Assembly (NCBI RefSeq): GCF_014904705.1
Contig: NZ_JACZCQ010000003.1
Location: 1-64,000 of the forward strand
Direction of reading: 5' to 3'
Length of the DNA: 64,000 nt
From: Nisaea sediminum
GTDB taxonomy: Bacteria; Pseudomonadota; Alphaproteobacteria; Thalassobaculales; Thalassobaculaceae
This document shows positions 1 to 64,000 of the stretch, piece by piece. The position numbers were made by a program, and so were the translations under genes. The notes below the pieces were generated by a model. That model had not been told where the DNA came from. It saw only the letters and a program-made list of their open reading frames with translations, and made no database searches. Numbering within the stretch: the first letter of the stretch is position 1; each line of letters opens with the position of its first letter.

Positions 1-75
1 GTCCTCTGAGGGTGTAAATACAACGGCCCCCGGGACAGGGAATCCCCGTCTCCTTCGCTCTCAAGCCGTCGGCGA

Positions 76-912
76 TCAGCCGCAGTTCGGCGTATGCTCC
101 GTCGGATCATAGCCCTCGAAGCCCGGCTCGCCGTATCCCGGCTGCACGGTGATCAGCGCGGAGCCCGGAGCGGGCGTCACGCCGAACCATTTCTCGCTGA
201 GCTTGACCATGGTGCCGTCCAGCTTCATGCACTCGATCGCTTCCTCGACCTTGTTCCTGAGCTCGGCGCTGTCCTTGCGGAACGGCATCGAGAAGACCTT
301 GCCGGTGGAATGGATGTAGGAAAGCTCGATCTGCGGGTTCTTTTTCACCGCCCAGGCCGACGCGGTGTTGCCCGCGACGTTGGCGAAAGCACGGCCGGAG
401 ACGACCGCCTGGATCGCGTCCGTGTTGGTGCCATAGGATTCAACCTTCCAGCCGATCTGGCTTTCGAGGTCGCGCGCCCACTTGTCATAAACGGCGCCTT
501 TGTTCACCGCGATCACCTTGCCCTTGAAGTCCTCGAGCTTGGTGATTTTCGGGCCGCCTTTCTTGATCACGAACTGGAAGTCCGTGTTGATGTAGCCCTC
601 GGTGAACAGCATGCTTTTCGTACGTTCCTCGGTGAGCGTGGTCGGCGCGACGATGAAGTCGTAGGTGCCCGCCTGCATGCCCGGCAACAGACCGGACCAC
701 TGGGCCGCCGTGATGTCCATCTCGGCACCGAGGCGCTTACCGATCTCGTTCGCGAGATCGACGTTGAAGCCTTCAACGCCGCCGGAGAGTTTCGGCATGG
801 CGTGCGGTGCGAAAGTACCATCAAGCCCGACCTTGTAGGTCTTGGCCTCGGCGATACCGGCGACGGCCATGGCTAGCGCGGCGCCGAGGAGCGGATATTT
901 CAGGAAATTCAT
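76..912 (-). CDS. ABC transporter periplasmic substrate-binding protein, amino-acid type (SBP family 3)
   Basis: A 278-residue protein with a clear Sec signal peptide (positively charged start, hydrophobic core, predicted cleavage after about residue 23 at AEA). The mature part reads as a family 3 solute-binding protein: a GTFAPHAMP-like first strand, a GFNVDLANEIGKRLG segment, and LTEERTKSMLFTEGY typical of polar amino acid receptors. It should bind a small amino-acid-like ligand in the periplasm and deliver it to an ABC permease, but the ligand cannot be told. Its permease and ATPase are not in the window and would lie beyond the left edge. The ATG at 912 is preceded by GGAGG at good spacing. 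The long leader upstream holds a structured element (946-1025) and a promoter-like sequence (1082-1111). There is no lipobox cysteine. Confidence 0.88.
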   Translation of the reverse strand: MNFLKYPLLGAALAMAVAGIAEAKTYKVGLDGTFAPHAMPKLSGGVEGFNVDLANEIGKRLGAEMDITAAQWSGLLPGMQAGTYDFIVAPTTLTEERTKSMLFTEGYINTDFQFVIKKGGPKITKLEDFKGKVIAVNKGAVYDKWARDLESQIGWKVESYGTNTDAIQAVVSGRAFANVAGNTASAWAVKKNPQIELSYIHSTGKVFSMPFRKDSAELRNKVEEAIECMKLDGTMVKLSEKWFGVTPAPGSALITVQPGYGEPGFEGYDPTEHTPNCG

Positions 913-945
913 GATCAGCCTCCATGTTCGATTTAAACAGGTCCG

Positions 946-1025
946 CCGTATTTGCTTTGGGTAGCTCCGCCCTGCGGCGGGGCCCCTCTTCGGCTGAACC
1001 CTTCGCCCCGCCCGGCAGAATACGG
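946..1025 (-). promoter_or_regulatory. candidate structured leader RNA (pseudoknotted, riboswitch-like) upstream of the binding protein
   Basis: Read on the minus strand, the 5' leader folds on paper into a closed unit. P1 is CCGTATT (1019-1025) with AATACGG (946-952), extended past one bulged base by TGC (1015-1017) with GCA (953-955). Inside it a perfect 8-bp stem GGCGGGGC/GCCCCGCC pairs 1005-1012 with 976-983. Its loop carries GGGT (998-1001), which can pair with ACCC (959-962) as a pseudoknot. A separate perfect 7-bp hairpin, TGAGGGC/GCCCTCA (1045-1051 with 1061-1067), lies 5' of it. I compared it from memory with the glycine, guanidine, SAM-II, SAH, cyclic-di-GMP and glutamine consensus sequences and found no match. 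The 3' side of P1 is about 35 nt from the start codon. Function is inferred from architecture only. Confidence 0.45.
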
Positions 1026-1081
1026 GTCGATGCGTCAGTCAGCGTGAGGGCGGGGGAACTGCCCTCATGGGTAGGTTTCGG

Positions 1082-1111
1082 AGTGTATGCACCTATTGTG
1101 CAGCGCAACAA
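1082..1111 (-). promoter_or_regulatory. candidate promoter with operator palindrome in the spacer
   Basis: On the minus strand, TTGTTG (1106-1111) and TACACT (1082-1087) stand 18 bases apart, a sigma70-like arrangement. The spacer contains a perfect inverted repeat, TGCAC-N5-GTGCA (1088-1102), where a regulator could bind. The half-sites resemble NtrC sites (GCAC-N7-GTGC), but the spacing is 5 rather than 7, so I do not assign a factor. The promoter would transcribe the structured leader and the binding protein. Confidence 0.35.
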
Positions 1112-1351
1112 TAAAGATTTGTTCGGTTCCTTTTCCTGAACTTATACCGCAGAAAACCCGGAAACTCCTTTCGCCCCCTTGTTGTCGAAGCGGATTTCAT
1201 GGAGTAATGCGGGCGCGTGTCCTCCCGTGGAGGACCTCCTAGTACCGGCCCGATCCGATCCCCATATGCGGACCACCCGCCCGAGACCGGGACGGGCCAG
1301 ATATCACCGGCAAGCACGCGGCAGGCCCTCTGGGCTCCGCGGGAGGAACAG
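1112..1351 (+). other. intergenic leader before the aldehyde dehydrogenase
   Basis: No convincing gene is seen. The reading frame of the dehydrogenase stays open upstream to 1217, but that extension is low-complexity and lacks a ribosome-binding site. The one notable structure is a 7-bp hairpin with a 3-base loop, GTCCTCC-CGT-GGAGGAC (1219-1235), which would hide a GGAGG sequence. The real ribosome-binding site GGGAGGAA lies at 1341-1348. Confidence 0.5.
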
Positions 1352-2803
1352 ATGGAACGGAAGACCGATTTCTTCATCGACGGAAAATGGGTGGCGCCGA
1401 TCAAGGCGAACGATTTCCCCGTCATAAACCCGGCGAACGAGACCGAATACGCGACCATCTCCCTCGGCAGCGAGGCCGACGTGAACGCCGCGGTCGCCGC
1501 CGCCAGGCGCGCCTTCCCGAGCTGGAGCACGACGCCCCATGCCGAGCGCGTCGCGAAGGTCGAGAAACTCGCCGAGATCTATCAGGAGCGGATCGAGGAG
1601 ATGGCAGAGGCGATCTCCAAGGAAATGGGCGCGCCGAAGAACATCGCTTCGAGCCAGCAGGCCGCGGCCGGACTCGGCCATATCAAGGCCTTCATCCGCG
1701 CCCTGAAGGAATTCACCTTCGAGCATCCGCTGAACGAGAAGTTCCAGACCGAATACATCATCCACGAACCGATCGGCGTCTGCGGTCTGATCACGCCGTG
1801 GAACTGGCCGATGAACCAGGTAACCCTCAAGGTCGTCCCGGCCGTTGGCGTCGGCTGCACCGTGGTGCTCAAGCCGTCCGAAATCGCCCCGATGTCCTCC
1901 CTCCTCTTCGCCGAGTTCATGGAGCAGGCAGGCTTCCCGGCTGGTGTGTTCAATCTGGTGAACGGCGACGGCCCGACCGTCGGCGAGGCGATGAGCCGTC
2001 ACCCGGACATCGACATGATGAGCTTCACCGGCTCCACCCGCGCCGGCGTCGCCGTCACCAAGGCCGCGGCCGATACTGTCAAGCGCGTGGCGCTGGAACT
2101 CGGCGGCAAGGGCCCGAACCTTGTCTTCGCCGATACCGACGTCGCCAAGGCGGTGAAGCGCGGTGTGCTGCACATGTTCAACAACAGCGGCCAGAGCTGT
2201 AACGCGCCGAGCCGGATGATGGTCGAGAAATCGGCCTATGCCGAAGCGGTCTCAACGGCGAAGTCCGTCGCCGAAGCGCAGGAAGTCGGCGATCCGAGCC
2301 AGGAAGGCCGCCAGATCGGCCCGGTGGTTTCTGAGACCCAGTTCAACAAGATCCAAGGCCTGATCGAGGCCGGCATCAAGGAAGGCGCGACCCTGCTCGC
2401 CGGCGGTCTCGGCCGCCCGGACGGCCTCAATCGCGGCTATTACGTGAAGCCGACCATTTTCGCGGACGTGACCAACGACATGACCATCGCCAAGGAAGAG
2501 ATCTTCGGCCCGGTGCTGTCGATCATGTCCTTCGACAGTGAAGAGGAAGCGGTCAAGATCGCGAATGACACGCCCTATGGCCTGACTTCCTACGTGCAGA
2601 CCGGCGATCCGGAGCGCGCCAAGCGCCTCGCCCGCCAGCTGCGCGCCGGCATGATCCAGCTGAACGGCGCGGGCCGCGCGCCCGGCAGCCCGTTCGGCGG
2701 TTACAAGCAGTCCGGCAACGGCCGCGAGGGCGGCATCTACGGTCTGATGGAATTCCTCGAAGTGAAGGCCATCGCCGGCTGGCCGGCCGAAGCCGCCGAG
2801 TAA
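1352..2803 (+). CDS. NAD(P)-dependent aldehyde dehydrogenase
   Basis: A 483-residue member of the aldehyde dehydrogenase superfamily, the usual length. It should oxidise an aldehyde to the acid in the cytoplasm. The nucleotide-binding region includes the ITPWNWPMNQ segment, KPSE and the FTGST turn. The general base is Glu249 in ELGGKG and the nucleophile is Cys283 in GQSCNAP; both are present and normally spaced. I chose the ATG at 1352 because GGGAGGAA stands directly before it and homology begins at MERKTDFFIDGKW. The gene seems to stand alone between the divergent binding protein and the downstream cyclase, so the substrate cannot be told. Confidence 0.9.
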   Translation: MERKTDFFIDGKWVAPIKANDFPVINPANETEYATISLGSEADVNAAVAAARRAFPSWSTTPHAERVAKVEKLAEIYQERIEEMAEAISKEMGAPKNIASSQQAAAGLGHIKAFIRALKEFTFEHPLNEKFQTEYIIHEPIGVCGLITPWNWPMNQVTLKVVPAVGVGCTVVLKPSEIAPMSSLLFAEFMEQAGFPAGVFNLVNGDGPTVGEAMSRHPDIDMMSFTGSTRAGVAVTKAAADTVKRVALELGGKGPNLVFADTDVAKAVKRGVLHMFNNSGQSCNAPSRMMVEKSAYAEAVSTAKSVAEAQEVGDPSQEGRQIGPVVSETQFNKIQGLIEAGIKEGATLLAGGLGRPDGLNRGYYVKPTIFADVTNDMTIAKEEIFGPVLSIMSFDSEEEAVKIANDTPYGLTSYVQTGDPERAKRLARQLRAGMIQLNGAGRAPGSPFGGYKQSGNGREGGIYGLMEFLEVKAIAGWPAEAAE

Positions 2804-2935
2804 GCTTTCCGCTCCATATCTCCGAAGACGGGCGCATCGCACCGATGCGGGCGGTTTCATGTGCTATAAGGCATTGGGCGGGCGGGATAAGGGGCCCATA
2901 GTCCGGGAATAACCCTTCGGTCCGGAGAGCGGCGC

Positions 2936-4969
2936 GTGACCAAGAAAGCCTGGATCAGACTGCGAACGGCGCTGCAGGGCCTGCTGATCACCAGCGTCGT
3001 TGCCTCCGTAGCCACCGTCGGCGTGATGCTGACCGACGAAACAGCCGAGGTCCTCGAAGGTCTGGCCGAAGCGCATTTCACCACCGTCGGACATTCCGTA
3101 GTCGACAAGGTCGACCGGCTGCTAAACCGCTACGCGAACGCGCTGACGGTCATCGAACTGGTCGACTCCGGCACCTTCGCCGGGCCCGGCGGACAGCAGG
3201 AACTCGAAACAGCTCTGCTCTCGAAGGTCCTTCATCTAGATCCCGGCACATGGGTCGGCTACGGCAGCCTCACCGGAGCAGGCTATTTCCTGGTTACCCG
3301 AAACGAGCATTCGGCGGAGATGGCATCCGATACCATTCCGCATATCCATGCCGCCCATCAGAACAATAAGCCCGCCTCACGTGAAAAGGGCACCGCGGGT
3401 CACGTCTACGCCACCTCCTACAAGGACGCAGCCTGGTTCAAGGATGGGCTGAAGAGCCCCTCGCCCACATGGACCAAGCCCTACAGGTTCCAGGACGGCA
3501 AACTCGGCATGTCCGTGCTGAGGGCTCATGGCAACCCGCCGGCGGGCGTTCTCCACATCGATATACCGCTGGAGGATCTCAAGGCTTGGATGACCAGAAT
3601 AAAGGTCGGAACGACCGGCGCTGCATTCCTGATGCACCGGGACGGCACCGTGGCCGTTGCTCCTAGCCTGGACGAGGAAAACCGCAAAATCCTCACCGAC
3701 GTGTTTGCTGGGAACCGGGAAGAGCTTCAGGGCCTGTTCGCCCGTGCTTCGAGCACCGAGTTCATCTCAAAGACGATCCGCTGGGACGGCCTGCCCTATC
3801 ATGTCGGCGCGCAGGCGATCCCGTCGTCCCGCAATCTCGAATGGTTCGTCGCCATGATCGTCCCGGAACGGGATTTCCTCTATCTCGCCCGCGAGCGTTT
3901 GCTCGGAACGGTCGCCTTCGGCATCGGAGCGACCATCGCCGTCATCATCGCCGCAGCCTATCTCGCAACCCGGATTTCGGGCCCGATCAGGACGATCAGC
4001 GCGGACATCAGCGAAGCCGCCCGGATGCGGTTGTCCGATACACCTGCCCCGAGTTCCGGGATTGCCGAGCTCAACATTCTCGGCCGCTCGGTCGACCAGA
4101 TGAAATCGGGTCTTCGCTCGCTGCAGCGCTACGTGCCGCCGGATCTCGCCGCCGACATGGTCAGCAGCGGCGAAGCCGCGTCCTTCGGCGCGGTCCGCAA
4201 GGAGCTCACCATCCTCTTCATCGATATCGAGGGTTTTACCGGGATCGCCGAGGGCATGGCACCGGACCGGCTGGTCCTCGAACTGCGCGACTTCTTCGAT
4301 CTGATGGCGGAGGCCCTGCACCGCTCCGGCGGGACAATCGACAAATTCATGGGGGACGGTCTGCTCGCATTCTACAATGCGCCGAGGGACCTGCCGGACC
4401 ATGCGGCGGCGGCCTGCGCCGGCGCCCTGGATGCGCTGGAAGCACTCCGGCAACGGGAGGGAAATACCGGTGTCGCGGAGTTCCGCATCCGGATCGGGCT
4501 CGGGTTCGGCGACGTGGTCGTCGGCAATATCGGCTCGTCCGAGCGCTTCGGCTACTCGATCATCGGCGACGCAGCCAATGTCGCCTCTCGGCTGGAATCC
4601 CTGAACAAGATGTACGGCACGCGGATCATCGGACCGAAGGCGCTGAAGACCGCCGCCGGAGACGGTTTCGAGTGGCGCCATCTCGACCGGGTAGCCGTGG
4701 CCGGGCACAAGACGCCGACCGACATCTACGAGTTGCTCGGCCGGTCGGGAGCGGTGGACGCAGACCGTCTCGCGGCGCGAGACCTCTACGAGAGAGCCCT
4801 GCGTGACTATTTCGCCGGGGAATTCACCGAGGCGGCGAATGGGTTCGCTTCCGCCGGGGAGCGCTTGGGCGCCGATCCGGCGGCCCGGATGCTCCGGGAA
4901 CGTTCGGAACAGCTTGCCGCGGCCGCGCCTGCCGATTGGGACGGTGTCTTCAGCTACACGACCAAGTAG
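2936..4969 (+). CDS. membrane-bound class III adenylate/guanylate cyclase with periplasmic Cache and HAMP domains
   Basis: A 677-residue receptor-type cyclase. A first membrane segment lies near residues 10-30, followed by a periplasmic Cache-like sensor of about 270 residues and a second membrane segment near residues 320-345. A HAMP linker comes next, then a class III catalytic domain near residues 415-600. Metal-binding aspartates are Asp430 (FIDIEGFT) and Asp474 (FMGDGLLAFY). The substrate and transition-state region reads SIIGDAANVASR. It probably makes cAMP in response to a periplasmic signal; the purine specificity is inferred. The start is GTG at 2936 with a CGGAGAG ribosome-binding site. 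A tail of about 75 residues follows the cyclase domain. It converges on the hydrolase at 4982. Confidence 0.88.
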   Translation: MTKKAWIRLRTALQGLLITSVVASVATVGVMLTDETAEVLEGLAEAHFTTVGHSVVDKVDRLLNRYANALTVIELVDSGTFAGPGGQQELETALLSKVLHLDPGTWVGYGSLTGAGYFLVTRNEHSAEMASDTIPHIHAAHQNNKPASREKGTAGHVYATSYKDAAWFKDGLKSPSPTWTKPYRFQDGKLGMSVLRAHGNPPAGVLHIDIPLEDLKAWMTRIKVGTTGAAFLMHRDGTVAVAPSLDEENRKILTDVFAGNREELQGLFARASSTEFISKTIRWDGLPYHVGAQAIPSSRNLEWFVAMIVPERDFLYLARERLLGTVAFGIGATIAVIIAAAYLATRISGPIRTISADISEAARMRLSDTPAPSSGIAELNILGRSVDQMKSGLRSLQRYVPPDLAADMVSSGEAASFGAVRKELTILFIDIEGFTGIAEGMAPDRLVLELRDFFDLMAEALHRSGGTIDKFMGDGLLAFYNAPRDLPDHAAAACAGALDALEALRQREGNTGVAEFRIRIGLGFGDVVVGNIGSSERFGYSIIGDAANVASRLESLNKMYGTRIIGPKALKTAAGDGFEWRHLDRVAVAGHKTPTDIYELLGRSGAVDADRLAARDLYERALRDYFAGEFTEAANGFASAGERLGADPAARMLRERSEQLAAAAPADWDGVFSYTTK

Positions 4970-4981
4970 GGCCGCGCAGGA

Positions 4982-5665
4982 TCAGTCGAGCCAGTCCTTG
5001 AGAATCGCGACCATTTCCTCCGGTGCTTCCAGGGGCAGCATGTGTCCGCAATCCTCGACGATCTCGAGCCGCGCACCAGGAATCCCGTCCGCGAGCTCCT
5101 GCGCCTCATCGAGGCTGCGCAACTCGTCCTGACGGCACCAGACGACGATCGTCGGAGCGGAGATCCGAGGCAGATCTGCATGCCCGTCCGACCGCGCGAC
5201 GCCGATCTGGTTGACGAAACCTTCCTTGCCGATCCGGTCCGCCATCTCGCGGATCTTTCCGACCAGATGCTCGTCGCCGCGTCTGTCGGGATGCAAAGAC
5301 GACAGTATCGAGTGACGCGACAGGCCTCGAAAGCCGCGCGTCTCGGCCGCCTTCGCCAGACCGGCCTTGCGTTTCACCTGCTCCTCACCGTCGCCGCGCG
5401 CGCTGGTGTTGAGCAATGCCAGGCGCTCCACCCGCTCCGGCGCCTTCAACGCGATCTCGCGCGCGACGAACCCGCCCATGGAAAACCCGACAAGAGAAAA
5501 CCGCTCCGGAGCCTCGGACAGCACCCGCTCGGCCATTGCCCCGAAACTCCTGTCCCGCGTCAGGTCCCCGAAATGAAGCGTGCCCAGCCGCTCAAGTCCG
5601 GGACGAGCCAGGTCCCAAAGACGGGCGTCGCACATGAACCCGGGCAGGAAGAGAATGTCGGTCAT
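4982..5665 (-). CDS. alpha/beta-fold hydrolase
   Basis: A compact 227-residue alpha/beta hydrolase. The nucleophile elbow is GFSMGG with Ser62; Asp180 (WCRQDELRS) and His208 (DCGHML) complete a plausible triad. The N-terminal LPGFMCDARLWD loop forms the oxyanion region, and the cap domain is short. It is a cytoplasmic esterase-like enzyme of unknown substrate. It is transcribed alone on the minus strand and ends 12 bases from the stop of the convergent cyclase. It could equally be called a carboxylesterase or an RsbQ-like hydrolase. Confidence 0.8.
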   Translation of the reverse strand: MTDILFLPGFMCDARLWDLARPGLERLGTLHFGDLTRDRSFGAMAERVLSEAPERFSLVGFSMGGFVAREIALKAPERVERLALLNTSARGDGEEQVKRKAGLAKAAETRGFRGLSRHSILSSLHPDRRGDEHLVGKIREMADRIGKEGFVNQIGVARSDGHADLPRISAPTIVVWCRQDELRSLDEAQELADGIPGARLEIVEDCGHMLPLEAPEEMVAILKDWLD

Positions 5666-5756
5666 AAGGGCCCCGAAAACCGAAAATGGATGGCGGCGAG
5701 ACTACCCCTCCCGGGACACCGCATGCCACCCCTCGCCTTGTCATTGGAACCGTGAA

Positions 5757-5784
5757 CGAAAAAGGCGGCCTCCGGGGCCGCCTT
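5757..5784 (-). terminator. intrinsic terminator of the pyrimidine catabolism operon
   Basis: A perfect 9-bp stem AAGGCGGCC/GGCCGCCTT (5762-5770 with 5776-5784) has a 5-base loop. On the minus strand it is followed by a run of T residues (A-run at 5759-5763). It lies 27 bases beyond the stop of the last gene of the operon. Confidence 0.85.
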
Positions 5785-5810
5785 CTCCTCATCTGATATC
5801 TCTCAAAAGC

Positions 5811-6803
5811 TTACTTAAGCGCCTTGTCCGTGATCAGATGGGTCCAGGCGTTTTCCGGCTTCTTGGTGATGACCGGGCTGGAACCGCCCTTCAGCAGCGT
5901 GTTGACCGTCCGCTCGTAGTCGGCCGGATCGAGCGCGCCGTTGGAGCCTGCGGTGAGCTTGGCGATCTCGCGCATCATCCGCTTCTGGTGCTTCTCGGTC
6001 TGGGCGCCGGTCGCATCGTTGTCGAGCACGATCTCGGCCGCTTCGTCAGGATTGGCCTCGGCATATTTCCAGCCCTTCATCGAAGCCCGCACGAAGCGCG
6101 CCATCTTGTCGACGAAGGCCGGGTCCTTGAGGTTGTCCTCAAGGACGTAGAGACCGTCCTCGAGCGTGGCCACGCCCTGGTCCTGATACTTGAAGACCAC
6201 CAGCTCGGACTCCGGGATACCCGCATCGATGATCTGCCAGTACTCGTTATAGGTCATGGTGGACACGCAATCGGCCTGCTTCTGAAGCAGCGGGTCGACG
6301 TTGAAGCCCTGCTTCAGAACCGTCACGCCGCCGGCGCTGCCGTCGGTCGGAATCTTCAGCTGCGACATCCACGAGAGGAACGGATATTCGTTGCCGAAGA
6401 ACCAGACGCCGAGGGTCTTGTCCTTGAAGTCGGCCGGCGAGGTGATGCCGGTATCCTTGCGGCAGGTCAGCATCATGCCGGAGCTCTTGAAGGGCTGGGC
6501 GATATTGACCAGTGGAACGCCCTTCTCGCGGGAGGCGAGCGCGGAGGGCATCCAGTCGATGATGACGTCGGCGCCGCCGCCTGCGATCACCTGCGGCGGG
6601 GCAATGTCCGGGCCGCCCGGCTTGATCTCGACCTCGAGATTCTCGTCCTTGTAGAAGCCCTTGTCGGCGGCCACGTAATAGCCGGCGAACTGGGCTTGGG
6701 TCACCCATTTCAGCTGCAGGGTCACCTTGTCGGCGGCCATGGCGGTCGTCGCCATCAGGCCGACGGCGCCCGCGAGCAATCCAGTCAGCAATCGTCTTTG
6801 CAT
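5811..6803 (-). CDS. ABC transporter substrate-binding protein, NMT1/THI5-like, pyrimidine operon
   Basis: A 330-residue periplasmic binding protein of the NMT1/SsuA/ThiY type. Residues 1-23 form a signal peptide ending ATTAMA. The mature start, VTLQLKWVTQAQFAGYYVAADKGFY, is the hallmark of receptors for pyrimidine-like and thiamine-precursor ligands. It is the last gene of a minus-strand operon with its two permeases and ATPase, behind dihydropyrimidinase and the carbamoyl hydrolase. The likely cargo is therefore a pyrimidine, dihydropyrimidine or hydantoin (inference from context). The ATG at 6803 is chosen over a TTG at 6818 because GAGGAGA is spaced for the ATG. Confidence 0.88.
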   Translation of the reverse strand: MQRRLLTGLLAGAVGLMATTAMAADKVTLQLKWVTQAQFAGYYVAADKGFYKDENLEVEIKPGGPDIAPPQVIAGGGADVIIDWMPSALASREKGVPLVNIAQPFKSSGMMLTCRKDTGITSPADFKDKTLGVWFFGNEYPFLSWMSQLKIPTDGSAGGVTVLKQGFNVDPLLQKQADCVSTMTYNEYWQIIDAGIPESELVVFKYQDQGVATLEDGLYVLEDNLKDPAFVDKMARFVRASMKGWKYAEANPDEAAEIVLDNDATGAQTEKHQKRMMREIAKLTAGSNGALDPADYERTVNTLLKGGSSPVITKKPENAWTHLITDKALK

Positions 6804-6846
6804 CGTCACTCTCCTCAATTGATTAAAGCCTCCCCGGCCCCGCTTC

Positions 6847-7953
6847 TTATCTGTTCGACGGGTGCCAGAATGTCAGGGCGCGCTCGATCAGCACGAGTGC
6901 GCCGTAGAAAGCGGAGCCGGCCAGCGCCGCTACCGCGATTTCCGCCCAGACCATGTCGACGTTCATGCGTCCGACCTCGGTCGAAATGCGGAAGCCCATG
7001 CCCACGATCGGAGTGCCGAAAAACTCGGACACGATGGCACCGATCAGGGCCAGCGTCGAATTGATCTTGAGGGCGTTGAAGATGAACGGCAGCGCCTCGA
7101 CGAGCCGCATTTTCCAGAGGGTCTGGCTGTAACTCGCGGCGTATGTGCGCATCAGATCCCGCTGCATCGCACTGGAGGCCGAAAGCCCCTCCAGCGTGTT
7201 CACCAGCATCGGAAAGAAGGTCATGATCACCACGACCGCGGCCTTGGACTGCCAGTCGAAGCCGAACCACATGACCATGATCGGCGCGACCCCGATGATC
7301 GGCAGCGCGCTGACCATGTTGCCGACCGGAACCAGTCCGCGCTTCAGGAACGGCGAGCGGTCGACCAGGATCGCGGTTCCGAACCCGATGCCGCAGCCGA
7401 GCACGTAGCCGACGATCACGGCCTTCAGGAAGGTCTGCACGAAATCGGCCCAGAGGATCGGCAGCGAGGCGGTCAGCTTCACCCAGATCGCGCTCGGCGC
7501 CGGCAACAGCACCTGCGGCACGCCGGCGCCCCGCGTCACCGCCTCCCAGATCAGCATCAGCCAGAGCCCGAAGATCAGCGGGATCATCAAGTCGACGGCG
7601 CGCCGGGCTCCCGTTGGCAGCATCTTCGAGGCCTGGGTCAGTCGTGTCACGCTCGTCCAGGCCATGAGCCAGGCCGACACCAGCAATGCCCAGTAACCGC
7701 TGGCCATGTCCCCCGGCGCGGTGTCGATATGCAGCATCAGAGGGAACGCAGCAGCATGGACCGCCAGGATGACTACCGCCGCGCCAAAGGCACCCTCACG
7801 CCGGACGACAGCGGCCCCGATGCCGACCAGCAGCAGGAGACCGCAGGTGACGAAAGCGGGCGATAGCGCGGCGGTTCCAGTCACCCCCGCAATCGCCGCA
7901 AAGAGTAGCGCGGCCGCGCCGCCGGTCACCGTCAGGGGAAAACCGGCAATCAT
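6847..7953 (-). CDS. ABC transporter permease with extra N-terminal membrane domain
   Basis: A 368-residue inner-membrane permease. The C-terminal part, from about residue 120, is a standard SsuC/ThiX-type permease with the EAA-like loop DLMRTYAASYSQTLWKMRLVEALPF that docks on the ATPase. The first 110 residues add about four predicted membrane segments not present in the shorter partner permease. The start ATG overlaps the stop of the upstream permease gene by 4 bases (ATGA), showing translational coupling. The two dissimilar permeases probably form a heterodimeric channel with the ATPase at 8821-9666. Confidence 0.87.
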   Translation of the reverse strand: MIAGFPLTVTGGAAALLFAAIAGVTGTAALSPAFVTCGLLLLVGIGAAVVRREGAFGAAVVILAVHAAAFPLMLHIDTAPGDMASGYWALLVSAWLMAWTSVTRLTQASKMLPTGARRAVDLMIPLIFGLWLMLIWEAVTRGAGVPQVLLPAPSAIWVKLTASLPILWADFVQTFLKAVIVGYVLGCGIGFGTAILVDRSPFLKRGLVPVGNMVSALPIIGVAPIMVMWFGFDWQSKAAVVVIMTFFPMLVNTLEGLSASSAMQRDLMRTYAASYSQTLWKMRLVEALPFIFNALKINSTLALIGAIVSEFFGTPIVGMGFRISTEVGRMNVDMVWAEIAVAALAGSAFYGALVLIERALTFWHPSNR

Positions 7954-8840
7954 TGCACCATCCCCATGCGGCGGCGCACCGCCTTGTCCGCGAAGCCGAC
8001 AATGGTGACCAGCATGGCGGCGAGGAAGGCCGCGCTCAGGAGCGCAGACCAGATCTGCACCGTTTGGCCGTAATAGGACCCCGCAAGCAGCCTCGCTCCG
8101 AGACCGGCAACGGCCCCGGTCGGCAGCTCGCCGACGATGGCGCCGACAAGGCTTGCGGCGATGGCAACCTTCATCGAGGTGAACAGGAACGGGATCGCGG
8201 ATGGCCAGCGCAGCTTCCAGAACGTCTGGAAAGAGGACGCGCTGTAGGTCCGCATCAGGTCGAGCTGCATCGGATCGGGCGAGCGCAGTCCTTTCACCAC
8301 GCCGACCGTGACCGGGAAGAAGGAGAGATAGGTCGAGATCATCGCTTTCGGGATCAGACCGGACACCCCGATCGCGTTCAGCACCACGATGACCATCGGC
8401 GCGATTGCGAGAATCGGGATGGTCTGCGAGGTGATGATCCAGGGCATCAGGCTGCGCTCGAGACTTTCCACGTGGATGATCGCCGCAGCCAGCACGATGC
8501 CGAGGACGGTGCCGATCAGAAACCCGAGCATGGTTGAAGAAAGCGTTATACCGGCATGATAAACAAGGCTTCTTTTAGACGTGACTTTCTTCTCGATCGT
8601 GGTCTGCCAGATCTCGACCGCGACCTGATGCGGCGCCGGCAGCACCGGACGCTTCTGGTTCAGGGTCGCGGCGACGAACTCGCCGGTGCTCCGCTCCACC
8701 TTGTCCCGCACGTCCTGATCGCGCTGGAACGGTGTGTTCAGCGCGACCGCCCCGGCATACCAGATGCCGAGCAGCACCAGCACCACGGTCAGAACCGCCG
8801 CTGCCTTTGAGTGCAGGAGATTACTCATCGTCATAAGCAT
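7950..8840 (-). CDS. ABC transporter permease
   Basis: A 296-residue permease of the binding-protein-dependent family. One N-terminal membrane segment (about residues 10-32) is followed by a periplasmic stretch of about 60 residues. A cluster of membrane segments then carries the cytoplasmic docking loop DLMRTYSASSFQTFWKLRWPSAIPF. It pairs with the longer permease downstream. The start at 8840 overlaps the end of the ATPase gene; ATG codons at 8834 and 8828 are alternatives. GGCGGGG stands before the first of these. Confidence 0.87.
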   Translation of the reverse strand: MLMTMSNLLHSKAAAVLTVVLVLLGIWYAGAVALNTPFQRDQDVRDKVERSTGEFVAATLNQKRPVLPAPHQVAVEIWQTTIEKKVTSKRSLVYHAGITLSSTMLGFLIGTVLGIVLAAAIIHVESLERSLMPWIITSQTIPILAIAPMVIVVLNAIGVSGLIPKAMISTYLSFFPVTVGVVKGLRSPDPMQLDLMRTYSASSFQTFWKLRWPSAIPFLFTSMKVAIAASLVGAIVGELPTGAVAGLGARLLAGSYYGQTVQIWSALLSAAFLAAMLVTIVGFADKAVRRRMGMVQ

Positions 8841-9666
8841 GCCCCGCCCGAAGCCCGTCGCGGACGCGGTGCGCGATATCGAGGAATTCAGGCGTCTCGC
8901 GGATATCCAGAGTCCGTTCGCGCGGCAGGTTGCACTCGATCACGTCATGCACCCTGCCCGGACGCGGCGACATCACGACGATCTTGGTCGAGAGGAAGAC
9001 CGCCTCGGGGATCGAGTGGGTGACGAAGATGACCGTCTTGTTGGTGCGGTCCCAGAGCCGGTTGAGCTGCTCGTTCAGATGGTCGCGGACGATCTCGTCG
9101 AGCGCCCCGAACGGCTCGTCCATCAGCAGGAGGTCCGGCTCGACCGCAAGCGCGCGGGCGATGGAGGCACGCTGTTGCATGCCGCCCGAAAGCTGCCAGG
9201 GAAACTTGCGTTCGAAACCGGCGAGGTTGACCAGTTCGAGATTGCGCCTGATGCGGTCCTCGCGTTCGCCCTTGTCGAGCCCCATGATCTCCAGCGGCAG
9301 CGCGACATTGCCGGCAATGGTCCGCCACGGATAGAGCGCCGCGGCCTGGAAGACATAGCCGTAGGCACGCGCCTTGCGCGCCTGCTCCGGCGACATGCCG
9401 TTGACCGAAATCGCCCCTGAGGTCGGCTGTTCGAGATCGGCGATCACGCGCAGCAGCGTGGTCTTGCCGCAGCCACTCGGTCCGATGAAGGAGACGAATT
9501 CGCCTCGCTCGACCGTGAGGTCGACATTGGAAAGCGCGTGAACCGGTCCGTCATTTGTCTCGAAGGTCAGGCAGAGATCGCGCGCCTCTATCACCCGGAA
9601 GGCCGGAGTTTCGCCCGCGCCGCTTGCCCCGAAAGCCGCGCCGGTTGCCTGCATGTCTGTCACCAT
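8821..9666 (-). CDS. ABC transporter ATP-binding protein, nitrate/sulfonate/pyrimidine type
   Basis: A 281-residue ATPase with Walker A GPSGCGKTT, signature LSGGMQQR, Walker B LLLMDEPFGALD and a switch histidine in FVTHSIPEA. It energises the two permeases encoded downstream. The ATG at 9666 is preferred because GGAG stands 5 bases upstream; a TTG at 9675 and an ATG at 9654 are alternatives. A gap of about 95 bases separates it from the dihydropyrimidinase gene, without a clear terminator, so the six genes probably form one transcript. Confidence 0.88.
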   Translation of the reverse strand: MVTDMQATGAAFGASGAGETPAFRVIEARDLCLTFETNDGPVHALSNVDLTVERGEFVSFIGPSGCGKTTLLRVIADLEQPTSGAISVNGMSPEQARKARAYGYVFQAAALYPWRTIAGNVALPLEIMGLDKGEREDRIRRNLELVNLAGFERKFPWQLSGGMQQRASIARALAVEPDLLLMDEPFGALDEIVRDHLNEQLNRLWDRTNKTVIFVTHSIPEAVFLSTKIVVMSPRPGRVHDVIECNLPRERTLDIRETPEFLDIAHRVRDGLRAGHAYDDE

Positions 9667-9760
9667 AGTCTCCAAACCGGCGGACCGGCCGGCACCCTCC
9701 GGCAGTCCGCTTCTATTTCGCTCTGCAAATCGCGGACGGCCTCGCCGCCCGCTTTCCGGC

Positions 9761-11215
9761 TCAGACCCCCGCCGGGATGTTCGCGGCGTCCCGCACGACC
9801 CGGCGCGGTGCCGTCAGCTCTTTCCATTTGGAGAGCGCGGTATTGGTTGCCGGATAGGGATCGCGGCCAACGAACTTGCCGCGTCCTTCCGCGGCATCGA
9901 CCTTGCCCTCGGTCGCGACCACATCGCCGCGGCTGATCGTGAACCGCGGCAGACCGTTCACCTCGATGCCCTCGAAAACATTGTAGTCGATCGCCGAGAC
10001 CTGGTTCTTTGCCGTGATCACCTTGGAGGCCTTCGGATCCCAGACCACGATGTCCGCGTCGGCTCCGACCAGGATCGCACCCTTTTTCGGATAAAGGTTC
10101 AGGATCTTGGCGATGTTCGTCGAGGTGACCGCGACAAACTCATTCGGCGTCAGACGTCCCGTGTTCACGCCCCGGGTCCAGAGTACCGGCAGGCGGTCTT
10201 CGAGCCCGCCCGTCCCATTCGGAATCTTGGTGAAGTCGCCGACCCCCATGCGCTTCTGCTTGGTCGTGAAGGCGCAATGATCGGTCGCCACGCACTGCAG
10301 GGACCCGGCCGCGAGGCCGTTCCAGAGGCCGTCCTGATGCAGCTTGCTGCGGAACGGAGGCGACATCACCCGGCGTGCCGCGTGATCCCAGTCCGGATGG
10401 GCGTACTCGCTCTCGTCCAGCACCAGGTGCTGGATCAGCGGCTCACCGAAGACCCGCTTGCCATTCTGACGCGCCCGGCGGATCGCCTCGTGCGCCTCCT
10501 CGCAGGAAACATGCACGATGTAGAGCGGCACGTTCGCCATGTCGGCGATCATGATCGCCCGGTTGGCGGCCTCGCCCTCGACTTCCGGCGGACGGGAATA
10601 GGCATGTGCCTCCGGCCCGTTATTGCCTTCCTCCAGCAGTTTCTGCTGCAGATGGGCGACGACGTCGCCGTTCTCCGCATGCACCAGCGGCATGGCGCCA
10701 AGGTCCGCGCAGCGGCGGAACGAGGCGTACATCTCGTCGTCGTCCACCATCAGCGCGCCCTTGTAGGCCATGAAATGCTTGAAGGTGTTGATGCCCCGCT
10801 TCACCACCTGCTGCATCTCGTCGAAGACCTGCTCCGACCACCAGGTGATGGCCATGTGATAGGAATAATCGGTGACCGCCTTCGAAGCCTTCTGGTCCCA
10901 GCTCTGCAGCGCCTGCATCAGCGACTGGTCCGGCACCGGCAGGCAGAAATCGACCAGCATGGTGGTGCCGCCGGAGACCGCGGCGGACGTCCCGCTATGG
11001 TAATCGTCGGCCGAATAGGTGCCCATGAAGGGCATTTCCATGTGCGTGTGCGGGTCGATGCCGCCCGGCATGATGTAGCAGCCGGTCGCATCGATCGTCT
11101 GGTCGCCCTTCAGGTCCTTGCCGATCTGGGTGATGACACCGCCCTCGATCAGGACGTCGGATACGTAGCTGTAATCGGCGGTGACGATGGTCCCGCCCTT
11201 GATCACCTTAGACAT
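9761..11215 (-). CDS. hydA: dihydropyrimidinase (D-hydantoinase)
   Basis: A 484-residue cyclic amidohydrolase that opens 5,6-dihydrouracil/dihydrothymine to N-carbamoyl-beta-amino acids, the second step of reductive pyrimidine breakdown. Binuclear zinc ligands are visible: His56 and His58 (DPHTHME), the carboxylated Lys152 (FMAYKG), His179 (VHAENG), His235 (YIVHVS) and Asp312 (ATDHCAF). The start at 11215 (MSKVIKGG) has AGGAGAG upstream. It is the second gene of the operon, 26 bases after the carbamoyl hydrolase. Homologues are also called phenylhydantoinase; the flanking preTA genes favour the pyrimidine role. Confidence 0.93.
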   Translation of the reverse strand: MSKVIKGGTIVTADYSYVSDVLIEGGVITQIGKDLKGDQTIDATGCYIMPGGIDPHTHMEMPFMGTYSADDYHSGTSAAVSGGTTMLVDFCLPVPDQSLMQALQSWDQKASKAVTDYSYHMAITWWSEQVFDEMQQVVKRGINTFKHFMAYKGALMVDDDEMYASFRRCADLGAMPLVHAENGDVVAHLQQKLLEEGNNGPEAHAYSRPPEVEGEAANRAIMIADMANVPLYIVHVSCEEAHEAIRRARQNGKRVFGEPLIQHLVLDESEYAHPDWDHAARRVMSPPFRSKLHQDGLWNGLAAGSLQCVATDHCAFTTKQKRMGVGDFTKIPNGTGGLEDRLPVLWTRGVNTGRLTPNEFVAVTSTNIAKILNLYPKKGAILVGADADIVVWDPKASKVITAKNQVSAIDYNVFEGIEVNGLPRFTISRGDVVATEGKVDAAEGRGKFVGRDPYPATNTALSKWKELTAPRRVVRDAANIPAGV

Positions 11216-11241
11216 GAGCTCTCTCCTGTATCGCTTTGTTT

Positions 11242-12492
11242 TTATTCGACGATCTGGGCTGTTTCGACGACCGCATGGAACAGCACGTCCGCCCCCGCGG
11301 TCGCCCATTCCTTCGTGATTTCCTCGTCCTCGTTATGGCTGAGCCCATCGACGCAGGGGCACATGACCATTGCGGTCGGCGCCACCCGGTTGATCCAGCA
11401 GGCATCGTGCCCGGCGCCGGAGACGATGTTCCGGTGCGAATAGCCGAGTTCCTCGGCCGCATTGCGGATCGCCGTGACGCAACCCTCGTCGAAAGTGACC
11501 GGATCGAAGCCGCCGGTCTGCTCGATCTCCAGCCCGAGGCCGATCTCGTCGGCGATCTCCTTCGCCCCCTTGCGGAGCTTTGCGTCCATCTCTTCGAGAT
11601 TGGCCTTGTCCGGATGGCGGAAGTCGACGGTGAAGACGGTCTTGCCAGGGATGATGTTCCGGGAGTTCGGATAGAGCTCCAGATGCCCGATCGCGCCGAC
11701 CCCGTTCGGACCGTGCTCGAGCGCGATCCTGTTCACCAGCTCGGTGATCCGCGCCATGCCAAGGCCGGCATTGATCCGCTTCGGCATCGGGGTGGAGCCG
11801 GTGTGGCTCTCCTTGCCAGTGAGCGTGATCTGGATCCATTTCAGGCCCTGGCCGTGGGTCACCACGCCGATATCGATATTCTCGTCCTCGAGGATCGGGC
11901 CCTGCTCGATATGCAGCTCGAAGAAGGCGTGCAGCTTGCGCTCGCCGACCGGCTCGTCGCCCTTGAAACCGATCCGCTCCAGCTCGTCGCCGAGCTTCTT
12001 GCCCTCGGCGTCGGTCCGCTCGTAGGCCCATTCCTGCGTGTGGACGCCGGCGAAGACGCCGGAAGCGACCATCGCGGGGGCAAAACGTGTGCCCTCCTCG
12101 TTGGTCCAGTTCACAACCTCGATCGGATGTTTGGTCTTGATGCCGAGATCGTTCAACGTCCGGATCACCTCCAGCCCGCCGAGCACGCCGAGCACGCCGT
12201 CATACTTGCCGCCGGTCGGCTGAGTGTCGAGATGGGAGCCGACCATAACCGGCAGAGCCGACGGGTCCGTGCCCTCACGCCGGGCGAACATATTACCCAT
12301 GCTGTCGACGCCCATGGTGAGGCCCTGCTCGCCGCACCATCTCGCGAACAGCTCGCGCCCTTCCTTGTCGGAATCCGTCAGCGTCTGGCGGTTATTGCCG
12401 CCGCGGACGCCCGGTCCGATCTTCGCCATTTCCATGAGGCTGTCCCACAGCCGCTGACCATTGATCCGGATATTGCTTGCCGGCTCGCTCAT
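11242..12492 (-). CDS. Zn-dependent N-carbamoyl amino acid hydrolase (beta-ureidopropionase type)
   Basis: A 416-residue M20-family amidohydrolase of the AtzC/HyuC/PydC type, expected to release beta-alanine (or beta-aminoisobutyrate), CO2 and ammonia from the N-carbamoyl product of dihydropyrimidinase. Metal ligands are His87 and Asp98 (GSHLDTQ, YDGV), Glu132/133 (TNEEGTRF), His194 (ELHIEQGP) and His386 (LSHNEDE). A dimerisation domain lies between about residues 215 and 330. It is the first gene of the minus-strand operon, preceded by a divergent region with a RutR-box-like palindrome and then rutR. Allantoate amidohydrolase and L-carbamoylase are alternatives, but the neighbours favour the pyrimidine pathway. 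Confidence 0.9.
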   Translation of the reverse strand: MSEPASNIRINGQRLWDSLMEMAKIGPGVRGGNNRQTLTDSDKEGRELFARWCGEQGLTMGVDSMGNMFARREGTDPSALPVMVGSHLDTQPTGGKYDGVLGVLGGLEVIRTLNDLGIKTKHPIEVVNWTNEEGTRFAPAMVASGVFAGVHTQEWAYERTDAEGKKLGDELERIGFKGDEPVGERKLHAFFELHIEQGPILEDENIDIGVVTHGQGLKWIQITLTGKESHTGSTPMPKRINAGLGMARITELVNRIALEHGPNGVGAIGHLELYPNSRNIIPGKTVFTVDFRHPDKANLEEMDAKLRKGAKEIADEIGLGLEIEQTGGFDPVTFDEGCVTAIRNAAEELGYSHRNIVSGAGHDACWINRVAPTAMVMCPCVDGLSHNEDEEITKEWATAGADVLFHAVVETAQIVE

Positions 12493-12640
12493 CCAAGACT
12501 CTCCTGTCCGCTCCGTCCCGGGACCGGGACATTCCGCGCTTTCGGTCCTAAGCCCATGTCATCAAACAAGACTTTGACCGTTAACGATTTTTGAGAGCAT
12601 TTGTCTTCATGCTCTTCTGCCAGTATAAGCAAAGACAAGT

Positions 12641-12656
12641 TTGACCAATCGATCAA
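12641..12656. promoter_or_regulatory. RutR-box-like operator
   Basis: TTGACCAATCGATCAA matches the known RutR consensus TTGACCA-NN-TGGTCAA at 12 of 14 defined positions. It lies between the divergent carbamoyl hydrolase operon (start 12492) and rutR (start 12794), so it can serve both autoregulation and pathway control. A further TTGACC half-site occurs at 12574-12579. The 301-base intergenic region shows nothing else I can name. Confidence 0.7.
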
Positions 12657-12793
12657 GATCAAAGTGTAGGCAATCCGCGGCCTTCACTGCCCGGAAATCA
12701 CGCAGGCAATCCCACGACCGACATGACCTTCACCTTCCCGTCTTCACTGCGCCTCTCGAGCGCTCTCGCCGCCGCCGAAAACGGTGCCGCGTA

Positions 12794-13429
12794 ATGGCCG
12801 CCGTCACCGGAGAGACTCCGCGCACACGCATTCAGCAGGAGAACCGCGAGCGCATCCTCAAAGCGGCGCTCGACATGTTTTCGCGCTCCGGATACCGCGG
12901 CACCACGCTCGACCAGATTGCCTCGGCCGCCGGGATGTCCAAGCCGAACATGCTCTACTACTTCCGCACCAAGGAAGAGCTCTACCGGAGTGTCCTGCAG
13001 GAGACCCTCGACGACTGGCTGACGCCGTTCGCGAAACTCGATCCCGAGGGCGATCCGAGCGCCGAACTCGGCGCCTACATTTCCGCAAAACTGGCTCATG
13101 CCCGCATCAATCCGAAAGCCTCCCGCCTCTTCGCCAATGAGATCCTTCAGGGTGCGCCCCTGCTGGAGAAAACCCTGAAGGGCCGGCTGAAGGACCTCGT
13201 CGAGGAAAAGTCCAAGGCGATCCGGACCTGGATCGCCGCCGGCAAGATGGTGCCGATCGAACCTCTGCACCTGATCTACATGATCTGGGCCGCGACCCAG
13301 CATTACGCCGATTTCGAAACCCAGATGGATGCACTCGAAGGCACCGAACCGGGGACCCGCGAGAAACGCTTCGAAAACGCCGAGCGGACCTTGTTCACCG
13401 TTCTCTTCAATGGCCTGAAACCGCGTTAA
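12794..13429 (+). CDS. rutR: TetR-family transcriptional regulator RutR
   Basis: A 211-residue TetR-type repressor, almost the length of E. coli RutR (212). The N-terminal helix-turn-helix (RERILKAALDMFSRSGYRGTT, LDQIASAAGMSKPNMLYYF) and the C-terminal ligand domain, including HLIYMIWAATQHYADF, resemble RutR closely. RutR responds to uracil or thymine and controls pyrimidine use. It is divergent from the catabolic operon and near preTA. The ATG at 12794 is the first codon consistent with homology; the frame is open upstream to 12641 but that part is not protein-like. The ribosome-binding site is weak. Confidence 0.87.
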   Translation: MAAVTGETPRTRIQQENRERILKAALDMFSRSGYRGTTLDQIASAAGMSKPNMLYYFRTKEELYRSVLQETLDDWLTPFAKLDPEGDPSAELGAYISAKLAHARINPKASRLFANEILQGAPLLEKTLKGRLKDLVEEKSKAIRTWIAAGKMVPIEPLHLIYMIWAATQHYADFETQMDALEGTEPGTREKRFENAERTLFTVLFNGLKPR

Positions 13430-13469
13430 GAACGCCCGCCAAGCGATTCTTTTTCATTCAAAAACAACC

Positions 13470-13553
13470 GTGATCCCGGACTTGATCCGGGACCTTGCGG
13501 AGCCGGGACTGAGCCCTTCGGCTACGAGGTCCCGGCTCTGCGGCCGGGATGAC
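13470..13553. repeat. dispersed palindromic element, copy 1
   Basis: An 84-base element begins GTGATCCCGG and ends CCGGGATGAC, so its ends are inverted copies of each other. Inner segments (GATCCGGGACC, GGTCCCGGCTC) can also pair, giving a long imperfect hairpin. A second copy with the same ends and a different middle occurs at 52701-52780. It lies between rutR and preA, both ending here, where it may also act as a bidirectional transcription end. Confidence 0.75.
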
Positions 13554-13564
13554 GGCGCATATAA

Positions 13565-14869
13565 TTACTCCGCAGCCACCCGCATCGGGTTGTTCGGATG
13601 CGTCGTCCAGTTGCCGTATTCCGGATTGATCGGCTGGCCGGTGCGCGCGTCGACACCCTCGGTCAGATGCTCCATCGTGATACAGCCCTCGACCGGGCAG
13701 ACGCTGACACAGAGATTGCAGCCGACGCATTCCGCGTCGTTCACTTCGAAATGCCGCTGGCCGTCCTTCTCCGCCCAGATCGCCTGGTGAGAGGTGTCCT
13801 CGCAGACGATATGGCAGCGGCCGCACTTGATGCAGCTCTCCTGGTCGATCCGCGCCTTCACGACATAGTTCAGGTTCAGATACTGCCAGTCGGTGACGTT
13901 TGGAACGGCAAGGCCGACGAACTGGTCGATGGAGGTATAGCCCTTCCCGTCCATCCAGTCGGAGAGCCCGGACTTCATCTCCTCGACGATCTTGAAGCCG
14001 TAGGTCATCGCGGCCGTGCAGACCTGCACCGTGCCGGCGCCCATCGCCATGAACTCGGCGGCGTCGCGCCAGGTCGTGATGCCGCCAATGGCGGAGATCG
14101 GCAGGTCCTTCGTCTCCGCATCGCGGGCGATCTCGGAGACCATGCTGAGCGCGATCGGCTTCACCGCCGGGCCGCAATAGCCGCCATGGGTGCCCTTGCC
14201 GTCGATATGCGGGCTCGGCGCCATGATGTCGAGATCCACACCCATGACCGAGTTAATGGTGTTGATCAGGGAAACCGCGTCCGCCCCACCCTTCTTCGCC
14301 GCCCGCGCGGGCTGACGGACATCCGTGATGTTCGGCGTCAGCTTCACGATCACCGGCATGCGGGTGTTCTGCTTGCACCAGCGCGCGACCATCTCGACAT
14401 ATTCAGGCACTTGGCCCACTGCCGCCCCCATGCCGCGCTCCGACATCCCGTGCGGGCAACCGAAATTGAGCTCGATCCCGTCAGCGCCAGTCTCCTCGAC
14501 CAGCGGCAGGATCTTTTTCCAGGCCTCTTCCTCGCAGGGAACCATCAGCGAGACGACGATCGCCCGGTCCGGCCAGGCCTTCTTCACCGCCTTGATTTCG
14601 CGAAGGTTCACCTCCAGCGGCCGGTCGGTGATCAGCTCGATGTTGTTGAGGCCGATCAGGCGCCGGTCGTTTGAATGCACGGCGCCATAGCGCGGGCCGT
14701 TGACGTTCACGATATGCGGATCCTCGCCGAGCGTCTTCCAGACGACGCCGCCCCAGCCCGCTTTAAAGGCGCGGGTGACGTTGACCTCCCGGTCGGTCGG
14801 CGGTGCGGAGGCCAGCCAGAACGGGTTGGGGGATTTGATACCAAGGAAATTGGTCTGCAGATTTGCCAT
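13565..14869 (-). CDS. preA: NAD-dependent dihydropyrimidine dehydrogenase subunit PreA
   Basis: A 434-residue flavin/iron-sulfur protein that, with PreT, reduces uracil or thymine to the dihydro form. Residues 1 to about 310 form the FMN TIM barrel of the dihydroorotate dehydrogenase type, with the active-site loop NFGCPHGMSERGMG. The C-terminal ferredoxin module has two 4Fe-4S sets, CIKCGRCHIVC and CVGCNLCVSVCP. The start at 14869 has GGAGAAAG upstream. It follows preT by 20 bases, in one minus-strand operon. The carboxy end reaches the repeat at 13470-13553. Confidence 0.93.
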   Translation of the reverse strand: MANLQTNFLGIKSPNPFWLASAPPTDREVNVTRAFKAGWGGVVWKTLGEDPHIVNVNGPRYGAVHSNDRRLIGLNNIELITDRPLEVNLREIKAVKKAWPDRAIVVSLMVPCEEEAWKKILPLVEETGADGIELNFGCPHGMSERGMGAAVGQVPEYVEMVARWCKQNTRMPVIVKLTPNITDVRQPARAAKKGGADAVSLINTINSVMGVDLDIMAPSPHIDGKGTHGGYCGPAVKPIALSMVSEIARDAETKDLPISAIGGITTWRDAAEFMAMGAGTVQVCTAAMTYGFKIVEEMKSGLSDWMDGKGYTSIDQFVGLAVPNVTDWQYLNLNYVVKARIDQESCIKCGRCHIVCEDTSHQAIWAEKDGQRHFEVNDAECVGCNLCVSVCPVEGCITMEHLTEGVDARTGQPINPEYGNWTTHPNNPMRVAAE

Positions 14870-14889
14870 GATCTTTCTCCCGATCCGGC

Positions 14890-16233
14890 TCAGGCGCCCG
14901 TCAGCGCCGCATGGATGGAAAGCGCGGCCTGTTTGCCGTCCTCGACCGCGGCGACGGTCAGATCCTCGCCGCCTGCAATCGCGTCACCGCCGGCCCAGAC
15001 CTTCGGATGGCTGGTGCGGCGGTCGGCACCGGCCTTGATCCGCCCGCCCTCGAGCGCGATCTCCGCCTTGGCCCCCTTGAGCGGCGCCGGCACGAAGGTC
15101 TGACCGATCGCCTTCATCACCATGTCGGCCTCGAGCGTGTAGCGCTCGCCGGTATCGACCAGCTTGCCGCCCTCGTCCCGGGTCTTCATGAAGCTGATGG
15201 CGGCGGCCTTGCCGTCCGCCCCCGCCTCGATCTTCTCGGGCCGGGCCCAATACCGCAACACGACCCCTTTGTCTTTCGCCAGCGACTGCTCGTAGGCGCT
15301 CGCATTCATCCGGTCGGCGCCCCGGCGATAGACCAGCGTCACGTCCTCCGCCCCGAGCAGTTTCGACTGCACGGCAGCGTCGATCGCCGTCATGCCGCCG
15401 CCGATCACGACGACACGGCGTCCGACCGCGACCTTTGCAAGAGCGGGCGCCTGTCGAAGGTCCTCGATAAAATCGACCGCATCGACGACGCCTTCGAGCT
15501 GCTCGCCAGCGATGTCGAGACCGTTTGTCGCCCCGAGACCGAGACCGAGGAAGACCGCATCGTACTCAGCGACAAGCGCATCCAGTGTGACATCACGACC
15601 GAGCGCCATGCCTGTCTTCAGCTCGATCCCGCCGATGGAGAGCACGAAATCGAGTTCGCGCCGAGCAAACTCATCGACTGCCTTGTAGGCGGCGATGCCG
15701 TATTCGTTAAGCCCGCCGCCTTTCGGTTTCGCCTCAAAGATCGTGACGTCGTGCCCGTGCATGGCGAGGCGGTGCGCGCAGGAGATCCCTGCAGGACCGG
15801 CACCAACCACGGCAACCTTCCTGCCGGTCGGCGCCGCGCGTTCAAACGGATGGACACCGGCCGCCATCAGATGATCCGTCGCATAGCGCTGAAGCTCTCC
15901 GATCCGTACCGGCTTCTGTTCCGCCGTCTCGCGGACGCAGGCCTGCTCGCAGAGCGTCTCCGTCGGACAGACCCGGGCACACATCCCGCCGAGGATGTTC
16001 GCACTGAGGATCGTCTTTGCAGAGCCGGACGGGTTGTCGGTCAGGATCTGCCGGATGAAGAGCGGAATGTCGATGCCTGTCGGACAGGCCGTCACGCACG
16101 GCGCGTCATGGCAGAAATAGCATCGGTCCGCCTCGACATAGGCTTCGTGTTTGCTGAGCAGCGGGTGGAGATCGGCGAAATTCGACTCGACCTCCGCCGG
16201 GGACAGACGGTCCCCACGGATATCAGACGGCAT
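14890..16233 (-). CDS. preT: NAD-dependent dihydropyrimidine dehydrogenase subunit PreT
   Basis: A 447-residue partner of PreA, related to the small subunit of glutamate synthase. It passes electrons from NAD(P)H through FAD and 4Fe-4S clusters. N-terminal cysteines CYFCHDAPC, CPTGIDIP and CARVCPTETLCEQAC bind the clusters. The FAD-binding motif is VAVVGAGPAGISCAHRLA and the pyridine nucleotide motif is VVVIGGGMTAIDAA. The start at 16233 (MPSDIRGD) has AGGAGAG upstream; a longer frame to 16266 lacks support. A RutR-box-like site stands 40 bases upstream. Confidence 0.92.
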   Translation of the reverse strand: MPSDIRGDRLSPAEVESNFADLHPLLSKHEAYVEADRCYFCHDAPCVTACPTGIDIPLFIRQILTDNPSGSAKTILSANILGGMCARVCPTETLCEQACVRETAEQKPVRIGELQRYATDHLMAAGVHPFERAAPTGRKVAVVGAGPAGISCAHRLAMHGHDVTIFEAKPKGGGLNEYGIAAYKAVDEFARRELDFVLSIGGIELKTGMALGRDVTLDALVAEYDAVFLGLGLGATNGLDIAGEQLEGVVDAVDFIEDLRQAPALAKVAVGRRVVVIGGGMTAIDAAVQSKLLGAEDVTLVYRRGADRMNASAYEQSLAKDKGVVLRYWARPEKIEAGADGKAAAISFMKTRDEGGKLVDTGERYTLEADMVMKAIGQTFVPAPLKGAKAEIALEGGRIKAGADRRTSHPKVWAGGDAIAGGEDLTVAAVEDGKQAALSIHAALTGA

Positions 16234-16272
16234 AATCTCTCCTGTTCGATCACGGTGCATTTGCACTCGTTT

Positions 16273-16288
16273 TTTACTATCTGATCAA
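16273..16288. promoter_or_regulatory. second RutR-box-like operator, before preT
   Basis: TTTACTATCTGATCAA agrees with the RutR consensus TTGACCA-NN-TGGTCAA at 11 of 14 positions. It sits 40 bases upstream of preT and about 90 bases upstream of the divergent hydrolase. It would link preTA to the same regulator as the carbamoyl hydrolase operon. Confidence 0.5.
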
Positions 16289-16379
16289 AAAACAGGTTTG
16301 CCGTCAATTCGAACAAGCGCCGTGCGAAACAACTTGTGCTGCGATCTTTCCCGTAATTAATTTCAGCTATTAAGTTCCT

Positions 16380-17198
16380 ATGTCCGGGCACGACATGAGC
16401 TCCGAGACTGAAATCATTTCCGGCAAGGCACGATTGGCCGCAACTGTCCGTGGTAACGGTCATCCGGTCGTCTTCCTGCATGCAGCGGTCGCGGACAGCC
16501 GCATGTGGACCGCACAATGCGAGGGCTTGTCAGCGACACATCGTGCCATCGCCTATGACCGCAGGGGCTTTGGCAAGAGCGAGGCCGCTCCCGAGGAGCA
16601 TTCGTCGGTCGAAGACCTGATGACCGTTATCGACAAGCTGGGCGACGGGAGTCCCGTCACTCTCGTCGGATGCTCGCAGGGAGGCCAGATTGCACTGGAT
16701 GCTGCACTCAGATATCCGGCGCGCGTCCATTCTCTGGTGCTCATAGCCCCGAATGTAAGCGGGTCGCCCGCCCCCAGTTATCCGGCACCGGTGGCCTCGC
16801 TCATGGAAGAGATCAGACACGCCGAGACCAAGCGCGATGTCGATCGGGTCAACGACCTCAAAGCGCGTGTCGTGCTGGACGGCGCCCTGTCACAGCCTGG
16901 GCGTGTCACAGAACCGGCGCGCGCGCTCTTCCTTGAGATGAACGGCACCGTGCTCCGCAAGCCGTCACCGGGGAGCAACACGGACAGTGAAGACGCCTAC
17001 CATCGCCTGCACGAGATACGGGCTAGGTCGCTGGTGATCTGGGGCGATCTGGATTTCCCGCATGTTCAAGAACGGTGCCGCAAGGTCGCGGACGGGATCC
17101 GGGACGGATCACACATTGTCCTCCGCAATGCGGCTCACCTCCCCAGCATGGAGGCACCGGAAACAATAACCGGACTACTGAGGGACTTCCTTCAGTAA
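16380..17198 (+). CDS. alpha/beta-fold hydrolase
   Basis: A 272-residue alpha/beta hydrolase, divergent from preT. The oxyanion region is VVFLHAAVADSRMW, the nucleophile elbow is GCSQGG, the acid residue is probably in WGDLDFPHV, and the base histidine is in NAAHLPSMEAPE. The YDRRGFGKSE loop is typical of the family. Substrate is unknown. It shares the upstream region with preT, so it may respond to RutR, but a direct role in pyrimidine breakdown is not evident. ATG codons at 16380 and 16395 are both possible, neither with a strong ribosome-binding site. Confidence 0.8.
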   Translation: MSGHDMSSETEIISGKARLAATVRGNGHPVVFLHAAVADSRMWTAQCEGLSATHRAIAYDRRGFGKSEAAPEEHSSVEDLMTVIDKLGDGSPVTLVGCSQGGQIALDAALRYPARVHSLVLIAPNVSGSPAPSYPAPVASLMEEIRHAETKRDVDRVNDLKARVVLDGALSQPGRVTEPARALFLEMNGTVLRKPSPGSNTDSEDAYHRLHEIRARSLVIWGDLDFPHVQERCRKVADGIRDGSHIVLRNAAHLPSMEAPETITGLLRDFLQ

Positions 17199-17208
17199 GG
17201 GGCCAGCA

Positions 17209-17240
17209 AAAAACCGCCGGAAGGTAGTCCTTCCGGCGGC
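17209..17240 (-). terminator. intrinsic terminator of the sulfite reductase operon
   Basis: A perfect 11-bp stem CCGCCGGAAGG/CCTTCCGGCGG (17215-17225 with 17230-17240) has a 4-base loop. On the minus strand it is followed by six T residues (A-run 17209-17214). It lies 50 bases past the stop of the DUF934 gene and may also stop the convergent hydrolase transcript. Confidence 0.85.
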
Positions 17241-17289
17241 TCAGGTCGATTTGGCGCCGAGGCAATTGGGTGGAGCGCCAAATCCCGCT

Positions 17290-17850
17290 TCAGTAGGCCC
17301 AGCTCGCGAGCACGGCAGGCTCGACGCGGCTGTAGGCGCCGCCAAAGCCGTCGTTCCGGGCGACCTTATCTTCCGACTTCCCTTCCGGGATCGCGAGGGC
17401 CGGCTGGTAAAAGCCCTTGAAGCGCTTGTGCGCCCGCATCCAGGCATCGAGAAGCTTCTCGTCCTTCGCCTCGACGGCATCCACGCCGCAACGCTGCAGG
17501 AACAGAAACTGATCCTGGATCACATGCCCCGTCGCACGAATTTCACCCTTGAAGTCGAGGCGGTCCCGCAGCAGACGGGCCTGGGAAAAGGCACGGCCAT
17601 CGTTGAATTTCGGGAAAACGAGGATCACGGCGTCGATGAAATCGAGATCGTCCGCGATCTCCTCGACCGCGTCCACATTCTCCAATCTGACGGCCCGGCG
17701 CTCGAAATTGGCGATCAGCGTCTCCCGTCCGGCCGTCCATTCCGCGAGGCCGACGACAACCGGCGTGTCGCGGGAAAGCGCGCTTGAGTCCGTCTCCGCG
17801 AGCGAGACCCAGATATTCTCCTCGATCCGGCCATTCCTAATGATTGGCAT
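17290..17850 (-). CDS. DUF934 family protein, sulfite reductase associated
   Basis: A 186-residue DUF934 protein. The family core is recognisable: FPKFNDGRAFSQARLLRDR, then GEIRATGHVIQDQ and FLQRCGVDAVE. Members lie beside assimilatory sulfite reductase or APS/PAPS reductase in proteobacteria, and a role in sulfate assimilation is assumed. The exact biochemical job is not known. The start overlaps the end of the reductase gene by 14 bases, so the two are translationally linked. It is the last gene of the operon. Confidence 0.85.
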   Translation of the reverse strand: MPIIRNGRIEENIWVSLAETDSSALSRDTPVVVGLAEWTAGRETLIANFERRAVRLENVDAVEEIADDLDFIDAVILVFPKFNDGRAFSQARLLRDRLDFKGEIRATGHVIQDQFLFLQRCGVDAVEAKDEKLLDAWMRAHKRFKGFYQPALAIPEGKSEDKVARNDGFGGAYSRVEPAVLASWAY

Positions 17851-19492
17851 AGAGAGTCTCCTTGAAAGGTTCGATGCCGACCCGCTTCACGGTGTCGATG
17901 AAAAACTCACCCTGTTCCCGGATCTTCCGGAAGGTGGCGATCAGGGTGTCGATGGCGTCGACCACCTCTTCCGCCGGGAAGGACGGGCCGAGGATCCGGC
18001 CGATGGCCGCGTTCTCGTCGGCGATTCCGCCGATGGTGATCTGGTAATGCTCGACGCCTTTCTTATCGACGCCGAGGATGCCGATATTGCCGACATGGTG
18101 ATGCCCACAGGCATTGATGCAGCCGGAGATGTTCAGCGTGATCGGGCCGATCTCCGCCTGCAGTGCCGGGTCGGCGAAATGCCGGCTGATGCGCTGGGCG
18201 ATCGGGATCGCGCGGGCATTGGCGAGGTTGCAGTAATCGAGACCCGGGCAGGAGATGATGTCCGTGATCAGGCCGACATTGGCATCCGCCAGCCCGTGCG
18301 TGCCGAGCTCATGCCAGAACCGGTGCAGGTCCTGCTTGCGGACGTTCGGCAGAACCACGTTCTGCTCGTGCGCGATCCGGAGCTCGCCGAGAGAATAGCG
18401 CTCGGCGAGATCGGCCAGAGCCTCCATCTGTGCTGATGTGGCATCGCCCGGCACACCGCCGGCCGGCTTCAGCGATACCGTAACGACGGCATAGCCCGGC
18501 TGCTTGTGCGGGAAGAGATTGGTCCGGGTCCAGGCCGAGAAGGCCGGATCGGTGAAGCGGGCCGCATCGAAGGAGACTACCGGCTCGGCGATCTCCTCGT
18601 AGGCGGGCGGTGCGAAATGCCGCTCGATCTCGCGGATCCGTTCAGGCTCCAGGGTCAGCACGCTGTCGCGGATCGCCTCCCACTCCTCCTCCACCATCTC
18701 GGCGAACTTCTCGATGCCGACGGCGGCGACCAGGATCTTGATCCGGGCCTTGTAGAGATTGTCGCGGCGGCCGAGCAGGTTGTAGGTCCGGAGGATCGCC
18801 TCGAGATAGGAGAGCAGGTGCTGCTTCGGCAGGAACTCGCGGATCGTCTCGCCGACGATGGGCGTCCGTCCCTGCCCGCCTCCGACGATCACCTCGAACC
18901 CGGTCTCGCCGTCCTCGTTGCGGCGCATGCGGAGGCCGATATCGTGCAGCTTCACCGCCGCCCGGTCATGCTCCGAGCCGGTAATGGCGATCTTGAATTT
19001 GCGCGGCAGGAAGGTGAATTCCGGATGCAGTGTCGACCATTGCCGCATGATCTCGGCCCAGACGCGGGAATCCTCGATCTCGTCGGCGGCGACGCCGGCG
19101 AACTGGTCCGCCGTCACGTTGCGGATGCAGTTCCCGCTGGTCTGGATCGCGTGCATCTCGACATCGGCGAGCGCGTCCAGGATGTCCGGCACGTCGTCCA
19201 GCTTGATCCAGTTGTACTGGATGTTCTGCCGGGTGGTGAAATGTCCCCAGTCGCGGTCCCAGCGCTTGGCAATCACGCCGAGCTGGCGCATCTGCTTCGC
19301 ATTCAGGGTGCCGTAGGGGATCGCGACCCGCAGCATATAGGCATGGAGCTGCAGGTAGAGCCCGTTCATCAGCCGGAGCGGCTTGAACTCGTCCTCGGTC
19401 AGTTCGCCCGCGAGGCGGCGCGCGACCTGATCGCGGAATTCCGCGGTCCGGTCCCGGAGGAAGGCATGGTCGAATTCGTTATACTGATACAT
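17837..19492 (-). CDS. cysI: nitrite/sulfite reductase, sirohaem hemoprotein subunit
   Basis: A 551-residue sirohaem/4Fe-4S reductase, expected to reduce sulfite to sulfide with six electrons. It has the duplicated ferredoxin-like plus catalytic arrangement. Cluster and haem ligands are in CPGLDYCNLANAR (C-x5-C) and SGCINACGHHHVGNIG (C-x3-C). A sirohaem-binding TSGNCIRNVT segment lies nearer the N-terminus. Its operon with cysG supports sulfite over nitrite as substrate. A separate flavoprotein subunit is not in the window, so the electron donor may be ferredoxin or another partner. The ribosome-binding site is not striking. Confidence 0.9.
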   Translation of the reverse strand: MYQYNEFDHAFLRDRTAEFRDQVARRLAGELTEDEFKPLRLMNGLYLQLHAYMLRVAIPYGTLNAKQMRQLGVIAKRWDRDWGHFTTRQNIQYNWIKLDDVPDILDALADVEMHAIQTSGNCIRNVTADQFAGVAADEIEDSRVWAEIMRQWSTLHPEFTFLPRKFKIAITGSEHDRAAVKLHDIGLRMRRNEDGETGFEVIVGGGQGRTPIVGETIREFLPKQHLLSYLEAILRTYNLLGRRDNLYKARIKILVAAVGIEKFAEMVEEEWEAIRDSVLTLEPERIREIERHFAPPAYEEIAEPVVSFDAARFTDPAFSAWTRTNLFPHKQPGYAVVTVSLKPAGGVPGDATSAQMEALADLAERYSLGELRIAHEQNVVLPNVRKQDLHRFWHELGTHGLADANVGLITDIISCPGLDYCNLANARAIPIAQRISRHFADPALQAEIGPITLNISGCINACGHHHVGNIGILGVDKKGVEHYQITIGGIADENAAIGRILGPSFPAEEVVDAIDTLIATFRKIREQGEFFIDTVKRVGIEPFKETLYANH

Positions 19493-19508
19493 CTCTCGAT
19501 ATCCGGGC

Positions 19509-19820
19509 TCAGCGGAGCGGTGTGGTTTCGGGGAGATCGGTGCCGACAGTCGGGCCCGCGGCGCGAATGATCTCGCGCTGGCTGATCGGCGAGATCCCGC
19601 GGTCGGAAACGGCGACTGCGAAGAGATAAGGACCGACGATCTTCTGCTGCTTCATCGCGAGACCGGCGCGTTCCTCGAGCCGGATCGCCGCCTCCTCGCT
19701 CTCGGCCACCTCGGCATCGTGCAGACTGAGCACCCAGTCGTCGTCCGCCGCCAGATAGACGACGGCGCCGTCGCCGAGCCTGTTCGCGGTCATGATCTGC
19801 TTCTCGAACTTCTTCTTCAT
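19509..19820 (-). CDS. DUF2849 domain protein
   Basis: A 103-residue protein matching the DUF2849 family found between cysG and cysI in alphaproteobacteria. It begins with a basic segment, then MTANRLGDGAVVYLA, and ends with VSDRGISPISQREIIRAAGP. Its role is not established; the location suggests help with sulfite reductase or sirohaem. The start at 19820 has AGGAAACG upstream; an internal ATG at 19793 is an alternative. It lies 12 bases after cysG and 16 bases before cysI. Confidence 0.8.
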   Translation of the reverse strand: MKKKFEKQIMTANRLGDGAVVYLAADDDWVLSLHDAEVAESEEAAIRLEERAGLAMKQQKIVGPYLFAVAVSDRGISPISQREIIRAAGPTVGTDLPETTPLR

Positions 19821-19832
19821 CTCATTCGTTTC

Positions 19833-21242
19833 CTAGACAGCGAGGCGGCGATGCCCGGCATCGGCCGCCTCGAAAATCTCTCCGTCGGCAAGCGCCGCTA
19901 CGTCACCGATCACGATCAGTGCGGGGGCTTCGACTTTTTGCTCCTCGACCAGACGCGCCAGTCCGCCGAGCTGCGCCTTGAGGACGCGCTGCTCCGGCAA
20001 TGTCGCCTTTGCGATCACCACGACCGGCGTCGAAGCGGCGCGACCGGCAGCAAGGGCGTCGGCCATGATCCGGGGTGCTGCGCCGAGGCCCATATAAATG
20101 ACCAACGTGCCCTTCGGGTCGGCCAGCAGATGGTGGTCGAAGTCCGAGAGGCCGTTGCGGTCATGTCCGGTCAGGATGGTCAGGCGGTTGGCGTGATCGC
20201 GGTGGGTCAGCGGCAGGCCGGCGACCGAGGCAGCACCGAGCGCCGCGGTGACACCCGGCACCACCTCGACCGCGATGCCGCGCGCCTTCAGATAGGCCAG
20301 CTCCTCCCCGCCCCGTCCGAAGATGAAGGGATCGCCACCTTTGAGGCGCACCACGCGGCGCCCGGCTTCCGCATGTTCAGCCAGAAGCGCGTTGATCGCG
20401 TCCTGGCTCCAGGACTGCCGTCCGGCACGCTTCCCGACATCGATACGCAGCGAGTCCCGCCGGACGTAATCCAGCATTGTCGGGCCGATCAGCGCGTCAT
20501 GAACAATGACGTCCGCGTCCTGCATCAGCCGCAAAGCTTTCAGGGTAAGAAGGTCCGGATCGCCCGGTCCCGCTCCGACAAGCGCGACGGAGCCGGACGG
20601 GGCGGACTGCGCGCCGCCGTTCACCAGGCGGAGCATGGCTTCGCGTGCCGGCTTCTCGCGCCCCTCAAGCACATCTTGCGCAACCGGCCCGTCGAAGAAC
20701 CGCTCCCAGAACAAGCGTCGCCCGGCTCCCTCCGGGACGGCAGCCGATACGGCGCCCCGGAAACTTTGCGCAAATCTGGCGAGCACGCCGAGGCGGACCG
20801 GAAGCAGGCTTTCGATCTTCTCGCGGATGCGCCGTACCATGACGGGCGCCGCTCCCTCGCTGCCTATGGCGATGACGATCGGGTCGCGGTCGACGATACC
20901 CGGGATGATGAAGGTGGAAAGCTCCGGACGGTCGACGACGTTTGTCGGAATGCCCGTCGATCGGATCCGGTGTGCCACGTCCTTGATCTCGAGAGCTTCG
21001 GCATCGCCGACGATCGCGAGACGGACGCCGTCCAGATCGCGGTCCTCGAACCCGCGGCGCAGCAACTCGATCCTTCCTGATTCAGCCAATGCTGAAATCT
21101 CGTCGTTCGGAGCGGCACTGACCACGCGGATGCGAGCCTCTGTCCTCAGCAGCAGCCGGAGCTTGCGGGCAGAATCCTCGTTTCCGCCGACAAGAAGCGC
21201 CCAATGACCGGAAAGATCAGTGAATATCGGCAGGTATTTCAT
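19833..21242 (-). CDS. cysG: sirohaem synthase CysG, multifunctional
   Basis: A 469-residue trifunctional enzyme. Residues 1 to about 210 form the precorrin-2 dehydrogenase/ferrochelatase half (ALLVGGNEDSARKLRLLL; GSEGAAPVMVRRIREKIE). Residues from about 215 form the SAM-dependent uroporphyrinogen III methyltransferase (VALVGAGPGDPDLLTLKAL; VVRLKGGDPFIFGRGGEE; PGVTAALGAAS). It makes sirohaem for the sulfite reductase downstream, consuming two SAM and using NAD and Fe(II). It is the first gene of the operon and is preceded by a SAM-II riboswitch, which fits its use of SAM. Confidence 0.93.
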   Translation of the reverse strand: MKYLPIFTDLSGHWALLVGGNEDSARKLRLLLRTEARIRVVSAAPNDEISALAESGRIELLRRGFEDRDLDGVRLAIVGDAEALEIKDVAHRIRSTGIPTNVVDRPELSTFIIPGIVDRDPIVIAIGSEGAAPVMVRRIREKIESLLPVRLGVLARFAQSFRGAVSAAVPEGAGRRLFWERFFDGPVAQDVLEGREKPAREAMLRLVNGGAQSAPSGSVALVGAGPGDPDLLTLKALRLMQDADVIVHDALIGPTMLDYVRRDSLRIDVGKRAGRQSWSQDAINALLAEHAEAGRRVVRLKGGDPFIFGRGGEELAYLKARGIAVEVVPGVTAALGAASVAGLPLTHRDHANRLTILTGHDRNGLSDFDHHLLADPKGTLVIYMGLGAAPRIMADALAAGRAASTPVVVIAKATLPEQRVLKAQLGGLARLVEEQKVEAPALIVIGDVAALADGEIFEAADAGHRRLAV

Positions 21243-21320
21243 CGGCGGGGATCCGCAGAAAGGTTGGCAGTTCCGAGATGCGACCTCATGGCCGGCTCCA
21301 TTCCGTTGTCACGAAAGGGC

Positions 21321-21340
21321 CCACGGGGATCATCCCGTGG
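21321..21340 (-). promoter_or_regulatory. hairpin after the SAM-II aptamer, possible expression platform
   Basis: A perfect 7-bp stem CCACGGG/CCCGTGG (21321-21327 with 21334-21340) has a 6-base loop. It directly follows the conserved CGCTAAAGCG end of the aptamer on the minus strand. There is no long T-run, so it is not a typical terminator. It may form the switching platform or act as a pause site. The cysG start is 78 bases further on. Confidence 0.4.
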
Positions 21341-21392
21341 CGCTTTAGCGGTTTCGTTCGCGGCCGCAAGCTGCCCTTCAAATCGCCGCGCC
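21341..21392 (-). promoter_or_regulatory. SAM-II riboswitch (SAM_alpha) in the cysG operon leader
   Basis: On the minus strand the leader shows the SAM-II core in order. The P1 5' arm CGCGGC (21385-21390) is followed by GATTTG, then CTTGCGG, the P1 3' arm GCCGCG (21359-21364), an A-rich joint AACGAAA, and the conserved CCGCTAAAG. GCGG of the loop can pair with CCGC to make the diagnostic pseudoknot. SAM-II elements are known in alphaproteobacteria upstream of methionine and SAM genes. Here it would lower the sirohaem synthase-sulfite reductase operon when SAM is plentiful. Confidence 0.8.
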
Positions 21393-21480
21393 CCCGTTGC
21401 CGGGTGGAGAGAGTGTTGAACTCTCAACGCCTCTGAAATATCATTATTTTTCCCATATCGACAATATTGCCCCCTCAAAT

Positions 21481-21495
21481 AGAACGGATCGTTCT
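21481..21495. promoter_or_regulatory. perfect palindrome in the cysG/lrp divergent region
   Basis: AGAACG-GAT-CGTTCT is a perfect 6-bp inverted repeat 51 bases before the start of the Lrp-type regulator. Lrp/AsnC proteins commonly regulate themselves, so this is a candidate operator. A second inverted repeat, GTTGA-N4-TCAAC, lies at 21415-21428. The factor that binds is not shown by sequence alone. Confidence 0.35.
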
Positions 21496-21545
21496 CATGG
21501 AGCTAAAATGAAGACGGTCTTTGTCAGGAAATTGGAAAATCAAGA

Positions 21546-21995
21546 ATGGATGACATGGACAGAAAGATCCTGCGCCTCCTGCAAGAGGACAGCAGCATCT
21601 CGGTTTCCGATATCGCGCGGCAGGTCGGGCTCTCGGCTTCGCCCTGCTGGAAGCGAATCAATCGGATGCAGGTCGACGGCCTGATCAAGCGCCAGGTCGC
21701 TGTTCTGGATGCGGACAAGCTCGGTTACGGACTGACCGTCTTCGTCAGCATCAAGACGGGAGAACATTCGGCCGACTGGCTGCAGACTTTCGCCGACACG
21801 GTTCAGGCGATGCCGGAAGTGCTCGAATTCCATCGCATGGCAGGCGAAGTTGACTACCTGCTCAAGGTCGTTGTTCCCGACATGAAGAGCTTTGACCAGT
21901 TCTACAAGAAACTCGTCGAACTGACCGCACTCAGCGAAGTCACCTCGCGCTTTTCAATGGAGACGATCAAGGAGACCACAGCGCTCCCGGTCTGA
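21546..21995 (+). CDS. Lrp/AsnC family transcriptional regulator
   Basis: A 149-residue Lrp/AsnC protein. The N-terminal helix-turn-helix reads DRKILRLLQEDSSISVSDIA with recognition helix SASPCWKRINRMQ, followed by the RAM effector domain with GEVDYLLKVVVPD. It is divergent from the cysG operon and upstream of a keto-acid-type TRAP transporter in the same direction, 254 bases away. Either could be its target. The effector is probably an amino or keto acid (inference). The frame begins MDDMDRKI at 21546; the second ATG of that stretch is an alternative. Confidence 0.9.
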   Translation: MDDMDRKILRLLQEDSSISVSDIARQVGLSASPCWKRINRMQVDGLIKRQVAVLDADKLGYGLTVFVSIKTGEHSADWLQTFADTVQAMPEVLEFHRMAGEVDYLLKVVVPDMKSFDQFYKKLVELTALSEVTSRFSMETIKETTALPV

Positions 21996-22084
21996 GCAGA
22001 AACCGGATTCGAAGGCATTTCGGAAGTTCAAAACCGCAAAATTTGACATTTTCGAACCCGCACAAGGGGGGTCTGAGCAAATTT

Positions 22085-22152
22085 ATGCCGCATTGCGGTA
22101 TTTATGGAGATGAATGGTTGCCAAATCCGAAATTCGAACGCACAAATTTCGG
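22085..22152. promoter_or_regulatory. inverted repeats upstream of the TRAP transporter operon
   Basis: Two inverted repeats lie in the 250-base gap before dctP. ATGCCGCA-T-TGCGGTAT (22085-22101) has one mismatch, and CCGAAATT-N10-AATTTCGG (22127-22134 with 22145-22152) is perfect. They are candidate regulator sites for the TRAP operon, possibly of the upstream Lrp-type protein. No clear -35/-10 pair is assigned. Confidence 0.3.
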
Positions 22153-22248
22153 CGAGCTGTGAATAGACACTTGTAAAGAGTGCGGTCAGTGGCTTCACTC
22201 TGCGATCTGTTCGCAACTGAAGAAACAATCTTACCAGGGAGCTTCGCA

Positions 22249-23352
22249 ATGAAACGTCGCGACTTTATTACCAAGGCTGGGCTGGCCGGTGTCGGTGGTG
22301 CCGCCGCTGCTGCGGCATCGTCCTTCCCGAAACCGTCACTCGCGCAAGAGCGCATCGAGATGGTCATCGTCTCGAGCTGGGGCCGTGACTTCCCGGGTCT
22401 GGGCACCAACGCTCAGCTGCTGGCCGAGCGCATTCAGGAAACCTCCGGCGGCCGCATCCAGGTGCAGTACTTCGCCGCCGGCGAGCGCGTCGGCGCGTTC
22501 GACGTGTTCGACGAAGTCGCCTCCGGCAACGCGCAGGCCTATCACTCCGCCGATTACTACTGGAAAGGCAAGCACCCGGCCTGGGCCTATTTCACTTCCG
22601 TGCCGTTCGGGCTGACCTTCAGCGAAATGGCCGCGTGGGTCCATCACATGGGCGGTCAGGAACTGTGGGACGAGCTGGCCTCCGACTTCGGCCTGAAGTG
22701 CCTGCCGGCCGGCAACACCGGCGTGCAGATGGGCGGCTGGTTCAACAAGGAAATCAACAGCGCCGACGACCTCAAGGGCCTGAAAATGCGTATTCCTGGC
22801 CTCGGCGGCGACGTCATGGCCAAGCTGGGCGCTTCCCCTGTGTCCCTGCCGGGCGGTCAGATCTACGAAAACCTGGTGTCCGGCGCCATTGAGGCGACCG
22901 AGTGGGTCGGTCCGTGGAACGACTATGCGATGAAGTTCTACGAAGCCACTAAGTACTACTACTTCCCGGGCATGCACGAGCCGGGCGGGCCCGACTCCCT
23001 CGGCATGAATGCCTCCTGGTGGGGTTCCCTGACCAAAACCGATCAGGCGGTCATCCGGTCCGTCGCGATGCAGACCAACGACTGGATGATGGCGGAATAC
23101 AACGCCAAGAACGGTGAATATCTGCGCAAGCTGATCGACGAGCACGGTGTCGTCGTCAAGGAATTCAACGACGACGTCTATGACGCCTTCGGCACCGCGG
23201 CCGACGAGGTCTTCGAAGAGACCCGCCAGCACAGCGATCTCGCCAACCGTGTCCATGAAGGCTTCCTGAAAGCCCGCTCTGAAGCCGGTGGCTGGCTGAA
23301 GCTCGCTGACGTCGGTTACTCTCAGAAGCGCAACCGCGTTATCGGCCTGTAA
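22249..23352 (+). CDS. dctP: TRAP transporter substrate-binding protein, DctP/TakP family
   Basis: A 367-residue periplasmic receptor. The N-terminus MKRRDFITKAGLAGVGG has a twin-arginine motif and a hydrophobic core, so export may be by Tat. The body resembles TakP, the alpha-keto acid receptor: HSADYYWKGKHPAWAYFTSVPFG, AGNTGVQMGGWFNKE, MRIPGLGGDV and ATEWVGPWNDYA are family landmarks. The ligand is probably a keto or hydroxy carboxylate (inference). The ATG at 22249 has AGGGAG upstream. It is first in an operon with the small and large permeases. Confidence 0.9.
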   Translation: MKRRDFITKAGLAGVGGAAAAAASSFPKPSLAQERIEMVIVSSWGRDFPGLGTNAQLLAERIQETSGGRIQVQYFAAGERVGAFDVFDEVASGNAQAYHSADYYWKGKHPAWAYFTSVPFGLTFSEMAAWVHHMGGQELWDELASDFGLKCLPAGNTGVQMGGWFNKEINSADDLKGLKMRIPGLGGDVMAKLGASPVSLPGGQIYENLVSGAIEATEWVGPWNDYAMKFYEATKYYYFPGMHEPGGPDSLGMNASWWGSLTKTDQAVIRSVAMQTNDWMMAEYNAKNGEYLRKLIDEHGVVVKEFNDDVYDAFGTAADEVFEETRQHSDLANRVHEGFLKARSEAGGWLKLADVGYSQKRNRVIGL

Positions 23353-23375
23353 TCGCCTAAACACCGCAAACGATA

Positions 23376-23402
23376 GAGACGGGATCGCCACGATCCCGTC
23401 TC
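23376..23402 (+). terminator. strong hairpin between dctP and dctQ
   Basis: A perfect 12-bp stem GAGACGGGATCG/CGATCCCGTCTC (23376-23387 with 23391-23402) has a 3-base loop and is followed by CTTTCTT. The T-tract is interrupted, so it is probably a leaky terminator or 3' stabiliser. It would allow more receptor than permease to be made. Confidence 0.6.
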
Positions 23403-23427
23403 CTTTCTTGAAAGAAGACTTCAGGAC

Positions 23428-24489
23428 ATGATCGGATCGGCTTCGGGGGCATCGATGGGTGCCGCGGCGGCGTCTGGATATCAGACGCCCGTTTCTGCTT
23501 TTGCTCGCATCTTTTGCTGGACCGCAGTCAGCGCAACACTCGTCTTCGCGCTGAACAATTACCTCATCTTCTGGCTGGACTGGCCGGGTATGGTGACCTT
23601 TCTCGGTCATCTGGGCTTGCTTCCGGCCTTTGCTCCACAGAGCCCTCTGGAGAGTACCGCGACGATACTCGGCGCGGTGCAGACCCTCTCCTATCTGGTT
23701 TGCGTCGGCGGAGCCGTCCTCTACACGATACGCACGCCGGACAGGCTCTTGAGAAGCGACTCCGAAGCCATGGTTTCGATCTCCGCCTATATTATCAGGG
23801 CTTCGTTCTGGGCGGTCATCTTTGTCGGACTCGCAGATGTGATGATCTCGTTCCTGCGCGTCGAAGGCCTGCTTCCTTTTCTGATCGGCGATGACATAAC
23901 GACAGCACTCGGCCGCCCGCAGTTCAGAGGCGCCTACGTTCACATTCCGCTGGTGCTCGCCGGCTGCGTGACGGCGGCCTTTTCCCGCTCGCTCGGATTC
24001 ACCTGGCTCGCCCTGCTGGTTGTCGCCGCCGAACTCAGCATCGTGCTGAGCCGCTTCATCTTCTCCTACGAACAGGCCTTCCAGGGCGACCTCGTCCGCT
24101 TCTGGTACGGCGCGCTTTTTCTCTTCTCCAGCGCCTATACTCTCTATGAAGACGGACATGTCCGCGTCGACGTGCTCTATGCCGGTCTCACGAGCCGCAT
24201 GAAGGGTCTGGTCAATATCTGGGGCTCTTTGGTTCTCGGAATGTCGCTTTGCGTCACAGTCCTAGCCATCGGCATGGCAGGCAAGAGTTCGATCATCAAC
24301 AGCGCGTTGCTGAGTTTCGAAGTCTCGCAGTCCGGCTTCGGAATGTATGTGAAATATCTGATGGCGGGCTTCCTCGGGATCTTCGCGATCACGATGATGA
24401 TCCAGTTTGCCGCCTACATTCTCGAAAGCCTTGCCGACTATCGAGACGAACCCGGCAAGCGCAAAATCGCCGAAGCCTCAGCCCACTAA
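23428..24489 (+). CDS. dctQ: TRAP transporter small permease (DctQ), extended form
   Basis: A 353-residue integral membrane protein in the DctQ position. Classical DctQ proteins have about 170 residues and four membrane helices. Here the C-terminal half (from about residue 185, with FWYGALFLFSSAYTLYEDGHVRVDVLY) is the DctQ domain. The N-terminal half adds several more membrane segments. The receptor and large permease genes flank it, with 24 bases to dctM. The longer form is known from some marine alphaproteobacterial TRAP systems. The start codon choice is modestly supported. Confidence 0.82.
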   Translation: MIGSASGASMGAAAASGYQTPVSAFARIFCWTAVSATLVFALNNYLIFWLDWPGMVTFLGHLGLLPAFAPQSPLESTATILGAVQTLSYLVCVGGAVLYTIRTPDRLLRSDSEAMVSISAYIIRASFWAVIFVGLADVMISFLRVEGLLPFLIGDDITTALGRPQFRGAYVHIPLVLAGCVTAAFSRSLGFTWLALLVVAAELSIVLSRFIFSYEQAFQGDLVRFWYGALFLFSSAYTLYEDGHVRVDVLYAGLTSRMKGLVNIWGSLVLGMSLCVTVLAIGMAGKSSIINSALLSFEVSQSGFGMYVKYLMAGFLGIFAITMMIQFAAYILESLADYRDEPGKRKIAEASAH

Positions 24490-24513
24490 AGATCTGAAGA
24501 GCGAACCCGACTG

Positions 24514-27177
24514 ATGGAACTCGTATTCCTCCTCCTGCTTGTCGCGATCATGGCAAGCGCCCTTGCGTCCGGCTTTCCGGTCGCCTTCGCGCTGCCCGGA
24601 TCAGCCATCATTACAATCGGTCTGGCGGCCCTGACAGGCGAGATCTTCGCCGGCGATGCGGCCGCCTATTTCGCCCAGGGCGGACCGATGAACTGGCTGA
24701 CCGCAGGCGTCACGAACTTCCGCGGTGTCTACTGGGAGGTCGAGCGAGATACGCTGATCGCGATCCCGCTCTTCGTCTTCATGGGCATCATGCTGCAGCG
24801 TTCGAAGATCGCCGAGGACCTGCTGGTATCCATGGCGCAACTCTTCGGTCCGATCCGCGGCGGTCTCGGCATCTCCGTCGTCTTCGTCGGCGCGCTGCTG
24901 GCCGCGACGACGGGCATCGTTGGCGCTACCGTGGTGGCGATGGGCCTGATCTCGCTTCCGGCTATGCTGCGCAACAATTACTCGCACTCTCTGGCGACCG
25001 GCACGATCGCCGCCTCCGGCACGCTCGGACAGATCATCCCGCCGTCCATCGTTCTCATCATCCTCGCCGACCAGCTGGCCAGCGCCGTCGACCAGGCGGG
25101 CATGGCGCGGACCGCCTACTTCAAGGAGATGACCGGCGAGTTCACAATGCCGAGCTCCTTCGGCGTCAGCTCCACGAGCGCCGGCGACATGTTCATGGGC
25201 GCCCTTCTTCCGGGCCTGATCCTCGTCGGTCTCTACATGGCCTATATCCTGATCATGGCCTTCTTCCGGCCGTCGATCGCTCCGGCCGTGCCGTTCGAGG
25301 GCAAGTACGACCGCAAGTTTGCAATGCGTGTCGTGCTTTCGCTGGTACCGCCACTGACCCTCATTTTCGTGGTCCTCGGCTCGATCATCATGGGCATCGC
25401 GACCGTGAACCAGGCAGGCGCGATCGGCGCGGTCGGGGCCATGGTTATGGCAGGCTACCGGCTTTATGATGGGCGACCGGGTGCTTTCTATCCGGCAATC
25501 CTCGCAATGGGCTCACTCGTGACCGTCCTGGTGCTGACCAGCGTTCACCCGATCAACATCCGCGCGCTCCACACCACGGCTGATCTTGTCGCCATGCTGA
25601 TCGCGATCGCAGCCGTCATTGTCTTCCTCGTGGCGATCATCTGGAGCGGCTGGCGTGCTTTCGTCACGGACGACACCCTGCGCGGCGTGATGGTGGAAAC
25701 GGCAAAGACGACGGCCCTCGTCTTCATCATCCTGCTCGGAGCGGCGATGCTGACCGCCGCGTTCCGCGCTTTCGGCGGGGAAGAACTCGTACGCGAGTTC
25801 CTGACCAGCCTGCCTGGCGGTTTCTGGGCCCAGTTCATCATCGTCATGGCCGTCATCTTCATTCTCGGCTTCTTCCTCGACTTCATCGAGATTGCCGTCG
25901 TCGTGGTGCCGATCGTAGCGCCGATCCTGCTAGCCGACCCGTCCGCGAACATCACCGCCGTCTGGCTCGGCGTGATGATCGGCCTGAACATCCAGACGTC
26001 CTTCCTCACGCCGCCATTCGGCTTCGCGCTGTTCTACCTGCGCGGTGTCGCCCCGGCCGCGGTCAAAACCCTTTCGATGTACAAGGGCGTGATTCCCTTC
26101 ATCAGCCTCCAGCTCTTTGCGCTGTTCATCGTCGGCGTGACGCCGCAGCTGGTGAACTATCTGCCGAACCGGATGTCGCTCACCGCCGAAAGCGCGCCGC
26201 CGCCGAAGAATCCGCGGCTGCAAAATTGCATCGAAGACTACGTGCTGGCGACCTTCCGCAAAGACGGCGACCAGATCCGCGCAGCCATCACCGATGCGAA
26301 GACCTGGGACATCTCGTACCTGCCGAAGTCCGTTCAGAACGACCTGAAGAAGAGCTTCGATGCAGCGGAGAAGTCATTCCCGGCTCTCGAAGAGGCGTTC
26401 GCCACCTCGGCGGCCATCGAGGAAGCGGCAAAGACCTACCGCCCGCTTCATGTGGAGGTCCGCGCCACGCAGCGCGAAATCGCCAAGCATGTCGCGGAAA
26501 TCAAGGAACTCGAGGACAGACTGGAGCTGCTCAGGCACTCCAACGGAGAGCAGCTCGATGCGGCCGAAAAACTGTCGGCCAGGATCGAGAAGCTGAAAGC
26601 CGAACAGGTCGAGCTAGAAGCAGAGATCCCGTCCAATTGGGAACCGGACCACAAGGCCTTCACCAAGGTCCTGAACGCCGAGAAGAAAGCCCGTCTGACC
26701 TATCGCCGGACCGTCGATACCGGCTATGAGACGGTCGCAAAGCTGCAGGCCACTCTGCACGATACCGACGCGCTCGCAGCCCTGTCCGGCGCCATCGAAG
26801 GCCTGACGGACCCGATCACGAACCTCGATCCGAAAGATGCCGAAGAGGCGATCAAGGAAGTGGAGGCCAGGATCGGTGAAGTCGTCGAGGCCGGTTCCAT
26901 CCGCTCTGCTGTCGCCAAGGCGCGGCGTGCCTTGCGGAACAAGACACCCGACAGGGAAAAGGCGCTGGAAGAACTCCAGGACGCCCTCAAGATCTACCGG
27001 GAAGAGCTTGCCTGGCGCCAGCAGGCGAAGACCGCCATCGGTGCGAAGCTCGACCAGTACGAAGGTGCGATCCGTAACACGATCGGCCTCCGGCTGCTTG
27101 AGCGGCTGCCACGCGATATCGCGCTCGACGTCGCGGCATGTCAGTCCAGTCACGTGGACATCTCGCTCTACTTCTAG
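24514..27177 (+). CDS. dctM: TRAP transporter large permease (DctM) fused to a C-terminal coiled-coil domain
   Basis: An 887-residue protein. Residues 1 to about 550 are a DctM-type permease with many membrane helices and the conserved stretches AATTGIVGATVVAMGLISLP and GQIIPPSIVLIIL near the substrate path. It carries out Na+-dependent uptake with the receptor and DctQ. From about residue 555 a charged, non-membrane extension of some 330 residues follows, heptad-rich near residues 650-705 (EIKELEDRLELL, ARIEKLKAEQVELEAEI). Typical DctM proteins end near residue 430-460. The frame is continuous and uses ordinary codons throughout, so this is a genuine fusion. The role of the tail is unknown. 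Confidence 0.88.
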   Translation: MELVFLLLLVAIMASALASGFPVAFALPGSAIITIGLAALTGEIFAGDAAAYFAQGGPMNWLTAGVTNFRGVYWEVERDTLIAIPLFVFMGIMLQRSKIAEDLLVSMAQLFGPIRGGLGISVVFVGALLAATTGIVGATVVAMGLISLPAMLRNNYSHSLATGTIAASGTLGQIIPPSIVLIILADQLASAVDQAGMARTAYFKEMTGEFTMPSSFGVSSTSAGDMFMGALLPGLILVGLYMAYILIMAFFRPSIAPAVPFEGKYDRKFAMRVVLSLVPPLTLIFVVLGSIIMGIATVNQAGAIGAVGAMVMAGYRLYDGRPGAFYPAILAMGSLVTVLVLTSVHPINIRALHTTADLVAMLIAIAAVIVFLVAIIWSGWRAFVTDDTLRGVMVETAKTTALVFIILLGAAMLTAAFRAFGGEELVREFLTSLPGGFWAQFIIVMAVIFILGFFLDFIEIAVVVVPIVAPILLADPSANITAVWLGVMIGLNIQTSFLTPPFGFALFYLRGVAPAAVKTLSMYKGVIPFISLQLFALFIVGVTPQLVNYLPNRMSLTAESAPPPKNPRLQNCIEDYVLATFRKDGDQIRAAITDAKTWDISYLPKSVQNDLKKSFDAAEKSFPALEEAFATSAAIEEAAKTYRPLHVEVRATQREIAKHVAEIKELEDRLELLRHSNGEQLDAAEKLSARIEKLKAEQVELEAEIPSNWEPDHKAFTKVLNAEKKARLTYRRTVDTGYETVAKLQATLHDTDALAALSGAIEGLTDPITNLDPKDAEEAIKEVEARIGEVVEAGSIRSAVAKARRALRNKTPDREKALEELQDALKIYREELAWRQQAKTAIGAKLDQYEGAIRNTIGLRLLERLPRDIALDVAACQSSHVDISLYF

Positions 27178-27202
27178 TCGAACCCGACTATCGGTTCGGA
27201 CG

Positions 27203-27234
27203 AAAGCCGGAGGCCAAATGGTCTCCGGCTTTTT
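27203..27234 (+). terminator. intrinsic terminator of the TRAP operon
   Basis: A 10-bp stem AAAGCCGGAG/CTCCGGCTTT (27203-27212 with 27223-27232) encloses a loop that can add further pairs, and is followed by TTTT. It lies 26 bases past the dctM stop. Confidence 0.85.
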
Positions 27235-27393
27235 CGTTTCCGCTCCCCTTCCTGGACTTGCAACTGTCACGAACAGGTTTCGAGCGAGCTCTCTTCGTTA
27301 CCGAACTGTCAAAAAACGAACATTAATTCCGTAACAGACGCCCAATAGCCTTCGCTTCGCATTCATTCGAACATCACATGCGAAGGCGATCCC

Positions 27394-28224
27394 GTGGCTG
27401 CCAGCATCTCTTCCAACGCGTCCAAGCGCCGCGCCGAAATCACCGAAATGGTCCGGGCCGCCGGCTACCAGTCCATCATCGATCTGGCCGAGCGTTTTGC
27501 CGTCACCGAGCAGACAATCCGCCGGGACGTCAACCAGCTCTGCGACAGCGGTCTGCTGCGGCGGCGCCATGGCGGGGTCGAACTCCCCTCGCCCAACGCG
27601 AATATCGATTACGACCAGCGCATGATCCTGAATGCCGGCGCCAAGGCGCGGATCGCCGCCGCGGTCGCCGCGCGGATTCCCGACGGCGCCTCGGTCGCGG
27701 TCAGCATCGGGACGACGCCGGAGATGGTGGTCCGCGCGCTGCGTTCCCATAACGGTCTCCGGGTAGTCACCAACAACATCGCCGCCGCCCTTGCCGCCAG
27801 CAGCAATCCCTCCTTCGAGGTCACGATCGCGGGCGGCCGCATCCGTCCAGAAGGCCGCGACGTGCTCGGCCAGCAGGTCGAGCAGTTCTTCTCCGCCTAC
27901 AAGGTCGATTTCGGGCTTTTCGGCGTCGGCGGCGTCGATCCGGACGGCAGCCTGCTCGACTTCACCGAGGACGAGATCCGCGCTCGCGAGGTCATCAGCC
28001 AGAACTGCCGCACCAAGGTCGTGGTGCTCGACCATACCAAGTTCGGCCGCGCCGCCTATGTCCGCGGCGGACACATTGCCGACCCCGACCTGGTCTTCTG
28101 CGATGTCGCTCCACCAATGGGGATCGCGGAGATGATCCGCAATGCGGGACATGAGCTCGTCATCGCCAGCGAGAGCGATGCCGCCCTCTCGCTACTTCCG
28201 GGCATGGCGGAAGCCGGAGAATGA
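27394..28224 (+). CDS. DeoR/GlpR family transcriptional regulator
   Basis: A 276-residue DeoR-type repressor. The winged helix is at the N-terminus (LAERFAVTEQTIRRDVNQLCDSGLLRRRHGG), followed by the DeoRC sugar-phosphate sensor domain (VAVSIGTTPEMV; GVGGVDPDGSLLDF; RTKVVVLDHTKFGR). The likely effector is a phosphorylated sugar or glycerol 3-phosphate. The start is GTG at 27394. Its stop overlaps the start of the ABC ATPase gene by 4 bases, so it heads and presumably controls the Ugp-type operon. Confidence 0.87.
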   Translation: MAASISSNASKRRAEITEMVRAAGYQSIIDLAERFAVTEQTIRRDVNQLCDSGLLRRRHGGVELPSPNANIDYDQRMILNAGAKARIAAAVAARIPDGASVAVSIGTTPEMVVRALRSHNGLRVVTNNIAAALAASSNPSFEVTIAGGRIRPEGRDVLGQQVEQFFSAYKVDFGLFGVGGVDPDGSLLDFTEDEIRAREVISQNCRTKVVVLDHTKFGRAAYVRGGHIADPDLVFCDVAPPMGIAEMIRNAGHELVIASESDAALSLLPGMAEAGE

Positions 28225-29291
28225 GCGGGATCGTCGTCAACGGACTGAGCAAGCGCTGGGGCGAAACCGCGGCGGTGCGCGAGGTCTCCTTCTCGGTCGA
28301 GCCGGGGAGCTTCGCCGTCCTGCTGGGGCCGTCCGGCTGCGGGAAATCGACCCTTCTGCGCCTGATCTCCGGCCTGGAAAGCGCGAGCGCCGGCAGCATA
28401 ATGATCGGCGGGAAGGACGTCACCACGCGTCCGCCGGCGGAACGCGATCTCGCCATGGTGTTCCAGTCCTACGCCCTCTTCCCGCATCTGAGCGTCGCCG
28501 AAAACATTCTCTTCGGGCTCAAAGTCCGGAAGGCGTCAAAGGCGGAGCAAGCGGATCGTCTCTCGCGGGTTGCCGACCTGATCGGCCTCAGCCAGCTTCT
28601 CGAACGCCGTCCGAGCCAGCTTTCCGGCGGGCAGCAGCAACGCGTGGCGCTCGGACGGGCGATCATTGCCGAGAAACCCATCTGCCTGATGGACGAGCCG
28701 CTCTCCAATCTCGATGCCAAGCTCCGGCACGAAATGCGGGTCGAAATCCGCGCCCTGCAGCGCAAGCTCGGGATGACCATGCTCTATGTCACCCATGACC
28801 AGGCCGAGGCCATGGGCATGGCGGACCGCATCATCCTGCTGAAGGACGGCGCGATCGAGCAGGACGCGAGCCCGGTCGAGACCTACGGCCGCCCGTCTAC
28901 GAGCTTCGCCGGCCGTTTCATCGGCACGCCGCCGATGAACGTTCTCGCACTCTCCTGGCGGTATGGAGGCGTCTGCATCAAGGGCACCGAAACCCCGCTG
29001 CTGACAGGCCTGCCGGAACACGAGCTGGCGCTCGGCATCCGTCCCGAAGACATTTCCATCGACGCCACCGGCCCGGTCCGGGCAGCGGTCGAATCCATCG
29101 AATATCTGGGGGCCGACACGCTTGTCGACTGCCGAATTGGCAGCGAGCGGCTGACCGTGCGCACCCGCAGCGCCGATGGCATCGCGCCCGGGAGCGCGAT
29201 CGGCCTCTCCTGGCCGCGTGCGGCGCTTCACCTGTTCGACGCCGCGTCGGGGACCCGGCGCGACGACCTTCTGACCGGCGCGGAAGGATAG
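28221..29291 (+). CDS. ugpC: Ugp/MalK-type ABC transporter ATP-binding protein
   Basis: A 356-residue ATPase with Walker A GPSGCGKST, signature LSGGQQQR, Walker B ICLMDEPLSNLD and His switch YVTHDQAEA, followed by a C-terminal TOBE-type regulatory domain (ELALGIRPEDISI). It is the size of UgpC and MalK. It is translationally coupled to the DeoR regulator and precedes the receptor by about 100 bases. UgpC is chosen on operon context; other carbohydrate transporters use near-identical ATPases. Confidence 0.8.
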   Translation: MSGIVVNGLSKRWGETAAVREVSFSVEPGSFAVLLGPSGCGKSTLLRLISGLESASAGSIMIGGKDVTTRPPAERDLAMVFQSYALFPHLSVAENILFGLKVRKASKAEQADRLSRVADLIGLSQLLERRPSQLSGGQQQRVALGRAIIAEKPICLMDEPLSNLDAKLRHEMRVEIRALQRKLGMTMLYVTHDQAEAMGMADRIILLKDGAIEQDASPVETYGRPSTSFAGRFIGTPPMNVLALSWRYGGVCIKGTETPLLTGLPEHELALGIRPEDISIDATGPVRAAVESIEYLGADTLVDCRIGSERLTVRTRSADGIAPGSAIGLSWPRAALHLFDAASGTRRDDLLTGAEG

Positions 29292-29395
29292 CGCGAACGC
29301 CGGAACGGAATTGGTGTCCCGCACGTGCGGGTCATCCGTAAGTACCGGGCGGCTACCGTCCGGAACCCAGTTTGAGACATGAGGAACTGATAGCG

Positions 29396-30682
29396 ATGAA
29401 CTTCTCTAAGAAACTCGGGATCGGCGCCGTCGCGGTTGCGATGTCGCTCTCCATGGCCGGCGCGGCTCACGCCGTCGATCTGCAGTTCTATTTCCCGGTC
29501 GCGGTCGGCGGCAAGGCGGCCGACACGATCGAGGCGCTGACGAAGGAATATGCCGCCGCCCATCCGGACGTAAAAATCGACCCGGTCTATGCCGGCAGCT
29601 ACCAGAACACCATCACCAAGGCGCTGACCGCGGTGAAGGGGGGCCAGTCGCCGCAGCTCTCGGTGATCCTCGCGGTCGACATGTTCACCCTGATCGAGGA
29701 AGACGCGATCGTTCCGTTCGAAGACCTGATCAAGACCGACGCCGACAAGGCATGGCTGAATTCCTTCTATCCGGCCTTCATGGAAAACAGCCAGACCGGC
29801 GGCAAGACCTACGGCATTCCGTTCCAGCGCTCGACCCCGGTCATGTACTGGAACAAGGAAGCTTTCAAGAAAGCCGGCCTCGATCCGAACACCCCGCCGG
29901 CGACCTGGGCTGAACTGGTCGAGTTCGGAAAGAAACTGACCGTCAAGGACGCCTCCGGCAAGATCACCCAGTGGGGGGTGCGTATTCCGAGCTCCGGTTT
30001 CCCCTACTGGCTCTTCCAGGGCCTCAGCACCCAGAACGACGTGATCCTCGCCAACAGCGACGGCAACAAGACCAACTTCGCCGATCCGAAAGTGATCGAG
30101 GCGGTGCAGTATCTCGTCGACCTCAGCGCCAAACATGAGGTGATGGCCCCGGGCATCATCGAGTGGGGCGCCACGCCGAAGGCCTTCTTCGAAGGCGAGT
30201 CCGCGATCATGTGGACCACGACCGGCAACCTGACCAACGTCCGCGCCAACGCGCCGTTCGAATTCGGCGTCGCCATGCTCCCGGCCAACAAGCGCCGCGG
30301 CGCACCGACCGGCGGCGGCAACTTCTACATCTTCAAGGACTCGACCGACGAGCAGAAGGCGGCCTCCCTCGACTTCATCAAGTGGATCTCCGCCCCGACG
30401 CAGGCGGCCAAGTGGTCGATCGCGACCGGCTATGTCGCGCCGCGGCCGGACGCCTGGGAGACGCCGGAGATGAAGGCCTATGTCGCCGACTTCCCGCCGG
30501 CGCTTGTCGCCCGCGACCAGCTGCAATACGCGGTGGCCGAGCTCTCGACCTACCAGAACCAGCGCATCACGACGATCTTCAACGACGGCCTTGAGGCCGC
30601 CATCACCGGCAAGATGACGCCGGAAGAAGCCATGAACGATGCGCAGCAGAAGGCGGACAAGATCCTCAAGGATTACCGCTGA
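29396..30682 (+). CDS. ugpB: ABC transporter substrate-binding protein, UgpB type
   Basis: A 428-residue periplasmic receptor of family 1. The signal peptide ends near residue 25 (AGAAHA). Landmarks resemble UgpB: YAGSYQNTITKALTAVKGGQSPQ, IPFQRSTPVMYWNKEAFKKAGLDP, WGATPKAFFEGESAIMW and APTGGGNFYIF. It likely binds sn-glycerol 3-phosphate, a glycerophosphodiester or a related polar compound (inference). The ATG at 29396 has GAGGAA upstream. A strong terminator-like hairpin after the gene separates it from the permeases. Confidence 0.8.
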   Translation: MNFSKKLGIGAVAVAMSLSMAGAAHAVDLQFYFPVAVGGKAADTIEALTKEYAAAHPDVKIDPVYAGSYQNTITKALTAVKGGQSPQLSVILAVDMFTLIEEDAIVPFEDLIKTDADKAWLNSFYPAFMENSQTGGKTYGIPFQRSTPVMYWNKEAFKKAGLDPNTPPATWAELVEFGKKLTVKDASGKITQWGVRIPSSGFPYWLFQGLSTQNDVILANSDGNKTNFADPKVIEAVQYLVDLSAKHEVMAPGIIEWGATPKAFFEGESAIMWTTTGNLTNVRANAPFEFGVAMLPANKRRGAPTGGGNFYIFKDSTDEQKAASLDFIKWISAPTQAAKWSIATGYVAPRPDAWETPEMKAYVADFPPALVARDQLQYAVAELSTYQNQRITTIFNDGLEAAITGKMTPEEAMNDAQQKADKILKDYR

Positions 30683-30694
30683 CACTCCGGGACC

Positions 30695-30730
30695 CGGCGG
30701 CGGGCATCGTCCCGCCGCCGGTCTTTTTTT
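30695..30730 (+). terminator. intrinsic terminator between ugpB and ugpA
   Basis: A perfect 10-bp stem CGGCGGCGGG/CCCGCCGCCG (30695-30704 with 30711-30720) has a 6-base loop and is followed by GTC and seven T residues. It probably gives partial termination, so that the receptor is made in excess over the permeases. Confidence 0.9.
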
Positions 30731-30756
30731 CCGTCTTACCGAAAGCACGACGCCCG

Positions 30757-31638
30757 ATGGGGCCGCTCGCCAACCGGACCTGGGTCCATGCCTGGCTCTT
30801 CCTCAGCCCGGCGGTGATCCTGCTGATCGCCTTCACCCACTATCCGGCCGCGGTCACCTTCTTTCACAGCTTCTTCTCGACGCCCCGCGGCAAGCGACCG
30901 GCCAAATTCGTCGGGCTGGAGAATTACGAGACGCTGCTCGCCGACACGACCTTCTGGAAGGTGCTCGGTAACAATCTCTGGTACGCGCTCGGCACCATTC
31001 CGGCCTCCGTCGCCATCGCCATCCTCATGGCGCTCTGGGTCGACAGCAAACTGAAGGGCCGCAGCTTCGTGCGCATGGCCTATTTCACCCCGACCGTGCT
31101 GCCGCTGATCGCCGTCGCCAATATCTGGATGTTCTTCTACACGCCCGGTTTCGGCCTGATCGACCAGATCACCGGCTTCTTCGGCTTTTCGCAGCATAAC
31201 TGGCTCGGCGATCCCGCAACCGCGCTGAACGCCGTCATCGTCGTCGCGGTCTGGAAGGAAGCGGGCTTTTTCATGATCTTCTACCTGGCAGCGCTGCAGA
31301 CCATCCCGCTCTCGCTGCGGGAAGCGGCGGCCATCGAGGGCGCCGGGCGCTGGTATTTCTTCCGCCGCGTCACTTTCCCGCTGTTGATGCCGACCACGCT
31401 CTTCGTATCGGTCAACGCGGTCATCAATTCCTTCCGTCTGGTTGACCATATCTTCGTCATGACCGAGGGCGGACCGGACAATGCGAGCTCGCTGCTGCTG
31501 TTCTACATCTACGAGACCTCGTTCCGCTTCTGGGACACGGCCTACGCCTCGACCCTGACCGTCGCCCTCCTCCTCCTGCTCTTCGCGGTCGCCATCGGCC
31601 AGTTTCTCCTGCTCGACAAACGGGTGCATTACCGATGA
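30757..31638 (+). CDS. ugpA: Ugp-type ABC transporter permease, UgpA family
   Basis: A 293-residue inner-membrane permease with about six membrane segments. The cytoplasmic EAA loop reads LREAAAIEGAGRWYFFRRVTFP, and the stretch before it (FFMIFYLAALQTIPLS) is close to UgpA. It pairs with the UgpE-type permease, whose start overlaps its stop by 4 bases. The ribosome-binding site before the ATG at 30757 is weak. Confidence 0.82.
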   Translation: MGPLANRTWVHAWLFLSPAVILLIAFTHYPAAVTFFHSFFSTPRGKRPAKFVGLENYETLLADTTFWKVLGNNLWYALGTIPASVAIAILMALWVDSKLKGRSFVRMAYFTPTVLPLIAVANIWMFFYTPGFGLIDQITGFFGFSQHNWLGDPATALNAVIVVAVWKEAGFFMIFYLAALQTIPLSLREAAAIEGAGRWYFFRRVTFPLLMPTTLFVSVNAVINSFRLVDHIFVMTEGGPDNASSLLLFYIYETSFRFWDTAYASTLTVALLLLLFAVAIGQFLLLDKRVHYR

Positions 31639-32465
31639 GCGCGTTCCGCCTCTCCGGCTTCGACTACGACCGCGCGCTGAACACGGCGGGCGCTTGGGCG
31701 CTCGCGCTTCTCTGGTTCGCGCCGCTGATCTACGCCTTCTGGACCGCGTTCCATCCGGGGGAATATTCCACACGCTTCGAGCTGACGGCGCCGCTGACGC
31801 TGGAGAATTTCGTCGCGGCCTGGAACGCCGCGCCCTTCGCGCGCTATTTCCTCAACACCGTGCTGCTGGTGACCTCGATCCTGATCGGGCAGTTCGTGCT
31901 CTGCACCCTGGCGGCCTTCGCCTTCGCCCGCTTCGAGTTCCGCGGCCGCGACACGGTCTTCGTGCTGGTGCTGTTGCAGCTTTTGGTGATGCCGGACATC
32001 CTGATCGTCGAGAACTACCGGACCATGCGGGTCCTCGGCCTGCTCGACACCATTCTCGCCATCGGCCTGCCCTACATGGCCTCGGCCTTCGGCATTTTCC
32101 TTCTGCGGCAGACCTTCAAGACGATCCCGAAGGAACTCGACGACGCGGCCCGGGTCGAGGGCGCCGGGTTCCTCACGATCCTGCTGAAGGTCTATGTCCC
32201 GCTCGCCAAGCCGACCTACCTCGCCTACGGCCTGGTCTCGGTCAGCCACCACTGGAACAATTTCCTCTGGCCGCTGATCGTCACCAACTCGGTCGAGACA
32301 AGGCCGGTGACGGTCGGACTCAGCGTCTTCTCCTCGACCGACCAGGGGATCGACTGGGCGATCATCACCGCGGCGACGCTGATGACCTCCGGCCCGCTGC
32401 TGATCGCCTTCCTCCTGTTCCAGAGGCAGTTCGTCCAGAGCTTCATGCGGGCCGGGATCAAGTGA
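31635..32465 (+). CDS. ugpE: Ugp-type ABC transporter permease, UgpE family
   Basis: A 276-residue permease of the MalG/UgpE family with six predicted membrane segments. The EAA docking loop is LDDAARVEGAGFLTILLKVYVP. It forms the second half of the channel with the UgpA-type protein and is translated from an ATGA overlap. It is the last gene of the operon and abuts the convergent dehydrogenase gene with no spacer. Confidence 0.82.
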   Translation: MSAFRLSGFDYDRALNTAGAWALALLWFAPLIYAFWTAFHPGEYSTRFELTAPLTLENFVAAWNAAPFARYFLNTVLLVTSILIGQFVLCTLAAFAFARFEFRGRDTVFVLVLLQLLVMPDILIVENYRTMRVLGLLDTILAIGLPYMASAFGIFLLRQTFKTIPKELDDAARVEGAGFLTILLKVYVPLAKPTYLAYGLVSVSHHWNNFLWPLIVTNSVETRPVTVGLSVFSSTDQGIDWAIITAATLMTSGPLLIAFLLFQRQFVQSFMRAGIK

Positions 32466-33902
32466 TCAGGGAATGACCTTCCCCGGATTCATCATGTTCT
32501 TCGGGTCGAGTGCCTGCTTGACCGCCTTCATCAGGGCGATCTTCGAGGGCGAGCCATACTTGATCAGATAGGGAAGCTTCTCGGATCCGATGCCATGTTC
32601 AGCAGAGAAACTGCCGCCAAGCGCAAGCGCGGTCTCGTACATCCGCGCGGTCAGCTCGGGTTTCTTCTCTTCCCACTCGGCATCGCCGACGGAAGCAGGC
32701 TTGCGTGCGGTGTAATGAATATTGCCGTCGCCCATATGCCCAAAGCAGTTGAAGAGCAGGCCCGGCACGCATTCACTCATCGCCGCCTGCGACTGCTCAA
32801 GATAATCGGCGACGCGGGAGACCGGGACCGAGACGTCGCCGGCGATGCGGGGCGTGCCCTCGCGCTTGCCCGCCTCGGCCTGCTCCTCGCGAATGCGCCA
32901 GAGCTCGCGGCGCTGGCTTTCGCTCTCGGCGATCACCCCGTCGGTCACCCAGCCCTGCTCCATCGCTTGGCTGAAGATCGCCTCCAGCTTGCCCCGAAGA
33001 TCGTCGAGCGGCGACGGCGTGCCCATCTCGATCAGCACGTACCAGGGCGATGGCTCTGTGAGCGGGTCGGCAATGCCGTCGATATACTTGATCGCCATGT
33101 CGAAAGAGGCGCGCGGCATGATCTCGAAGGCGAGGATGGTGTCCCCCGAGAGCTCGCGCGCCGAGCCCAGAAGCTTCTGCGCCTCGCGCGGGGACGGCAC
33201 GGAGAGCATCGCTGTCTCGCGCACCCGGGGCAGCGGCATCAGGCGGAAGGCGGCGGCGGTGACGATGCCGAGCGTGCCTTCGGCGCCGATGAAGAGCTGC
33301 TTCATGTCGTAGCCGGTATTGTTCTTGCGCAGCGTCTCCAGCCCGTCGAAGACGGAGCCGTCCGCCAGCACCGCCTCGATGCCGAGGATCTGCTCGCGGG
33401 TATTGCCGTATTTGATCGTGTTGTTGCCGCCGGCATTGGTCGAGAGCGTGCCGCCAACCGTGCTCGAGCCTTCGGAGGCGAGCGAGAGCGGGAAGAGCCG
33501 CCCGGCCTCGGCCGCGACCGCCTGCATGTTCTGGATCACGCAGCCGGCCTCGGCGACCATGGCGTAATTGTCCGGGTCGAGAGTGCGCACTGCCGTCAGC
33601 CGGTCGGTCGAAACGACGATGGTCGGCCGCTTCTCGGTCGGCACGGAACCGATGGCGAGGCCTGTATTGCCACCCTGCGGCACGATGCAGATCCCGGCCT
33701 TGACCGCCGCCTTCACGATCGCCGCCGTCTCCTCCGTCGAGGACGGTCGGGCCACGCCGAGCGCCTCGCCCTCCGGCGCGCCGCGCCAGTCGGTCCGGTA
33801 TTTCAGCGTGTCGCTCGGATCCTCGAGCCAGCCTTTCGGGCCAAGCACGGACCGGATCTCGGCAAGCGCCGCGTCGATGGACTGGGGTGTCTGATCGTTC
33901 AC
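32466..33902 (-). CDS. FAD-binding D-2-hydroxyacid dehydrogenase (GlcD/D-lactate/D-2-hydroxyglutarate type)
   Basis: A 478-residue flavoprotein. The N-terminal PCMH FAD domain has PQGGNTGLAIGSVP and SEGSSTVGGTLSTNAGGNN. The C-terminal FAD-linked oxidase domain has HMGDGNIHY and SAEHGIGSEK, with histidines typical of metal-dependent D-2-hydroxyacid dehydrogenases. It oxidises a D-2-hydroxy acid to the keto acid; the exact substrate is open. The start is GTG at 33902 with GGGAGAGAG upstream. It lies 62 bases downstream of the small riboswitch-controlled gene and may be co-transcribed with it. Confidence 0.87.
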   Translation of the reverse strand: MNDQTPQSIDAALAEIRSVLGPKGWLEDPSDTLKYRTDWRGAPEGEALGVARPSSTEETAAIVKAAVKAGICIVPQGGNTGLAIGSVPTEKRPTIVVSTDRLTAVRTLDPDNYAMVAEAGCVIQNMQAVAAEAGRLFPLSLASEGSSTVGGTLSTNAGGNNTIKYGNTREQILGIEAVLADGSVFDGLETLRKNNTGYDMKQLFIGAEGTLGIVTAAAFRLMPLPRVRETAMLSVPSPREAQKLLGSARELSGDTILAFEIMPRASFDMAIKYIDGIADPLTEPSPWYVLIEMGTPSPLDDLRGKLEAIFSQAMEQGWVTDGVIAESESQRRELWRIREEQAEAGKREGTPRIAGDVSVPVSRVADYLEQSQAAMSECVPGLLFNCFGHMGDGNIHYTARKPASVGDAEWEEKKPELTARMYETALALGGSFSAEHGIGSEKLPYLIKYGSPSKIALMKAVKQALDPKNMMNPGKVIP

Positions 33903-33964
33903 CCGCTCTCTCCCATTGAGAAAAATTCAGCCGGGAGGCTAGCAGCGAACGGACGGGGCGCCAA

Positions 33965-34222
33965 TCAGACCGGCAATCGGTTTATGGAACTTCTCTCTGT
34001 CACTTCCAGCCGCTGTGCGGCGCCGAAGAGCACACCGATGCGCCGCGCCGCCTCCTGCATGCCGCCGGCGAAATCCTCCCGCGAGGTCTCCGCCCGCACC
34101 ATGGAGAGGGACCGGGAAAGCGTCCGGTCGTCTTCCGCGACGCTCAGAAGCGTCAGGATCAGGGTTGCGAGATCGCGGTCGGCTGCATCGTCGGCCGGAA
34201 TTTGGGTGGATAGTCGGGTCAT
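33965..34222 (-). CDS. small hypothetical protein under a cobalamin riboswitch
   Basis: An 85-residue protein that I do not recognise. It is mostly helical in character, has no cysteine or histidine, no signal peptide and no membrane segment. It includes DRDLATLILTLLSVAEDD and an alanine-rich GMQEAARRIGVLFGAAQ stretch. The ATG at 34222 has an excellent GGAGGAGG ribosome-binding site, and the gene starts 48 bases after the cobalamin riboswitch, so it is the direct target. It is followed at 62 bases by the hydroxyacid dehydrogenase. It could be a real protein or a leader coupling the switch to the dehydrogenase. Confidence 0.65.
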   Translation of the reverse strand: MTRLSTQIPADDAADRDLATLILTLLSVAEDDRTLSRSLSMVRAETSREDFAGGMQEAARRIGVLFGAAQRLEVTERSSINRLPV

Positions 34223-34269
34223 CTAAACCTCCTCCGGTGCACCCCGCCCGGGTAAAAATGGGACACAGC

Positions 34270-34437
34270 GTTGGCAGGTTTCCTGACTCCCGGCTCCTCG
34301 ATCCAAACCGCCTTCCCAGCCTTGATGAGGCCAGTGGCATTCCCGGTCGGATCTTGCCGGCTACAGTTGCGGGGGCAGTCCCGGATTTGCCGCTTGGGAG
34401 GCGCACCGGATTCCCTTTCGTCCCGAAGGACACCAAC
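34270..34437 (-). promoter_or_regulatory. cobalamin (adenosylcobalamin) riboswitch
   Basis: On the minus strand all core boxes appear in order: GGGAATCCGGTGC, then ATCCGGGACTGCCCCCGCAA with CTGTAGCCGG, then GGGAATGCCACTGG, then CTGGGAAGGCGG, and finally GAGTCAGGAAACCTGCC. The closing P1 helix pairs GTTGG (34433-34437) with CCAAC (34270-34274). It should bind a cobalamin and lower expression of the downstream gene. A TTGACA -35-like sequence lies just upstream (34467-34472, minus strand). The direct target is the 85-residue gene at 33965-34222. Confidence 0.95.
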
Positions 34438-34488
34438 AATGCGAGGCTCGTTTTTCGGCGCGCTTCTGTCAAGCGCTGCGATGCAGCA

Positions 34489-34926
34489 TCAGGCCCGCAG
34501 CATCCGCTCGAGCTCGCGGATGAAGGATTCCCGGTCCCTTTTCGAGAAGGCCGGGCCGCCGCCTGAGACCTCGCCCATGGCCCGGAGGTCCGACATCAGA
34601 TCGCGCATCGCCATCGCCATGCCGATTCCCGCTTCGGTGAATTCCCGCCCGCCATGGCCGAGCGCCTTGGCGCCCGCTTCGATGGCGCGCCTGGCGAGCG
34701 GAATATCGCCGGTAACGACGATGTCGCCCGGCTGCACCCGCTCGGCGATCCAGTCGTCCGCCGCGTCGAACTTGTCCGAGACCAGGATGTTCTTCACGTT
34801 CGCCCGGTCGCCTGTACGGAAACCCCGGTTGCTGACGATGTAGAAAGTCGCTTCCGTGCGGTCGGCAATCGCCAGGATCTCGTTCTTCACCGGACAGGCG
34901 TCGGCATCGACATATACAGACTTCAT
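34489..34926 (-). CDS. YaiI/YqxD (DUF188, UPF0178) family protein
   Basis: A 145-residue member of the UPF0178 family: KSVYVDADACPVKNEILAIA at the N-terminus, VSNRGFRTGD, then VVTGDIPLARRAIEAGAKAL and the SGGGPAFSKRDRESF C-terminal signature. It has a PIN-like acidic fold; the biological function of the family is not settled. The start at 34926 has GGAAAGAAG upstream. The frame is open further upstream to 35037 but that part does not fit the family. It is followed by the cobalamin riboswitch. Confidence 0.88.
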   Translation of the reverse strand: MKSVYVDADACPVKNEILAIADRTEATFYIVSNRGFRTGDRANVKNILVSDKFDAADDWIAERVQPGDIVVTGDIPLARRAIEAGAKALGHGGREFTEAGIGMAMAMRDLMSDLRAMGEVSGGGPAFSKRDRESFIRELERMLRA

Positions 34927-35029
34927 TTCGGACAGACTTCTTTCCGGTTTGGGCCTCTTTGGCGCCGCCCCAACCGTGCTAGGGTCGGCGCCAATTGCAT
35001 TCCTGACGAAACAGACCCAAGAAACACGG

Positions 35030-36259
35030 ATGTACAAGCTCCTTCAAGATCTGACGGTGGTCGAGGGCGCCTCCTTCATCGCCGCCCCCTCCTGCACCCT
35101 CAACATGCTGCAGATGGGCGCCACCGTGATCCGCTTTGACGCGATCGGCGGCGGGCTCGATTACCGGCGCTGGCCGAAGGCACCGAACGGCGCGAGCCTT
35201 TATTGGGAGGGACTGAACAAGGGCAAGAAATCCGTCGCGCTCGATCTCCGCAATCCGGAGGGCCGGGAGCTGGCGCTGCGCCTTGCGACGGCGCCGGGCG
35301 AAGGCCGGGGCCTCTTCGTCACCAACTACCCGGTTTCGGGATTCCTCTCCCACGAGGCACTGAAGGCGCGGCGCGAGGATATCATCAGCCTCCGGGTCAT
35401 GGGCTGGGCCGACGGGACCCAGGGCGTCGACTATACCGCCAATGCCGGCGCCGGCTTCCCGCTGATGACCGGCGAGCCCGGCCTGCCGGGCGAGAAGCGG
35501 CCAGTGAACCACGTGCTGCCGGCCTGGGACCTGATCGCCGGTGCCAATGCGGCCTTCGCACTGCTCGCCGCCGAGCGCGCGCGGCAGAAGACCGGCGAAG
35601 GGGCGGAGATCCGCCTGCCGCTCGGGGACATCGCGCTTTCCACCCTCGGCACGCTCGGCCAGGTCGCGGAGGTGATGACCGAGCCGGAGGACCGGCCGAG
35701 CTACGGCAACGACGTGTTCGGCGCTTTCGGCCGCGATTTCAGGACCGCCGACGGCCGCTACATCATGCTGGTCGCACTCTCGCCGAAACAATGGACCGGC
35801 CTGCTCGCCTCCCTCGGCATCGAGGCCGAGATCGCCGCCGTCGAGACGGAGACCGGAATCAGCTTCGCCAAAGATGAAGGCCTCCGCTTCGAGTATCGCG
35901 CCAAGATCAATCCAGTCGTCGAGACGGCCGTCGCCGCCGCCACGCTTGAGGAGCTGGCGCCGCGCTTCCGCGAGCACGGTGTCTGCTGGGAGCCCTACCG
36001 CACCGTCCGCGAGGCGGTCGCGAGCGACCGGTTCAAGGAAATGGGCAAACCCTATCACGAGGTCACCCACGGCAGCGGCCTCACCTACCCGACCTCCGAC
36101 ACGCCGATCGATTTCCACGGCCAGGCGTCCGATGTCCCCACGGCCGCCCCCCGCCTCGGCCAGGACACGGACGAGGTGCTGGCCGATTTCCTGGGCATGG
36201 GCAGCGGCGAAATCGGCCGGCTGCACGACCAGGGCATCGTCGCAGGAGCTGAATCATGA
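35030..36259 (+). CDS. family III CoA-transferase (CaiB/BaiF type)
   Basis: A 409-residue protein of the formyl-CoA/carnitine CoA-transferase family. The opening KLLQDLTVVEGASFIAAPSC matches the family start; RWPKAPNGASLYWEGLNKGKKSVALDLRNPEGRELALRL is the typical first subdomain. The usual catalytic aspartate lies in a V-D pair near residue 155-170; I see GVDYTANAGAGFPLMTGEP at that place. It transfers CoA between carboxylic acids. Its stop overlaps the kynureninase start by 4 bases, hinting at a shared role in aromatic or tryptophan breakdown. Confidence 0.82.
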   Translation: MYKLLQDLTVVEGASFIAAPSCTLNMLQMGATVIRFDAIGGGLDYRRWPKAPNGASLYWEGLNKGKKSVALDLRNPEGRELALRLATAPGEGRGLFVTNYPVSGFLSHEALKARREDIISLRVMGWADGTQGVDYTANAGAGFPLMTGEPGLPGEKRPVNHVLPAWDLIAGANAAFALLAAERARQKTGEGAEIRLPLGDIALSTLGTLGQVAEVMTEPEDRPSYGNDVFGAFGRDFRTADGRYIMLVALSPKQWTGLLASLGIEAEIAAVETETGISFAKDEGLRFEYRAKINPVVETAVAAATLEELAPRFREHGVCWEPYRTVREAVASDRFKEMGKPYHEVTHGSGLTYPTSDTPIDFHGQASDVPTAAPRLGQDTDEVLADFLGMGSGEIGRLHDQGIVAGAES

Positions 36260-37500
36260 CCGCGCTTGAACGCAGCACTCTGGCGGCACGCGACGCCGCC
36301 GATCCGCTCGCCCGTTTCCGCGTCCTCTTCGAGCTGTCGGAAGGCGTGCTCTATCTCGACGGCAATTCCCTCGGCCCCCTGCCCCGGATCGTCCGCGAGC
36401 GCGTTGCGAAATGCGTCGCGGAGGAATGGGGCGACGGCCTGATCCGGAGCTGGAACGATGCCGGCTGGGTCGACCTGCCGACCAGAGTCGGGGCGAAGAT
36501 CGGTATGCTAATCGGCGCCGAGCCCGAGAGCGTGGTCGCGAGCGACTCCACCTCCGTGAACCTCTTCAAGGTGCTCGCTGCCGCCCTCGCGCTCCGGCCG
36601 GAGCGGAAAGTGGTGGTCTCGGAGAAGAGCAACTTCCCGACCGACCTCTACATGGTCGAGGGCCTTAGCGAGCTGCTCGGCCAGGGCCACGAGCTCCGTC
36701 TCATCGAAGATCCCTCGGAGCTTCCCGCCGCACTCGGCGAAGATGTCGCCGTCGTGATGCTGACCCATGTGAACTACCGCAGCGGCTATATGCATGACAT
36801 GGAGACAGTGACCGCCTCGGTGCACGAGGCTGGCGCGCTCGCGATCTGGGACCTCGCCCATTCCGCCGGCGCCGTGCCGGTCGACCTCTCGGGCGCGAAG
36901 GCCGATTTCGCCGTCGGCTGCGGCTACAAGTATCTGAACGGCGGGCCTGGTGCGCCGGCTTTCATATATGTCGCACCGCGCCATCAGGAGACCGCGCGCC
37001 AGCCGTTGACCGGCTGGTTCTCGCACAAGGCTCCCTTCGCCTTCGACCATCGTTTCGAAGCGACGGACGGGATCAAGCGCTTCCTCTGCGGCACCCCGCC
37101 GGTCCTGGCGATGACCGCGCTCGACGCGGCGCTGGATCTCTGGAGCGAGGTCGACATGAGGGTGCTTCGGGAGAAATCCGTCGCCCTGACGGAATGTTTC
37201 ATCGAGCTGGTCGAGGAGCGCTGCGCCGGACTAGGCCTCACTCTCGCCAGCCCGCGCGAGGCGGAACGGCGCGGAAGCCAGATTTCCTTCGCACACGAGA
37301 ACGGTTACCCGGTGATGCAGGCGCTGATCGCCCGCGGCGTGATCGGCGATTTCCGCGCGCCGGACCTGCTGCGCTTCGGCTTCACGCCGCTCTATACGCG
37401 ATTTGTCGATGTCTGGGATGCCGCGACGATCTTGGAAGACATTCTCCGCACACGTTCATGGGACCGGCCGGATTTCCATGCGCGGGCAGCGGTCACCTAG
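36256..37500 (+). CDS. kynU: kynureninase
   Basis: A 414-residue PLP enzyme that cleaves kynurenine to anthranilate and alanine. The N-terminus has LYLDGNSLGPLP, and the cofactor lysine is Lys225 in GCGYKYLNGGPGAPAF, the family signature. IWDLAHSAGAVPVDL carries the Asp that contacts the PLP ring nitrogen. The gene is translationally coupled to the CoA-transferase gene. No tryptophan dioxygenase or formamidase is visible in the window. Its end overlaps the convergent methionine aminopeptidase by 4 bases. Confidence 0.92.
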   Translation: MTALERSTLAARDAADPLARFRVLFELSEGVLYLDGNSLGPLPRIVRERVAKCVAEEWGDGLIRSWNDAGWVDLPTRVGAKIGMLIGAEPESVVASDSTSVNLFKVLAAALALRPERKVVVSEKSNFPTDLYMVEGLSELLGQGHELRLIEDPSELPAALGEDVAVVMLTHVNYRSGYMHDMETVTASVHEAGALAIWDLAHSAGAVPVDLSGAKADFAVGCGYKYLNGGPGAPAFIYVAPRHQETARQPLTGWFSHKAPFAFDHRFEATDGIKRFLCGTPPVLAMTALDAALDLWSEVDMRVLREKSVALTECFIELVEERCAGLGLTLASPREAERRGSQISFAHENGYPVMQALIARGVIGDFRAPDLLRFGFTPLYTRFVDVWDAATILEDILRTRSWDRPDFHARAAVT

Positions 37501-38258
37501 GCCGGTTCGCCCGGGCGCAGGGTCAGAACGGAAACGCCGGACGCGGTGACCGCAACCGTATGTTCGAACTGGGCCGAAAGCGAGCCGTCGCTTGTCACTA
37601 CGGTCCAACCGTCATCCTCGGTTTTCACGCTGCGCCGCCCCCGATTGAGCATCGGCTCGATGGTAAAGACCATTCCCTCGCGCAACGCGAGGCCGGTGCC
37701 GGGTTTCCCGAAATGCAGTACCTGCGGTGCCTCGTGCATCTCGCGGCCGATGCCATGGCCGCAATACTCATGCACTACCGTGCAGCCGTTTCTCTTGGCA
37801 TGCCGCTCGATCGCCCAGCCTATATCGCCCATCCGTGCTCCGGGCCGCACCGCATGGATGCCCTTCCACATCGCTTCGTACGTGACCTGCACCAGCCGCC
37901 GTGCGGCCGGCTTCACCTCGCCGACGAGATAGGTCTTGCTGCTGTCCGCGATATAGCCGTTCTTCTCCAGCGTAATGTCGAAATTGACGATGTCGCCGTC
38001 GTTGAGAACGTCCTCCGCCGAGGGCACGCCATGGCAAACCACCTCATTCACCGAAGCATTCAGCACGAAACCGTAGCCGTACTGCCCCTTGCTCGCCGGC
38101 CGGGCATCGAGCTCATCGACGATGAAGCGCTCGACCATGTCGTTGATTTCGAGCGTGGAACGGCCGGAGAGCGGCGTCCGGTCCAGCAGCTCGAACACGG
38201 AGGCCAACAGCTCCCCGGAGACCGCCATCATTTCCAGCTCGCGCGGGGTCTTCGTCAT
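37497..38258 (-). CDS. map: type I methionine aminopeptidase
   Basis: A 253-residue metallopeptidase of normal length that removes N-terminal methionine. The five metal ligands are present: Asp94 and Asp105 (FDITLEKNGYIADSS), His168 (GHGIGREMHEAP), Glu201 (TIEPML) and Glu232 (QFEHTV). The substrate histidine is His76 (VCHGVP). It is expressed behind, and overlaps by 4 bases, a small ParD-like protein gene with its own palindromic operator. It is thus probably a second, specialised Map rather than the housekeeping copy (inference). Confidence 0.9.
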   Translation of the reverse strand: MTKTPRELEMMAVSGELLASVFELLDRTPLSGRSTLEINDMVERFIVDELDARPASKGQYGYGFVLNASVNEVVCHGVPSAEDVLNDGDIVNFDITLEKNGYIADSSKTYLVGEVKPAARRLVQVTYEAMWKGIHAVRPGARMGDIGWAIERHAKRNGCTVVHEYCGHGIGREMHEAPQVLHFGKPGTGLALREGMVFTIEPMLNRGRRSVKTEDDGWTVVTSDGSLSAQFEHTVAVTASGVSVLTLRPGEPA

Positions 38259-38467
38259 GCCTCGTTCACCGCCAGCGGCGGAGCCGCGACGCCGGCGGCG
38301 CTCATTTCCCGCTCCATGATTTCAGCAAAGGTCAGCGTCGGATTGCTCTCGGCGAGCATGCCAACCTTGATCCAATAGGCGGCCTGCGCATTGATCGACC
38401 GGCAGGAGACCTTGCTCGCCCGGCGCAACAAATCATGCAGATCGTCGTCTATATTTACGATGCCCAT
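38255..38467 (-). CDS. ParD-like antitoxin family protein
   Basis: A 70-residue protein resembling the ParD-like family (Pfam PF11903): GIVNIDDDLHDLLRRASKVSCRSINAQAAYWIKVGMLAESNP, which looks like a ribbon-helix-helix DNA-binding unit. The short C-terminal tail ends near AAPPLAVNEA. In a normal toxin-antitoxin operon the next gene would be a toxin; here it is methionine aminopeptidase, coupled by an ATGA overlap. The start at 38467 has GGAGCG upstream. A tandem palindrome directly upstream fits autoregulation. Confidence 0.8.
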   Translation of the reverse strand: MGIVNIDDDLHDLLRRASKVSCRSINAQAAYWIKVGMLAESNPTLTFAEIMEREMSAAGVAAPPLAVNEA

Positions 38468-38478
38468 AGAGCGCTCCG

Positions 38479-38504
38479 TATATGATACATATATGAACCA
38501 TATA
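38479..38504. promoter_or_regulatory. tandem palindromic operator before the ParD-like/map pair
   Basis: Four TATATG/CATATA half-sites form a symmetric array: TATATG-ATA-CATATATG-AAC-CATATA, so two overlapping palindromes share the central CATATATG (38488-38495). It ends 12 bases before the start codon of the ParD-like gene, overlapping the likely promoter. Ribbon-helix-helix antitoxins bind such repeated short palindromes, so autoregulation is likely. Confidence 0.65.
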
Positions 38505-38539
38505 CAAAAACGAATGGGAGGCCAAGAGCGGGTCTCATT

Positions 38540-39223
38540 TTAGGCCGCCGGAAACATCTCCAGAAATCTCCGCTCGCCCTCGCCCGTGAAACTGACGATA
38601 CGTGTACCGTCGACACGCTTCGCCCAGCCGAGATCGTAGAACCGGTCGAGCAACGCCGTGCCGAGTGCACCGGCGAGGTGCGTCCGCCGCATGCTCCAGT
38701 CGAGGCAGGACTTGCAGAGCGGACGACGGAGCGAGGTCAGCGCCGAAAGATCGATGCCAAGGGTCGAGACGAAGCTCTCTCCCTCGTCCGTAAGCGAGAC
38801 GTCCTCGCCCTCTTCCACCACCAGGCCGCGCGCCGCCAAGCTGTCGTACATGCGCACGCCGAACTCTCCGGCGAGATGGTTGTAGCAGACCCGGGCCTTA
38901 CGGAGCGCCGGGTCGCGCGGACCGGTACGGGCGCGCATGTGGCCGCGCTTCGCCGCGAGCCCCATCATCGCCTCCAGCAGATTGCCGACCTCGTCGTCTG
39001 CAAGGGCGAAATAGCGGTGCCGTCCCTGCTTGCGCTGGATCAGCAGCCCGGCGCCCTCGAGCTTGGAGAGATGGGAACTGGCCGTCTGCGCGGTGATTCC
39101 GGCCTCGGCCGCGAGCTCGCTGGCGGTCAGCGCCTTGCCGCTCATCAGCGTGGTCAGCATGTTGGCCCTGGCAGGGTCGCCGATCAGCGAGCCGATGAGG
39201 GAGATATCGGGTCCTTCTTTCAT
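38540..39223 (-). CDS. ArsR-family transcriptional regulator
   Basis: A 227-residue regulator with an N-terminal winged helix of the ArsR type (DPARANMLTTLMSGKALTASELAAEAGITAQTASSHLSKLEGAGLL, then RQGRHRYFAL-like wing). A C-terminal domain of about 120 residues contains CKSCLDWSMRRTHLAGALG. No classical metal-binding ELCVCDL motif is present, so it probably senses an organic ligand or redox state. It is divergent from the NIPSNAP/ABM pair and shares a perfect palindrome with them. Confidence 0.87.
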   Translation of the reverse strand: MKEGPDISLIGSLIGDPARANMLTTLMSGKALTASELAAEAGITAQTASSHLSKLEGAGLLIQRKQGRHRYFALADDEVGNLLEAMMGLAAKRGHMRARTGPRDPALRKARVCYNHLAGEFGVRMYDSLAARGLVVEEGEDVSLTDEGESFVSTLGIDLSALTSLRRPLCKSCLDWSMRRTHLAGALGTALLDRFYDLGWAKRVDGTRIVSFTGEGERRFLEMFPAA

Positions 39224-39225
39224 AC

Positions 39226-39241
39226 TTCGATCTTAATCGAA
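39226..39241. promoter_or_regulatory. ArsR-type operator palindrome
   Basis: TTCGAT-CTTA-ATCGAA is a perfect 6-bp inverted repeat immediately before the ArsR-family start codon (39223) and 54 bases before the NIPSNAP gene. The position suits repression of both directions by the ArsR-family protein. Confidence 0.55.
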
Positions 39242-39294
39242 ACATGAAAGGTCGACAATATGGAAATCTCCGCCGATCAGAAACGGAGGACCAC

Positions 39295-39624
39295 ATGCTG
39301 ACCTGCTTCATCCGCTATCATATCGACCCGACCAAGAAGGCCCAGTTCATCGAGTATTCCCGGAACTGGGGCGAGGCGATCCCGCGCTGCGGCGCCGACC
39401 TGATCGGCTATTTCGCCCCACACGAGGGCTCCACCACCCTCGCCTACGGTGTCTACAACGTCGAGAGCCTGGCGGAATACGAAGCCTACCGGGCTCGTCT
39501 CGCCGCCGACCCTCTTGGCCGCGAGAACTACGAATTCGCCCAGAAGGAGCGTTTCCTGCTGCGCGAGGACCGGACCTTCCTTATCAATGCGTCGAACCCG
39601 GTCAAAAAGGGAGATATGCCGTGA
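39295..39624 (+). CDS. NIPSNAP family protein
   Basis: A 109-residue ferredoxin-like fold protein of the NIPSNAP family: LTCFIRYHIDPTKKAQFIEY, NWGEAIPRCGADLIGYFAPHEGS and RERFLLREDRTFL-like ending. The biochemical role of such proteins is not settled; they often accompany oxygenases or stress genes. The ATG at 39295 has a strong GGAGGA site. It is coupled to the ABM gene by a 4-base overlap and is divergent from the ArsR-family regulator. Confidence 0.87.
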   Translation: MLTCFIRYHIDPTKKAQFIEYSRNWGEAIPRCGADLIGYFAPHEGSTTLAYGVYNVESLAEYEAYRARLAADPLGRENYEFAQKERFLLREDRTFLINASNPVKKGDMP

Positions 39625-39968
39625 TCGCCGTCATCTTCGAAGTCGAACCCTATCCGGAATACAAGGACCGCTATCTCGAGATCGCAGCCAGCATGCGCAA
39701 GCTCGTGGAACAGGTGGACGGCTTCATCTCCGTCGAGCGCTTCGCCAGCCTCACGAACGAAGGAAAGCTGGTCTCGCTCTCCTTCTTCCGCGACGAGAAG
39801 GCGGTCGAGGACTGGCGCAAGCTGGTCGCCCACCGCGGCGCGCAGGCGGAAGGGCGCAGCAAGCTGTTCAAGGATTACCGGCTGCGTGTCGCCTCCGTCC
39901 TTCGGGACTATGGAATGAACGAACGCGACGAGGCCCCGAGCGACAGCCGCGAGACCCACTCAGGCTGA
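39621..39968 (+). CDS. antibiotic biosynthesis monooxygenase (ABM) domain protein
   Basis: A 115-residue dimeric alpha/beta barrel protein: FEVEPYPEYKDRYLEIAASMRKLVEQVDGFISVERFAS and VSLSFFRDEKAVEDWR are typical of the ABM family. Related proteins act as cofactor-free monooxygenases or haem-degrading enzymes, but the substrate here is unknown. It starts at GTG 39621, overlapping the NIPSNAP stop (GTGA). It converges on the ligase gene with 3 bases between the stops. Confidence 0.85.
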   Translation: MIAVIFEVEPYPEYKDRYLEIAASMRKLVEQVDGFISVERFASLTNEGKLVSLSFFRDEKAVEDWRKLVAHRGAQAEGRSKLFKDYRLRVASVLRDYGMNERDEAPSDSRETHSG

Positions 39969-39971
39969 GCC

Positions 39972-41285
39972 TCACTCCGCGCGGCGCTTGTCCACCACGC
40001 GCCGCGCCTTGCCCTGGGAGCGCTCGACGCTCCCGGGCTGCCCGACGACCACCTTCGCACTGACCCCGATCACGCTCTTGATGTGGTGCGCGAGTTCCCG
40101 CGCGCTGGCGGCGGCATGTGCCTCCTCGCCGGCCGCGGACGAGACCGCCTCACAGAGCACCGTCATGGTGTCCATGCGGCCTTCGCGGGTCAGCTCGATC
40201 TGGTAATGCGGCGCGAGCCCGTCGCATTTCAGCAGCTGCTCCTCGATCTGGGTCGGGAACACGTTGACGCCGCGCACAATCATCATGTCGTCCGCCCGGC
40301 CCGTGACCTTCTCCATCCGCCGCATGGTCCGCGCCGTTCCCGGCAACAGCCGCGTCAGGTCACCGGTGCGGTAGCGCACCACAGGGAACGCTTCCTTGGT
40401 GAGCGAGGTCAGCACCAGCTCCCCGCGCTCGCCCTCCGGCAGAACCTTTCCCGTCGCCGGGTCGATCACTTCCGGATAGAAGTGATCCTCCCAGATATGC
40501 AGCCCGTCCTTGGTCTCGACGCATTCGTTCGCGACGCCGGGGCCGATGATCTCCGAGAGCCCGTAGATATCGACCGCATGCATGTCGAACGCGTCCTCGA
40601 TCTCCTTGCGCATCGATCCGGTCCAGGGCTCCGCTCCGAAGATCCCGACCTTGAGTTTGGTGTCGCGCGGATCGATCCCCTGGGCGCGGAATTCATCCAG
40701 GATGGAAAGCATGTAGGACGGCGTCACCATGATGATGTTGGCGCCGAAATCCCGGATCAGGGTGATCTGCCGCTCCGTCATTCCGCCCGACGCCGGGACG
40801 ACGGTGCAGCCGAGCCGCTCCGCGCCGTAATGCGCGCCGAGACCTCCGGTGAAGAGCCCGTAGCCGTAGGCGACATGCACGACGTCGCCCGCGCGACCGC
40901 CGGAGGCGCGGATGCTGCGCGCCATCACTTCGGCCCAGACGTCGATATCCTTCTTCGTGTAACCGACAACGGTCGGCTTGCCCGTGGTGCCCGAGGACGC
41001 GTGGATCCGCGCCAGTTTCTCGCGCGGCACGGCGAACATACCGAAGGGATAGTTCTCCCTGAGCTCCGCCTTCCGGGTGAAGGGAAAGCGCGCGAGGTCG
41101 TCGAGGGAGAGGATTTCCTCCGGATGGACGCCTGCCTCCTCGAACTTCCGGCGATAGACCGGAGAATTCTCGTAGGCATGGCCGAGGCTCCATTGCAGCC
41201 GGCCGAGTTGCAGTGCCGAGAGCTCGTCACGGCTCGCCCGCTCGATCGGATCGAGCTCGTGTTTCTTCGGTGCCAGATTCAGCAC
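39972..41285 (-). CDS. phenylacetate-CoA ligase family protein (PaaK type)
   Basis: A 437-residue AMP-forming ligase of PaaK size. The phosphate-binding loop is HASSGTTGKPTVVGYT. Other family motifs are DIYGLSEIIGPGVANEC, RYRTGDLT and RADDMMIVRGVNVFPTQIEE. It activates an aromatic carboxylate as the CoA thioester. Phenylacetate is the standard substrate, but no paa oxygenase genes are present here, and the nearby kynureninase makes another aromatic acid possible. The start is GTG at 41285 with GGGGAGGAA upstream. Confidence 0.85.
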   Translation of the reverse strand: MLNLAPKKHELDPIERASRDELSALQLGRLQWSLGHAYENSPVYRRKFEEAGVHPEEILSLDDLARFPFTRKAELRENYPFGMFAVPREKLARIHASSGTTGKPTVVGYTKKDIDVWAEVMARSIRASGGRAGDVVHVAYGYGLFTGGLGAHYGAERLGCTVVPASGGMTERQITLIRDFGANIIMVTPSYMLSILDEFRAQGIDPRDTKLKVGIFGAEPWTGSMRKEIEDAFDMHAVDIYGLSEIIGPGVANECVETKDGLHIWEDHFYPEVIDPATGKVLPEGERGELVLTSLTKEAFPVVRYRTGDLTRLLPGTARTMRRMEKVTGRADDMMIVRGVNVFPTQIEEQLLKCDGLAPHYQIELTREGRMDTMTVLCEAVSSAAGEEAHAAASARELAHHIKSVIGVSAKVVVGQPGSVERSQGKARRVVDKRRAE

Positions 41286-41459
41286 GCGTTCCTCCCCTCC
41301 ATGGAGCGGCGCACGATAGCGGCGCCTGTTTATCTTTTGCCGGAACGTTAGTGCGGCCTTGTCGCGGCTGCAATCGCGGTGCGACGGTTGACCGCACGGG
41401 ATGCGGCGACGTCTAATCGCCCCCTTCTCGCGATCTCACACGCCATCCGGACCCAGACC

Positions 41460-42674
41460 ATGACCGACTTCAAGACCGCAAAGCCCGCCAAGCACGGTTT
41501 CAGCGCCGCCCGCCTCAAGCGCATCAGCGACTGGATGGCGCGCTATGTCGAGGGTGGCAAGCTGCCCTTCGCCGAAACCCTGATCGCCCGCCGCGGCGAG
41601 ATCGTCTTTCACGAGGTGACCGGGCACCGCGACGTCGAAAACAGCCTCAAGGCGGAACCCGGCGGTATCCACCGGATCTATTCCATGACCAAGCCGATCG
41701 TCAGCACGGCGATCATGCAACTGCTGGAAGCAGGCAAACTGCAGCTCGACGATCCGGTGGCGAAGCACATCCCGGAGCTGGCGAACCTCAAGGTACTCGG
41801 CGAGGATGGTGAGAGCACGAGCGTCGCCAAGATGCAGCCGACCCTGCATCACCTGCTGACCCACACCTCGGGCCTCACCTACGGCATCTTCGATCCGGGA
41901 CCGGTGGGCAAGGCGCTGCGCAAGGCCAAGATCGACTTCTCCGAGAAACACGGACGGCTCGACGAGACCGTCGCCAAGCTGGCCGAGATCCCGCTGGTCT
42001 TCGAGCCGGGCACGCGCTGGAACTACGGCGTCTCGACCGACGTGCTCGGCCGCGTGGTGGAGACCGCCTCCGGCATGAGTCTGGCAGAATATCTGCACGA
42101 CCATATCTTCGAGCCGCTCGGCATGGAGGACACGTTCTTTGCCGTGCCGGCGGACAAGCTCGACCGCTTCAGCGCCTGCTACGCCAAGACCGAGGACGAG
42201 GGCATCCGCCGCGTCGACGAAATCGAGGACAGCCGCTACGCCAATTCCGTCACCATGTTCTCCGGCGGCGGCGGGCTCTGCTCCACCACGCTCGACTACC
42301 TCCGCTTCATGGAGATGATCCGCACCCATGGCGGCGGCGGCGCGAATCCGGTGCTCGGCCGCAAGTCGGTCGAGATGATGCTGATGAACCATCTGCCCGG
42401 AGACATGGCGTCGATGGGCCAGTCGGTCTTCAGCGAGATGCCGATGAAGGGTATCGGCTTCGGCCTCGGCGGCTCTGTCGTGCTGAACCCGGCGCAGGCG
42501 CAGGTCCTCGGTTCGGCCGGCGAATGGGCCTGGGGCGGCGTCGCCTCGACCGGATTCTGGATCGATCCGAAAGAGGAGATCAGCGTGGTGCACATGACCC
42601 AGCTCATGCCCTCCTCCTCCTATCCGCTGCGCCGAGAGTTGCGCACGCTGGTCTACCAGGCGCTGGTCGGCTGA
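41460..42674 (+). CDS. beta-lactamase family serine hydrolase (class C/EstB type)
   Basis: A 404-residue serine hydrolase. The SxxK motif is Ser75-Lys78 in IYSMTKPI and the tyrosine motif is in RWNYGVSTDVLG. Conserved GHRDVE and HLLTHTSGLTYG are present; the family is EstB/penicillin-binding-protein-like. It lacks a signal peptide from the chosen ATG at 41460, so it is probably a cytoplasmic esterase. The ribosome-binding site is weak. It is divergent from the PaaK-type ligase. Confidence 0.85.
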   Translation: MTDFKTAKPAKHGFSAARLKRISDWMARYVEGGKLPFAETLIARRGEIVFHEVTGHRDVENSLKAEPGGIHRIYSMTKPIVSTAIMQLLEAGKLQLDDPVAKHIPELANLKVLGEDGESTSVAKMQPTLHHLLTHTSGLTYGIFDPGPVGKALRKAKIDFSEKHGRLDETVAKLAEIPLVFEPGTRWNYGVSTDVLGRVVETASGMSLAEYLHDHIFEPLGMEDTFFAVPADKLDRFSACYAKTEDEGIRRVDEIEDSRYANSVTMFSGGGGLCSTTLDYLRFMEMIRTHGGGGANPVLGRKSVEMMLMNHLPGDMASMGQSVFSEMPMKGIGFGLGGSVVLNPAQAQVLGSAGEWAWGGVASTGFWIDPKEEISVVHMTQLMPSSSYPLRRELRTLVYQALVG

Positions 42675-42760
42675 GTTCGGCCGGATCGTGCGGCGGCGCT
42701 TGCCCGCCGCCGACCCGCCTGCAAGACTGACAAAAAGTACACATCGGGGATGGAACGACC

Positions 42761-44371
42761 GTGGCCAGGGATCTCGGGACCTACGACTACATCATCGTCG
42801 GCGCGGGCAGCGCCGGCTGCGTGCTGGCGAACCGGCTCTCCGCCGATCCGTCGAAGAAGGTCCTGCTGCTGGAAGCCGGCGGCGACGACAATTACCACTG
42901 GATCCACATCCCGGTCGGCTATCTCTACTGCATCGGCAACCCGCGGACGGACTGGCTCTTCAAAACCGAGGCCGAGCAAGGCCTCGGCGGACGGGCGCTG
43001 AACTATCCGCGCGGCAAGGTGATCGGCGGCTGTTCCTCGATCAACGGCATGATCTACATGCGCGGCCAGGCGCGGGATTACGACCAGTGGCGCCAACTCG
43101 GCAATCCGGGCTGGGGCTGGGACGACGTGCTGCCTTACTTCACCCGCTCGGAAGGCTTCCACGTCCGCGGCGACAAGGACAGGAACGCAGACGGCGAGCT
43201 CCGGGTCGAGAACCAGAGGCTCTCCTGGGAGATCCTCGACGCCTTCAAGGCAGCGGCCGTCGAGGCCGGCATTCCGGAGACTGACGACTTCAATCGCGGC
43301 GACAACGAGGGGGTCGGCTACTTCCATGTGAACCAGAAGAAGGGGATCCGCTGGAGCGCGGCGACCGCCTTCCTGAAACCCATCCGCAACCGGCAGAACC
43401 TGCACATCGTCACCCATGCCCACGCAAAGGCGCTGCAGTTCGACGGCGCGCGCTGCACCGGCATCTCGCTCTCGGTGAAGGGGGAGGACGCGACCGCCAC
43501 TTGCAGCGGCGAACTCGTACTTTCCGCCGGCGCCATCGGCTCACCGCAGATCCTGCAGCTTTCCGGCATCGGCGATCCGGCCCTGCTGATGCGCCATGGC
43601 ATCGACGTCCGGCATGCCAACGCCTCGGTTGGCGGCAATCTGCAGGACCATCTGCAGATCCGCTGTGCCTTCAAGGTCTCGAACGTCGAGACGCTGAACC
43701 AACGCGCCAACTCGCTGATCGGAAAGCTCGGCATCGGGCTCGAATATGCGCTCTTCAAGCGCGGGCCTATGACCATGGCGCCGTCGCAGCTCGGGCTTTT
43801 CACCAAATCCGATCCCTCGAAAGAGACGGCGGATCTCGAATATCACGTGCAGCCGCTCTCTCTCGACGCCTTCGGAGAGCCGCTGCATTCCTTCGGCGCC
43901 TTCACCGCCAGCGTCTGCAATCTCCGCCCGGAGAGCCGCGGCACGGTCGAGATCAAGAGCGCCGATCCAATGGCGGCCCCGGCGATCAAGCCAAACTATC
44001 TCTCGACCGAGGCGGACAAGAAGGTCGCGGCGAACGCGATCCGCATCACCCGCAAGATCGCGGCGCAGCCGGCGCTCGCACCCTACAGCCCGGAGGAATT
44101 CAAGCCGGGCCCGGACTATTCGGACAGCGACGAGTCCCTGGCTGCGGCGGCAGGGCAGATCGGTACTACGATCTTCCACCCCATTGGCACCTGCCGCATG
44201 GGGCCGGATGATGGCGCCGTGGTCGATCCGGAACTGAGGCTGAAGGGTTTCGAGAATATCCGCATCGCGGATGCCTCGGTGATGCCGACCATCACCTCCG
44301 GCAACACCAACGCCCCGACCATCATGATCGCCGAGAAGGCGAGCGACCTGATCCGCGCCGCCGCGCGCTAG
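42761..44371 (+). CDS. GMC family FAD-dependent oxidoreductase (choline/alcohol dehydrogenase type)
   Basis: A 536-residue GMC oxidoreductase. The FAD motif is DYIIVGAGSAGCVLANRLS at the N-terminus, and GMC signature 1 is YPRGKVIGGCSSINGMIYMRGQ. The catalytic histidine lies in FHPIGTCRMGPD, with the second active-site residue in ITSGNTNAPTIMIAEKA. It oxidises an alcohol to an aldehyde; choline is only one possibility and no betaine genes lie nearby. The start is GTG at 42761. It overlaps the convergent MFS gene by 4 bases at the stops. Confidence 0.88.
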   Translation: MARDLGTYDYIIVGAGSAGCVLANRLSADPSKKVLLLEAGGDDNYHWIHIPVGYLYCIGNPRTDWLFKTEAEQGLGGRALNYPRGKVIGGCSSINGMIYMRGQARDYDQWRQLGNPGWGWDDVLPYFTRSEGFHVRGDKDRNADGELRVENQRLSWEILDAFKAAAVEAGIPETDDFNRGDNEGVGYFHVNQKKGIRWSAATAFLKPIRNRQNLHIVTHAHAKALQFDGARCTGISLSVKGEDATATCSGELVLSAGAIGSPQILQLSGIGDPALLMRHGIDVRHANASVGGNLQDHLQIRCAFKVSNVETLNQRANSLIGKLGIGLEYALFKRGPMTMAPSQLGLFTKSDPSKETADLEYHVQPLSLDAFGEPLHSFGAFTASVCNLRPESRGTVEIKSADPMAAPAIKPNYLSTEADKKVAANAIRITRKIAAQPALAPYSPEEFKPGPDYSDSDESLAAAAGQIGTTIFHPIGTCRMGPDDGAVVDPELRLKGFENIRIADASVMPTITSGNTNAPTIMIAEKASDLIRAAAR

Positions 44372-45564
44372 AGCTTGCGGCCGAGGCCGAAGATGAAGAT
44401 CACGGCGAGCAGCCCGGCGGCGCCCATCACGGCGCACATGGAGAAGGCGGTGCCGTCATGCAGCGCGCCGACCGCCATGGCCGAAACCGCGCCACCGCCG
44501 AACTGGGAGGCCCCGATGGTGGCCGCCGCCGCGCCGGCGTTCTTCGGATAGCGCGCCATCAGGAGCGCCATGCCGTTGGCGCCGAGGATCGGCACCATCG
44601 CGACGAAGGCCATCAGGCCGACCAGCACCGTGTAGGGTCCGGCCATGCCGGAACGGTCGAGGACCACAAGATAGAGACCCGCCGCCGCCGCGATCAGAAC
44701 GCCCGCATAGAGCAGCGTCTTCAGCTCAAACAGCTTGGTCAGACGGCTGTTCAGGAACGCCGCGAACATGATCGCGACCGAGTTCATTGCGAACAACATC
44801 GCATAATGGCCGGGTGTCAGGCCGAAGAACTCGATATAGACGAAGGAGGAGCCCGAGATATAGGCGAACAGCCCGCCGAAGATCGAGGCGCTGGCGACGG
44901 TCAGACCGAAGGCGGGCGGATCCGCGAGGATATGCCGGTAGGCGCCCAGCGCCTGCAGCAGGCTCATGGCTCCGCGCTCTTCGTGCGAGTAGGTCTCCGG
45001 CAGCATCAGCACCACAAGGACGAAGGCGATCGACCCGAAGACGAAGAGCGTGGTGAAGATCGCCCGCCAGTCGGCGAATTCGAGCAGCGCGGCGCCCGCC
45101 AGAGGGGCCAGGATCGGCGCCAGCGTCGTCAGCATCATCATCAGCGAGAGCTTGCTCGCCGCCTCGGAGGGCGGATAAAGATCGCGGACCACGGTGCGCG
45201 CTAGGATCGAGGCGGCACCGCCCCCGATAGCCTGGAAAAGGCGCGCCGCGATCAGCCCGTCAATCTCCGTCACCTGCATGCAGACAAACGAGGAGACGAT
45301 GAAAAGCGCGATGCCCGCGAGCAGCACGGGACGCCTGCCGAACCGGTCCGAGATCGGCCCGTAGATCAGCATGCCGCCGGAGAACCCGGCGAGGAACACG
45401 GCCAGCGTCGCCTGCACCTCTCGCGCCGGCACCGCGAGATCGCGCGCGATCTCCGGCAGGGCCGGCAAATACATGTCGATCGACATCGGGGCGAAGGCGG
45501 CGAGTGCCGCCAGCAACACGACCAACCCGCCCTTCGGCAGTCGGATAGGCGCCGTCTTCAGCAT
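44368..45564 (-). CDS. MFS transporter, Bcr/CflA drug-resistance family
   Basis: A 398-residue major facilitator with twelve predicted membrane segments. FAPMSIDMYLPALPEIARDL at the first helix and GPISDRFGRRPVLLAGI (motif A) mark the Bcr/CflA group, which exports drugs such as bicyclomycin or small metabolites by proton antiport. RLFQAIGGGAASILARTVVRDLY is also typical. The start is ATG at 45564 (MLKTAPIRLP). It is divergent from the CoxL-type gene. Confidence 0.87.
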   Translation of the reverse strand: MLKTAPIRLPKGGLVVLLAALAAFAPMSIDMYLPALPEIARDLAVPAREVQATLAVFLAGFSGGMLIYGPISDRFGRRPVLLAGIALFIVSSFVCMQVTEIDGLIAARLFQAIGGGAASILARTVVRDLYPPSEAASKLSLMMMLTTLAPILAPLAGAALLEFADWRAIFTTLFVFGSIAFVLVVLMLPETYSHEERGAMSLLQALGAYRHILADPPAFGLTVASASIFGGLFAYISGSSFVYIEFFGLTPGHYAMLFAMNSVAIMFAAFLNSRLTKLFELKTLLYAGVLIAAAAGLYLVVLDRSGMAGPYTVLVGLMAFVAMVPILGANGMALLMARYPKNAGAAAATIGASQFGGGAVSAMAVGALHDGTAFSMCAVMGAAGLLAVIFIFGLGRKL

Positions 45565-45768
45565 GTCAGGAACACCATTTACGAAGTCTGCCGGACCGTA
45601 CCCCCGGCCGCGCAAGCTGTCCAAATCTTTCGCAGCTGCAAAAACGGCGGAAAGTCCTGTGCGAACAAGTGTGAACACGGTTTGGCTATTGTCCGGCGGC
45701 GCAGCCGCGCTACCATCCTGCGTACAATCCGCCGCTATCTTCTTCGCGCCGCAACAGGAGCTTACCGC

Positions 45769-48129
45769 ATGGACTCGATCGTCGACGAAAACCGGCTCGG
45801 GACGATGAAATTCGGGATCGGGCAGCCTGTGCCCCGATCGGAAGATCCGAAACTGCTGCGCGGCGAGGGCGCCTATACCGACGACACCAATCTCGACGGC
45901 CAGGCCTATGGCGTGATGGTCCGCAGTCCCTATGCCCACGGCATTCTGAACGGCATCGAGACCGCCGACGCGCGCGCCATGCCGGGCGTGATCGCGATCT
46001 TCACCGGCGCGGACCTCGAGGCTGCCGGGCTCGGGACGATGAAATGCGGTCTGCCCTTGAAGAACCGGGACGGCAGCCCGATCACCTATGTCCCGCGCGC
46101 GGCGCTGGCGACGGACAAGGTCCGCTTCGTCGGCGATCCGGTCGCCATCGTCATCGCCGAGACCGCCGCGCAAGCGCGCGACGCCGCGGAACTGGTGGAG
46201 CTGGACATCGATCCCCTGCCCGCCGTCACCGACGCCCGCGCCGCCGCCGCGTCAGATGCGCCACAGATCTACGATGCCGTTCCGGGCAATGTCGCGCTCG
46301 ACTACCAGTACGGTGACACGGCGAAGGTCGACGACGCCCTCGCCTCGGCGGCTCATGTGACCAAGCTCTCGCTCCGCAACAACCGCATCGTCGTCAACGC
46401 AATGGAACCGCGTTCCGCCGTCGGCGCGTTCGACCCGGCGAGCGAGACCTACACCCTCCATGTCGGCTGTCAGGGTGTGTTCGGAATGATGAACACGCTC
46501 GCCAAGCAGATCTTCGACATCGCGCCGGAGAAGATGCATGTCATCACCGGCAATGTCGGCGGCTCCTTCGGCATGAAGGCGGGCGCCTATCCCGAATATA
46601 TCTGCGTGCTGCATGCCGCCAAGGCGCTCGGCCGTCCGGTGAAGTGGACCGACGACCGTTCCGGCAGCTTCCTCTCCGACTGTCACGGCCGCGACCATGA
46701 CATGACGGCGGAACTGGCGCTCGATGCGGACGGCCGTTTCACCGCGCTCCGGATCACCGGTTACGGCAATGTCGGCGCCTTCCTCTCCGCCGTTTCGCCG
46801 ATGATGCCGACGCTGAACACGCTGAAGAACAGCAACAGCGTCTACCGGTTGCCGCTGATCGAGGTGGCGACCAAGGCGGTCTTCACCAACACCACGCCGA
46901 TCACCGCCTATCGCGGCGCCGGACGGCCGGAAGCGAACTACTATATGGAGAGGCTGATCGAGACAGCCGCCCGCGAGACCGGGATCGACCCGATCGAACT
47001 GCGCCGCCGCAACCTGATCCAGCCGGCGGAAATCCCCTATGCCGCCGCCAACGGCATGAACTACGACAGCGGCGACTTCCCGACCATCCTCGCCAAAGCG
47101 GTCGAGGGCGCCGACTGGGACGGCTGCGAAGCCCGCAAGGCGGAGAGCGCGAAGAAGGGCCTGCTGCGTGGCCGCGGCGTCGGCTGCTATCTCGAAGTCA
47201 CCGCGCCGGTACAGCAGGAGATGGGCGGCATCCGCTTCGAGGAGAACGGCGACGTCACCATCATCACCGGCACGCTGGATTACGGCCAGGGCCACTGGAC
47301 GCCCTTCGCCCAGGTGCTGCACCAGAAGCTCGGCGTGCCGTTCGAGAAGATCAGGCTGATCCAGGGCGACAGCGCCGAGCTGATCGCAGGAGGCGGTACG
47401 GGCGGCTCCAAGTCGATCATGGCGAGCGGCGGCGCGATCCTTCAGGCCGGCGACATCGTCATCGAGAAAGGCAAGAAACTCGCCGCGCATGTCTTCGAGA
47501 CCGCCGTGGAGGACATCGTCTTCCAGAACGGCGCCTTCGAGGTCGCCGGCACGGACCGCACCATCGGCATCATGGAGCTGGCGAAGGAAGCACGGACCCG
47601 CTCCGACCTTCCGGCGGACCTGCCGAAGGATCTCAGTGTCGCCCATATCTTCGACAATGCCCCGTCCGCCTTCCCGAACGGCTGCCATGTCTGCGAGCTC
47701 GAAGTCGATCCGGAGACCGGCACCGTTCGGCTCGACCGCTATTCCATGGTCAACGATTTCGGCACCGTGGTGAATCCGCTGCTGGTCGAGGGACAGGCCC
47801 ATGGCGGCATCGTGCAGGGCTTCGGCCAGGCTCTGATGGAGCAGACGCTCTACGACGAGGAAGGCCAGCTGCAGACCGGCAGCTTCATGGATTACGCCCT
47901 GCCCCGCGCTGCGGACGTGCCGAACTTCTCCTTCGCCACCCACGCGGTGCCGGCGACCACGAACCCGCTCGGCGCCAAGGGCTGCGGAGAGGCCGGCTGC
48001 GCCGGCTCCCTGCCCTCGATCATGAACGCGCTGGTCGACGCGCTGGCGCCGCTCGGCGTCAAACACATCGACATGCCGGCGACGCCGGAGAAGGTCTGGG
48101 CGGCGATTCAGGCGGCCAAAGCCGCCTGA
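45769..48129 (+). CDS. xanthine dehydrogenase family molybdopterin-binding subunit (form II CoxL type)
   Basis: A 786-residue molybdenum hydroxylase large subunit. The a/b hammerhead domain comes first, then the cofactor-binding domains. The active-site loop reads AYRGAGR near residue 380, the form II signature, not the AYXCSFR loop of true CO dehydrogenase. The catalytic glutamate is in GAKGCGEAGCAG near residue 740. It would hydroxylate an aromatic or aldehyde substrate. The usual FeS small and FAD medium subunit genes are absent on both sides. The ATG at 45769 has AGGAG upstream. Confidence 0.88.
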   Translation: MDSIVDENRLGTMKFGIGQPVPRSEDPKLLRGEGAYTDDTNLDGQAYGVMVRSPYAHGILNGIETADARAMPGVIAIFTGADLEAAGLGTMKCGLPLKNRDGSPITYVPRAALATDKVRFVGDPVAIVIAETAAQARDAAELVELDIDPLPAVTDARAAAASDAPQIYDAVPGNVALDYQYGDTAKVDDALASAAHVTKLSLRNNRIVVNAMEPRSAVGAFDPASETYTLHVGCQGVFGMMNTLAKQIFDIAPEKMHVITGNVGGSFGMKAGAYPEYICVLHAAKALGRPVKWTDDRSGSFLSDCHGRDHDMTAELALDADGRFTALRITGYGNVGAFLSAVSPMMPTLNTLKNSNSVYRLPLIEVATKAVFTNTTPITAYRGAGRPEANYYMERLIETAARETGIDPIELRRRNLIQPAEIPYAAANGMNYDSGDFPTILAKAVEGADWDGCEARKAESAKKGLLRGRGVGCYLEVTAPVQQEMGGIRFEENGDVTIITGTLDYGQGHWTPFAQVLHQKLGVPFEKIRLIQGDSAELIAGGGTGGSKSIMASGGAILQAGDIVIEKGKKLAAHVFETAVEDIVFQNGAFEVAGTDRTIGIMELAKEARTRSDLPADLPKDLSVAHIFDNAPSAFPNGCHVCELEVDPETGTVRLDRYSMVNDFGTVVNPLLVEGQAHGGIVQGFGQALMEQTLYDEEGQLQTGSFMDYALPRAADVPNFSFATHAVPATTNPLGAKGCGEAGCAGSLPSIMNALVDALAPLGVKHIDMPATPEKVWAAIQAAKAA

Positions 48130-48206
48130 GGCAGAAGAGAATCTGCCAGAAAGGCAAAGCACGCCCCGCAACCGCCGGCGCCCACTTGATGTGATTTGCC
48201 TTCGCT

Positions 48207-49493
48207 CTAACAGGGAACATGTGACGGAGAGTTCTCGTAGATACCCTTGAGCGTATCGTGATCGATCATTCGGTCCGTCGGCTCTATTCGCTTTAAGCTG
48301 AGCCTGAAGTTCGGTTCAAATCTCAGCCTTAAGAGCAAGTAAGAATCGTCACGGGTGCCAGATTCTATTTCCTGCTCATCTTTCTCAATCAATGTACGGC
48401 TTTCGCAATAGAAAGAGCTCCAACCTGGGAATGTTGCTTTCAAATCAACAAGACGATTGGACTTTTTCGGAATTATTTCCCTGCTGTTCTGAAACGTCGC
48501 TCCCTGGTTGGTAAGAACAAGGTTGTCAGCGTACCAACTCTCGACCCCAAGCTCGTCGGGCGATCTGCTAAGGACGATTTGAACCTGGTGCCCGGACAGT
48601 TCTAGCACGTGGTCTTCATTCAACTTATTCTCGACAATCACCTGAAAAGAAACATCGAGCGCATCACTGTCCTGATCGAGATCGAACTTGAACTCTTCGA
48701 AGATCATTGCTTCCGGCACCGGATCGGGAAAGTAAGTTTTGCTCAAGTCCGGAACAACACTCGCAGCTTGCGATATCAAATAAACACCAAATACCCCATA
48801 AATAAAAACAAAACCACTCTGCGCAACACGTTCCGCACCTGAACTTTTTCCCTTAAAAGAAAAAAAAGCTCCAGCGAGAAAAATCATCGGAGAAATCAAA
48901 ACCAAAAGCAACATCAACAGTCCGCAAATGACAAGAAGTATATTTTCGATCGGTTCAGGAACTGATATCTCCTTAAAAAAAGGAAACAATATCGCGATTC
49001 CATCAAATACAGTCTCGACCGACATCAATAAAAACAGCGAAATTATGATGTACCCAAACGAGTAACAACTGATCGCAAACCAACCTGCTCTCTCGGGCTC
49101 TCCTTTGAAAAGCAACCTGCTTGACGCGCCAGCCAGCCCGGCGACGGCAACAATCACGGGCAGGCCTGTGGTGATAAGAGTCGTCAGGGTGAGGGCTTCC
49201 TTCCAACGCTTGCTGAAATTCACCTTCAACTCGTCCGAGAACCAGATAAGATCGATCAAGCCCGCAAAGCCGGCGGGATAGACGTCTATCAGCAAAGAGA
49301 ACAAAAAGGCGCCGATCGCCAGGAACGTCAGCGGACGGGTATAGAGGGGCGGATCGGCGGAAAGTGCGCTGACCAACACTCCGCTGCGGGCCGGCAAGAA
49401 TGCCACGCGACCATACGTCACGAAAAAGCGGAGCAAGAAGCGCAGCACGCCCTCAATCGTGTCGTCAATTCTTACAGAGAGACTCTTGTCCAT
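48207..49493 (-). CDS. hypothetical membrane protein, A/T-rich gene
   Basis: A 428-residue protein I do not recognise. Several membrane segments occupy residues 40 to about 245 (FLAIGAFLFSLLIDVYPAG, LITTGLPVIVAVAGLAG, IISLFLLMSVETVFDG, LLVICGLLMLLLVLISPMIFLAG). A soluble C-terminal part of about 180 residues, rich in beta-type sequence (LDVSFQVIVENKLN; GHQVQIVLSRSPDELG), follows. The coding DNA is much richer in A and T than its neighbours, especially 48600-49100, which suggests recent transfer. The ATG at 49493 is preferred over a TTG at 49508. No partner genes are seen. Confidence 0.72.
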   Translation of the reverse strand: MDKSLSVRIDDTIEGVLRFLLRFFVTYGRVAFLPARSGVLVSALSADPPLYTRPLTFLAIGAFLFSLLIDVYPAGFAGLIDLIWFSDELKVNFSKRWKEALTLTTLITTGLPVIVAVAGLAGASSRLLFKGEPERAGWFAISCYSFGYIIISLFLLMSVETVFDGIAILFPFFKEISVPEPIENILLVICGLLMLLLVLISPMIFLAGAFFSFKGKSSGAERVAQSGFVFIYGVFGVYLISQAASVVPDLSKTYFPDPVPEAMIFEEFKFDLDQDSDALDVSFQVIVENKLNEDHVLELSGHQVQIVLSRSPDELGVESWYADNLVLTNQGATFQNSREIIPKKSNRLVDLKATFPGWSSFYCESRTLIEKDEQEIESGTRDDSYLLLRLRFEPNFRLSLKRIEPTDRMIDHDTLKGIYENSPSHVPC

Positions 49494-49585
49494 CGCCGCC
49501 CTCGACAAAACATGATGAATTCATGCCCGCGATGTTAGAGCGACCTTACGACCTATAGTATAATTTTATGTTTTTCCGCGAGAAG

Positions 49586-50731
49586 TTAAAGCGTGGCCAG
49601 CGCCTGCTCCAGGTCCTGGATCAGGTCTCCGGCATCCTCGATGCCGATGGAGAAGCGCAGCAGGTCGGATGGCACCGGCGTGCCCTCGCCCTCGATCGAG
49701 GCGCGGTGCTCGACCAAGCTCTCGACGCCGCCGAGCGAGGTCGCGCGGTGGATCAGCTGGAGATTGGCCGCGACCTTGACCGCCGCCGCCTCTCCGCCCT
49801 TGATCCGGAGCGAGAGCATGCCCCCGAAGCCGCCGTCCATCTGCTTCAGCGCCACCTCGTGCGCCGGATGGGTTGGCAGTCCCGGATAGAGCACCGAGTC
49901 GATCTTCGGGTGATTGTGGAAATGCTCCGCGATCGCCTGCGCATTCTCCGACGCCTTGCGGACCCGCAGATGCAGGGTGCGCATACCGCGCAGCAGCAGC
50001 CAGGATTCGAACGGACCGATGACCAGCCCCTGCTCGGAGCGGACGCGGCGTATCCGCCTCCACCAATCGTCATCCTTCGAGGTAATCAATGCTCCGGCGA
50101 GCACGTCGCTGTGGCCGTTCAGATATTTCGTCGCCGAATGCATGACGATATCGGCACCATGTTCGATCGGGCGGGAGAGGACCGGCGTCGCGCAGGTCGA
50201 GTCGACGCAGAGCCGTGCGCCGGCACCGTGGGTGAGCTGGGCAAACCAGGCAATATCGAGACAGTCCCAGAGCGGATTGGACGGGGTCTCGATCCAGACG
50301 ATTTTCGTTTTGCCGGGTTTGATCAGCGCCGTCGCGGTCTCGGGATTGCCCGCGTCAAAGAAGTCGAGATCGATCTGCCACTGTTCGGCGAACCCGATCA
50401 GCCATTTCCGGAGCCCCCAGTACATGACGGAGGCCGCCAGGATATGGTCACCCGGGCGCAGCGTCAGAAAGGGGGCGACCGCCGCGGACATGCCGGAGGC
50501 AAGGATCATCGCGTCGGCGCCGTTTTCGAGCCGCGCCAGCAGCTCTTCGGCGATGTCGTAGGTCGGGTTTTCGTTGCGGGTATAGATATAACCCTTGGGG
50601 TAGGAATTGTCCGGTGCGCGCTCGTATGTGGTCGCGAGATGGATCGGCGGCGTCACCGCGCCGGTGGTCTCGTCGATATGTCCCATGGCCTGCGCGGCAA
50701 GGGTTTCGGGCTTCAGGTCGTTGTTGCGCAT
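49586..50731 (-). CDS. metC: cystathionine beta-lyase / Cys-Met metabolism PLP enzyme
   Basis: A 381-residue PLP-dependent enzyme of the cystathionine lyase family. Lys202 in MHSATKYLNGHSDV forms the Schiff base. YTRNENPTYDIAEELLARLENG and SLGGVESLVEHRAS are family landmarks. It likely splits cystathionine to homocysteine, pyruvate and ammonia, though gamma-lyase or synthase activity cannot be excluded by sequence alone. The start at 50731 (MRNNDLKPETLAAQ) has CCGGAG upstream; the frame is open further upstream to 50836 without support. It is divergent from the LysR gene across a 430-base gap. Confidence 0.85.
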   Translation of the reverse strand: MRNNDLKPETLAAQAMGHIDETTGAVTPPIHLATTYERAPDNSYPKGYIYTRNENPTYDIAEELLARLENGADAMILASGMSAAVAPFLTLRPGDHILAASVMYWGLRKWLIGFAEQWQIDLDFFDAGNPETATALIKPGKTKIVWIETPSNPLWDCLDIAWFAQLTHGAGARLCVDSTCATPVLSRPIEHGADIVMHSATKYLNGHSDVLAGALITSKDDDWWRRIRRVRSEQGLVIGPFESWLLLRGMRTLHLRVRKASENAQAIAEHFHNHPKIDSVLYPGLPTHPAHEVALKQMDGGFGGMLSLRIKGGEAAAVKVAANLQLIHRATSLGGVESLVEHRASIEGEGTPVPSDLLRFSIGIEDAGDLIQDLEQALATL

Positions 50732-50857
50732 TGCCGGCTCCGGCGAGATGAATTGGTGTTGAACACGGCTGGTGCCGCGCCATGTGTAGCCTCTAGCACG
50801 AGGCATGTTGCGGGGGAATGCCCACTCCGGAGACATGCGTGGTCCGGAAACAAATAA

Positions 50858-50896
50858 GGCTGCAGCGATCCCCTTTGGATGGAAGCCGCTGCAGCC
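50858..50896. repeat. perfect inverted repeat in the metC/lysR intergenic region
   Basis: GGCTGCAGCG (50858-50867) and CGCTGCAGCC (50887-50896) form a 10-bp perfect stem. Within the 19-base loop, ATCC and GGAT can pair as well (ATCC-CCTTT-GGAT). No T-run follows on either strand, so it is not a simple terminator. The 430-base gap (50732-51161) holds no gene I can support. Confidence 0.5.
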
Positions 50897-51044
50897 TCAT
50901 AATTGCCGGTCTTTCCGTCCGGATCTCCGTCCTGGCAGGTTGGAGACCTATCGGGTGGGTCTACCGATACGTGGCAATGAGGGGCAAAACCACGAGGTCG
51001 AACGTCATATCCCGGCGGGGCAATTGAACAGGTCGATCAACGAG

Positions 51045-51061
51045 CACTGTTATTGTCAGTG
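51045..51061. promoter_or_regulatory. candidate LysR-type operator
   Basis: CACTG-N7-CAGTG is an inverted repeat about 100 bases upstream of the LysR gene, with the T-N11-A style spacing common to LysR sites. The DNA between it and the start codon is A/T-rich, as expected for a promoter. Assignment to this regulator is inferred from position. Confidence 0.3.
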
Positions 51062-51161
51062 TAGGAAACGACCGCGCAAACTGATAATTCTCTTTTAAAG
51101 CATCGTATTGGTTCCTATAACGAATGAATAAATCCGTATCGCATTCGGGAAGCAGGCTGAA

Positions 51162-52061
51162 ATGGACACTTTGACGGCAATGAAGGTTTTTTGCTCCGTG
51201 GTCGAGAACGATAGTCTCGCCGGCGCGTCCAGAACCCTCAACGTCTCCCCCTCGGTCGTGAGCAAGCAGCTTTCGGGGCTGGAGGACCGGCTCGGTGTTC
51301 GGCTGCTGAACCGGACCACCCGCCGGGTCAGCCTGACCGAGGTGGGATCCGCCTATTACGAGCGCTGCAAGCGCATCCTCGCCGACGTGGACGAGGCGGA
51401 GATCGCGGTCTCCCAGGCGCACTCCGCACCGCGCGGGCTGCTTAAGGTGACGGCACCGACGACCTTCGCGCACCGGCACGTGGCGCCGCACCTGCCGGAA
51501 TTCCTCGACCGCTATCCCGAGGTGGAAGTGCAGCTTCTGGTGAACGATCGCGTGGTGGATCTCGTCGACGAGGGGATCGATCTCGCCATCCGGATCGCGC
51601 AGCTGAAGGATTCCAGCCTCATCGCCCGCAAGCTGGCGGTCAATCATCGGATGATCGTGGCCAGCCCCGACTATGTGAAGAAATGGGGCAAGCCGGAAAC
51701 CCCGGACCAGCTGAGCGACCATTCGCTCATCACCTACGCGCCGGGCAATCCGATCAACGACTGGCACTTCATGGTCGACAACCAGCAGAAGATCCTGCGC
51801 GCCCGCGGCACGCTCGCGATGAACAACGGCGACTCGGTGCTGCAGACCGTGCTCGCCGGCGGCGGCCTCGCGATGCTGGCGGCTTTCATGGCGGGCGAGC
51901 ATGTGAAAACCGGCAAGCTGGTCACCCTGCTCGACGAATATGTGCGCGAGGACGTGCCGATCTACGCCGTCTATCCGAGTGGCCGGCATCTCTCGCCGAA
52001 GGTGCGCGCCTTCGTCGACTTCCTTGTCGAGCTCTACGGACCGTCGCCGTACTGGCTCTGA
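51162..52061 (+). CDS. LysR-family transcriptional regulator
   Basis: A 299-residue LysR protein. The N-terminal helix-turn-helix is AMKVFCSVVENDSLAGASRTLNVSPSVVSKQ, followed by LEDRLGVRLLNRTTRRVSLTEVG. The effector domain starts at GLLKVTAPTTFAHRHVAPHL. It belongs to the DsdC/AaeR-like branch that includes many regulators of small exporters and reductases. The target may be the divergent metC-like gene or an unlinked locus. The ATG at 51162 begins MDTLTAMKVF. Confidence 0.88.
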   Translation: MDTLTAMKVFCSVVENDSLAGASRTLNVSPSVVSKQLSGLEDRLGVRLLNRTTRRVSLTEVGSAYYERCKRILADVDEAEIAVSQAHSAPRGLLKVTAPTTFAHRHVAPHLPEFLDRYPEVEVQLLVNDRVVDLVDEGIDLAIRIAQLKDSSLIARKLAVNHRMIVASPDYVKKWGKPETPDQLSDHSLITYAPGNPINDWHFMVDNQQKILRARGTLAMNNGDSVLQTVLAGGGLAMLAAFMAGEHVKTGKLVTLLDEYVREDVPIYAVYPSGRHLSPKVRAFVDFLVELYGPSPYWL

Positions 52062-52225
52062 TTCGCTGACCGCTACCGTGATCCTGACCTCAGAGCCTGG
52101 ATCACGGCACCTCTTGAGACAACCGCCCTATTTCGTTGAGTCCGGGCTTCCGGCGCACTCGAAAAGTTGCACCCTCATTATGTGCCGCATAACCTTGCGA
52201 CAGCATCATGTTGGGGGATTGCCGA

Positions 52226-52669
52226 ATGAGTGAAACAGACGTCGTTGCCGGAGCCGGTCCGGAAGGCGAACAGCGCATGCCGCCGATCAAGGGCCGCGCC
52301 GGAATGCCGATCGCGATCTACGCGCTCTATCTTGCCAGCTTCTTCGTCGGGATCACTTCCATTATCGCCGTGATTCTCGCCTATACCAGCCGGGAACGCG
52401 AAGATTACGGGCTGTACACGCACTATACCTTCCAGATCTACACGTTCTGGCTCGGCCTGCTCTACAGCGTCGGATTCGGCATCGCCGCGGCCATTCTGAT
52501 GCTGCTTGCGGCCTCTCTCGGCATGTTCGCCATGGCGCTGATGGCCGTTGCCGGGATCGCGCTCTTCGCGTGGTTCCTCTTGCGCTGCTGCACCGGCCTT
52601 GTAATGGCGATCAAGGGCGAACCGATCGCCAACCCGGAAAGCTGGGGATTCGTCGCGTCCCGGACGTAA
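52226..52669 (+). CDS. small integral membrane protein, DUF4870-like
   Basis: A 147-residue protein with three to four predicted membrane segments (AIYALYLASFFVGITSIIAVILAY, FWLGLLYSVGFGIAAAILML, MFAMALMAVAGIALFAWFLL). The arrangement of a first segment, an HYTFQIYTFWLG linker and a C-terminal CCTGLVMAIKGEPIANPESWGF resembles the DUF4870/Tic20-like group. Function is unknown. The ATG at 52226 has GGGGGAT upstream. It is followed by the dispersed palindromic repeat. Confidence 0.7.
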   Translation: MSETDVVAGAGPEGEQRMPPIKGRAGMPIAIYALYLASFFVGITSIIAVILAYTSREREDYGLYTHYTFQIYTFWLGLLYSVGFGIAAAILMLLAASLGMFAMALMAVAGIALFAWFLLRCCTGLVMAIKGEPIANPESWGFVASRT

Positions 52670-52700
52670 TCGGGGCCGTTCGCTTGCCACTCCAACTTCC

Positions 52701-52780
52701 GTCATCCCGGACCTGATCCGGGGCCTTTTGAAGGGTGCGCTCTGCGTTCGACAAGGTCCCGGCTCTGCGGCCGGGATGAC
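52701..52780. repeat. dispersed palindromic element, copy 2
   Basis: An 80-base element begins GTCATCCCGG and ends CCGGGATGAC, perfect inverted ends of 10 bases. GGTCCCGGCTCTGCGG near the end is identical to the copy at 13470-13553, while the middle differs. It lies between two converging genes and can fold as one long hairpin. Confidence 0.75.
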
Positions 52781-52796
52781 GAACCGGGTGGGAAAT

Positions 52797-52826
52797 AAAA
52801 AGGGCCGGTCTCACCACCGGCCCTTT
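52797..52826 (-). terminator. intrinsic terminator of the GlcG-type gene
   Basis: The stem AAAGGGCCGG/CCGGCCCTTT (52799-52808 with 52817-52826), extended by one more pair, is followed on the minus strand by TTTTTATTT. It lies 23 bases beyond the stop of the GlcG-type gene. Confidence 0.85.
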
Positions 52827-52849
52827 GCGTTCGGAAAGAGGCCCGACCT

Positions 52850-53320
52850 TTACCGCCAGCTCTCGTCGAGCTCGGCCGGCTCGCTCGTATAGCCCGCCTT
52901 CTTGATGCCCTTCGCCGCGCAGTACTCGTCCTTCTCGGACGCATCGCCGCTGACCCCGACAGCGCCAATAATCGCGCCATTCTCCATGATCATCACCCCG
53001 CCCGGCACCGCGGCCATGCGGCCCTCGAAGGCGGCGGCCGCGGCGACCTGGAAGCCGAGGCGTTCCTTGAGGCGGCCGCCGAGATTACGCGAGGACTCGC
53101 CGAAACCGAGCCCGCCCCAGGCCTTCGCCGTGGCGATCTCGACCCGGCCGATGCCGGAGCCGTCCTGACGCTTGATGCAGACCGGGTGCCCGCCGGCATC
53201 GAGCACGACGACGGTCATCGGCATCATCTTTTCCTCGGTAGCGACGCGCAGCGCCTCGTCGGCAATGATCTCCGCCTTGGCGAGCGGCAGCGTGACGTGG
53301 AGCGGGAAGTTTCCGGCCAT
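52850..53320 (-). CDS. GlcG/HbpS family (DUF336) protein
   Basis: A 156-residue protein of the GlcG/HbpS family: ADEALRVATEEKMMPMTVVVLDAGGHPVCIKRQDG, VPGGVMIMENGAIIGAVGVSGDASEKDEYCAAKGI. Relatives bind haem or cobalamin-like ligands, or accompany glycolate and diol use; the role here is unknown. The start at 53320 follows only a weak ribosome-binding site. The frame extends upstream to 53410 without family similarity. It has its own terminator. Confidence 0.85.
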   Translation of the reverse strand: MAGNFPLHVTLPLAKAEIIADEALRVATEEKMMPMTVVVLDAGGHPVCIKRQDGSGIGRVEIATAKAWGGLGFGESSRNLGGRLKERLGFQVAAAAAFEGRMAAVPGGVMIMENGAIIGAVGVSGDASEKDEYCAAKGIKKAGYTSEPAELDESWR

Positions 53321-53577
53321 GATCTGATCCCTGTTCTGGCTAATCTCGAAATTGCTGCGGTGCTTATAACATCGCCCCGAGCCGCCACGATACGGAGGCC
53401 TTATCCGCATCGCGGAAACCGTCCAGACAATGATCGACGTCGCCCCTCTTCCCTCTTGGCGGGAAGTTCTGTATACAGCCCGTCCCCCGCCGCCGGGGCA
53501 CCCTCAGGCGGAATAATCGCGATCCGAAAAGTCCACCCCCGTGTCTTCCACGAAGCGCCCCTGGAGCGAACCGCGCC

Positions 53578-54819
53578 ATGCGAACGGATACTCTCGCGAT
53601 CGATTTCGGCACCTCCAATTCCGCCGCCGCGATCTGGTCGGGTAACAAAATCGAACGAATTCCCATCGAAGGCGATGCAGCGACATTGCCGACCGCCGTT
53701 TTCTTCCCGCTCGACGGTCGTGGCATGCTGATCGGCGATACCGCTGCCGAGGCCCTCGTCGAAGGCGAGGAAGGCCGCTACATGCGGGCGCTGAAAAGCG
53801 TGCTCGGTCTGCCGCTGCTGCACGAACCGCGCACCCTCGGCGGCCGGCGCCGAACCCTCGCCGACGTCATCGCTGCCTTCCTCGCCGAACTGCGCAGCCG
53901 GGCAGAAGCGCGGACCGGCCTCAGCTTCCGCAAGGCGCTCTCCGGGCGCCCGGTGCATTTCCACACCGCCGACCCGGAGAAGGACGCGTTGGCAGAGGCG
54001 GACCTCCGCCAATGCTATCTCGCTGCCGGTTTCGAAGAGGTCTCCTTCCTCGCCGAGCCGGAAGCGGCGGCGCTCGCCAGCCATGGTCTCGGATCTGTGG
54101 AGGCAACCGGCCTGATCGTCGATATCGGAGGCGGCACCTCCGACTTCTCTGTCTTCCGGACCGAGGGCGCCGCGCTTCGAATTCTCGCGAACCACGGCAT
54201 CCGCCTCGGCGGCACCAATTTCGACCATGCGGTCTCGATGGACCACGCCATGCCCCTGCTCGGCCTCGGCGGCCGGCTGCGGCGCGATTTCGGCGAGGGC
54301 CTGCTGCCGGTGCCGAACACGATCTATTCCGAGCTCGCCACCTGGGCGACGATCCCCTTCCTCTACAACGTCAAGTCCCGGCGCATGGTGACGGAGATGG
54401 CGCGGCTCGCGGTCGAACGAGGCAAGATCGAGCGGCTGCTGGTGGTGCTGGACCGGCATCTCGGCCACGAGCTCGCCTTCGCCGTCGAGCAAGGCAAGAT
54501 CGACGCCAACGTCGCGGCACCGGCCGGACGGATCAGGATGGGATTCATCGAGGACGGTCTCGGCGCGACGGTCACGCCGGAGAGCCTCGACTCGTCGCTC
54601 AAAGCGAACCGGGACTTGCTCCGCCATGCCGCCGCCGAGACGCTGGAGATGGCGGAGATCTCGCCGGATCGGATCGGTCGCGTGATCCTCGTCGGCGGAT
54701 CCAGCCTGATGCGCTTCGTCGGCGAGGAAGTGGGAGCACTCTGCCCGAACGCGGAGATCCTGACGTCGGATGCCTTCACCGCCGTGGTCGATGGGCTCGC
54801 GTTGGCGACGCGACGCTAG
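53578..54819 (+). CDS. yegD: Hsp70-family protein, YegD type
   Basis: A 413-residue actin-like ATPase related to E. coli YegD, a short Hsp70 with only the nucleotide-binding domain. Phosphate loop 1 is AIDFGTSNSAAAIW and phosphate loop 2 is IVDIGGGTSDFSVF. The adenosine motif is VILVGGSSLMRFVGEEV. There is no substrate-binding domain or lid. Function is not defined, and no DnaJ or GrpE partner lies nearby. The ATG at 53578 is preceded by GGAG at a somewhat long spacing. Confidence 0.87.
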   Translation: MRTDTLAIDFGTSNSAAAIWSGNKIERIPIEGDAATLPTAVFFPLDGRGMLIGDTAAEALVEGEEGRYMRALKSVLGLPLLHEPRTLGGRRRTLADVIAAFLAELRSRAEARTGLSFRKALSGRPVHFHTADPEKDALAEADLRQCYLAAGFEEVSFLAEPEAAALASHGLGSVEATGLIVDIGGGTSDFSVFRTEGAALRILANHGIRLGGTNFDHAVSMDHAMPLLGLGGRLRRDFGEGLLPVPNTIYSELATWATIPFLYNVKSRRMVTEMARLAVERGKIERLLVVLDRHLGHELAFAVEQGKIDANVAAPAGRIRMGFIEDGLGATVTPESLDSSLKANRDLLRHAAAETLEMAEISPDRIGRVILVGGSSLMRFVGEEVGALCPNAEILTSDAFTAVVDGLALATRR

Positions 54820-54877
54820 AAACAAGAATGGCGGCCCTGGATGGGCCACCTTTCCTGTTGGAACTACGTGCTCGCTC

Positions 54878-55855
54878 TCACGGCCAGACAGGCGCGCCCT
54901 CCAGACCCGCGGTTTCCGGCAGGCCACAAATAAGGTTCGCATTCTGCACCGCCTGGCCGGCCGCGCCCTTGCCGAGATTGTCGACCACGCCCATCGCGAT
55001 CACCAGGTTCCGTTCCGGATCGGCCGCATAGCTGACGAAAGAGAGGTTCGAGCCGGTCGCCCACTTGGTCTGTGGCGGCCTGTCCGTCACGCGCACGAAC
55101 GCCCGCCCGGCATAGAAGCGGCGGGCCGCATCGAGGCACTGCTCCGTGGTGGCCGCGCCGCGGCAGTACATCGTGACCAGCACGCCGCGGGTCATCGGCA
55201 CCAGATGCGGGGTGAACACCAGCCCGGCCGCATTGCCGCCGCTCAGCCGCTCGATCGTCGTCGCCATCTCCGGCATGTGGACATGCTTGAGCAGGCCGTA
55301 GGGTACCAGGTTCTCGTTGCTCTCCGCATAGCCGAACCTGCTGTCGGCACCACCCCGGCCGGCCCCGGAGATTCCGGTCTTGGCGTCGACCACGATGTTG
55401 CCGGGCTCGATCAGCCCCTCGACCAGCAGCGGCGCCAGTGCGATCTGCGCCGCTGCCGGAAAGCAGCCGGGATTGGCAACGCGGGTCCGCCCCACGATCC
55501 GGTCCGGCCAGACGTCGGCGAGGCCATAGGCCCAGCCCTCGACGTAGCGGTGATCGCCACCGATATCGACGATCTTCACGTCATCGGGCACGCGCGCCAG
55601 CGCCTCGGCCGACGTTCCGGTGGGCAGCGACGCGAACAACAGATCGAGCTTAGGCAGGGTCAGGGGATCCCATTTCTCGATCACCATTCCGGCCAACTTG
55701 TCCGGCACCCCGGGGAAGCGATCCACAAGACGGCTGCCGGCGCTCCCCTCGCCCGCGGCGTAGACAAGCTCGAAGGATGGATGGCCCGCGATCAGGCGCA
55801 GCGCCTCGCCGCCGCCGAAACCGCTGATCCCGACAATGCCGAAACGAATGCTCAT
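54878..55855 (-). CDS. argC: N-acetyl-gamma-glutamyl-phosphate reductase
   Basis: A 325-residue NADPH-dependent reductase of the ArgC family, making N-acetylglutamate semialdehyde in arginine synthesis. The nucleotide turn is VGISGFGGGEALRLI, shorter in aromatic residues than the usual GxSGYTG. The catalytic Cys131 is in ANPGCFPAA, and the histidine in HVHMPEM fits the active site. It follows the GNAT gene with a 4-base overlap, and the pair lies behind an arginine-rich leader peptide with a terminator. That arrangement supports the arginine assignment. A LysY-like role is the main alternative. Confidence 0.87.
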   Translation of the reverse strand: MSIRFGIVGISGFGGGEALRLIAGHPSFELVYAAGEGSAGSRLVDRFPGVPDKLAGMVIEKWDPLTLPKLDLLFASLPTGTSAEALARVPDDVKIVDIGGDHRYVEGWAYGLADVWPDRIVGRTRVANPGCFPAAAQIALAPLLVEGLIEPGNIVVDAKTGISGAGRGGADSRFGYAESNENLVPYGLLKHVHMPEMATTIERLSGGNAAGLVFTPHLVPMTRGVLVTMYCRGAATTEQCLDAARRFYAGRAFVRVTDRPPQTKWATGSNLSFVSYAADPERNLVIAMGVVDNLGKGAAGQAVQNANLICGLPETAGLEGAPVWP

Positions 55856-56556
55856 GATGAAATCTCCTCAGGTGTTGCGCTAATTCGGTTTCGGACGGAG
55901 AGAATCTGGCTCAGATCCTTGACCATCAGGATCCACTCGCCGGGTGTGTCCGAGCCTGGAAAGGGTGTGAAAGGCCGGCGGTCCCATTCGACGAAACCGG
56001 TCTGCCGATAGAGCGCCCGGGCCCGCGGATTGAAGCTGCCGACCATGAGGGTCAGTCGGTCGCTCCCCGCCGCCCTGGCGCGCGCTTCGGCCTCGGCGAG
56101 CAGGGCTTTTCCGAAACCATGCCCCTGATGCTCTGGATAGATCGCCGCCGCAGACAGGTACCAGGTCCCGGCCGCAACGGACTTCAGTGCGTTCAGCGGC
56201 GCCAGCACCTCAGACGTCATAGAGGGTTGGCCCGTCAGGTCCGGCTGGATATAGCCGTTGATCGCACCGACAACCTGACCTCGACACTCGGCGATGCGCC
56301 AGTTCGCGTAGCGGGACAGATGTGTCTCGTCGTTGCGGATGATGGCCCGGCCGGCCTCGAATGCCGATTGGCCCGGGGCGGCAACAAGGCCCCAGAGATG
56401 GGAGGTCAGGCGGCGGGTCGCCATGTCGGCCAGCAAAGCGAGATGAGTGCAATCCTCCGGGCAGGCGAACCTGAACCGGATGTCTTTGGCGGCGTCCTTG
56501 ACGGCAGTGTCGGCCTGCAGTCCTGCGGACGCACCGGTGGTGTAGGAAGACGGCAT
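55852..56556 (-). CDS. GNAT family N-acetyltransferase
   Basis: A 234-residue acetyltransferase. The acetyl-CoA loop is IYPEHQGHGFGKALLAEAEARARAAG, followed by LTLMVGSFNPRARALYRQTGFVEW, the GNAT motif B. The first 25 residues are probably flexible. It is first in an operon with argC, behind an arginine-rich leader peptide and terminator, so its substrate may be glutamate, ornithine or another arginine-pathway amine (inference from context). The ATG at 56556 has GGAGC upstream. Confidence 0.85.
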   Translation of the reverse strand: MPSSYTTGASAGLQADTAVKDAAKDIRFRFACPEDCTHLALLADMATRRLTSHLWGLVAAPGQSAFEAGRAIIRNDETHLSRYANWRIAECRGQVVGAINGYIQPDLTGQPSMTSEVLAPLNALKSVAAGTWYLSAAAIYPEHQGHGFGKALLAEAEARARAAGSDRLTLMVGSFNPRARALYRQTGFVEWDRRPFTPFPGSDTPGEWILMVKDLSQILSVRNRISATPEEISS

Positions 56557-56582
56557 GGGAGCTCCATGGCGGGATATGACGG

Positions 56583-56618
56583 AAATGAAAAATCCGCCGG
56601 TCGAAAGTGACGGCGGAT
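56583..56618 (-). terminator. attenuator terminator before GNAT-argC
   Basis: The stem ATCCGCCG/CGGCGGAT (on the minus strand 56611-56618 with 56592-56599) has an 11-base loop and is followed by TTTTTCATTT. It stands 27 bases before the GNAT start and after an arginine-rich leader ORF, not after a gene. Its 5' arm overlaps CGCCGTC (56609-56615), which is fully complementary to GACGGCG (56685-56691) inside the leader ORF, giving a competing antiterminator. Confidence 0.8.
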
Positions 56619-56649
56619 AGTTGCGGTATCGTGGATGAGAAATGGGAAA

Positions 56650-56754
56650 CTAGCTTTCCCGGGATCCTCGTCGTCGTCGCAGCACGCCGTCGCGCAGACT
56701 CTCGCTACGGAGTCGACGTCGCATTTTGCCGGCGGTGAGAAAATCGATGACCAT
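56650..56754 (-). CDS. arginine-rich leader peptide of the GNAT-argC operon
   Basis: A 34-codon ORF with ten arginine codons, all among the last 23: codons 12-14 (CGA CGT CGA), 16, 21, a run of four CGA codons 26-29 (56668-56679), and 32. The stop codon TAG (56650-56652) lies in the loop of a perfect hairpin GGGAAA/TTTCCC (56644-56660). A terminator follows at 56583-56618. The layout is that of ribosome-mediated transcription attenuation by arginine. A start at the internal ATG (56724) would give 24 residues and keep all arginines. The ribosome-binding site is weak, which lowers confidence. Confidence 0.6.
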   Translation of the reverse strand: MVIDFLTAGKMRRRLRSESLRDGVLRRRRGSRES

Positions 56755-56819
56755 GCAGGCACCGTGGCGGGCTTCCCGTCGGGAGTCAATCGCTCCTGAT
56801 CCCGCACCCGCCGCGCAAC

Positions 56820-56849
56820 GAAAAAGGGCGGCCCGCCGGGACCGCCCTT
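56820..56849 (-). terminator. intrinsic terminator of the gatCAB operon
   Basis: The stem AAGGGCGG/CCGCCCTT (56824-56831 with 56842-56849) has a 10-base loop, partly self-complementary. On the minus strand it is followed by a run of T residues. It lies 23 bases past the gatB stop and separates it from the leader of GNAT-argC. Confidence 0.85.
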
Positions 56850-56871
56850 CTCGACAATTATGTACCGAGTC

Positions 56872-58338
56872 TTACCCCGCGAGCTTCTTCTTCAGCAGCT
56901 CGTTGACCATCGCCGGGTTGGCCTTGCCCTGGCTCTGCTTCATCACCTGGCCGACGAAGAAGCCGAAAAGCTTGTCCTTGCCGGAGCGGTATTCCGCGAC
57001 CTTCTCCGCCTGGGAGGCCATGACACTGTCGATCAGTTCCTCGATCGCGCCGGTGTCCGTGACCTGCCTCAACCCCTTCTCCTCGACGATCGTGGCGGCG
57101 TCCTTGCCGCTCTCGAACATCTCGGCGAAGACGTCCTTGGCGATACGGCCGGAGATCGTGTTGTCGGTGATCAGGTCGATCAGGCCGCCGAGCTTGGCTT
57201 CGTCGACCGGGCTCTCGGCGAGGCTCTTGCCTGCCTTGTTGAGGTTGCCGAACAGCTCGGTGATCATCCAGTTCGCCGCCAGCTTCGGATCGCGGCCCTC
57301 GGCCACCTTCTCATAGAAGGCCGCCGTCTCCTGCTCCTCGACGAGGATCGCCGCGTCATAGGCGCTGAGGCCCCACTCGCTCATGAAGCGGGCCTTCTTC
57401 GCGTCCGGCAGTTCCGGCAGGCGCGCCTTCTCTTCCTCGACGAACGCCTCGCTGAACTCGAGCGGCAGCAGATCGGGATCCGGGAAATAGCGGTAATCGT
57501 GCGCCTCTTCCTTCGACCGCATCGAGCGGGTCTCGCCCCTGTTCGGGTCATAGAGGCGGGTTTCCTGGTCGATGGTTCCGCCGTCCTCGATGATCTCGAT
57601 TTGGCGCCGCGCCTCGTACTCGATCGCCTGCTGCATGAAGCGGATCGAGTTCATGTTCTTGATCTCGCAGCGCGTGCCGAATTCCTCGCCGGGCCTGCGC
57701 ACGGAGACGTTCACATCGGCACGCATCGAGCCTTCCTGCATGTTGCCGTCGCAGCTGCCGAGATAGCGCAGGATCGAGCGCAGCTTCTTCACATAGGCCG
57801 CCGCCTCCGCCGCCGAGCGGATGTCGGGCCGGGAGACGATCTCCATCAGCGCGACGCCGGAGCGGTTGAGGTCGATGAAGCTCTGCGACGGGCTCTGGTC
57901 GTGGATCGACTTGCCCGCATCCTGTTCCAGATGCAGCCGCTCGATGCCGACCGTCTTCGTGCTGCCGTCCGGCAGGTCGACCTCAATCTCGCCCTCGCCG
58001 ACGATCGGCTGCTTGTACTGGCTGATCTGGTAGCCCTGCGGCAGGTCCGCGTAGAAATAGTTCTTGCGGTCGAAGACGCTGAAGCGGTTGATCTTGGCCT
58101 TCAGGCCGAGGCCGGTGCGCACGGCCTGGCGCACGCATTCCTCGTTGATCACCGGCAGCATGCCGGGCATCGCGCTGTCGACCAGCGAGACCTGGGTGTT
58201 CGGCTCGGCCCCGAAGGCGGTTGCCGCGCCGGAGAACAGCTTCGACTTGGAGGTCACCTGGGCATGGACCTCGAGACCGATAACGATCTCCCACGCGCCG
58301 GTGGCGCCCTCGATCAGGTTGGATTTCGCTTCGCTCAT
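56872..58338 (-). CDS. gatB: aspartyl/glutamyl-tRNA amidotransferase subunit B
   Basis: A 488-residue GatB, normal length, which with GatA and GatC converts Glu-tRNA(Gln) or Asp-tRNA(Asn) to the amide form using glutamine and [23 protein letters not shown], the kinase-type catalytic region [17 protein letters not shown], and the zinc-type region are recognisable; the C-terminal YqeY-like domain ends [18 protein letters not shown]. The start at 58338 (MSEAKSN) has GGGGAGC upstream. It is last in the gatC-gatA-gatB operon, with a terminator after it. Confidence 0.95.
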
Positions 58339-58339
58339 C

Positions 58340-59824
58340 TCACTTGCTCCCCGCGCGGAAAGCCGGCACGGCATCGAAGCCCGCCGCCTGTTCCAGAACG
58401 TGACCGACCTTCAGCACGGTCTCCTCGTCGAACGGCTTGCCGAGCAGCTGCAGGCCGAGCGGCAGACCGTCTTCCGAAAGGCCGACCGGGACCGAGATCC
58501 CCGGAATGCCGGCGAGGCTCGCCGGGACGGTGAAGACGTCGTTCAGATACATCTTGATCGGATCGTCCTGGTTCTCGCCGATGGCGAAGGCCGCCGACGG
58601 CGCGGTCGGGGTCAGGATCGCGTCGACCTTGCCGTAGGCGTCGTCGAAATCCTTCTTCAAGAGCGCCCGGACCTTCTGCGCCTTCAGGTAATAGGCGTCG
58701 TAATAGCCGGCCGAGAGCACGTAGGTGCCGATCAGCACCCGGCGCTTCACCTCGTCGCCGAAACCGGCGGCGCGGGTGTTCTCGTACATCTCGATCAGGT
58801 TGCCGCCCTCCTCTCGGAGGCCGTAGCGCACGCCGTCATAGCGCGCCAGGTTCGAGGAGGCCTCGGCCGGGGCGATGATGTAGTAGGTCGGGAGCGCGTA
58901 TTTGGTGTGCGGCAGGGAGATGTCGACGATTTCCGCACCCGCATCCTTCAGCATCTCGGCGCCCCGCTTCCAGAGCGCGTCGATCTCCTCCGGCATGCCG
59001 TCCATGCGGTATTCCTTCGGAATGCCGATCTTCATGCCGCGGATATCGCCGGTCAGCGCCGCCTCGAAATCCGGTACCGCGAGATTGGCGGAGGTCGAAT
59101 CCTTCGGATCGTGCCCGGCCATGGCGCCGAGCATGAGCGCCGCGTCCTTCACGTTTCGGGTGATCGGGCCCGCCTGGTCGAGCGAGGAGGCAAACGCGAC
59201 GATGCCCCAGCGCGAGCAGCGGCCGTAGGTCGGCTTCATGCCGACGATGCCGCAGAAGCTCGCCGGCTGACGGATCGAGCCGCCGGTGTCGGTGCCGGTC
59301 GCAGCGATGGCGAGACGGCCGGAGACCGCGGCCGCAGAGCCGCCGGAGGAACCGCCCGGGACCAGCTTCTGGTTGCCGCCGCCGGAGCGCCGCCAGGGGT
59401 TCTCGACGTTGCCGTAGTGGCTGGTGATGTTGGCCGAGCCCATCGCGAACTCGTCGAGATTGAGCTTGCCGAGCATCACCGCGCCGGCATCCCAGAGATT
59501 CTGGCTGACGGTCGATTCATATTCCGGCTTGAAGCCGTCGAGGATGTGCGAGGCCGCCGTCGTCAGCACGCCCTTCGTGCAGAAGAGATCCTTCATGCCG
59601 ATGGGCAGGCCTTCCATCGCGCCGCCCTCGCCCTTCGCCAGCTTCGCGTCGGAGGCCTTCGCCATCTCGCGCGCCTTTTCCGGCGTCTCGGTGATGAAGG
59701 CGTTCAGGCTCTTGCCCTCCTCCATCGCGCCGATATAGGCCTCGGTCAGCTCGACGGAGGTGATCTTCTTCGACTTCAGCGCATCGCGCGCCTCGGTCAG
59801 GGACAGATTGAGAAGCTCGCTCAT
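58340..59824 (-). CDS. gatA: aspartyl/glutamyl-tRNA amidotransferase subunit A
   Basis: A 494-residue amidase that releases ammonia from glutamine for the transamidation. The Ser-cisSer-Lys machinery is present in PIGMKDLF (lysine) and [15 protein letters not shown] (serines), followed by [26 protein letters not shown]. The ATG at 59824 overlaps the gatC stop by one base; GTG at 59827 is an alternative. It ends 1 base before the gatB start, so the three subunits are tightly coupled. Confidence 0.95.
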
Positions 59825-60111
59825 CACTCGACCACCTTCGGAACCGCGTAATAGCCGTGGGCGCGATCGGGCGCGTTCGCCAGCACCCGGTCCGGATAGG
59901 CGCCGTCGGTCACCTCATCCTTGCGCATCGGCAGCCCGTGCCCGGTCACGCTCGCCAGCGGCTCGACATTGTCGGTATTGACCTCGTTCAGCTGCTCGAC
60001 GAAGCCGAGAATGTTGTTGAGGTCGCCCACGAGGGCGTCGAGTTGCGCGTCGTCGGTCCTGATGCGCGCGAGATGCGCGATCCTCGCGACAGTGGCTTTG
60101 TCAAGCGACAT
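59824..60111 (-). CDS. gatC: aspartyl/glutamyl-tRNA amidotransferase subunit C
   Basis: A 95-residue GatC that bridges GatA and GatB. The sequence has [12 protein letters not shown] at the N-terminus, [23 protein letters not shown] in the middle, and an [21 protein letters not shown]-terminal stretch, all characteristic. The start at 60111 has GGAGAG upstream. It is first in the operon and divergent from ruvX. Confidence 0.94.
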
Positions 60112-60160
60112 CGGATAAGGCTCTCCGTGATCTTCGGAATCAAGCGATTGCCCGGTAAAA

Positions 60161-60179
60161 ATACTTAACAGTTAAGTAT
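60161..60179. promoter_or_regulatory. perfect 19-base palindrome between gatC and ruvX
   Basis: ATACTTAAC-A-GTTAAGTAT has 9-bp perfect arms around one central base, 50 bases before gatC and 31 bases before ruvX. It has the form of a transcription factor site over a divergent promoter. The TTAA half-sites do not have the 7-base spacing of CtrA boxes. No factor can be named. Confidence 0.5.
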
Positions 60180-60209
60180 CGCGCGGGCGGCGGAAAGTAT
60201 CACCCGGAC

Positions 60210-60683
60210 ATGACATTCTGCAACCCTGCCGACCTGCCGTCCCTCATGCGTCCGATGAGCCGGATTCTGGGACTGGATCTTGGTACCAAGACCATCGGCA
60301 TCGCCGTCTCCGACCCCTTCCTCTCGGTCGCCTCGCCGATCGAGACGATCCAGCGCAAGAAGTTCACAAAGGACGCGGAACGGCTCGCCCAGATCGTCGA
60401 GGAACGCAATATCGGCGCCTTCCTGATCGGCCTGCCGCTCAACATGGACGGGACCGAGGGCCCGCGCGCCCAGTCGACCCGCGATTTCGCCCGCGAGCTG
60501 ATCCTCCGCATCGACCTCCCCGTCGCCTTCTTCGACGAGCGCATGAGCACCATGGCGGTCGAGCGGGCGATGGTGGAGGCGGACATGACCAGGAAGAAGC
60601 GCGCCGAGAGGGTCGACCAGCTCGCCGCCGCCTACATCCTGCAGGCCGCGCTGGACGCGATGCCGGACCAAAGCCTCGGGTAA
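60210..60683 (+). CDS. ruvX: RuvX/YqgF family Holliday junction resolvase, pre-16S rRNA nuclease
   Basis: A 157-residue RNase H-fold protein of the YqgF family. ILGLDLGTKTIGIAVSD contains the first catalytic aspartate (Asp23), FLIGLPLNMDGTEGPRAQ is the central signature, and FFDERMSTMAVE and RVDQLAAAYILQAALD complete the acidic site. It is implicated in 16S rRNA processing and in recombination. ATG codons at 60246 and 60255 would give a start closer to most homologues. It is divergent from gatC. Confidence 0.9.
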   Translation: MTFCNPADLPSLMRPMSRILGLDLGTKTIGIAVSDPFLSVASPIETIQRKKFTKDAERLAQIVEERNIGAFLIGLPLNMDGTEGPRAQSTRDFARELILRIDLPVAFFDERMSTMAVERAMVEADMTRKKRAERVDQLAAAYILQAALDAMPDQSLG

Positions 60684-60737
60684 CCCCCTCGGCAAGCTCT
60701 CGTCATCCGGGCGTTCCCGCGTCTCAACGCCGATGAA

Positions 60738-60781
60738 TTGACGCGCATAGTTATGCGCACATATCATGCGTATAACTATGC
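60738..60781 (+). promoter_or_regulatory. ccdAB promoter with overlapping operator
   Basis: TTGACG (60738-60743) and TATCAT (60762-60767) are spaced 18 bases apart. An inverted repeat GCATAGTTAT/ATAACTATGC (60745-60754 with 60772-60781), extended inward by GCGCA against TGCGT, straddles the -10 box. It ends 20 bases before the ccdA start. This is the expected place for CcdA-CcdB autoregulation. Confidence 0.65.
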
Positions 60782-60801
60782 ATTATTCCGAGGACTCCCC
60801 A

Positions 60802-61035
60802 ATGGCATCGCGTTCCGCCAAACGGCCGACGAACCTGACTCTGGCGCCGGACCTGCTGGAAGAGGCGCGCGCATACAGCGTCAACCTCTCTCAGGCCGCC
60901 GAAGAGGGCCTGCGCCGCGCCGTTCAGGAGGCGAAGGCCGCCGCGTGGAAGGAAGAGAACAGACAAGCGCTGGAAGCTTCCAACAGCTGGGTCGAGGAAC
61001 ACGGTTTGCCGCTGGCGAAATACCGGCCCTTCTGA
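60802..61035 (+). CDS. ccdA: CcdA-family type II antitoxin
   Basis: A 77-residue antitoxin. RPTNLTLAPDLLEEARAYSVNLSQAAEEGLRRAV is a ribbon-helix-helix DNA-binding unit. The C-terminal part ends NRQALEASNSWVEEHGLPLAKYRPF, the CcdB-neutralising tail typical of CcdA. The ATG at 60802 has GAGGA upstream. Its stop overlaps the toxin start by one base. A promoter-operator repeat lies just upstream. Confidence 0.9.
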   Translation: MASRSAKRPTNLTLAPDLLEEARAYSVNLSQAAEEGLRRAVQEAKAAAWKEENRQALEASNSWVEEHGLPLAKYRPF

Positions 61036-61334
61036 TGGCCCGCTTCGACCTCTACGCGGATCCCGGCGGCAACGGATATCTCCTCGATGTCCAGGCGAAC
61101 CTGCTGGACGCCCTGAATACGCGCGTTGTCGTGCCGCTCATGCCGCACGCAAAGGCGCCGGCTCCCGCGAGGGGCCTCAACCCGGTGTTCGATATCCGCT
61201 CTGAACCGCATGTCATGGCAACCCAGTTTCTCTCGGCCGTACCGCTGCCCCACCTGAGCGAACCTGTCGGAACTCTTCTCGCCCACGACACCGAGATCAC
61301 GAACGCACTCGACATGCTCCTGACCGGGGTATGA
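61035..61334 (+). CDS. ccdB: CcdB-family type II toxin, gyrase inhibitor
   Basis: A 99-residue CcdB protein, the normal length. ARFDLYADPGGNGYLLDVQANLLDALNTRVVVPLMP at the N-terminus and the C-terminal LSEPVGTLLAHDTEITNALDMLLTGV are family hallmarks; in CcdB the last residues contact GyrA. It is translationally coupled to ccdA (TGATG). Both genes have normal composition for the window, so this is a settled chromosomal pair. Confidence 0.9.
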   Translation: MARFDLYADPGGNGYLLDVQANLLDALNTRVVVPLMPHAKAPAPARGLNPVFDIRSEPHVMATQFLSAVPLPHLSEPVGTLLAHDTEITNALDMLLTGV

Positions 61335-61416
61335 AAGCGCTTGGGGTCGCAGAAGACGAGCCAAGGGTGATCTCACACGTGTTGATTGGGGCGTCGGCCG
61401 GGACAAGGATCGTACA

Positions 61417-62058
61417 ATGCGCCTGATAACGCGATGGCAGAACTCCGCCGGGGAGCGCGTCCGGATCGCCCTCCGGCTGAAGAAAATCGAGTGCGAATAT
61501 GTCCCAGTCGGCACGCTGGCTCCGGGCGAATACCGTCGGCTGAACCCGCAAGGCCTGCTGCCCGCGCTCGATATCGGCGGACGGATCGTGGCGCAATCCT
61601 CTGCGATTCTTGAGTATTTGGAAGAAACCTTCCCGGTTCCCGCGCTCCTGCCGGCCGATCCGGTCACACGCGCGGAGGCAAGGGCATTCGCCGCCCATAT
61701 CACGTCCGAGATGCACGCGATCACGGTGCGCCGTGTGCGGCGGTATCTCGGAACCGATCTCGGCGTCGACGAGGACCATGTGGACCGATGGGTCAGCCAT
61801 TGGCTGACGGAAGGCTTCCGGGCTCTCGAAATCGCCCTGGCGAACCGGGCAACCGACTGGCCCTTCTGTTTCGGAGAGGCGCCGGGCTGGGCCGACCTGC
61901 ATCTGATTCCGCAGATCGAAAACGGTCGCCGCCTGGGCGTCGACCTCATGCCTTTTCCGCGGCTGCTGGGCGTCGAAGAACGCTGCAATGCACTTGAAGC
62001 ATTCATCTTATCCCGGCCTGCCGCACAGCCGGACTACCCCGGTGAGAGGCTCCCCTGA
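61417..62058 (+). CDS. glutathione S-transferase, zeta class/maleylacetoacetate isomerase-like
   Basis: A 213-residue GST. The N-terminal thioredoxin fold has RWQNSAGERVRIALRLKKIECEYVPV, where the zeta class normally has an SSCSxRVR motif with catalytic serine; here NSAGERVR keeps one serine. NPQGLLPALD and SSAILEYLEE bind glutathione. GEAPGWADLHLIPQIENGRRLGVDL is typical of the C-terminal domain. Maleylacetoacetate isomerase is possible, but no homogentisate genes are nearby. AAGGA stands before the ATG. Confidence 0.82.
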   Translation: MRLITRWQNSAGERVRIALRLKKIECEYVPVGTLAPGEYRRLNPQGLLPALDIGGRIVAQSSAILEYLEETFPVPALLPADPVTRAEARAFAAHITSEMHAITVRRVRRYLGTDLGVDEDHVDRWVSHWLTEGFRALEIALANRATDWPFCFGEAPGWADLHLIPQIENGRRLGVDLMPFPRLLGVEERCNALEAFILSRPAAQPDYPGERLP

Positions 62059-62068
62059 GCGCTCTGCC

Positions 62069-62905
62069 CTAAACCTTCGACGGCACGTCCGACATCATCT
62101 GCACGACGAACTCAACCAGCTCGTCCCGGTTGCGGAGCCGGTTCTGTTCCATGGACTGGGCCTGCGCCAGCTGTTCCCGCGCCTCCCGCAGCTGCATCGC
62201 GTAATCCCGGTCGACATCGACGGAGGGATACCAGCGCGCCATGAAGTCCCGCTTCGTCGGCCGCTCGCCGTTCCGGTAGTCCACGACCTCGATATCGCCG
62301 TAAACAGCCTTCAGCGCCTTCAGGCCCTGTTCCTTCACGTAATCGATGCGCTCCTGACCTGTGAGTCTCAGCTCGTTCGCCTGGTCGGCGATCCAGCGCA
62401 GGATCTCCGCGCCGGCATGGGAGGCGACGCCGCCCTCGTCTCCGACATGGCCGACGATACCCTGCGACCTGGAGGCGAAGACGACCGCGACGTCGGACGA
62501 ACTGTCGGGCCCGTTCTCCTCCAGATAGTCGAGATGCATCTCCGCCATGCCCGTGCCGCGGAAGATCCGGTTCAGCGGCGAGTCCGGATCGGAGTGGAGC
62601 GTGAGCCAGTCGTCGAAATCCATCATCGCGGCCTTGTAGAACGACGCTCCGAGCTCCGTCGCCGTCCGGCCGTCGGCAGTTTTTACCGTCTTCGACGCCT
62701 CACCGCGCGCTTCGGCCGCTTCCATCTCGGCGATGCGCTCGCGCATCGGCTCCATCTTCGCGTTGAAATATTCTTCCAGATAGGGCCGCATGCCCGGATC
62801 GGAGAACATCTCGCGATTATAGGAAATCTGCGATTTACCGGAGCCATTCGCTTTATCGGCGAAACTCGGGGCGTCGTGTGCGTTCGATGCGGAAACGGTG
62901 CTCAT
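62069..62905 (-). CDS. hypothetical protein
   Basis: A 278-residue soluble protein without recognised domains, signal peptide or membrane segments. It is rich in charged and helical sequence, with a probable coiled region near the N-terminus (AKMEPMRERIAEMEAAEARGEASK) and near the C-terminus (QLREAREQLAQAQSMEQNRLRNRDEL). It converges on the GST gene with 10 bases between stops. The ribosome-binding site is weak. I see no basis for a function. Confidence 0.7.
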   Translation of the reverse strand: MSTVSASNAHDAPSFADKANGSGKSQISYNREMFSDPGMRPYLEEYFNAKMEPMRERIAEMEAAEARGEASKTVKTADGRTATELGASFYKAAMMDFDDWLTLHSDPDSPLNRIFRGTGMAEMHLDYLEENGPDSSSDVAVVFASRSQGIVGHVGDEGGVASHAGAEILRWIADQANELRLTGQERIDYVKEQGLKALKAVYGDIEVVDYRNGERPTKRDFMARWYPSVDVDRDYAMQLREAREQLAQAQSMEQNRLRNRDELVEFVVQMMSDVPSKV

Positions 62906-63004
62906 GGCGATTTCATCCGGGTGGCTTCAGAATTTCGGACAAATAGCCATGCATTAATTATGCCGAAATGCCCGGCAACCTCTACCCGCTCTGCCGCCGG
63001 CAGC

Positions 63005-63877
63005 TCAACGCGCCCACATCGGCGCGAGCGTGGTCTCCAGAACGCGCTGGTCGCGCAGACTGAAGCGGGTGAAGAAATCGATCCCGGTCAGGTCCTCGAT
63101 ATGCGCGACGGTGGTGCGGTAGTTCGGCAATTCGTGCCAATCGAGCTTCACGTTCGGCAGCAGGAAGGCGATCGCCCGGCGCGGCTGGTCCTGATAGACG
63201 ATCTTGAAGAAAGCCTCGGGCACCGCGATCGATTTCTCCCGGTCGCCGCAGCGCCGCTTCATCAGCTTGCCGCGCACGGGAACGTCGAATTCCGGCGCCT
63301 TCTCGACCGGCCCGGTGATCACCGTCAACTTGCCGCGCAGCTCGGTCCAGTCCCGCACCTGGGTCTCGAGATTGCGCCAGATGCCTCGGTTGAAGCCGAT
63401 GCCGATCTGCGGCGCCATGTTGGTCATGTAGAAACTCTCGTCGGTCCGCTCCTGCGAGTATTTGAAATCGGCGGCGGGCGCCTGATGGCCGCGGTCGTAG
63501 CCCGAGCCGGTATAGTCGTCGGAACAGACGACCAGCGGCCCGTTCTTGCCCATGTCGGTTGAGGCGACGACCTGCGGATCGGGTTTGAAGCTGCTCTTGT
63601 CGCGGTCGCCGGGGCCGCTCAAATTTGCCTTTGGTACGCTCTCCAGCACCCAGTCCGGCAGCAGCGTCCCGGCGTTCAGCGAGAGCAGATAGCCCGCGTG
63701 GCAGATCATCTGCCGCTCGTCCGCGTCGAAATCGCCCTTGTAGGCCGGGATCCCCGTATCGGCATGCAGCCGCGCGCAGCGCCCGGCAGGATCGGGTGGA
63801 AAGCCGTCATCCGCCGTCGCCACGGGAGAAAAGCCGGCGGCAAAAATCAGGGCAAGAAAGACGGTCCGGCAGGTCAT
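63005..63877 (-). CDS. exported DNA/RNA non-specific endonuclease (NUC1/NucA type)
   Basis: A 290-residue His-Me finger nuclease. Residues 1 to about 22 form a signal peptide, so it is periplasmic or secreted. The catalytic motif is DRGH with His131 (GYDRGHQAPAADF); the metal-binding Asn163 and nearby Glu171 lie in GFNRGIWRNLE. KLTVITGPV is also conserved. It would degrade extracellular or periplasmic nucleic acids. The start ATG overlaps the stop of the gene at the right edge by 3 bases. Confidence 0.88.
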   Translation of the reverse strand: MTCRTVFLALIFAAGFSPVATADDGFPPDPAGRCARLHADTGIPAYKGDFDADERQMICHAGYLLSLNAGTLLPDWVLESVPKANLSGPGDRDKSSFKPDPQVVASTDMGKNGPLVVCSDDYTGSGYDRGHQAPAADFKYSQERTDESFYMTNMAPQIGIGFNRGIWRNLETQVRDWTELRGKLTVITGPVEKAPEFDVPVRGKLMKRRCGDREKSIAVPEAFFKIVYQDQPRRAIAFLLPNVKLDWHELPNYRTTVAHIEDLTGIDFFTRFSLRDQRVLETTLAPMWAR

Positions 63878-64000
63878 TGCGGCGGCGCCGGAGGCGCGGG
63901 CGGCATGGGCGGCGTGGGCGCCGGAGCCTTCGAGCCCAGCCCCTTTGAGACCAGATATCCGCCACCGCTGATGCCGAGCAACGCGAGCGTTCCGTTCGGC
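63874..64000 (-). CDS. partial gene, small protein with proline-rich C-terminus
   Basis: The last 41 residues of a protein that runs off the right edge. A glycine-rich hydrophobic stretch (LALLGISGGGYLVSKGLG) that could be a membrane segment is followed by an alanine/proline-rich tail. It overlaps the nuclease start by ATGA, so the two are in one operon. No identity can be given from the fragment. Confidence 0.6.
   Translation of the reverse strand, partial: PNGTLALLGISGGGYLVSKGLGSKAPAPTPPMPPAPPAPPQ

Follow-up and report, generated by a model that had tools for sequence, protein, structure and literature searches.

A predicted trp-type arginine attenuator upstream of a mobile GNAT-argC gene pair in Nisaea sediminum

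Described attenuators and arginine-rich leaders

The trpL/rnTrpL attenuator of Sinorhizobium meliloti combines an alphaproteobacterial leader peptide containing a run of one codon with an antiterminator and a terminator that exclude each other, and its leader RNA starts at the leader ATG (PMC7298713). The Arg leaders described here share the codon run, and a mutually exclusive antiterminator and terminator as well as, from the spacing of the -35 element, a transcript start at the ATG are predicted for them; however, trpL has 14 codons, reads Trp codons and serves a core pathway, whereas the Arg leaders have 20-37 codons, use Arg codons and precede mobile accessory genes. Tandem cognate codons together with an antiterminator/terminator switch are likewise found in the amino-acid attenuators of proteobacteria and actinobacteria (trp, leu, ilv, his, thr and phe, as well as the cysS motif uORFC-8-2) (PMC1262725, PMC8632094). 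With regard to arginine, a survey of Actinobacteria lists T-boxes as the control, not attenuators, and observed that the regions before arginine operons share no conserved RNA structure (PMC1262725). SpeFL of Salmonella, encoded by the speF leader ORF34, resembles the present leaders in that consecutive Arg codons within a short ORF slow the ribosome, which alters mRNA folding; it differs in the use of Rho and RNase G, in having only two consecutive Arg codons and in its ornithine decarboxylase target, and the speF layout consists of a long leader with no intrinsic terminator (PMC6386406).

Covariance models of the Rfam leader and attenuator families gave no match in the window (the whole stretch of 64,000 nucleotides that was analysed) or at related loci. 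To our knowledge, earlier proteobacterial surveys include no arginine transcription attenuator. A trp-type transcription attenuator based on arginine codons was not found in the open-access PMC literature, preprints excluded, in agreement with a sequence-only reading of this DNA, which knew of none of such kind.

The leader and the genes that follow it in the window

Downstream of gatB, the minus strand of the window carries in order a leader ORF, an intrinsic terminator, a GNAT-family gene and argC. The features are as follows.

56784-56789, minus strand: TTGACT, predicted -35 element, beginning 35 nt before the leader ATG; the spacing is similar in nearly all related leaders
56650-56754, minus strand: leader ORF of 34 codons, MVIDFLTAGKMRRRLRSESLRDGVLRRRRGSRES, stop TAG; homologous leaders in L036, L316 and L287
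56707-56721, minus strand: first Arg cluster, codons 12-16, CGA CGT CGA CTC CGT; predicted sensing site
56685-56703, minus strand: putative antiterminator 5' arm, GAGAGT and GACGGCG
56666-56679, minus strand: second Arg cluster, codons 26-29, four CGA; predicted position at which a ribosome covers the antiterminator arm
56644-56660, minus strand: GGGAAA/TTTCCC hairpin around the leader stop codon
56603-56615, minus strand: putative antiterminator 3' arm, CGCCGTCACTTTC, overlapping the 5' arm and loop of the terminator
56587-56618, minus strand: intrinsic terminator, ATCCGCCG / CGGCGGAT and T run
55852-56556, minus strand: GNAT1, GNAT-family N-acetyltransferase gene, 57% identical to the copy in the family relative G034 and 65% to that on the A. 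vitis plasmid
54878-55855, minus strand: argC of the TIGR01850 type, a second and mobile argC, whose ATG overlaps the GNAT1 stop (ATGA)

The sequence-only reading had described a 34-codon leader with ten Arg codons including a run of four CGA, and such a leader is present on the minus strand with its coordinates right. The TAG stop was indeed seen within the loop of a perfect GGGAAA/TTTCCC hairpin, and the intrinsic terminator noticed between leader and GNAT1 has its arms at 56611-56618 and 56592-56599, followed by the T run. The ten Arg codons are six CGA, two CGT, one CGC and one CGG. At the local Arg frequency, at least ten Arg in 34 codons has a probability of about 4e-5; the use of CGA for six of the ten is improbable (P about 4e-5) because only 8% of the local Arg codons are CGA, and an equally Arg-rich ORF appeared in one of 2000 shuffles of the intergenic DNA. 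The leader is not a chance ORF.

In 58 of 60 argC-type leaders, the sequence TTGAC begins 36-38 nt upstream of the ATG; the distance is 35 nt in the window and in G034 (L036), and the A. vitis leader is likewise preceded by TTGAC. For the leaders of the RidA-like gene and of L287 this box formed part of the search pattern, and they are not independent cases. From this spacing, transcription is predicted to begin at about the leader ATG, giving a leaderless mRNA as for trpL of Sinorhizobium.

GNAT1 shows weak similarity to streptothricin and other drug acetyltransferases. An identity of the GNATs as N-acetylglutamate synthases was weighed because it would fit ArgC, and was rejected in view of the lack of any family or structure match beyond generic GNAT similarity. 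Elsewhere, the genome from which the window derives contains a TIGR01851-like argC, and the Arg leader is absent before the housekeeping argC of this genome. Convergent to the argC of the window is an Hsp70-like (YegD-type) gene similar to PRK11678 (53578-54819).

Recurrence of the leader before argC, GNAT and RidA-like genes

Close copies of the window argC (about 85-91% identical) occur in Methylobacterium, Bosea, Bradyrhizobium, Reyranella, Roseomonas and even Cupriavidus and Polaromonas, as well as on plasmids of Agrobacterium (Ti plasmid), Paracoccus and Roseomonas. In a test with the TIGR01850 model, the mobile argC was accompanied by another, more distant argC in each of 22 genomes. On this distribution, the argC of the window type is an extra, mobile gene. 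An Arg leader followed by a terminator precedes argC at 56 of 80 named loci, mostly in Methylobacterium, Bosea, Reyranella and Roseomonas; fifty of these leaders stand directly before argC and six are separated from it by one or more genes. The first intervening gene is a GNAT of a family other than that of GNAT1 in five of the six (L072, L099, L104, L124 and L132), and at L089 it encodes a small SnoaL-like protein (2535-2942). L072 includes in addition a GDSL esterase in the leader-argC operon. No leader was found at the betaproteobacterial copies (L075, L076, L087 and L092) nor at several others among the 80. The systematic scan, which yielded 61 leaders, had the terminator as a requirement, and all 61 therefore carry one.

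Alignment of 51 argC-type leaders demonstrates the constancy of the Arg frame. The first three codons of the run encode Arg in every one of the 51, as does the fourth in 49; changes at the fourth codon are mostly synonymous (CGC/CGT), whereas many of the codons around the run change their amino acid. The runs are three to five Arg long and Lys is never found within them.

A covariance model built from the argC leaders picks up the leader of the G034 GNAT, which was outside the training set (27.5 bits, E 2e-5); the window leader is too diverged and is missed by this model. Other matches of model R1 in relatives, at about 31 bits and below, showed no recognisable leader among the best twenty, which were inspected. 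A loose pattern consisting of Arg run, antiterminator and terminator arm was dropped, as it gave as many matches in a reversed control.

Close relatives of GNAT1 were found in two places besides the window, namely in G034 (57%, L036) and on an A. vitis plasmid (65%, L316), and a homologous Arg-rich leader with terminator precedes the gene in all three. The expectation that the leader would be conserved in relatives is thus borne out by G034, the A. vitis plasmid and the argC leaders; both leader and GNAT1 are absent from the closest same-genus genomes. GNAT1 is not located near the other argC copies, and Arg leaders are lacking before more distant GNAT paralogues. A second GNAT family (DAYAKWVPVIGREP..) stands under Arg leaders at L072, L099, L104, L124, L132, L243, L244 and L287, with argC present or absent. 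Three leaders were found in Roseomonas nepalensis: argC follows one of them, and the other two precede a GNAT of the second family without argC. In Plastoroseomonas (L287) a leader of another sequence type precedes such a GNAT, again without argC. One of the two GNAT copies of Roseomonas nepalensis that follow a leader (L244) has an open frame of only 111 codons and may be truncated.

The genome of the window carries a second Arg leader (MIISTYRRRRSPTFAFARRR), followed by a terminator, before a RidA-like gene (G000:C6:22138; L283, about 179 to 360). No close orthologue of this gene turned up in 60 relatives, in which one match of 40% identity lacks an Arg leader. A second Arg cluster near the end of the leader, located in the window at 56666-56679, was also observed in L283 and L036. 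By its distribution, the leader is judged to be part of a mobile regulon made up of argC, two GNAT families and a RidA-like gene, not of the arginine pathway as such.

RNA folding, proposed switch and competing explanations

The heptamer GACGGCG (56685-56691) had been proposed to pair with CGCCGTC (56609-56615), and inspection shows an exact complement that overlaps the 5' arm of the terminator. Adding GAGAGT (within 56695-56703), which pairs with ACTTTC, lengthens the helix to 13 bp in all. By our estimate the complementarity of 7 bp is by itself near the chance level, and it is the comparative evidence that carries the case. In 42 argC leaders, the hairpin inside the Arg run pairs in 97.6% of cells, with compensatory changes at one pair, the antiterminator GGGCTGCG:CGCAGCCC pairs in 93% and the terminator pairs in 99.5%. 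Sliding the antiterminator lowers its pairing to 28-69% of cells, two helices together. Two-sided changes are few and true covariation is limited because these leaders are so alike. The terminator and antiterminator sequences of the GNAT-type leaders differ again from those of the argC type.

We also folded the window leader with its 5' part masked by a ribosome. The terminator arm is sequestered to 0.65 with the A site at codons 12-16, and to 0.02-0.2 with the A site at any codon between 19 and the stop, those of the CGA run included. The same dependence on ribosome position was obtained for the RidA leader. Masked folding thus reproduces the logic favoured beforehand, in which a stall at codons 12-16 frees the antiterminator and a ribosome on the CGA run covers its arm, with a P of 0.06 for the window when the position contrast is compared with shuffles of the intervening sequence (0.02 for RidA and 0.15-0.94 for the others). 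The folding evidence is supportive of a ribosome-position switch and not decisive, the contrast being weak by the shuffle control. When the full-length transcript is folded, the terminator comes out almost everywhere as the most stable structure, in keeping with a kinetic switch.

We consider it probable that GNAT1 and argC are controlled by a ribosome-mediated transcription attenuator of the trp type which senses how much charged tRNA-Arg is available. Ribosome stalling, antitermination and the sign of the response to Arg-tRNA we infer as follows. Transcription would begin at the leader ATG or within a base or two of it, leading to immediate ribosome loading. With ample Arg-tRNA the ribosome would clear codons 12-16 and cover the GACGGCG arm, whereupon the terminator at 56587-56618 would halt transcription. 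When Arg-tRNA is scarce the ribosome would stall at codons 12-16, leaving GAGAGT/GACGGCG to pair with CGCCGTCACTTTC so that no terminator is formed and GNAT1-argC is transcribed, translation of argC presumably being coupled to that of GNAT1 via the ATGA overlap. Expression of the mobile set, comprising the second argC, the GNATs and the RidA-like protein, would be confined to arginine stress. In the leaders of the window and of the RidA-like gene, a ribosome stalled at the second Arg cluster would enforce termination, and this cluster may either set a threshold or have no effect.

The most serious rival is drug-dependent stalling, because the gene in the window is a mobile acetyltransferase. 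A macrolide-type antibiotic in the exit tunnel would stall the ribosome at Arg-X-Arg, the antiterminator would be freed and a resistance acetyltransferase switched on; the motif RRLR in the window leader, the occurrence of Arg-Leu-Arg in known antibiotic-resistance leader peptides (PMC8632094) and the resemblance, if weak, of the mobile GNAT to streptothricin and other drug acetyltransferases are all in line with this. However, the commonest target is argC, a gene of arginine biosynthesis, and the Arg runs of the aligned leaders are longer than such a stall needs and devoid of Lys. A charge-based stall at Arg/Lys-X-Arg/Lys should tolerate Lys. We know of no drug linking argC, GNAT and RidA, which also counts against drug sensing, and we regard this explanation as improbable. 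Less likely still is a nascent-peptide arrest like that of SpeFL, sensing a small molecule (arginine, ornithine or a relative) and not the supply of Arg-tRNA. The Salmonella speF leader, with 34 codons and two adjacent Arg codons, does control a gene of arginine/polyamine metabolism (PMC6386406), but it uses Rho whereas the window locus has an intrinsic terminator. Moreover, the leader peptides of the different types (MLRNQNLCDRRRRRC, MGNLRLRTANRRRRC, MVIDFLTAGKMRRRLRS) are hardly conserved outside the Arg codons, and a fixed sensor sequence is therefore lacking, which makes a sensor of this kind unlikely.

We attach a similarly small probability to the leader RNA or peptide acting in trans, as a small RNA or a small Arg-rich protein, with the terminator merely ending its gene. 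The trp leader RNA and peptide of S. meliloti do act in trans (PMC7298713), but the Arg leader is found attached to a member of a small group of downstream genes, and the partner of its conserved stem is the arm of the terminator; action in trans may take place in addition to attenuation. As for a chance Arg-rich ORF in GC-rich DNA beside an ordinary terminator, CG-rich sequence readily yields Arg codons and the closest same-genus genomes are devoid of the leader, but this origin, to which we give next to no credence, is refuted by the recurrence, the invariant Arg frame, the promoter spacing and the conserved pairing. Of the proposed attenuator, the sequence, its conservation, the spacing of the promoter, the conserved stems and the recurrence on unrelated genes are observed directly.

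What the attenuator may serve is more speculative. In a tentative reading, which we think rather doubtful, it governs a mobile arginine-stress regulon: an attacker (an arginine antimetabolite, an inhibitor of arginyl-tRNA synthetase or a toxin cutting tRNA-Arg) would deplete charged tRNA-Arg, and the attenuator, sensing this, would induce a detoxifying acetyltransferase and a spare ArgC. If this were true, the attenuator would represent a plug-in sensor, borne on plasmids and reused before unrelated protective genes. The predicted arginine attenuator forms a family that spans several orders of Alphaproteobacteria and also occurs on plasmids, and it is unusual in accompanying horizontally moving genes rather than a core pathway. 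What the mobile genes respond to could be tested simply by means of the leader, which is also a potential native sensor of arginyl-tRNA charging.

Putatively attenuated argC copies were observed on plasmids at L317 (pTiCFBP4996, an Agrobacterium Ti plasmid), L319 (Roseomonas) and L318, the Arg run of L317 being shortened. At G024:C2:49602-50573 (L011), a leader-bearing argC is in several pieces, suggesting a frameshift or an assembly error.
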